In this document: in pieces, positions 1 to 25,113 of the stretch
How positions within the stretch are numbered: the first letter of the stretch is position 1
Layout: each line of letters opens with the position of its first letter
IMG/VR virus record: IMGVR_UViG_3300023435_000088
Coordinates: 1-25,113 of that record
Source of the DNA: a virus
Length of the DNA: 25,113 bases
Direction: 5' to 3' (one strand)
Position numbers and translations under genes: made by a program
The notes under the pieces: model-generated
Seen by the model: the letters and a program-made list of their open reading frames with translations, nothing else
Databases searched by the model: none
What the model was told of the DNA's origin: nothing

Positions 1-971
1 TTCACGCGCTGCGTGCCGGTGCCGGCGATGCCCTGGTCAGTGTCGGCCGCCACCCCTGCCAGCTCGATGTCCACCTTGCCGATCGTGGCTGCGCCGGCCC
101 CGAGCGCCACGGTCCCGTCCACAGTGATGGAGTCACCACCGTCTGCGATGTCGAGCGCCTGCTTGCCACCGATCGCCGTCGAAGTCAGCGGGGTGCCCAA
201 CCCGTCGCTCAGGCCGACCTCCATGGCGCCGCCGACGAGCGCTGCCGGGAGCTGCGGCGAGTCCACAGTGAGGGAGCCGTCGTCGTCGTCAATCGGTAGC
301 GCGGTCCCCTCGGCCCCTGCGCCGACCATCTTCGTGGTGCCGTTGCCAGGCAGAACGATCACCACGCCCAGACGGTCAATGGTGGTCCCGACTGCGTTGT
401 CGGCGTCGATCAGCGGAATCTGGGCCTGTGCTGCTGCCGAGGAGAGGGCGGGCGTGGTGGGAATGGCTCCCTGGTCAGTGGCCACCGTGACGGACAAGCT
501 GGCTGCCATCGCCTGGGCGCCGATGGTGAGCTGCGGGATGTGCCCGTCCAGACTCGTCGTGTCGCCTGCGATGGTTGCGCCGCTCGCCTCCACGACGGTC
601 CAGGCGCCCGCCGAGTCTTGTGTGACGGACAGCGCAGCGGCGGGGGCCTGAGCCCCCAGCGAGAGCTGAGGGACGTGCCCGTCGATGGCGGCCAGGTAGG
701 CGTCGATGGACACCAGGAGCGCCAGGTTGCCGGCGTCCACCGTCGGCAGGGGGTGCGCCGCGTCGACGAGCTGGTAGCCTCCAGCCCCGGGGATTGCGAG
801 CAGCCCCGGGGCGAGCCAGGAGGTCCCCGCCCCGGTGTCCCCGTCCGCGAGCGGGAAGGTCTGCAGCGCGCCCGCCGTCGTGTTCCCGCCGATCTTCTGC
901 GGGGCGTATTGGGCGCTCGCAGGCAGTGCCAGGAGCGTCAGGGCGAGTAGCGCCAGCAGGGTCTTTCGCAT
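1..971 (-). CDS. Secreted repeat-containing phage protein, 3' end off the window
   Basis: The frame is open from an ATG at 971 to base 1 with no stop, giving at least 323 codons. The start is well supported: GGAGGAA lies at 974-980, a few bases upstream. The N-terminus (MRKTLLALLALTLLALPASAQ, about 20 residues) is a classic Sec signal peptide with basic residues, a Leu/Ala core and an ASA-Q cleavage site. The mature part is rich in Ala, Gly, Thr, Val and Asp. A segment starting DGHVPQLSLGAQ recurs as DGHIPQLTIGAQ 45 residues later (DNA copies near 675-683 and 540-548). Such short, beta-rich, degenerate repeats are common in phage fibre-like proteins, but a signal peptide is unusual for a virion protein. 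It follows the glycosyltransferase gene after about 100 bases and may have its own promoter. It could be a surface or periplasmic lysogenic-conversion factor, or a fibre-like protein. The function is unknown. Confidence 0.8.
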   Translation of the reverse strand, partial: MRKTLLALLALTLLALPASAQYAPQKIGGNTTAGALQTFPLADGDTGAGTSWLAPGLLAIPGAGGYQLVDAAHPLPTVDAGNLALLVSIDAYLAAIDGHVPQLSLGAQAPAAALSVTQDSAGAWTVVEASGATIAGDTTSLDGHIPQLTIGAQAMAASLSVTVATDQGAIPTTPALSSAAAQAQIPLIDADNAVGTTIDRLGVVIVLPGNGTTKMVGAGAEGTALPIDDDDGSLTVDSPQLPAALVGGAMEVGLSDGLGTPLTSTAIGGKQALDIADGGDSITVDGTVALGAGAATIGKVDIELAGVAADTDQGIAGTGTQRV

Positions 972-973
972 GG

Positions 974-980
974 TTCCTCC
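974..980 (-). promoter_or_regulatory. Ribosome binding site of the signal-peptide protein
   Basis: On the minus strand GGAGGAA is followed by CC and then the ATG at 971. The purine core matches the anti-Shine-Dalgarno consensus at good spacing and fixes the start of the open-ended gene at the left edge. Confidence 0.75.
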
Positions 981-995
981 GCGGGCTAGGCCCGC
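981..995 (-). other. Short GC hairpin just upstream of a ribosome binding site
   Basis: GCGGGC and GCCCGC form a perfect 6-bp stem around a 3-base loop. It lies between the probable promoter at 1002-1010 and the GGAGGAA at 974-980. No T-run follows on either strand, so a classic intrinsic terminator is unlikely. In RNA the stem would sit directly next to the ribosome site, so it may stabilise the 5' end or modulate initiation. The role is inferred. Confidence 0.45.
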
Positions 996-1001
996 CTCCA
1001 G

Positions 1002-1010
1002 ATTCTACCA
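1002..1010 (-). promoter_or_regulatory. Possible extended -10 promoter for the signal-peptide gene
   Basis: The minus strand reads TGGTAGAAT, matching the extended -10 pattern TGn-TATAAT with one mismatch in the hexamer. No good -35 box is seen 16-18 bases upstream, which is tolerable for an extended -10 element. It lies in the only intergenic gap of about 100 bases (972-1071) within the window. Transcription would begin near 995, leaving a leader of about 25 bases containing the hairpin and ribosome site. A phage late activator could be used instead. Confidence 0.35.
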
Positions 1011-1071
1011 GGGCAGGCCGTAGACTCCCACGACTGCGCGTCCAGGGCATGGACCCGCTCAACAAACGTCA

Positions 1072-4000
1072 TCATGACTGGCGCCTCGTCTGAGCCCGCA
1101 GGCTCTCGTCTCCGATGTGGGTCCACATTCCGGGGCACGCGTGGGCGGCCAGCGGCAGGCCGGCATCGCGGACCCTGCGCATGGCCTCCATCTCTCCGCC
1201 GCAGGGGTAGACTCGGCCGATGTCCGACACCCGCATCAAAGTCGGATTGAATGTCCAGTGCGCCTCTGCTATCCGCACCGGCCCGCGCCGCTCCCAGCGT
1301 ATCTCCTCGCGCGTGATCATGTGGCGCTCGCTCACATCATCGCCAAGGTGCCGCAGGCGGACCTGGCCGACCTGCTCGTGCTCGTCGAGCGCTCCACGGG
1401 CAGCGTCCAGCCAGCCGTCTACGGTGCTGATCGCCCGCCAATCGTCCTCCAGGTGCAGCCAGTAGCGGCGCCCCGACCCGGCGGCGAGGACGGCAAGCTG
1501 GCTCAGCGCGTCACCGATGGGGTGAATCCTGTCCTGCTCGGTGAGGTGGTTGATCCGAGGCATGTGCCGCCAGAGCACATCGGCCGTCGCCTGGTCCGTC
1601 CCCTGCCGGAGCGCGTAGACTTTGGCGCTGTCAAGCAGCCCGGGGCAGATCCGCTCGGTGGAGTCGAGGGTATCTGCCAGGAGGCTGGCGCGGCCCCCGG
1701 TCAGGATGGTCACGGCCACGTCGGAGGCGTCCACGGGCGGGCGCACCACGGGGCGCTGCGTCACGCGGATCAGACCCTTCCCGACGCGCAGGAACTCAAC
1801 GCAGGCCCCACGCTCGCGTGCCCATCCGAGGGCGGCCTCTCGCTCTGATCTGCGAGACCCGTCGTCGAGCCACATCTCCCACCCGTCCGCCATGTGCGGG
1901 AGCAGGGCGGGAAGCGCGGCGGCGCGTCCGCCGGTGGCCTGCGGTGGTCCGTCGATGAGTGCCCAGCCGATGCCGTCGGGGACGCCGGACGTGTACCACG
2001 GGCGGGCGTCGAGCTGCGACAGCCGCAGATCCACGGAGCCAGAGAGCCCATGGGTAGCCAGCAGCGCTCGGGTCGCAGCGAGGTAGCGCTCCTGGTGCTC
2101 GAGCGCGACCGACTGCCCGCCGGTGGCCCGCGCGTGCTCGGCCAGCAGCAGCGTGGAGGAGCCGGAGCCGGATTCGAGCGCCACGCTCGGCCGGAGCTGG
2201 GCTAGGCGCCCCTGGATCTCTGCGGCCGTGGCCCGATGCACCGCCCAGCCCTGCCACAGCGAGCGATCCATGGCTGGGTCGCCTGGATACGCCAGAGCCG
2301 CGGCCGTGGCTGCCTTCGGCGGGCCTGTCCGCAGCAGCGCTCGGAGCCGTTCGGCCTCCCGCTGGACGGCGGCCGAGTCCTCGGCGGAGATGCTACCAGC
2401 GATGACTGCAGGCGCTCCATCGGCTCCGGCCTTTACGGCCCCGGCCCAGAGAGCCCGGAGCCTCGTCGTCGCCTGCTTGCGGTGCGGCGACCCAATGCCG
2501 GTAGACGGCTCCCGCGTCAGCGATCCGGGCCGGCAGCAGCGGTGATAGAGGGGATCTGACAGCACTGCGACACGTCCGCAGAGGTGGGCCAACCCCGTCA
2601 TCACGGTGTCGTACCCCACCCGATAGCCAGGGTGCGGCCCCCCGACCGAGCGCAGCCACGCCGGGCGCCAAAGCGCCGCCATGTGGGCGTACCACTTGAG
2701 CGCAGGAGAGTGCCGCCATGCCTTGCAGCGCTCGTGCTCCGTGTTCCCGGTGACTCCGTGGACGATCTGGTGCCCGAGTACAACATCGGCCTCGCCGCCG
2801 AGGGCGAGCAGGGCCGCCAGGCGCCCAGGCTCGCTCCAGTCGTCGGCGTCGTGGATCGTCCACCAGGGCGTCTCGCAGGCGGCGAGCGTGACCGCGTCAG
2901 CGAAGTAGCGTCCGCGGTTCTCGCGCAGGTCGAAGCGCACCACGCGGGGATCTGCGATGTCGGCCAGAGGCTCCCACGCTGCAGGTCCGTCCCCGTCGTT
3001 GACGAGCACGAGCCGCAGCCGGCGCTCTGCCTGACTGAGCACGCTAGTCACAGCACGGAGCAGGATCTCTGGCGGGGTGCGATAGAAAGGCATGGAGACC
3101 GTGACGAGCGGGCCGGAGAGTGGCGGCGGAGCTGGCGGAGCCATCGGAACAGGAGCGCGCGCCGGGGCCACGCGCCTGCCCATCCCCGCAGACCTCGAAA
3201 TTACCGGCCCCGTCCGCGTCCTGCCTGCCGTGCGTGCCACCTCGCCTCCCACTGTCGGACGCACACCGCTTAGCCCAAGCGCCTGAATCACCACCTCGGG
3301 ATAGCTCGGGAGGCTCAGCCTGGGCAGCCCATCGGCCAGCCCCTGGCGCACCGCTGCGACCCACGCGGCCACCGGAGCGCCGAGCCCCACGAAGAGCGCC
3401 GAGCCACCCAGGGCGCGGCGGGGCCCCGGGAGGTCGCTGGACACAACGGGGATCCCGCGCACCGCCGCCTCGGCCATCGCTAGCCCGTAGGTCTCGGCCT
3501 GGCTAGGTGACAGCACGAGCCGCGCCTGGGCCAGCCACACGTCCGGTTGGAGTCCCGGCGGAGCGACTGCGACGTGGCTGAGCTCGCGCCACGGGGCCAG
3601 GTCTCTGGCGTTGGCGCGGCCAGGCAGCACGTACCAGGGGCAGTCCGTGATCCGCCGAGCGACGGCGAGGGCGAGCGGTCCGCCCTTCGACTTCGACGCG
3701 CCCGGGACAACGATGCTCGCGCCGGCGCGCTCACCGCCCGCAACGAGCGCCCAGCTCGAAGGGGGCAGCACGATCTCTCGCGCCCATCCCTTCGTCGGCT
3801 TGTCGGCGGGAGCGGCGGGGGCCACGCGCGCCAGGACGCAGCCGGCGCCGGGCGGGATGGGCCCATGGTGGTGCCAGTAGATCAGACGGGCGCTGGCCCC
3901 GGCGCGCTGGGCGGAGATGGCCGTCTGGCGCCAGGCGGGGGCGATGGATGTGATGGCGAGGCCGGCGCCGACCCAGTCCTCGGCGGACATGCCGGGGCGG

Positions 4001-4176
4001 TCGACCCACCGAACGCCCTCGCGGGTCCACGGCGCCGAGGCCCCCGGCGATAGGTGGCAGTCCACCGCGACGCCCAGGTCTGCCAGCACGCAGGCGAGGT
4101 GCGCCATTGCGATGCTCATCCCGTCGCGCCCGCCGTCTGGGCTACCCCATCGCCTGGCCAGGAGGGCGACCCTCAC
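1072..4176 (-). CDS. Four-domain glycosyltransferase/methyltransferase protein
   Basis: This 1034-residue protein begins at a GTG overlapping the previous stop (GTGA). Residues about 1-290 look like a GT-B (GT4-type) glycosyltransferase: the segment SPSQAETYGLAMAEAAVRG carries the E-x7-E motif (E228, E236). A Pro/Ala-rich linker (about 330-355) follows. Residues about 356-560 resemble a GT-A family 2 enzyme, opening VTVSMPFYRTPPE and carrying the acidic nucleotide-sugar/metal motif HDADDW (442-447). Residues about 630-805 resemble a class I SAM methyltransferase, with a glycine-rich ESGSGSS loop (668-674), ALEHQERY and IDGPP (741-745). Residues about 818-1025 look like a second GT-A-like domain, with VTILTGGRASLL and LEDDW (909-913). 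It follows the tail fibre genes, which suggests glycosylation and methylation of a fibre, of host surface sugar, or of DNA. The domains are clear by motif, but the substrate is unknown. There is no signal peptide, so it should act in the cytoplasm. Confidence 0.85.
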   Translation of the reverse strand: MRVALLARRWGSPDGGRDGMSIAMAHLACVLADLGVAVDCHLSPGASAPWTREGVRWVDRPGMSAEDWVGAGLAITSIAPAWRQTAISAQRAGASARLIYWHHHGPIPPGAGCVLARVAPAAPADKPTKGWAREIVLPPSSWALVAGGERAGASIVVPGASKSKGGPLALAVARRITDCPWYVLPGRANARDLAPWRELSHVAVAPPGLQPDVWLAQARLVLSPSQAETYGLAMAEAAVRGIPVVSSDLPGPRRALGGSALFVGLGAPVAAWVAAVRQGLADGLPRLSLPSYPEVVIQALGLSGVRPTVGGEVARTAGRTRTGPVISRSAGMGRRVAPARAPVPMAPPAPPPLSGPLVTVSMPFYRTPPEILLRAVTSVLSQAERRLRLVLVNDGDGPAAWEPLADIADPRVVRFDLRENRGRYFADAVTLAACETPWWTIHDADDWSEPGRLAALLALGGEADVVLGHQIVHGVTGNTEHERCKAWRHSPALKWYAHMAALWRPAWLRSVGGPHPGYRVGYDTVMTGLAHLCGRVAVLSDPLYHRCCRPGSLTREPSTGIGSPHRKQATTRLRALWAGAVKAGADGAPAVIAGSISAEDSAAVQREAERLRALLRTGPPKAATAAALAYPGDPAMDRSLWQGWAVHRATAAEIQGRLAQLRPSVALESGSGSSTLLLAEHARATGGQSVALEHQERYLAATRALLATHGLSGSVDLRLSQLDARPWYTSGVPDGIGWALIDGPPQATGGRAAALPALLPHMADGWEMWLDDGSRRSEREAALGWARERGACVEFLRVGKGLIRVTQRPVVRPPVDASDVAVTILTGGRASLLADTLDSTERICPGLLDSAKVYALRQGTDQATADVLWRHMPRINHLTEQDRIHPIGDALSQLAVLAAGSGRRYWLHLEDDWRAISTVDGWLDAARGALDEHEQVGQVRLRHLGDDVSERHMITREEIRWERRGPVRIAEAHWTFNPTLMRVSDIGRVYPCGGEMEAMRRVRDAGLPLAAHACPGMWTHIGDESLRAQTRRQS

Positions 4177-4580
4177 GACAGCGGGACCAAGCAGAACTTC
4201 CAGGCGCCGCCGTCGCCCCAGGCGGTCATCTGGGAAACGGTCGTCGGGACCGTGAAGATGGCCGTCGTGCCCGGAGGCACGACCAGGTGGAAGGCGGCCA
4301 GGGTCACTGCGGTTGCGCCGAAGCGCACGCGGATGGGCCCCTCGGAGGAGATCACGCAGCGATCGCCGGTGGCCGCGGAGATGTCGAGGGCGACTGACGC
4401 TGCGCCGTCTCCGGCCACCAGCGGGATCGGGGCCTGGTCCATGATGGGCTCCTCCTCGAGCACGGCGACGGCGGCCTGCAGCGCCTCAATCTCAGACTTC
4501 GCATAGCCCCAGTTCGTCCGCTCGCTGGCGGTCGTGGCGGCCCCGGCGGCAGGATAGGCGGCGTTGATCTGCGAGGACAT
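4173..4580 (-). CDS. Tail fibre-associated protein of unknown function
   Basis: This 135-residue protein starts with an ATG that overlaps the fibre stop by one base (TAATG), so it is probably translated with the fibre. The N-terminus (GAATTASERTNWGYAKSEIE) resembles the pattern 'TTAS-R-N-AKSEIEAL' that I know from many phage tail-end proteins, followed by a short helix. The rest (about 50-135) alternates hydrophobic and small residues, like a compact beta-sandwich. No enzyme motif is visible. By position it could be a fibre tip, cap or assembly protein. The assignment rests mainly on context. Confidence 0.7.
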   Translation of the reverse strand: MSSQINAAYPAAGAATTASERTNWGYAKSEIEALQAAVAVLEEEPIMDQAPIPLVAGDGAASVALDISAATGDRCVISSEGPIRVRFGATAVTLAAFHLVVPPGTTAIFTVPTTVSQMTAWGDGGAWKFCLVPLS

Positions 4581-5809
4581 TACGGCTCTACCGGGAGCGA
4601 GGCCATCTTGCGCGAATCCCAGACGGTGATCTGAATCCTCGCGCTGTTGGCATCGTTCGCTGGCGGGTCCAGGAATGCGCCCGCTTGGTCGAAGTAGTAC
4701 ACCCGGATGTTGCTCGCGCCGGCCAGGTCACGCTCTGGGATATGCTCGCAGCAGCCGGAGGTCTCGAAGCCGACGCTGTGCCCGCCGGGTGTGAGCTGCA
4801 CGGCGATGTCAGCCCAGACTCCACCGGGTGGGTCGCCGGCCAAGAAGATATCATAGGATCCAGCGGCGACCCGAGTGATCGGCGTGCCGGCGTCGAAGCC
4901 CTGGCCGCCGATCATCTGCGTCCCGCCCGCGGCATCGCCGAGCCGGAAGATCCCGCACGCGATCGGGAGGATGGAGCGGATCTCCTTGAGCACGGCCTCG
5001 ACGGTCGCGGCGGCGAACCCGCCGCCATCGAAGTCGATCTCGGTCGCGTCGTGCTTCCCTGGCCCACCGTTTTGGTGAGCGGTGAGCCCGAAGCTCAGAG
5101 CGTCCAGCGTCGCCCTGACGGAGACGCCGTGGTAGCCGCCAATGGTCTCATCATCGATCTCTGAAGCGTCGTGCTTGTGCGCCGCCCCGTCCTCGTGAGC
5201 AGCGAGGCCAGTGCTCAGGGCGTCCAGCGAAAGCTGCGCCGTGGCGCCGTGGTAGCCGCCTGGCGTCTCATCGTCCACCTCGGAGGCGTCGTGCTTGTGT
5301 AGCCCGCCATCCTCGTGATCGTCCACGCGGTCGCTGACCACCTCGACCGCGTCCTCGACGTAGAGCCTGGTCGCCATGATTACCGAGTCGTCGACGGTGA
5401 GCGTCAGGGCGTTGGCCGCGTTGGCGATCGCGACCGTCAGCTTGACGTACGCGACCACTGCGGCCCCGTCCGTGGCGGGGTCTGGCTTGATGGAGTCGGG
5501 GATGCGGGCGATGAGGATCATATCCCCCGCGGCGTCGAAGGCACCCGCCTCCCGCAGCGTGTAGCCGACGGCCTCGTCAGTCGGGATGCTCGCCTCGACG
5601 AGTACCTGGTCCGGGTTCCCCGGCACCTGGTCGACGGCGTTGACGGCGCCGCGCCACACCTCGTCTCCCAGGGCCGTGAGCCCCACGGTGGGCAGCGTGT
5701 CGGCGTCCCCGACGGCGACCTCGGTGATGTCGACCTTCGCGCCTCCGGCGAGGGCAGCCATGATCTTGCCGAGCCCAATGGTCGTGATCACCTGTGCATA
5801 ATCGCTCAC
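4580..5809 (-). CDS. Tail fibre protein (gpH-like)
   Basis: The N-terminal part (about 1-150) fits the phage tail-collar fibre domain that joins P2/Mu-type fibres to the baseplate: SDYAQVITTIGLGKI, then VGDAD, ASIPTDEAVGYTLREAGAFD and IPDSIKPDPATDG. A shaft follows with three 40-residue repeats (KHDASEVDDET..., KHDASEIDDET..., KHDATEIDFDG...). A roughly 130-residue C-terminal domain (IACGIFRLGDAAGGTQ onwards) probably contacts the receptor. I chose the GTG at 5809, which gives a 4-base overlap with gpI (GTGA) and has GAGGT upstream. An in-frame start at 5854 would add 15 residues but lies well inside gpI. The predicted length is 409 residues, in the usual order after gpI. Confidence 0.88.
   Translation of the reverse strand: MSDYAQVITTIGLGKIMAALAGGAKVDITEVAVGDADTLPTVGLTALGDEVWRGAVNAVDQVPGNPDQVLVEASIPTDEAVGYTLREAGAFDAAGDMILIARIPDSIKPDPATDGAAVVAYVKLTVAIANAANALTLTVDDSVIMATRLYVEDAVEVVSDRVDDHEDGGLHKHDASEVDDETPGGYHGATAQLSLDALSTGLAAHEDGAAHKHDASEIDDETIGGYHGVSVRATLDALSFGLTAHQNGGPGKHDATEIDFDGGGFAAATVEAVLKEIRSILPIACGIFRLGDAAGGTQMIGGQGFDAGTPITRVAAGSYDIFLAGDPPGGVWADIAVQLTPGGHSVGFETSGCCEHIPERDLAGASNIRVYYFDQAGAFLDPPANDANSARIQITVWDSRKMASLPVEP
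4965..5325 (-). repeat. Three 120-bp in-frame repeats in the tail fibre shaft
   Basis: On the plus strand the anchor gcgtcgtgctt recurs with its gtgctt at 5291, 5171 and 5051, a period of exactly 120 bases (40 codons). The encoded units share KHDA(S/T)E(V/I)D, then GGYHG or GGGFA, then a helix-like segment, then A(H)xxGG. The first two units are close copies and the third, next to the C-terminal domain, has diverged. Such units build trimeric fibre shafts and can expand or contract by recombination. Confidence 0.8.
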
Positions 5810-6453
5810 GGGCCAACCTCGATATAGAGACCCACTGTGGGCCAGCCGGCGCACACGAGCGGGAAGGTCTCGGAGAAGGTCTCGGACAACTCGAGCAGCT
5901 CAGCCCTGTCCGGGACGTACGCGTCTAGCACCTGGCGGAGGTGGCGCATCCCGGCGAGCGTGAGGCCTGCGTGCTGCACGTCGATATTGATCCGGTAGGT
6001 GTAGGGCGGATCCGTGGGCGTCTGCTCCCACCACTCGGTCAGCGTAATCATCCCCGAGTCGTCATCCCAGATCGTGGCGCCCGCGTCCCACTCCGTGGCC
6101 CCGCCGTCCCAGGCCGTCGTGCCCTCTAGGATCCCGATGATGCGGTCCCACGCCCAGAGGGTGCCGCGGCGCTGGTAGACCTCGACCATCCTAGAGAGCA
6201 CGGTGCGCTTGCGGGCGAGCGATGCGTCGGCCCAGCCCTCCAGCTCCACGAGCCTGAACCATCTGGCTACGGCGTCCGCCTGGTCGCTGGTCAGCTCGGA
6301 GATCCGGCTCAGGTACGCGCACTGCTCGGCCAGCGTGGCCAGCGCCTGGAGCTGCGGATCCAGCGCCTGCGCCAGAGCAACGGCGTCGTCGTCGAGCGCC
6401 ACCAGCCCGGCGAGCTGGTCGACGAGCGACGCGGTTCGGATATCCGTGCTCAC
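5806..6453 (-). CDS. Baseplate/tail protein I (P2 gpI-like)
   Basis: This 215-residue protein lies between gpJ and the tail fibre, the conserved position of gpI, and overlaps both by GTGA. The N-terminal region has the typical gpI pattern: LVALDDDAVALAQALDPQLQAL, then LSRISELTSDQADAVARWF and a Trp/Ala-rich segment with KRTVLSRMVEVYQRRGTLWA. It also has the C-terminal patch 'RINIDVQHAGLTLAGMRHLRQV'-type sequence seen in family members. gpI helps form the outer baseplate and fibre attachment. Acidic Trp-Asp-containing stretches (about 125-150) look like a short degenerate repeat. The assignment is firm by order and sequence style. Confidence 0.88.
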   Translation of the reverse strand: MSTDIRTASLVDQLAGLVALDDDAVALAQALDPQLQALATLAEQCAYLSRISELTSDQADAVARWFRLVELEGWADASLARKRTVLSRMVEVYQRRGTLWAWDRIIGILEGTTAWDGGATEWDAGATIWDDDSGMITLTEWWEQTPTDPPYTYRINIDVQHAGLTLAGMRHLRQVLDAYVPDRAELLELSETFSETFPLVCAGWPTVGLYIEVGP

Positions 6454-7625
6454 TCGAAGCGGCCGAGATAGTTAGGGGCCGCCTCATGCCCGTCGCGACG
6501 CGCGCACTCTGAGCGCTCCACCTCGGCATAGACGGGCGAGGTGATCGTGATGCGGCGGGCCCCGGCGGCGTAGAGCCTGGCGTGCAGCTCGCTCGGGTCC
6601 ACGTCCCGCCCCATGGCCGAGTCCTGCCAATCGAGGTAGGCAGCCTGGGCGGCGTCCACGGCCGTGTTGATCTCCGCCACGATCGCGGCGTCCGCCTGGC
6701 GGATCCAGTAGGAGACCTCGGCGGTGTAGGAGACCTCGATCGCCTCGGAGACCGTCACCAGATCGGTGATGGGCCTGACGGTGTCCTCAGACAGCCCGGC
6801 CAGCACGAGCGCCAGGACTGCGGCGATCACGACGGCGCTATCTTCGATGTCGAGCACGTCGAGCCCGTCGGCGTCCGCCACCCACTGGCCCACCAGGACG
6901 AAGACGGCGACGACCCCGGCGGCGGGGGCTCCGTAGTCAGTATCATCGGGGCCGAGCGCGGCGGCGTCGAGCACGAGTGGGGACGCCTGGCCGGCGTGCC
7001 ACTCGTATGCCGTTCTGGGGCCACAGGTCGTGAAGCCGTCGGGGGCCGCCACCACGTCGGGGCGATACTCGGCGTCAGTCTGCTCGTCGCTCCCGCCGTC
7101 CGTGGCCGTCGTGCTCACGACGGAGATCCCGGCGAGGGGGTCCACGAGCACATCGATCCCCCCGGCGGGGATGTCGTTGGACTCAGGGCCCGTCACCGTG
7201 CAGGCGGAGGAGACGGTGCCCGACAGGACGCCAATCACCAGAGTGAGCGACGCGGAGGTCGCCCAAAGGAAGGCCCCATCGGCTGTCGTGGCCCGGTGCC
7301 CGGCGGGAATGATGCGCTCAGTCGTGGAGACCGTGCGGCTGTATTCGAGGGTCACGACGCTCTTCGCCCCGGCGGAGCGGTCCACCCCGACGAAGGTCCC
7401 GAGCGCGTCCAGGTAGGCGCCGTCTGCGCCGTCCTCTCCGTTGGCCGCGACCGGGAGGTTGCGGCGGTCGGCCAGCTCGACGAGCGAGTAGATGTGCGAC
7501 AGCGTGGCCGATGCGCTCTGGATGAACGCCCGCCTCGGGTCGGCGGCGAGGAGGGTCCTGCCGGTCAGCGCTGTGTACTTGGCGAGTACCTCCGCCTCGA
7601 CTTCGGTCGGGGTCTTGGCGATCAT
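6450..7625 (-). CDS. Baseplate wedge protein J (P2 gpJ/Mu gp47-like)
   Basis: This 391-residue protein matches the baseplate J family. The N-terminus is helical (TPTEVEAEVLAKYTALTGR). It then has the hallmark beginning DGADGAYLDALGTFVGVDRSAGAKS and a beta-rich domain with IIPAGHRATTADGAFLWATS. Another hallmark region is ISVVSTTATDGGSDEQTDAEYR, close to the family's 'GGxDxEtdeeYR'. The C-terminal part includes the 'VRPITDLVTVSEA' and 'YDARLYAAG'-like pieces common to the family (ELHARLYAAGARRITI). gpJ forms the wedge of contractile baseplates together with gpW and gpI. It overlaps its neighbours by ATGA and GTGA. Confidence 0.93.
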   Translation of the reverse strand: MIAKTPTEVEAEVLAKYTALTGRTLLAADPRRAFIQSASATLSHIYSLVELADRRNLPVAANGEDGADGAYLDALGTFVGVDRSAGAKSVVTLEYSRTVSTTERIIPAGHRATTADGAFLWATSASLTLVIGVLSGTVSSACTVTGPESNDIPAGGIDVLVDPLAGISVVSTTATDGGSDEQTDAEYRPDVVAAPDGFTTCGPRTAYEWHAGQASPLVLDAAALGPDDTDYGAPAAGVVAVFVLVGQWVADADGLDVLDIEDSAVVIAAVLALVLAGLSEDTVRPITDLVTVSEAIEVSYTAEVSYWIRQADAAIVAEINTAVDAAQAAYLDWQDSAMGRDVDPSELHARLYAAGARRITITSPVYAEVERSECARRDGHEAAPNYLGRFE

Positions 7626-7885
7626 GTGAGCCTCACCGTCGGCGTCAGCCCGCCGTCCCCGTCATAGGCGACCGAGACCTTGAACTTCGTGACTCGGGGC
7701 TCATACAGCTTAATTTGGGCGCTCAGGTCCCGGGCCACCTCCGCTTCGACGACGGCGAGAGGCTTGTCGACGGCGCCGGGCGGCAGGCCCAGGGCGCGGG
7801 CCATCGGCTGCGACCGCTGCGCCGTGGCGATGAGGCTCTGCACGTTCTGCAGGATCTCCTCGTCGACGGTGGGATTCCAGATCAC
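7622..7885 (-). CDS. Baseplate protein W (gp25-like)
   Basis: This 87-residue protein begins at a GTG overlapping the gpU stop (GTGA) and ends with ATGA into gpJ. Small gp25/gpW proteins always precede gpJ in P2- and Mu-type tails. The family's trait of a short helix followed by strands with a conserved E-P-R is visible: EEILQNVQSLIATAQRSQPM, then LYEPRVTKFKVSVAYDGD, where EPRV is the signature. It is a lysozyme-like-fold-free wedge component that nucleates the sheath end. At 87 residues it is at the short end of the family. Confidence 0.9.
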   Translation of the reverse strand: MIWNPTVDEEILQNVQSLIATAQRSQPMARALGLPPGAVDKPLAVVEAEVARDLSAQIKLYEPRVTKFKVSVAYDGDGGLTPTVRLT

Positions 7886-8268
7886 GCGTACTCCTCAAGG
7901 CTGAGGTCGAGATCGATCACCCGCACCACGCCAGCCCCGGTCACATGGCGCCACGATTCGCGCAGCTCCAGGATAGCCCAATCCCCCCGGGGGACGCCAG
8001 CGAGCACGAAGGCCAGCACCTCGCCGTCCTCCGCTGCGTCCCGCAGGATGTCGGCCTCCGCGTCGGGGTCCACGCCGAACGACACGTCGAGCCGCACGGT
8101 GAATCGGAGTGTGCGCAACGCGGGCCCAAGGAACTCCTGGGCGGGCTTCCGCGCGATCACCTCGTGCGCCGTCCACCTGGCCGAGGTCTTGTGCGCCGCG
8201 TCGGAGAAGGTGCGGATCAGCTCGCTCGACGCCTCGAAGACGACCGGGCCCAGGGAGGCGAAGGCCAT
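7882..8268 (-). CDS. Tail protein U (P2 gpU-like)
   Basis: The protein fits the P2 gpU family: MAFASLGPVVFE at the start, then RWTAHEVIARKPAQEFLGP, LRFTVRLDVSFG, a segment with LAFVLAGVPRGDWAIL, and DLDLSLEEYA at the end. I prefer the ATG at 8268, which overlaps the upstream stop by one base (TGATG) and gives 128 residues. An in-frame ATG at 8334 would add 22 Arg/Asp-rich residues antisense to no homology I recognise, and would invade the previous gene by 67 bases. gpU is a tail-tube-associated protein. In P2 it lies just after the tape measure, while here it sits between V and W. Confidence 0.88.
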   Translation of the reverse strand: MAFASLGPVVFEASSELIRTFSDAAHKTSARWTAHEVIARKPAQEFLGPALRTLRFTVRLDVSFGVDPDAEADILRDAAEDGEVLAFVLAGVPRGDWAILELRESWRHVTGAGVVRVIDLDLSLEEYA

Positions 8269-8531
8269 CAGCTCAGGCTCCCGGTCCCGGTCCCGGTGCC
8301 GGTCCCCGACCCAGTGCCAGCCCCGGCGGGGCACACCGTCACGGTAGTTACGGCCGTGCTGACCGTGGTCCCCACTGTGGCCGAGCGAATGTAGGCATCC
8401 GTCTGCGTGGCAATGGCGACAGCGATCTGGCGGGCCTTCGTGGCGGGCGTGGCGTCAGGGTCCAGGTCCGCCAGGACTGCGGCGATGTCGTCGGCCATCC
8501 CGTCCGTGTACTTGGCGAGGTTGAGCGCCAT
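8268..8531 (-). CDS. Small phage protein with a Gly-Thr repeat tail
   Basis: This 87-residue protein begins with MALNLAKYTDGMADDIAAVL and a helix through about residue 45, then DAYIRSATVGTTVSTAVTTVTV, and ends in a Gly-Thr/Ser tail (AGTGSGTGTGTGTGSLS). The tail comes from a run of ggtccc/ggtgcc hexamers. I recognise no enzyme motif. It lies between baseplate protein V and gpU and overlaps both by one base, so it is probably a small baseplate or hub component. Small proteins at this place occur in related phages, but I cannot give a family name. Confidence 0.75.
   Translation of the reverse strand: MALNLAKYTDGMADDIAAVLADLDPDATPATKARQIAVAIATQTDAYIRSATVGTTVSTAVTTVTVCPAGAGTGSGTGTGTGTGSLS
8279..8306. 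repeat. Short hexamer repeat (ggtccc/ggtgcc)
   Basis: About four tandem hexamers of the form cggtcc/cggtgc follow one another in the 3' end of the small gene. They encode the Gly-Thr tail. Such short repeats can slip during replication without breaking the frame because the unit is 6 bases. Confidence 0.5.
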
Positions 8532-9103
8532 TATTCCGCCCTCACCGTTTCGCTGAGCAGCCCGGCGAGCCCTTCCGGGGACGCTGCCATGGCGGCCACC
8601 ACGGCCACAATCCCGCCGCCTCCATAGTCGTTCGCCCCGGCCGTGTCCCCTGCCAGCGGGGCGGGCCCGACGCCGGTGGGCACCACGGCCGTCTTGAGCA
8701 GGTCGAAGATCCCCTGCAGGAGCTTGAGCACGCGATCCCCGCGGGCGATCCAGAAGGCCGCGTCCACGGAGCCCAGCCGGAGGTCGCCGCTCGCGATCAC
8801 CCGGGCGTCCGCGTCTTCGGTCGGGGGGTCCTGCTTGAGGTCATAGAGCGAGCAGATCACGAAGCCGTCCACCTGGTCAGGGGGCTGCATTATGCAGAGC
8901 ACCGGCTCATCGATGGCGGGCATGCTGTAGTCGAGCTGGCCCTTCGTCCGTTTTTGCCCGACCTGGAGCAGGCCCGACTCCATCCCGTCGCGGTCCTCGA
9001 AGGTGACGCGCACGCGGCCGGCGCCCACCTCGGACACGCGACCAGTGCGCACGAGCCCCGCAATCAGCTCCTGCACGCGCCCATCGGGAAGAAGATCGCT
9101 CAC
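8531..9103 (-). CDS. Baseplate assembly/spike protein V (gpV/Mu gp45-like)
   Basis: This 190-residue protein follows gpD with a GTGA overlap, the usual order for the hub spike. The N-terminus shows the OB-fold segment typical of gpV: GRVSEVGAGRVRVTFEDRDG, then MPAIDEPVLCIMQPPDQVDGFVICSLYD. A helix-rich part follows (WIARGDRVLKLLQGIFDLLK), then a Gly-rich tail. The P2 spike apex ends in an iron-binding His-x-His motif. This protein contains no histidine at all, so that type of apex is absent. The tip may be supplied by another protein, or the phage may lack the metal plug. Function by family: central spike of the contractile baseplate. Confidence 0.85.
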   Translation of the reverse strand: MSDLLPDGRVQELIAGLVRTGRVSEVGAGRVRVTFEDRDGMESGLLQVGQKRTKGQLDYSMPAIDEPVLCIMQPPDQVDGFVICSLYDLKQDPPTEDADARVIASGDLRLGSVDAAFWIARGDRVLKLLQGIFDLLKTAVVPTGVGPAPLAGDTAGANDYGGGGIVAVVAAMAASPEGLAGLLSETVRAE

Positions 9104-10158
9104 GCCGTGGCCTTCTTCACGCTGGCCCTGACGGTGTAGCCGCCCTTCCCGACGGTGTGCGTGGCCTTCGCCACGGCGTACTTGCCGTTCAGCTTGTTCC
9201 AGCCAGCGAGCTGGATGCAGTTGCCGGCCACCAGCCGCACGTCCCCCATGATGGTCAGCGTCCCCTCGGCCGAGTGCTCCGTCCTGGCGAGGAGCGCAGC
9301 CTTCGCCTTCGCCTGGGCCTCGGCCACGCTGCGGGCGCGCACTCGCATGACCTCGGCGGCGGCGTCGTCGAAGCTCTGGGACTCGAGCCCGAAGGGGTCG
9401 GCGGGGTCCGGGTCACGCAGCGCCTCGGCGCCCGTGATGGTCGACTCCTGCACGTCGCCGTGCCACGGGTCCTGGTAGATGACCTTGACCCGCGGCGTGT
9501 AGAGGTACGCCTTCACCTTCAGATCCCAGCTCAGGATCCGGCTCTCGCCCAGCGTGTAGGTGGTGACGGCTGGCTTCAGCGCGTAGTCCGCGATGCTCCA
9601 CACGACGATCTGGCCGTCGATCACCTTCGTCGCGTAGTGGCGCTCAGCGGCCGCCCGCGCCAGGAAGGCCAGGTCCGTCTCGCTGTTCTGTACGATGCGG
9701 TCGAGCAGGCCCGTGTCGTCGGCGTCCCAAACCAGAGACATCCGGGCTGAGGCGGCGACGTCCTCGGCCACGGTGCGCAGTGTCGTGCTCTCCCACGCCC
9801 GGGAACGCTTCGTCTTGCGGGCGGCGAGCCCTGTCGGGACGCTCACGCCAGCGATCCGCACGGTCGACGGAGGCCCAGCCATGGACAGCTCGTCGACGGT
9901 GAAGGTCCCGCAGAGCAGTGAGCCACCGCCCTCGCCCCAGTCGTCGGCGTGGAGGCGGACCGTGAGGGTGTCGCCCTGCCCCGGGAGCCAGTCGCCGCGC
10001 CAGAGGGCGGCCCGGTCCTGGAGCGAGATGCTCGCCTCGTCGGCCGTGCCGCCCTCGTTGTCGACGTACTCGACGCCGAGCAAGTAGGGGGCCAGGTCCG
10101 CGGAGATGTCCTCGCCCTCATAGACGATTTCAGCCCAGGCTCGGCGGGCGAGGGTCAC
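9100..10158 (-). CDS. Tail hub protein D (late control gpD-like)
   Basis: The 352-residue protein has the P2 gpD/Mu gp44 layout. The N-terminal domain begins RRAWAEIVYEGEDISADLAPYLLGVEY and continues with EASISLQDR and GDTLTVRL. A middle domain has the typical LDRIVQNSETDLAFLARAAAE, matching the family's 'QxxESDldFLxRLA'. The C-terminal strand region contains EAQAKAKAALLART and a final KATHTVGKGGYTVRASVKKA, as in gpD. gpD forms the hub above the spike at the end of the tube. It starts with a GTG overlapping the gpX stop and overlaps gpV by GTGA. Confidence is high. Confidence 0.92.
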   Translation of the reverse strand: MTLARRAWAEIVYEGEDISADLAPYLLGVEYVDNEGGTADEASISLQDRAALWRGDWLPGQGDTLTVRLHADDWGEGGGSLLCGTFTVDELSMAGPPSTVRIAGVSVPTGLAARKTKRSRAWESTTLRTVAEDVAASARMSLVWDADDTGLLDRIVQNSETDLAFLARAAAERHYATKVIDGQIVVWSIADYALKPAVTTYTLGESRILSWDLKVKAYLYTPRVKVIYQDPWHGDVQESTITGAEALRDPDPADPFGLESQSFDDAAAEVMRVRARSVAEAQAKAKAALLARTEHSAEGTLTIMGDVRLVAGNCIQLAGWNKLNGKYAVAKATHTVGKGGYTVRASVKKATA

Positions 10159-10370
10159 GGGGTCCGCCAGGGCGGCAGGCTAGGCGAGGTGTCAGGCGTG
10201 GGCACGGTGGGCACATTGAGCACGATCCCCGCCGGCAGGCGCACGAGGTACGCGTGGGCGGGGTTGGCCAGGATGAGGAGGTCGAGGTAGCGCTCGTCGC
10301 CCAGCAGATCCAGGGCGAGGAGGTCCCATGTGTCGCCGGCCTCTGTCGTGTTGGTCGTTGCCCTAGCCAT
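10155..10370 (-). CDS. Tail protein X (LysM-like)
   Basis: This 71-residue protein overlaps the tape measure gene by 8 bases and gpD by GTGA. It carries the small LysM-type fold of gpX: AGDTWDLLALDLLGDERYLDLLILANP, then a strand segment ending AGIVLNVP. gpX-type proteins always precede gpD. They are thought to seal or organise the tube end near the hub. The extra Pro-rich C-terminus (PTPDTSPSLPPW) may be a flexible tail. Confidence 0.88.
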   Translation of the reverse strand: MARATTNTTEAGDTWDLLALDLLGDERYLDLLILANPAHAYLVRLPAGIVLNVPTVPTPDTSPSLPPWRTP

Positions 10371-12477
10371 ACGCGAGCCGGTCCTGCTTCTCCTGGGCGG
10401 CCTGCAGGCGCTCCAGGAGATCGTCGGCGCCGGCCTTCACTGCGGCCGCGATGTCGGCCCGGGAGGCGTCCCCCTGCACCGTGATCTGCGGGCTGTACGC
10501 CACGGACAGCGCCGTGCTGTTCTGACGGCCCTGCTCGCGCGTCGCCATGGCCCCGGACAGGGCGGCGCTCGATTGCGCCAGCGGCTTTGGCCCCTCGACG
10601 GCGGCGACGCCACGATCAAGGCTCCCGCTCAGCTTCGTGGTCAGCTCGGCCAGGTGTGGGGCTGCGGCGGCCGGCGCCATGGACGCCAGCGCCAAGCCCA
10701 CACGCAGAGGGGCGGCGAGGATCTCCAGGGCGCGGGCTGCGACCCATCGCACCGTGGCGATGACGGAGTCGCCCCACTGATCCCAGAGAGACGACAGCGC
10801 GCCGATGGCCGTAGCCCACCCCGCAACGATGACATCGAAGAGCCACACCATCGCGGCCCACACCTTCGACGCCAGGCCGACGAAGAGGGCGACGACGATA
10901 GCGACGGCAGGCTGAATCGCCTCCCACACCCACGCCCACACGGCGCCGAGCAGACGACCGAACGCTGCGATGACTTCTGCGATGGGGGCCAGGATCAAGC
11001 CGATCACTTCGACGGCGGCGAGGATCACCAGGCGGATACCGCCCCAGGCCCACTGCATCCGGTCCCAAATCCAGGCGGCGATAGCCGAGATCCGCTCCCA
11101 TGCCGCCACGGCAAAGTCGGCAACGGCCAGACCTGCCGCCTTCACTGCTCCGACGATCAGGCCCCAGTGTTTCACGACGACGACGATCAGCGCAGGGATC
11201 AGCCAGAGGGGCAGCGTGAGCCAACCCAGCACAGCCACGATGGTCTTGATCGCCGCCGACGACTTTCTGAGCGCCGCCGTCCAGCGGTCCCAGTGGACGA
11301 TCGCCAGCGTAATCAGCGCCACCTGCGCGGCGAGCCCAACGACGAGCCATGTGATGGGGTTGGCGAGCAGCGCTGCGGCGAAGCTCCAGGCGGCCGTGCT
11401 CGCTCCCCAGAGGGCCAGGGTGAGATTCACTATTCCGGCCACGATGGGGGCGAAGCGGACGGCGGCGAGGATCAGGCCCAGGCTCTCCCATCCGCCGGCC
11501 ATGTCCTTGACTGAAACGAGAAGGTCCAGCGCCTTACCGGCGAGCGCGGAGACCCTGTCCGCGAGCTCCTTCAGCTTCGGTATAGACCGCTCGGCCAGCA
11601 GCACGAAGCGGTCAGCGAGCTCCTTGACCCGCCCCTGATTCGACTGCAGCCACTTGGCGAGACGCTCGAACATGCGGGTGAAGATCGGCATCAGGGCGGC
11701 GCCGATGGTCGTCTTGATCCCGGCGAACGACAGCCTTAGATCCAGGAGGCGGTCGTTGAACTTGGCCGCGTCCTCGGCAGCCTCGCGCCCGAGTACCCCG
11801 CCGGTCGCCCGCGCCTCTTTGCGGAGGCGGCGCATCCCGTCGGCGCCCTGATCGAACAAAACGCCCAGCTTTTTGGCGCCGCGCCCGAAGAGCGACTGAC
11901 TCACCGCAGCCTTCTCGGCCACAGTGGGCAGCTTCCCTATCGCGTCGGCCAGGGTCTCAAGCGCCTCTTCGGGCTTCATGCGGGCCAGGTCCTGGGCGCT
12001 CAGCCCAAGCTGGTCCAGGTAGCGGCGGGCCTCGCCAGTGCCGGCCACGGCCTGCCCGAGCTGCACATGCATCTGTCGAAGGGCCAGGTTCAGATCTTCC
12101 TGTGCTGCCCCGGTGCGCTCGGCCGCGTACCACAGCTCCTGCAGCACCCCCACGTCCACGCCGAGATTCTGCCCCATCTTGATCGCGCGGTCGCCCACTT
12201 CGGCGGTGCTGCGGGCGAGCATAAAGAGGCCACCGGCGGCCAGACCGGATGCTGCAGCGATCTGGAATGCGAGGCTACCGACCTGCGAGGAGACACCACT
12301 GAAGGCGCGCCCGACGCCCCGCCACGCCCTCGTGAGTTGCTGCTGTCGAGCGAGGAGAACGCCCTGCCTCTGGAGCAGGGCGAGCCGCTTGCTGGCAATC
12401 CCGGTCGCCGTGGTGAATCCGGCAGAGAGCTGGCCGCCGATGCGGAATGCTAGCTCATACGTCCGGCCCCGTGCCAC
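10363..12477 (-). CDS. Tail tape measure protein
   Basis: This is the longest tail gene (704 residues). The N-terminal 300 residues show the TP901-type tape measure core: AEVGDRAIKMGQNLGV, QELWYAAERTGAAQED, then EEALETLADAIGKLPTVAEKAAV and LFGRGAKKLGVLFD. Repeated Trp/Ala/Val-rich hydrophobic segments (about 330-580) are typical of tape measures, which line the tube and later cross the host membrane. The start is a GTG only 3 bases after the end of the chaperone extension at 12481. Length sets tail length: 704 residues predicts about 1000 angstroms at 1.5 angstroms per residue, a rough family rule. It ends with an 8-base overlap into gpX. Confidence 0.93.
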   Translation of the reverse strand: MARGRTYELAFRIGGQLSAGFTTATGIASKRLALLQRQGVLLARQQQLTRAWRGVGRAFSGVSSQVGSLAFQIAAASGLAAGGLFMLARSTAEVGDRAIKMGQNLGVDVGVLQELWYAAERTGAAQEDLNLALRQMHVQLGQAVAGTGEARRYLDQLGLSAQDLARMKPEEALETLADAIGKLPTVAEKAAVSQSLFGRGAKKLGVLFDQGADGMRRLRKEARATGGVLGREAAEDAAKFNDRLLDLRLSFAGIKTTIGAALMPIFTRMFERLAKWLQSNQGRVKELADRFVLLAERSIPKLKELADRVSALAGKALDLLVSVKDMAGGWESLGLILAAVRFAPIVAGIVNLTLALWGASTAAWSFAAALLANPITWLVVGLAAQVALITLAIVHWDRWTAALRKSSAAIKTIVAVLGWLTLPLWLIPALIVVVVKHWGLIVGAVKAAGLAVADFAVAAWERISAIAAWIWDRMQWAWGGIRLVILAAVEVIGLILAPIAEVIAAFGRLLGAVWAWVWEAIQPAVAIVVALFVGLASKVWAAMVWLFDVIVAGWATAIGALSSLWDQWGDSVIATVRWVAARALEILAAPLRVGLALASMAPAAAAPHLAELTTKLSGSLDRGVAAVEGPKPLAQSSAALSGAMATREQGRQNSTALSVAYSPQITVQGDASRADIAAAVKAGADDLLERLQAAQEKQDRLAYG

Positions 12478-12480
12478 AAT

Positions 12481-12615
12481 CTACCCCCGGCGCTGCGCCT
12501 GCAGCTCCTCGGCTACGATGCCGGCCCACTCGCCCATCTCCGCCACCGGCAGATCGAGCCAGTAGCCCACCGGCGTGTAGGTGGCCAGCGCCAGCCTGAC
12601 CGCGGCCTGCCTCAG
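12481..12615 (-). CDS. Tail chaperone extension in the -1 frame (gpE'-like)
   Basis: The -1 frame relative to the upstream chaperone is open past its stop (TGA at 12612-12614) to a TAG at 12481-12483. The part after the chaperone stop encodes 44 residues, including TYTPVGYWLDLPVAEMGEW. It resembles the small E' part made by -1 frameshifting in P2-like phages, with a Trp-rich 'WLDLPVAEMGEW' patch. It ends 3 bases before the tape measure start, exactly where E' belongs. No ATG, GTG or TTG start lies in this frame near the chaperone stop, so a frameshift product E-E' is more likely than a separate gene. The coordinates give the unique tail only; the -1 frame is open upstream at least to about 12726. 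Confidence 0.6.
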   Translation of the reverse strand: MRQAAVRLALATYTPVGYWLDLPVAEMGEWAGIVAEELQAQRRG

Positions 12616-12929
12616 TTCGAGCTCGGCGGATCTGCCCCATCCTCCGAGCTCAGCAGAGAACTCTGGGCCTCCATGACGACCTCGGTGAACACGCGGATCG
12701 GCAGCTCGCCGAAGGCGTCCTCGGGGATCTTCGTCGCCCGCGACAGGGCGGCGATGACGTAGCGGTCGTCGGTCTCGGCCTGCATCACGTCGCGCTCGCC
12801 GCGCTTGCGCAAGCGGGCCATGATCGCCAGCTTGTCGCGGCCCTTGAGCTGGGCGAGGAGATCGGTGTCGACCTCGGTGTAGGTCTCATCCTCCCACTCC
12901 AGCGGCGGGGCAAAAGTCACGATGGCCAT
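12612..12929 (-). CDS. Tail assembly chaperone (P2 gpE-like)
   Basis: This 105-residue protein sits between the tail tube and tape measure, overlapping the tube stop (TGATG). It matches the gpE family of P2/Mu tails, with an N-terminal strand segment and then helices holding AQLKGRDKLAIMARL and YVIAALSRATKIPEDAFGELP. The family's conserved 'LxxxDxxxixxxl' and 'GELPIRVFTEV' pieces are visible. Such proteins bind the tape measure during tail assembly and are absent from the virion. A portion of ribosomes should slip into the -1 frame near its end to make the longer E-E' form. Confidence 0.88.
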   Translation of the reverse strand: MAIVTFAPPLEWEDETYTEVDTDLLAQLKGRDKLAIMARLRKRGERDVMQAETDDRYVIAALSRATKIPEDAFGELPIRVFTEVVMEAQSSLLSSEDGADPPSSN

Positions 12930-13453
12930 CAGCTAATCCCCAGCCCGCTACGCACGGCGGCGAGGTAGTCCTTCCCGTCGACTACGTATTTGTAGTTGCA
13001 CGGATCGATCTCGAGGTACGGCCGCCCATCAACGAAGACCTTGAGGTAGATGACGTTGAACTCGGCCGAGGGCTCCTGCAGTGCACTCGGCGCCAGCGTC
13101 CCGAGGGGGCTGTTCTTCGGAGTGCACCTGGTGACGTACTTCAGGATCTGCACTCCGTACACGCCGGTGGCCGTGTTCAGGCGCTGGACGGCGCCGCGCA
13201 GCTCGATGGCGTGCACCTCCTGCGCAGCCAGCTTGAGCCCCTGGATCTCCTGCACGCGCCACTTGAGCGTCATGCTCATGGCGGAGATGTGCCCGAGCGT
13301 TGCGCTCTCGACCTCTCCTGCGATTCCTGCGCCGCGCACGGTCTCGGTCAGGGCCTCGATGGTCGGCAGCTCCACGTCCGCCAAGCCTAGCAGTCGGCCG
13401 GTGACGCTGTCGAAGACTTCGAAGTTGACCAGCCTCTCGCCAATGTCCGCCAC
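12929..13453 (-). CDS. Major tail tube protein (P2 FII-like)
   Basis: This 174-residue protein has the P2 FII tube features: ERLVNFEVFDSVTGRLLGLADVELPTIE, then ISAMSMTLKWRVQEIQG and a C-terminal VFVDGRPYLEIDPCNYKYVVDG with DYLAAVRSGLGI. It directly follows the sheath, as in P2 and Mu. The GTG at 13453 has GAGGAGG upstream at good spacing, one of the few strong ribosome sites in the operon, which fits a product needed in many copies. Each tube ring holds six copies. Confidence 0.93.
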   Translation of the reverse strand: MADIGERLVNFEVFDSVTGRLLGLADVELPTIEALTETVRGAGIAGEVESATLGHISAMSMTLKWRVQEIQGLKLAAQEVHAIELRGAVQRLNTATGVYGVQILKYVTRCTPKNSPLGTLAPSALQEPSAEFNVIYLKVFVDGRPYLEIDPCNYKYVVDGKDYLAAVRSGLGIS

Positions 13454-13491
13454 GGGGGCCTCCTCTTGCGGGGCTCAGCCCCGGGTCACGA

Positions 13492-14958
13492 TCAGCCGAA
13501 CAACAGCGCCAGGGCGGCCACGTCGTACTCGATCACGAAGCTGATGGACTTCGCTGGCGGGGGCGGCGTCCAGTAGACGCGGAAGGTCGAGCCGCCGTCC
13601 AGTAGGTCCACGGTCGGATTGTCCGCCACGGCAAACACGACCTCTCCGGCGAGGATCGCGCCCTGGGCCGCCAGCCCGTTCATGAAGATGTTGGCGCTGT
13701 CCACGACGCTCTCGATGAGGCGCAGGTTCATCGCGTCGTCGACGCGCGAGAAGTAGGTCAGCGCCAAGGTGTTTACCAGCCACAGGGTCATGCGCCGGAT
13801 CGGAACGAAGGCGTCCTTCGGGTCGGTCGACGCCGGGTAGCCGGCGGTCCGGTTGCCCCAGAGCCTCCAGCCGCCGAAGTTCAGCGCCGTCACGATACCG
13901 GCGGCGTTGAGGATGTTGGCCTGGAGCCAGGTCAGGGCGACCTCGGTCCCGTCCTCCATCACCGCCCCGTCCGCCAGCAGATCCTTGTTCGAGGGGCTCA
14001 CGTAGGGCACGCCCTGACCGGCGCCAGCGTCCGTCAGGTTGGCGAGCCCGGCGTAGTGGCTGCTCATCCAGTGAGTCGCCGTACCCCTGGTGACCTTGGG
14101 CCAGCAGCAGACCATGTTGGCGGAGGTGTAGTTGCTGGCCAGCTTCCACGCCGCTGCCTCGGAGTAGTTGGCGATCTCGTACTCGTCGGGGTCGAGGTCG
14201 ACCACGATCTGGGGCACGAAGACGCCGTTCACGCTGGCACCGCGCGCCACCAGTCCGGCGGCCACGGTGGGCTCGTGAGAGTAGCCCGGGGCGAGGAACA
14301 TCCCCGGCACCTGCTGCAGCTTCGGGCAGACGTCCTCGATGCAGTAGAGACCCGTGTTGACCGCGCCCACGGCCGTGCCGATCACGTCTGCGGCGACCAC
14401 ACCGGCGGGGTCCATTTTCGAATAGGTCAGGTGGCAGAGCGGCAGGGCGCCCGTGCCCATGGCCCCGGCGGCGACCCTGGTGATGACCAGGTAGCCGTCG
14501 GAGTCGTAGGCCAGCGTGTAGTCAGTGGTCAGAGCGTACGCCACCGGGGGCGCTGCGCCGTCGTCGAGCACGACGGTCGTCTTGTCGGCCCCGAAGACCT
14601 CGACGGTCTGGCTGGTCTCGGCGTCCGCCCACGCCAGCGCGGCGCGGGCCACGGCGTCCATGTGGTCCTCGTCGTCGGGATCCAGGACGTTGATGCAGAC
14701 GGCCGGCTGGACGCCGTAGAGCCCGAAGTAGACGGAGGCGAACTCGGAAAGGGTGTAGTCCGCGACCGGCCCGTCGCCAAACGCCGCGTTGAACTCGGCC
14801 AACGAAGTGCAGAGCACGGGCACGTTGACATTCGTGCGGACGCCCTCGACCACGGCCGCTGTCCCGACCACGACAGGGAGCCCTGCGTTCGCCGTGATCG
14901 GCGGCCTGGCAGAGGTCGGAACCTCGCTCGCTGATACGCCATGCGCATAGATCGCCAT
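13492..14958 (-). CDS. Tail sheath protein (contractile, P2 FI-like)
   Basis: The 488-residue protein is a contractile sheath. It begins with PTSARPPITANAGLPVVVGTA, then FNAAFGDGPVADYTLSEFASVYFGLYGVQPAVCINVLD, then VPQIVVDLDPDE. The conserved C-terminal region has NAAGIVTALNFGGWRLWGNRT, DPKDAFVPIRRM and MNLRLIESVVDSANIF. The final segment is short and beta-rich. GGAGG upstream of the ATG at good spacing supports the start and high expression. The presence of a sheath makes this a myovirus-type particle. Confidence 0.94.
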   Translation of the reverse strand: MAIYAHGVSASEVPTSARPPITANAGLPVVVGTAAVVEGVRTNVNVPVLCTSLAEFNAAFGDGPVADYTLSEFASVYFGLYGVQPAVCINVLDPDDEDHMDAVARAALAWADAETSQTVEVFGADKTTVVLDDGAAPPVAYALTTDYTLAYDSDGYLVITRVAAGAMGTGALPLCHLTYSKMDPAGVVAADVIGTAVGAVNTGLYCIEDVCPKLQQVPGMFLAPGYSHEPTVAAGLVARGASVNGVFVPQIVVDLDPDEYEIANYSEAAAWKLASNYTSANMVCCWPKVTRGTATHWMSSHYAGLANLTDAGAGQGVPYVSPSNKDLLADGAVMEDGTEVALTWLQANILNAAGIVTALNFGGWRLWGNRTAGYPASTDPKDAFVPIRRMTLWLVNTLALTYFSRVDDAMNLRLIESVVDSANIFMNGLAAQGAILAGEVVFAVADNPTVDLLDGGSTFRVYWTPPPPAKSISFVIEYDVAALALLFG

Positions 14959-14971
14959 CGAATCCTCCGGC

Positions 14972-15421
14972 CTACTGCGTGATCCCGATCTGATCGATCC
15001 GGGGCTGCGTCCAGGTCGTCGTGATGAATCCGCCCCACTGGGGCTCCGGCTGGTCCGCGAAGAGCTCCCAGGTCAGGGGCAGCTCCAGGCAGAATGGGCC
15101 TAGCGGGTCCGCCCCGGTGAGTGCTCCGCGCAGGCGCTGCAGGATGTTGCTCGCGTCCTGCCAGCCCTCTTGATCTTCGGAGAAGGTCTCGACGAGGAAC
15201 AGCACCTCGATAGTCGAGCCGTCGATTGCATCCTGCCCCTTCGTCGGGCGGATGAGCACCAGCGGGGGCGTGGGCTCGCCTGCGCTGCGCTTCGGCGGGA
15301 GCCACCCCGCCACGATGACGGGGGCCCGCGCATCGTCCTCGCCGTGGGCCTCCAGTCGCATGTCCACCAGCGCGGCGGCGGCGAAGACCTCCAGGCGGGC
15401 CACCAGGTTGTTAACCGTCAC
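14972..15421 (-). CDS. Tail terminator-like protein
   Basis: This 149-residue protein starts at a GTG overlapping the previous stop (GTGA) and precedes the sheath by 13 bases. Its layout fits a tail terminator: a short helix (VNNLVARLEVFAAAALVDM), a Pro-containing strand (PLVLIRPTKGQD), a segment with EVLFLVETFSEDQEGWQDASNILQRLRGAL, and a C-terminal strand with WGGFITTTW. The mid region (a 'xFxxYsxdxxgwxdvxxixerir' pattern) is common in terminators of Mu/P2-like tails. It caps the tube at the head-proximal end. Assignment is moderately sure. Confidence 0.7.
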   Translation of the reverse strand: MTVNNLVARLEVFAAAALVDMRLEAHGEDDARAPVIVAGWLPPKRSAGEPTPPLVLIRPTKGQDAIDGSTIEVLFLVETFSEDQEGWQDASNILQRLRGALTGADPLGPFCLELPLTWELFADQPEPQWGGFITTTWTQPRIDQIGITQ

Positions 15422-16014
15422 CGGGCGGCCCTGTCGAGGGCGCGCCCAATCTCGTGCTCCAGGCGGGTGGCGAGGGTCTCCTGCGCCGCCTCTTCCATGG
15501 CCTTCGTGCTGTGCTCCGTCCCGAGCATCTGCGGGATCGCTGGGCCGTAGAGCCCCTGGATCCGGTGCTTCGTCGGGTTGGACTTCATCATCCGATCCGG
15601 GTCCTCGCGGCCGATGAGCAGGTTGGCGTTGAGCCCGCGGAACACGAAGGCATCGGGCAGCCGCCTGCGCTGGTTGCGCTTGCGCACTGCGACCCGCAGC
15701 GGCGGACCCCCCTTGCGTCCGGTGCCCGGCTTGGCTGGGCGCGGGCTGAACTGGTACAGCGTGGGGCGCCGGCCGGAAGCCAGGAAGGCACCGGCGATGC
15801 TTGTCCGTGTCGCCCGGATCGGCCTGCCCATGCCCTTCTTCACGCGCCCGACCTTGATCCGGTACGCCTTCACCACGGCCCTTGCGCCGATGGTCCGGGC
15901 CTTCTCCAGGGCGCGATTGATTGACCGAGCCATGGCCCTCTCGGCGGCACCCGGCAGGTGCGCCAGCAGGGACACCGCCCGCCCGATCTGATCGCCGGTG
16001 AAGGTGACGGCCAC
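15418..16014 (-). CDS. Minor tail protein Z-like (gpZ family)
   Basis: The protein (198 residues) opens with a helix holding LPGAAERAMARSINRALEKARTIGARAVVKAY, a hallmark of gpZ-type proteins. A basic region follows (KVGRVKKGMGRPIRATRTSI), then FSPRPAKPGTGRKGGPPLRVAVRKRNQRRRLPDAFVFRGL and VFRGLNANLLIGREDP. GTG start overlaps the previous stop by one base (TAGTG). gpZ of lambda helps the tail become active for head joining. Here it is used in a myovirus-type gene order, in the position of P2 gpR/S. It is highly basic, especially in the central region. Confidence 0.8.
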   Translation of the reverse strand: MAVTFTGDQIGRAVSLLAHLPGAAERAMARSINRALEKARTIGARAVVKAYRIKVGRVKKGMGRPIRATRTSIAGAFLASGRRPTLYQFSPRPAKPGTGRKGGPPLRVAVRKRNQRRRLPDAFVFRGLNANLLIGREDPDRMMKSNPTKHRIQGLYGPAIPQMLGTEHSTKAMEEAAQETLATRLEHEIGRALDRAAR

Positions 16015-16325
16015 TAGGTCTCCTGCCGCAGGAGGGTCAGCTCGAGCATGCCCTCGGCCTCGCTCACCTGCTCCACGTACCAGCGCGCGTCGCCCACGTC
16101 GACGCGCTGCCCCTCCACCGGGGTCGTGATGAGCCCGGACGTGAGGTGGAAGACGCGGCGCTTGGCGAAGGCGCCCTCGGCCCGAGGGCCCTGCGTGCGC
16201 TCGATGATCAGATCGTCGTCGCGTACGGCAGTCACCGCCACGCCGTCGATCACGATCTCCTCGCCGAACTCCTCGGGGTTGAGGAACGTAGCGCGGTCAA
16301 GCGCAAGCTGGGCCCGGAGCGTCAC
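16014..16325 (-). CDS. Head-tail attachment protein (FII-like)
   Basis: This 103-residue protein directly follows the capsid gene, as lambda FII and related head-completion proteins do. It has an N-terminal helix ending AQLALDRATFLNPEEFGEE, then the beta segments VIDGVAVTAVRDDD, RRVFHLTS and RVDVGDARWYVEQV. The short beta-sandwich form (FHLTS...G..V.V.....Y.V......G....L.L) is typical of these adaptors. GTG start lies one base after the capsid stop. It is thought to plug the head and bind the tail. Assignment rests on order and fold pattern. Confidence 0.75.
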   Translation of the reverse strand: MTLRAQLALDRATFLNPEEFGEEIVIDGVAVTAVRDDDLIIERTQGPRAEGAFAKRRVFHLTSGLITTPVEGQRVDVGDARWYVEQVSEAEGMLELTLLRQET

Positions 16326-16326
16326 C

Positions 16327-17367
16327 CTACGCCAGCACGGTCGCAGTCAAAAAGGCGTTGTTCTGGATCGGCACCGGCAGCGGGCTGGCGCTCATCTGGA
16401 GCCACTGCACGGCCGGATCGTCCTCGCACCAGCTCTTGGGCACGCGGGCGCCCATCTGCAGGGCCACGCGGGCAGCGCTGCCCTCGCCAACCTTCAGCCC
16501 GACAGGGCCGTAGTGCATCTCGCACCTGGCGGCCTTGGAGCCGAGGAGTGCGGTCTTGGCGGAGATCAGGGGGTCGCCGTCTGGGTCGAGCTCGTTGTAG
16601 CCCCAGACATTCACGCCGCCGATGGCGCCGTAGTAGATGGCGCCCGAGTCCTGGTACTGCTCCGACACGGCGCCGAAGTCCATCCGGCGGTTGTCCAGCA
16701 GCCTCTGGACGGCCAAGTTGGCCAAGAGCGCGTCGATCGCGTCCGTCCCAAGGATCAGGGTGTCCGCCGTCAGGCCGGTCTGGGCGGCGACAGCGCGGCG
16801 CCAGGCCCGTAGGTTCTTCGCCGGGTCCGACGTGTCGGCGCTCCAGCGGTCGGCGGCGGCGAGCAGGCCGAGAGTGAGCGAGCCGTCCCGCGCCGGGAAC
16901 GTGATCACCTGGTCCACGTCGTTCTCGGAGATCGTGATCGCCCCGTCGACCAGAGCGTCGCGGCGCATGATCTCCTCGGTGCGGGCGATCATCTCGTTGA
17001 GCGTCTCCATGTCCTGCAGCAGCAGCTTCTGCGCCCGGGACTGCGGAGCCTGCCCCGAGTAGATGTGCTCGCCGGGGAGCCGCGTCGCGATGTCCTCCAG
17101 CGTGATCGCCATCTTCGGCTTGGTCGTGGGCGGCGCGAAGTTGTAGCTCGTGAACCCCTCGCGGTCCACGGCCTTGCCGCGTCCGGCCGGGTTGGAGAAC
17201 TCGGCGGCCCGACGGGTCCCCGTCTGGATATCCACGTCGAAGGACGTCGTCAGGTGGAGCTGCGGAGCGCCAGCGAAGAAGAGATCGCCCAGGAAGGTCT
17301 TGGGCCTCTTCATCTCCAGCAGCGCCCGGGCTATGCTCCGAGGATCGTACAGCGAAATGGTCATCAT
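16327..17367 (-). CDS. Major capsid protein (lambda gpE-like)
   Basis: The 346-residue protein matches the lambda gpE family: a short N-terminal helix, TSFDVDIQTGTRRAAEFSNP, then EGFTSYNFAPPTTKPKMAIT and a helix with PQSRAQKLLLQDMETLNEMIARTEEIMRRDAL. Later segments have AADRWSADTSDPAKNLRAW, TLILGTDAIDALLAN, and the C-terminal strands ARVPKSWCEDDP and LTATVLA. The start at ATG-ATG (17367/17364) follows AGGAGAGG. The intergenic gap of 37 bases upstream is the only one between head genes other than that before the decoration protein. HK97-fold shell subunit. Confidence 0.95.
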   Translation of the reverse strand: MMTISLYDPRSIARALLEMKRPKTFLGDLFFAGAPQLHLTTSFDVDIQTGTRRAAEFSNPAGRGKAVDREGFTSYNFAPPTTKPKMAITLEDIATRLPGEHIYSGQAPQSRAQKLLLQDMETLNEMIARTEEIMRRDALVDGAITISENDVDQVITFPARDGSLTLGLLAAADRWSADTSDPAKNLRAWRRAVAAQTGLTADTLILGTDAIDALLANLAVQRLLDNRRMDFGAVSEQYQDSGAIYYGAIGGVNVWGYNELDPDGDPLISAKTALLGSKAARCEMHYGPVGLKVGEGSAARVALQMGARVPKSWCEDDPAVQWLQMSASPLPVPIQNNAFLTATVLA

Positions 17368-17404
17368 CCTCTCCTGGCCGGGGCTGCCGGCGTCCGGTCA
17401 GTCG

Positions 17405-18034
17405 CTAGACGGCGGTGGTGGCCCGCAGGTAGATGCCCCTGGCGGCGCACAGCTCGCGCCAGTCGTCGGCGTCCTCGCCGGCCGCGTAGCCGACGTGGGT
17501 CTCGGCGAACTCGCCCTCGGTGTAGACCGTGGTCCGGGTCGCCGCCGCGGTGGCGTCCACGTCCTCGGCCATGATCCCGTAGGGCTCGGCGCTGCCGTCC
17601 AGCCCGTCGAGGTCCGCCTCGATGACCTGCAGGGAGCCAGCGCCCACGGCGATCGTGAACACGTCGCCCACGGCGAAGGCCACGCCGTACGCCTCGATCA
17701 GGAAGGCCACGGGGCCGTCATACGACTCCTCGGCGTACGCGTCCTCGAGGCGGAGCCCGTTGGGGTCGACGACCTCGAAGATCGCCGGGGTGCCGATGTC
17801 GACGCACGTCGCGGTGTAGGTGCCGACGACGGCCTTTGCCCCGAGCGCCTCGTCATCGATCGTCCCCTCGCCGGTGTTGCCCGGGTCGGCGGCGGCTGCA
17901 CCGATCGCACGGAGGATGCGGCCCACCAGGTCGCCGCGGCTCAGCGACTGCGCCAGGGCCACGGTTGCGATCCGGTTGACGATGTCCCGCTGCGAGCCAG
18001 CGATCAGGTTGCCGTACGCGAAGGTCTCGCTCAT
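17405..18034 (-). CDS. Head decoration protein-like
   Basis: The 209-residue protein lies between protease and capsid, the place of lambda gpD. It is acidic, with Ala/Gly/Val-rich strands: VVGTYTATCVDIGTPAIFEVVDPNG, then FAVGDVFTIAVG, and a C-terminal part with GIMAEDVDATAAATRTTVYTEGEF. The segment 'A.GI..EDVDA.A....T.VYT.GEF' is typical of decoration proteins with an added N-terminal arm. It has GAGGAG upstream of its ATG. Length exceeds lambda gpD (110 residues), fitting the longer HDPD-type class. It stabilises the expanded head. Confidence 0.82.
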   Translation of the reverse strand: MSETFAYGNLIAGSQRDIVNRIATVALAQSLSRGDLVGRILRAIGAAAADPGNTGEGTIDDEALGAKAVVGTYTATCVDIGTPAIFEVVDPNGLRLEDAYAEESYDGPVAFLIEAYGVAFAVGDVFTIAVGAGSLQVIEADLDGLDGSAEPYGIMAEDVDATAAATRTTVYTEGEFAETHVGYAAGEDADDWRELCAARGIYLRATTAV

Positions 18035-18068
18035 GACGTACTCCTCTCGGCCGCCAGGCGGCTGTCTG

Positions 18069-18425
18069 CTAGCGACCTGCGCCTACGCCATTCCACATCG
18101 CCTCGGCCTCGGCCTCGGGCGTCGCCTCTGGCGGCAGCGGGGCGGCGGGCACGTCGACCTCGCCAGCGTCCGCCTGCAGGTCGGCCAGGTGCTTCTCCCG
18201 GTTGACCCTCTCCGCCTTGAGTATGGCGACGGCCAGACCCTCAGCGGACATGGGATCCTCGTAGCGGGCACGGCTCACGAGGGCTTCGTGGCCCTGGAGC
18301 GCCACCTCGTCGATTGTGAGCATACGGGCGCGCTCGTCGGTCTCGCCGGACGCCCGGCCCTCGGCCAGCAGCGCGGCCAGCAGCTCCGGCGCCTCGGCGG
18401 TGAGGCGCTCCCTCGTGATCGGCAT
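18069..18425 (-). CDS. Nested scaffold protein, same frame as the protease (Nu3-like)
   Basis: Inside the protease gene an in-frame ATG at 18425 is preceded by GGAGG at 18431-18435 with a 5-base spacer, a better ribosome site than that of most genes here. It would give a 118-residue protein (MPITRERLTAEAPELLAALL onwards) that is charged and helix-rich and includes LAVAILKAERVNREKHLADL. Lambda uses exactly this arrangement: protease gpC and scaffold Nu3 share a C-terminus from an internal start. No other scaffold gene is visible in the head block. Supported by sequence, but expression is inferred. Confidence 0.6.
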   Translation of the reverse strand: MPITRERLTAEAPELLAALLAEGRASGETDERARMLTIDEVALQGHEALVSRARYEDPMSAEGLAVAILKAERVNREKHLADLQADAGEVDVPAAPLPPEATPEAEAEAMWNGVGAGR

Positions 18426-19094
18426 GTCGTCCTCCGCGGCCGCTCTGGGCGGCTCGTCCACGTCGAGCGGCCGTGCAGCCCACGGAAGGGCCGACCGCGG
18501 GAATCCGATGCTGGCGTAGTAGACGGCGTCGCCCTTGGCGACCGCTTCGACCTCGCCGGCGACCTCGTCGGCGAAGCCCTGGTCGACCGCGTCCTGTGCG
18601 GTGAGCCAGGTCTCGGCGTCGAGCAGCTCGGCTAGCTCCTCGGCGGTCTTGCCGGTCTTCGCCTGGTAGATGGCCACTAGGCTGTCCCGCAAGCCGTCCA
18701 GCACCTCGGCCGTTTTGCGCAGATCCTTCGCCTCGCCCATGGCCAGCGCCGAAGGATTGTGGACCATTAGCATGGAGCCGAGCGCCATGGTGCAGTGCCC
18801 GGACATGGCGATCAGGCTGGCGGCGGATCCGGCCAGGCCCTCGACGGTCACGAGCACGTCTGCGGGGTGGGTCACCAGCATGGACCGGATCGCGATGCCG
18901 GCGAAGGCGTCGCCGCCCCCGCTGTTGATCCGCACGTTGATGCGAGCCACGCCCTTGTGGGCGTCGAGCGCCTCGCGGAACTCTTTGGCCCCGACTTCAT
19001 CATCCCAGAACGCAGCCTCGGAGATGTACCCGTAGACGGTGAGGTCCAGCTCGTCGGCGGCCCCTGCGGTTGGCGCCAGCGCCCAGAACGTCAT
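18069..19094 (-). CDS. Head maturation protease, ClpP-fold (S49/S14-like)
   Basis: This 341-residue protein begins with a ClpP-like domain (about 15-190). It has NVRINSGGGDAFAGIAIRSML, then the nucleophile loop GLAGSAASL with Ser90, then MLMVHNPSALA with His112 and a later acidic residue in ELLDAETWLTAQDAVDQGFAD (Asp159 likely). This matches the S14-type phage prohead proteases fused to scaffold. The C-terminal part (from about 224) is charged and helix-rich, as in scaffolds, and has its own probable start. It overlaps the portal gene by ATGA. The protease trims scaffold and capsid arms during maturation. Confidence 0.93.
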   Translation of the reverse strand: MTFWALAPTAGAADELDLTVYGYISEAAFWDDEVGAKEFREALDAHKGVARINVRINSGGGDAFAGIAIRSMLVTHPADVLVTVEGLAGSAASLIAMSGHCTMALGSMLMVHNPSALAMGEAKDLRKTAEVLDGLRDSLVAIYQAKTGKTAEELAELLDAETWLTAQDAVDQGFADEVAGEVEAVAKGDAVYYASIGFPRSALPWAARPLDVDEPPRAAAEDDMPITRERLTAEAPELLAALLAEGRASGETDERARMLTIDEVALQGHEALVSRARYEDPMSAEGLAVAILKAERVNREKHLADLQADAGEVDVPAAPLPPEATPEAEAEAMWNGVGAGR

Positions 19095-20548
19095 GCGGTC
19101 TCCTGCGGCGGCATCGCCTGCTGCGCGATCTCACGGGCCCGGATCCGGTTCACGTCTTCCCATCGCTCGCCGGTCAGCTCGGCGGTCTCACGAGTCGCGG
19201 TGGAGAACCCAGCGTCCACCCTGGCGGCTGCGGCGGCCACCTCCACGCGGGGGTTGATCTGGCCCTGCGCTGGACCGTACCACTTCGCGCCGCTCCATGC
19301 CGATCGTAGCGCGAGATCCTCAAAGAATCCAGGGGCGACGACGCGACCCCTCGCCACGGCCTCCGCGAGCCACTCGTCATAGATCGGCTGGCAGAAGTCG
19401 TCGACGATCCACGCCCGTTTGGCCCGCACCGACTTCCAGAACTCGTTGAGGGCGGCCCTGGCGGCGGTGTACGAGCCAGTGAAGTGCTTGAGCAGCAGCT
19501 CATAGGGGATCTCGAGCGCCGTCCCGATGGGCACGCAGATCGCCCGCACGAAGCCGTCAAAGGCCGCGTTGGGGCGATTCATCGCCACGGTGTCGATTGA
19601 CTCGCCGGGGGCCAGACCGACGATGGATCCGTTGCCCAACTCCATGGTGGATGCGTCGTCATCGTCGACGCGGTCTGCGGCGGGGATCCCGGCCCCGAGT
19701 CCGGCCATCGGATCGGGCGCGTCCGACTTCACGAAAACCGTGAGCATGGCCGACACGACGGCAGCCATCAGCTCGGCGTCGCTGTAGCGCCCTAGCTGCT
19801 TGAGCGACTCAATGACGGGGGCCAGGATGGGCACGCCGCGCCGCTGCTCGGGGCGCTCTTGGGCGAGGATGTGCAGCATGTTGCGCCGGCCCGTGCGGGC
19901 CCCGAAAGCGGGAACGCGCTTCCACGACTGCATCTTCAGCGAGCGGGTCGAGCCAGGGTGATTCTGCGCGACGTAGTAGGCCACCGGCTCGCCGTATTTC
20001 CCGATCTCCACCCCGCCGCACACATCCACGCCGGGCTTGACGGGCGAGGGGTCGCACACGCGGTCCGCCTCGATAAGCTGGACCCTGAGATCGTAGATGC
20101 TCCCACCCCGACGGATCGTCGGGAGCGCGACGAACACGTCCCCGCTCATCAGCGCCGAGAGGAGGGCCAGCGACTGGAGCTGCTCCCACGTCGCCGTCCG
20201 GGCTGCGTCCGCGTGCTTCGACCACAGGGCGAACTCGCGGGCTGTCTGGCGCTCCCAGGCGTCGGCCTCGTCGTCGCTGAGCCCGAGCGCCTCTGCATCA
20301 ATGCTCGGGCTCAGACGGAGCCCGGCGCCAACGGTGTTCGTGACCAGCGTCCGCAACGCCCCGGTCGCAAGCGGTGTGCCCGCGAAGAGGTCCCGGCTGC
20401 GCTCGCGGAGGGTCTCGACGTGCTCGGTGATATCTTCGTCGGGGCCGCCGGCAGTGGCCATCCAGCCCATCAGGGACTTGCGGGCGAACGATGCTCCGTG
20501 GCTCCCGTAGCCGCTGGCCATGGCTCGCAGTCGGCCGATGAGCTTCAC
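19091..20548 (-). CDS. Portal protein (lambda gpB-like)
   Basis: The 485-residue protein fits the lambda portal family: ETLRERSRDLFAGTPLATGALRTLVTNTVGAGLRL, then WERQTAREFALWSKHADA, EQLQSLALLSALMSGDVFV, LIEADRVCDP, then HILAQERPEQRRGVPILAPVIESLKQL and YTAARAALNEFWKSVRAKRAW. Its C-terminus ends with NRIRAREIAQQAM. GTG start overlaps the previous stop (GTGA). The portal forms the twelve-fold ring for DNA entry and works with the terminase upstream. Confidence 0.95.
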   Translation of the reverse strand: MKLIGRLRAMASGYGSHGASFARKSLMGWMATAGGPDEDITEHVETLRERSRDLFAGTPLATGALRTLVTNTVGAGLRLSPSIDAEALGLSDDEADAWERQTAREFALWSKHADAARTATWEQLQSLALLSALMSGDVFVALPTIRRGGSIYDLRVQLIEADRVCDPSPVKPGVDVCGGVEIGKYGEPVAYYVAQNHPGSTRSLKMQSWKRVPAFGARTGRRNMLHILAQERPEQRRGVPILAPVIESLKQLGRYSDAELMAAVVSAMLTVFVKSDAPDPMAGLGAGIPAADRVDDDDASTMELGNGSIVGLAPGESIDTVAMNRPNAAFDGFVRAICVPIGTALEIPYELLLKHFTGSYTAARAALNEFWKSVRAKRAWIVDDFCQPIYDEWLAEAVARGRVVAPGFFEDLALRSAWSGAKWYGPAQGQINPRVEVAAAAARVDAGFSTATRETAELTGERWEDVNRIRAREIAQQAMPPQETA

Positions 20549-20778
20549 AGGTCCCTCGGGATCACGCGGCGGATGCGTGGGCCTGCGGCGCGGCCGTCCT
20601 GGAGACGGGCCACCTCGCGGCGCCAGAAGGCGAGCTGTCGGGCGATGTCGGTGAGGTCGGCGCGGGTGAGGGTGCGGGAGCCGATGGTGTAGGACTGGCC
20701 ACCGGCGCAGGCCAGGTCAGCGGCGAGCCACGCCGCTAGATGCTCCTGCGCTTGAACTAGGGTCCAGGGCTCCGCCAC
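20545..20778 (-). CDS. gpW-like head-tail joining protein (DUF6148 type)
   Basis: This 77-residue protein lies between the large terminase and the portal, the place of lambda gpW. The pattern AQEHLAAWLAADLACAGGQSYTIGSR followed by LTRADLTDIARQLAFWRREVARL is the one I know from DUF6148/gpW-like small proteins: a helix, a 'sYtIGsRtLTRadL' turn, then a second helix. It starts at a GTG overlapping the terminase stop (TAGTG). Such proteins stabilise the packaged head and form the site for the next joining protein. Confidence 0.88.
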   Translation of the reverse strand: MAEPWTLVQAQEHLAAWLAADLACAGGQSYTIGSRTLTRADLTDIARQLAFWRREVARLQDGRAAGPRIRRVIPRDL

Positions 20779-22607
20779 TATCGCACCCCCCTGGAGAGAA
20801 CCCTACGGCCTCGGCGCGGCTTTGTCACGCGCGGCACGCCTGGCCCCCCGGGATTGGCCCGGTTCGTAAGCGTGGGGTGGAGGATCTCCAGCGCGGCCGT
20901 GGCGTAGACGCGGCAGTCCAGCGGCTCGTTGCGGTCGTGGATCTTCTTCCACTCCATCCGCCGCGCCCCGCCGCGCTGGACAACGATGCGCCGCTCGCTT
21001 ACCAGGCCGGCGAAGTAGGCAGCGTCATACCCCCGATCCGCCTGCCGCGGCCAGTGGCAGTAGCCTGGCCCCTCGTGCTCCGTCTGGATCCGAGCCATCA
21101 GCGTGCCCTTGAGATCGTCCACGCCGAGCGTGAAGAGCGCGGCCTTCATCCGGTTTCCGCGGGTAGGCTTCCCGACGGCTGGCACCCCCGCCCCGCCCCG
21201 CCCCTTGATGGCCCAGACGGCGCGCTGCTCCCGAGCCCGGCAGTACGCGTACACCTCCGCTGTGTGGTGGCCACCCGAGTCCACGCACACGCAGGACAGC
21301 CCGAGGCGGCGACCGTCGTCGGTCTGCCAGGTGCGCACGAGCTGCGCGTCGAGCGCGGCCCAGCTCTCGGGCAGGGAGGGGTCGCCCATGAGCACGAGGT
21401 ACTCGACGCCCCAGCTCTCGCGATCCGCGCCCCAGCCCACCACCTCCAGCTCCAGGCGGTCGTCTTGCACGTCCACGCCTGCGGTCAGGACTAGCACCCC
21501 TGCGGGGGCCTCGCCGTCGTAGTACTCGCGGCGCCGCTCCAGGTACTCGACGGCGATCACCTGCTGGTGCTCGACCCACGGCTGGCCGAGGCGCAGGTTC
21601 ACAAACTCCTGCAGCCCCCGCTTGTCCCGGTCGTCCTGGACCTTGCACCACTGCTCCGCGAGCTCGGCCCACCTCACCCAGGGCGAGTAGAGCGCCGACA
21701 GGTCCCCGAAGCTGGCCACCTTCCCGCCGGGCTTCTGGGCGATCCACTCCCCGGCGGCCAACATGGCTGGCTTGTGGCGCTCCTCGATCCGACCCTCGCA
21801 GTGCTCGCAGAGGTAGTGCGCTCGCTCCAGGTCCCGCTCTCCGTCGGCGTCTTTGTAGATCAGGCGGCTCCAGACCAGGACTTGCAGCGCCCCGCAGTGA
21901 GGGCAGGGCACCTCGTAGCGCCGCTGGTCTCCCTGTTCGTGCTCGTGCTGGATCTTTGACAGGCCGTCCACGGTGGGCGTGGAGACGAGGACGATCTTGC
22001 GGTTGTAGAAGTTCGAGGTCCGCTGCCTGGCCAACTTGACGGGGTCCCCCTCGACGCCCGCCGAGATGGGGAAGCGGTCCACCTCGTCGCAAAGCACCAC
22101 CCGGATCGGGCGGCTCGCGAGTCCGGCGGCGGCGTTGGCCCCGGCGAGAGCAAGGTAGCCTCCGGGGAAGTGCTTGACTCGGATCGTGTTGGCGCTCTTG
22201 CGGTTCCCGCCGCGCCCGTCCTTGCCGCTCTCCAGCTTGCCGCGCAGGACCGGCGAGGCCCGGAAGCTCGGTTCGATGCGCTCTTTGCTGAAGGCCTCCA
22301 GGGCTTCGATGGTGGGCTGGACCATCAGGATTGGCGCCGGGTCCTGGTCGACGAAGTAGCCGAGGATGTTGAGCAGCGCTTCAGTCTTGCCCATCTGGGA
22401 GGCCATCATGGCGACGACGGTCTCTATCGCCGGGTCGCACACGGCGTCCATGATCCCGCGGACGTAGGGCGCCCGATCAGTGTGCCACGCCCCCGGCTCC
22501 GGGCTCGTGCCCCTCGGGATCCGCCGGTAGCGGTCGGCCCACTCCGACACCAGAAGGCGGGGCTTCGGGCGGAGGACTGCCCGGAGAACGCCGGTGTAGG
22601 CTCCCAT
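20778..22607 (-). CDS. Terminase large subunit (lambda gpA-like)
   Basis: I chose the ATG at 22607, which forms TAATG with the radical SAM stop, giving 609 residues. A GTG at 22649 would add 14 residues inside that gene. The protein has the ATPase Walker A-like ASQMGKTEALLN (about 69-80), a Walker B with VVLCDEVDRF (170-179), and the gpA-type zinc ribbon with CPHC (235-238) and CEHC (267-270). The nuclease part holds LTAGVDVQDDRLELEVVGWG and CVCVDSGGHHTAEVY. It drives DNA packaging into the prohead and makes the end cut. The gpA type fits a cos- or related packaging system. Confidence 0.95.
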   Translation of the reverse strand: MGAYTGVLRAVLRPKPRLLVSEWADRYRRIPRGTSPEPGAWHTDRAPYVRGIMDAVCDPAIETVVAMMASQMGKTEALLNILGYFVDQDPAPILMVQPTIEALEAFSKERIEPSFRASPVLRGKLESGKDGRGGNRKSANTIRVKHFPGGYLALAGANAAAGLASRPIRVVLCDEVDRFPISAGVEGDPVKLARQRTSNFYNRKIVLVSTPTVDGLSKIQHEHEQGDQRRYEVPCPHCGALQVLVWSRLIYKDADGERDLERAHYLCEHCEGRIEERHKPAMLAAGEWIAQKPGGKVASFGDLSALYSPWVRWAELAEQWCKVQDDRDKRGLQEFVNLRLGQPWVEHQQVIAVEYLERRREYYDGEAPAGVLVLTAGVDVQDDRLELEVVGWGADRESWGVEYLVLMGDPSLPESWAALDAQLVRTWQTDDGRRLGLSCVCVDSGGHHTAEVYAYCRAREQRAVWAIKGRGGAGVPAVGKPTRGNRMKAALFTLGVDDLKGTLMARIQTEHEGPGYCHWPRQADRGYDAAYFAGLVSERRIVVQRGGARRMEWKKIHDRNEPLDCRVYATAALEILHPTLTNRANPGGPGVPRVTKPRRGRRVLSRGVR

Positions 22608-23983
22608 TATGGCAGGGCGCCGGGGCCGGCCCACGGCCTGCGGCCCCACATCCGCTCAACACCGGCGTACCCCTTCAGGTAGCGGGTTGGCAGCGTCTCG
22701 GCGGCGAACTCCCCGAAGAGACGCTGCAGGTCGAAACACCCGGCGAGCGTGGCCATTTTGCTGTCGGACCGGGAGCCCCAGAAGCGGCGCGTGCGGGCGA
22801 TGCGGCCCACGCTCTCGGAGTCTTCCTCGGTGCCACGCAGGGACACGGCGTCGAGCACAACGGACGGCAGGGCCTCCGTGCCAGCCGTCTCCACCGCCCA
22901 CGTGCGCGGGCCCTGGTGAAAGACAAGATTCGGGTTTTCGGGGTCTCTCAGGACCGCGGCGATCTCCCCCCTGTGGCTCTTCAACTCCATCGGCCAGCAG
23001 GCGGAAGGGGTGGCAGGCATGGCCCTGAACTGCGTGGAGTGGAGAAGGATCTTCCATTGCTTCCCGTCCGGCCTGGGCGCAGCGCAGTCGGCAGCGGCGA
23101 TGTCTTCTTTAATCTCCAGCCAGTCGTCGTGCGTCTCGCTGGGCAGCCCGGAGATGTTGTAGAGCTGCACCCAGTACGTCCGGTCCGTCGACGCGATCCC
23201 ACTAACAAGCATGCGCACCATTTCCCTAGTGATCGGCTTGTTGACCATCCGGCGCAGCCGCTCGCTGAACCCGTCGAGGCCGAGAATCAGGCGCGGCGTC
23301 CCCTTGGCCCATGTATCCGGTCTGGCCAGGTCCAGGTCGAAGAACGTACGCTCGGCGCTTACGTTTCCCCACATGGCGCTTCCTGCGCTCGACGCGTCCT
23401 GCATTCCGGCCACGTTGCGCCGGTGCCATGTGTACCCGCAGAACAGGCACTTTCGCTGGCAGCCGATAGACCGCTCGGACCACAGCTTCCCGCCCTCCAG
23501 GCGCACGGAGTGCGGCCATGGCTCCGACGCCTGAGCGATCCGGTATGTGCTCTCCGGGCCGAAGGCGTCGGCGTAGCAGACCGACTCGTGATCGAAGCGC
23601 TCCCCGGCGAGCAGCGCGTCGGCCAGCGGGGAGATCAGGTGCTCGCCTCGCCCAAATACGAACACGTCGGCCCAACGCAGGAATGGGCGCACGTTAAGCA
23701 CGCCTGGCCCTCCGACCACAACAACGGTGTCGGGGCACGGCTGCCACCGCTCCCGCTCGGCGATGAAGCTCCACCAGTCGCATGCGCTTGTGACGCTCAC
23801 TAGCACCACGCGATGGCGGTGGGCGGTCGCCGCGCTGCAATAGTCGACTTCATGGCCGGTCCTCTGTAGCGCGTCGACGACCATAGCGAGGCCGGGCCAG
23901 CCCCGCACGTCGAAGCTCTCCACTGCATACGCCGGCTTGGCGTAGCGCGTCTGGACGTAGCGGGCGATGGTCCCGGGCATCAT
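22607..23983 (-). CDS. Radical SAM enzyme with a B12-binding-like N-terminus
   Basis: The 458-residue protein carries the radical SAM cluster motif C-x3-C-x2-C as IGCQRKCLFCGY (Cys175, 179, 182). Downstream LGLDGFSERLRRMVNKPIT and GLPSETHDDWLEI match the family segments 'G.(D/E)..s...L..m.K..t' and 'GLPgET..d'. The N-terminal 120 residues resemble a Rossmann B12-binding domain: VVVVGGPGVLN and ADVFVFGRGEHLISPLADALLAG, like the '.GEGE' turn. The cobalamin His motif DxHxxG is not visible, so cofactor binding is uncertain. ATG overlaps the ParB-like gene (ATGA) and its TAA overlaps the terminase ATG. It is therefore translated with packaging genes. The substrate is unknown; DNA-base or peptide modification are both possible. 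Confidence 0.85.
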   Translation of the reverse strand: MMPGTIARYVQTRYAKPAYAVESFDVRGWPGLAMVVDALQRTGHEVDYCSAATAHRHRVVLVSVTSACDWWSFIAERERWQPCPDTVVVVGGPGVLNVRPFLRWADVFVFGRGEHLISPLADALLAGERFDHESVCYADAFGPESTYRIAQASEPWPHSVRLEGGKLWSERSIGCQRKCLFCGYTWHRRNVAGMQDASSAGSAMWGNVSAERTFFDLDLARPDTWAKGTPRLILGLDGFSERLRRMVNKPITREMVRMLVSGIASTDRTYWVQLYNISGLPSETHDDWLEIKEDIAAADCAAPRPDGKQWKILLHSTQFRAMPATPSACWPMELKSHRGEIAAVLRDPENPNLVFHQGPRTWAVETAGTEALPSVVLDAVSLRGTEEDSESVGRIARTRRFWGSRSDSKMATLAGCFDLQRLFGEFAAETLPTRYLKGYAGVERMWGRRPWAGPGALP

Positions 23984-24492
23984 CGGGCGAACTCAAAGCC
24001 GCACTTCGGACAGCGCTGCATCGGCGGTGGCTTAGTGTCTGCGCTCTTGTCGTCTAGCTTTACCGGGTCGGGCGCCCCCACTTGTAGCCCAGACATGAGC
24101 CCCGCCAGCTCCTCGTCAGCGAAGCCGAGGGCGTCCAGGTTGAAGTCGGCGGCCTGCAGGTCTGACAGCTCTTGGGCGAGGAGCGCCTCATCCCAGCCGG
24201 CGTTCAGCGCCAGGCGGTTGTCCGCGATGCGCAGCGCCTTGACCTGCTCCTCGGTGAGGCCAGCCAGGCGCACCACGGGAACCTCCGTCAGCCCCAGCCG
24301 AGCGGCGGCAGCGCAGCGCCCGTGCCCGGCGATGATCTCCAGGCTGGCGTCCACAAGCACGGGGTTGGCGAAGCCGAAGCGCTTGATGCTGGCGGCGATC
24401 TCCGCCACCTGCTCCGGCGAATGCGTCCGGGCGTTGCGTCCGTAGGCGCGCAGCTTGGACGGGTGGAGGTACTCAATCTGCAGATCACCCAT
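23980..24492 (-). CDS. ParB/Srx-fold protein with a C-terminal CxxC tail
   Basis: The 170-residue protein has a complete ParB N-terminal domain: LHPSKLRAYGRNARTHSPEQ, then EIAASIKRFGFANPVLVD, the catalytic or nucleotide-binding GHGRCAAAARLG (56-67), and LRIADNRLALNAGWDEALLA. This version is the one that in many phages and islands precedes or is fused to a DNA methylase. Here there is no methylase. A Lys/Asp-rich linker leads to a terminal CPKCGFEFAR, half a zinc-ribbon motif. GAGGGA precedes the ATG, which overlaps the small terminase gene by 8 bases. It may bind or process DNA or nucleotides together with the radical SAM enzyme. The role is inferred. Confidence 0.88.
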   Translation of the reverse strand: MGDLQIEYLHPSKLRAYGRNARTHSPEQVAEIAASIKRFGFANPVLVDASLEIIAGHGRCAAAARLGLTEVPVVRLAGLTEEQVKALRIADNRLALNAGWDEALLAQELSDLQAADFNLDALGFADEELAGLMSGLQVGAPDPVKLDDKSADTKPPPMQRCPKCGFEFAR

Positions 24493-25009
24493 AGCGTCCC
24501 TCGTGCAGCGCCTGGAGCGCTTCGGTTGTGGCGGTGTCGAGGATGGCTTCGTCGTGCGCCGTCTCCCCGGTCATGAGCGGTGCCACCCGGGCTGGGATGG
24601 CCTGGATGGCGACGCGGATGCGGGTCCCGATCTCTCGGGCCTCGGCCTTCACGTCGGCCAGGGAGACGAGGGAACCCCTCAGCTCCTCCATGCGGAGGCG
24701 GCGGGTCTCTGCCTGGTAGACCTTGTCGGCGGCGCGGGCCTGGGCAAGGCGGCTGGCGGCAGTGGCGTGGTTGGCAGGGACGGGGGCCGGGCCGGAGAGG
24801 GCGTCGGGTCTGGGCTCTGGTGGCAGGTCGGGAATGATGCCGCGCTCCGCGTCCCACACGGCCTTGCCCTCGCCCCACGGGATTTTGCGCTGTCCCTTGC
24901 GTCCGACGGCAACGGTCGGGAGCTTGCCCTCGTCGATGAGCTGGCTGACGCGCTGGCGAGTCACGCCCACGCGCCGAGAGAACTCCGTTGCGGTGACTAG
25001 CTCAACCAT
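24485..25009 (-). CDS. Small terminase subunit-like DNA-binding protein (Nu1 type)
   Basis: The 174-residue protein begins with a winged helix-turn-helix: VELVTATEFSRRVGVTRQRV, then SQLIDEGKLPTVAVG and a PWGEGKAVWDAERG segment, as in Nu1-like proteins. A Pro-rich linker (about 60-85) follows, then a helix with NHATAASRLAQARAADKVYQAETRRLRMEELRG and the pattern SLADVKAEAREIGTRIRVAIQAIPARVAPLM seen in terminase small subunits. It is first in the block and probably binds the packaging site, which may be the repeat cluster just upstream. It also could act as a regulator. Its Shine-Dalgarno is weak. Confidence 0.82.
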   Translation of the reverse strand: MVELVTATEFSRRVGVTRQRVSQLIDEGKLPTVAVGRKGQRKIPWGEGKAVWDAERGIIPDLPPEPRPDALSGPAPVPANHATAASRLAQARAADKVYQAETRRLRMEELRGSLVSLADVKAEAREIGTRIRVAIQAIPARVAPLMTGETAHDEAILDTATTEALQALHEGRYG

Positions 25010-25026
25010 GGGTCAAGCCCCCCTCC

Positions 25027-25065
25027 ACTTGCGCAGTTTGCGGAACTTGCGCAAGCGCGCGCAAG
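25027..25065. repeat. Repeat cluster upstream of the small terminase gene
   Basis: ACTTGCGCA occurs at 25027-25035 and 25045-25053, 18 bases apart. CTTGCGCAAG at 25046-25055 is a palindrome, and GCGCAAG at 25059-25065 is an inverted partner of CTTGCGC at 25046-25052. Such spaced repeats in front of a helix-turn-helix protein look like an operator or packaging recognition site. The role is inferred from position. Confidence 0.5.
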
Positions 25066-25082
25066 GTAGGTTTTGAACCTAC
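25066..25082. other. 7-bp inverted repeat, tRNA T-arm-like
   Basis: GTAGGTT and AACCTAC form a perfect 7-bp stem around TTG. Read on the minus strand the sequence GTAGG-TTCAAAA-CCTAC also looks like a tRNA T-arm (TTCAAAA loop). The 31 bases before it in that sense do not make a good anticodon arm: the best fit has a mismatch and lacks U33. It may be an operator-like hairpin or the remnant of a tRNA that continues past the right edge. Confidence 0.35.
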
Positions 25083-25113
25083 AGCTAGACAGGTCCTGGG
25101 CGTCCTGGGGTCC

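Follow-up and report, generated by a model that had tools for sequence, protein, structure and literature searches.

Phage DNA is known to be modified by methylases, dioxygenases, glycosyltransferases, Mom, and 7-deazaguanine enzymes. Radical SAM enzymes, in turn, repair DNA (spore photoproduct lyase) and modify RNA; to our knowledge, marking of a DNA base directly by such an enzyme has only been proposed, for thymidine hypermodification in Pseudomonas phage M6, and we know of no methylase of this kind for which it has been demonstrated. For the class B radical SAM methylases known so far, the substrates are proteins or natural products; MgmA, for example, adds a methyl group to a glutamine of a protein. 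In MgmA and the radical SAM methylases related to it, cobalamin is bound without its tail serving as the lower ligand, the lower face being met by a hydrophobic residue or by none, and in MgmA no lower-face ligand is in place (PMC11796369). In Gordonia phage CaiB, the genes for ParB, TET/JBP, a pyrophosphorylase, and an adenylate kinase follow one another with 4-bp overlaps ahead of the terminase (PMC9302106), and the ParB-like ATPase DpdB reportedly helps DpdA put dPreQ0 into DNA (PMC12839542). A literature search for radical SAM enzymes in connection with phage DNA modification or ParB found nothing on the system described here.

The DNA analyzed, a virus record of 25,113 bases that is called the window throughout, belongs to a contractile-tailed phage, as indicated by matches to tail sheath (13492–14958), tape measure (10363–12477), baseplate, and tail proteins. 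Downstream of the tail fibre gene, positions 1072–4176 encode a protein of 1034 residues with two glycosyltransferase domains. The locus of interest lies on the minus strand, where the genes run in the order small terminase (TerS), ParB, radical SAM, large terminase of the gpA type (TerL), adaptor, portal, protease, head decoration, and major head protein. TerS (24485–25009, minus strand; phrog_57, E 8.7e-22) overlaps the start of ParB by ATGGGTGA. The ParB-like protein that follows has 170 residues (23980–24492, minus strand) and matches PF02195 (3.4e-7), phrog_620 (4.9e-59), and phrog_498 (2.8e-51), the last of which covers ParB within a DNA methyltransferase family. The radical SAM protein comprises 458 residues and begins with ATG (22607–23983, minus strand); its identification draws on the open reading frame, Pfam, a family alignment, an AlphaFold model, and fold matches. 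TerL (20778–22607, minus strand; PF05876, 6.5e-88, and PF20454, 4.2e-86) starts at the TAATG overlap. The preliminary description had proposed an open reading frame at 22607–23983 that overlaps ParB by ATGA and the large terminase by TAATG; the frame was confirmed, its strand is minus, and both overlaps proved exact when the junctions were read directly from the sequence (TerS/ParB as given above, ParB/radical SAM as CGATGATG, and radical SAM/TerL as CCATAATGG).

Taken alone, the window protein matches the relevant Pfam models below their curated cut-offs, with 20.8 bits for PF04055 (cut-off 29.5), 21.2 bits for PF02310 (cut-off 32.1), and 23.5 bits for PF19864 (cut-off 29). Assignment to the radical SAM enzymes therefore needed relatives, 15 of 16 of which match PF04055 (best value 1.1e-7) and 7 of 16 PF02310 (E up to 0.01). 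The gene is a member of an uncultivated-phage family with about 40 distinct members. Viral scans for the family returned 41 and then 47 loci, and 12 genome contigs that carry it are titled Planctomycetota/Phycisphaerales, Clostridia, Pseudomonadota, or uncultured bacterium; no record in the INPHARED phage collection, which was also searched, carries it. One locus (L034, 7061–11353) carries the radical SAM gene twice, encoding 449 and 453 residues, on either side of one ParB, and another (L080, 4150–6273) carries a broken or chimeric frame for the radical SAM protein.

The CxxxCxxC cluster motif, placed by the preliminary description at Cys175, Cys179, and Cys182, is found there (residues 175–182, 23438–23461, minus strand) and is invariant in an alignment of 40 sequences, in which Cys175, Cys179, Phe181, and Cys182 do not vary. 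Lack of conservation of these cysteines had been named beforehand as an outcome that would speak against the proposal; in the same alignment they are conserved. Asp237, Ser240, Arg242, Gly279, Pro281, Glu283, Phe319, Thr325, and Pro326 are invariant as well, and we assign these residues to the later motifs in the core of COG1032-type enzymes. The radical SAM core is delimited by the alignments and the model to approximately residues 167–318 (23030–23485, minus strand), with IVGYPTET-like and STPFRxMPATP motifs inside it. Its section from the cluster motif to IDGxSERLR (Cys182 to residue 237) is shortened. The canonical GGE motif is absent, and a predicted strand comprising residues 211–213, the second β strand, carries the invariant Glu211.

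The AlphaFold model built from the family alignment (pLDDT 90.3, pTM 0.91) finds its best solved match by Foldseek in MgmA, the cobalamin-dependent radical SAM methylase (E 6.8e-11), followed by TsrM (8e-9) and by CysS, OxsB, and MiaB (~1e-6), with RimO also among the matches. Those to MgmA, TsrM, MiaB, and CysS indicate a partial TIM barrel in which the part following the cluster motif is shortened. The Rossmann domain at the N terminus (approximately residues 30–125, 23609–23896, minus strand) is of the cobalamin type that is characteristic of class B methylases, as judged from the fold matches to MgmA and TsrM; PF02310 covers residues 31–116 of it in the window protein at a sub-threshold score. 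The B12-binding-like domain noticed in the preliminary description is thus borne out by the fold and by the seven relatives that match PF02310. A C-terminal hairpin and helical region (approximately residues 330–445, 22649–22996, minus strand, from the model) has no assigned role. The order of an N-terminal Rossmann domain, a CxxxCxxC radical SAM core, and a C-terminal domain is shared with MgmA, TsrM, CysS, and OxsB, none of which needs a DxHxxG motif. Unlike these methylases, the window enzyme has a shortened barrel, is carried by a phage and paired with ParB, and is only ~14–15% identical to its best matches; its cobalamin is predicted. MiaB and RimO also resemble it in overall domain order and fold, but the window enzyme lacks their N-terminal cysteine triad and TRAM domain, and a methylthiotransferase was ruled out on these grounds. 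RlmN/Cfr was ruled out as well, since Cys68 and Cys329, common in the family, are missing in its distant members L083 and L086.

The DxHxxG motif is absent from the window protein, as the preliminary description had stated, but its absence is not evidence against cobalamin, because in the cobalamin radical SAM methylases with solved structures the lower ligand is not supplied by the tail of the cofactor (PMC11796369). As enzymes of the MgmA type bind cobalamin in the absence of this motif, it is plausible that the window enzyme does the same.

The constant partner of the radical SAM gene is ParB and not the terminase. A ParB profile places ParB directly upstream in 34 of the 36 non-redundant loci in which upstream DNA is present, 33 of them found by script and one, the cluster of L018 and L021, by reading the ParB frame by eye. 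Two of the 34 (L025 and L030) have ~430–550 bases between the two genes. The upstream ParB is retained even where the radical SAM proteins are only 26–32% identical (L082, L083, L084, and L086), and the two loci without it are L080, with the broken frame mentioned above, and L087, with 26% identity. Distances among the ParBs and among the radical SAM proteins co-vary (Mantel r 0.80, permutation maximum 0.33), with r falling to 0.39 when the comparison is limited to divergent pairs. A C-terminal CxxCG tail is common to all ParBs paired with this radical SAM family and reads CPKCGFEF or CPKCGHEF in most of them (CPKCGFEF in the window, residues 161–168, 23989–24012, minus strand). A GHGR motif, seen in the alignment of the ParBs linked to the radical SAM genes, lies at residues 56–59 (24316–24327, minus strand) and occupies the nucleotide-binding GxxR position of the ParB/Srx fold. 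In L018 and L021 (both 9496–10548), the ParB frame has no stop after CPKCGFEF and continues through the radical SAM gene in another frame, owing to either a frameshift or an overlap. The terminases that adjoin the ParB–radical SAM pairs belong to at least five PHROG kinds. Large terminase genes in L006 (2180–5047) and L120 (1852–3639) include LAGLIDADG or homing-endonuclease domains, probably inteins.

Two loci show the site of the pair in other states. In L190 (1–2500), which is 98.4% identical to window positions 22575–19248, the stop of TerS overlaps the start of TerL, and ParB and the radical SAM gene are missing together, leaving a natural empty site. In L193 (446–2546), the slot is filled by a different radical SAM enzyme, ~26% identical to the nearest family member and with a longer core, while TerS, the ParB domain, and TerL show ~74–76% DNA identity; the ParB of this locus has no CxxCG tail. 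A viral scan with the L193 enzyme as the query found only L193 itself. Matches to enzymes of this type in INPHARED were set aside, being faecal scaffolds without annotation and a single Microcystis phage record, which contains mqnC and ispG and is probably bacterial DNA. The joint absence in L190 and the other enzyme in L193 indicate that packaging can do without the pair and that the enzyme is exchangeable; L190, which lacks both genes, rules out a requirement of the pair for packaging. The description of the radical SAM gene as locked into the packaging operon consequently does not hold, as its constant partner is ParB, its terminase neighbors are of at least five kinds, and packaging, judged by L190, does not depend on the pair.

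ParBs of the same type were sampled in other phages with the ParB domain of the window as the query, yielding 80 viral loci (59 non-redundant), a set built around this ParB type rather than a census. Thirty-six of the sampled ParBs are long fusions, all but one (35/36) to an N6/N4 DNA methylase. The 18 complete standalone ParBs without a radical SAM gene were characterized by the gene that follows. This gene encodes an N6/N4 methylase in three (L091, L134, and L147), a C5 cytosine methylase in one (L097), TET in three (L114, L123, and L127, the last assigned by near-identity to L115), a TET-associated glycosyltransferase in three (L117, L163, and L168), Mom in one (L139, 3001–4147), a queuine-transglycosylase-like protein followed by QueC in one (L169), and an ABC-plus-GNAT protein in two (L151 and L154). 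The remaining neighbors are a class I methyltransferase (L135) and HNH (L143), with no enzyme in L120 and L166. Altogether, an established class of DNA modification is fused or adjacent to ParB in 47 of 54 cases (36 fused and 18 standalone). In Escherichia phage 666R9, ParB is likewise followed by a TET-associated glycosyltransferase and then by the terminase genes. The genes of L169 (2959–5153), in which ParB has a CPECGHEF tail, likely form a 7-deazaguanine DNA-modification cassette, and the ABC-ATPase plus GNAT protein after ParB in L151 (1163–2281) and L154 (384–1490) is possibly another uncharacterized DNA-modification enzyme.

On balance, and with some reserve, we favor a swappable cassette of ParB and a radical SAM enzyme in which ParB assists the enzyme in modifying the phage DNA ahead of its packaging. 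DNA as the substrate is supported by association, through the genes found with this ParB, and is favored because the same ParB is otherwise fused to, or adjoins, known DNA-base-modification enzymes. The preliminary description had found phage DNA an attractive substrate on account of co-translation with the packaging genes; the substrate stands, but its stronger ground is the company of ParB rather than co-translation alone. The two accessory genes, inserted between those of the small and large terminases, would act together, with the radical SAM protein as the enzyme half. The ParB-like protein would bind phage DNA, or license the enzyme with a nucleotide by means of its GHGR motif, which is of a nucleotide-binding type, or do both, and its CxxCG tail may bind zinc or the enzyme. 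The enzyme would use a [4Fe-4S] cluster, SAM, and probably cobalamin held in the Rossmann domain to modify bases of phage DNA by radical chemistry, most likely through C-methylation, a reaction that we infer. Co-translation with the terminase would set the timing late, just ahead of packaging. ParB would act as a loader, and the benefit would be anti-restriction, allowing escape from restriction or other DNA-targeting defences. In the radical SAM loci, many of which are fragments, phmmer found no TET, glycosyltransferase (TAGT), or C5 methylase, and only ParB and N6/N4 methylases; this weakly suggests an ordinary or N-methylated base as the substrate.

A limit of the DNA reading is that MgmA, the best-matching solved fold, acts on protein and not on DNA, and the foremost alternative is that the window enzyme also modifies a protein, with candidates that include the terminase, one of the head proteins, and ParB, the last perhaps at its CxxCG tail. 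The conserved CPKCGFxF tail on every paired ParB recalls the core of a precursor peptide encoded upstream of a radical SAM gene. The terminases, however, are of at least five kinds, and similar CPxCG tails are present on standalone ParBs that accompany a C5 DNA methylase (L097) or the transglycosylase and QueC (L169), so that this feature is not restricted to ParBs of the radical SAM enzyme, and the ParB that accompanies the different enzyme of L193 has none. The RiPP-like reading, with the tail as the substrate, was demoted on these observations, and we consider a protein substrate in general unlikely.

Less probable again is an enzyme that modifies tRNA or mRNA, in the manner of MiaB, RlmN, or Elp3, and alters translation during infection. 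The fold matches include MiaB and RimO, and RNA is the substrate of several radical SAM families, but the three cluster cysteines are the only invariant ones, with no methylthiotransferase triad at the N terminus, Pfam finds no TRAM domain, the position and the partner of the gene are typical of DNA-modification genes, and no tRNA gene was found within the window. A small-molecule enzyme that resides here by chance, whether auxiliary metabolic, producing a modified-nucleotide precursor, or making an antiviral nucleotide against competitors, seems to us slightly more doubtful still; phage radical SAM genes are often metabolic, and weak scores to B12-type families of cofactor and lipid enzymes were obtained, but the near-obligate pairing with ParB across contigs titled from Planctomycetota to Clostridia, the joint loss of both genes in L190, and the lack of a linked metabolic pathway within the window all argue against it. 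Finally, a degenerate protein devoid of SAM chemistry and serving as a structural partner of ParB, to which the shortened barrel and the absent GGE motif might point, is highly improbable given cluster cysteines and core motifs that are invariant among relatives down to ~37–40% identity and the invariant Glu211 on the predicted second β strand.

With DNA modification by the ParB–radical SAM pair as the preferred reading, the locus can be set beside the systems already described. It shares the ParB domain, and often the position ahead of the terminase, with the phage ParB–N6/N4 methyltransferase fusions and with the combinations of ParB with TET, TAGT, Mom, or transglycosylase–QueC, and differs from them in having a radical SAM enzyme; the literature searched has no example of this class with this ParB. 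As in DpdA/DpdB, which place 7-deazaguanine in DNA, a ParB-like protein would help a base-modifying enzyme on DNA (PMC12839542), although the chemistry of the enzyme is different and the ParB of the window is short and has a CxxCG tail. Judged by its genes, the locus is probably a radical SAM version of the ParB-linked DNA-modification cassette, a kind already known, to which the radical SAM partner would be a new addition.

The link to ParB offers a simple rule for finding DNA-modification enzymes, namely, to read the gene that adjoins this ParB, and the paired gene, the empty site of L190, and the swapped site of L193 make the idea directly testable. If it is true, radical SAM chemistry on DNA bases could yield carbon-methylated bases or other marks that present methods of base detection would not anticipate, and would indicate a way, not yet on record, for phages to evade restriction.
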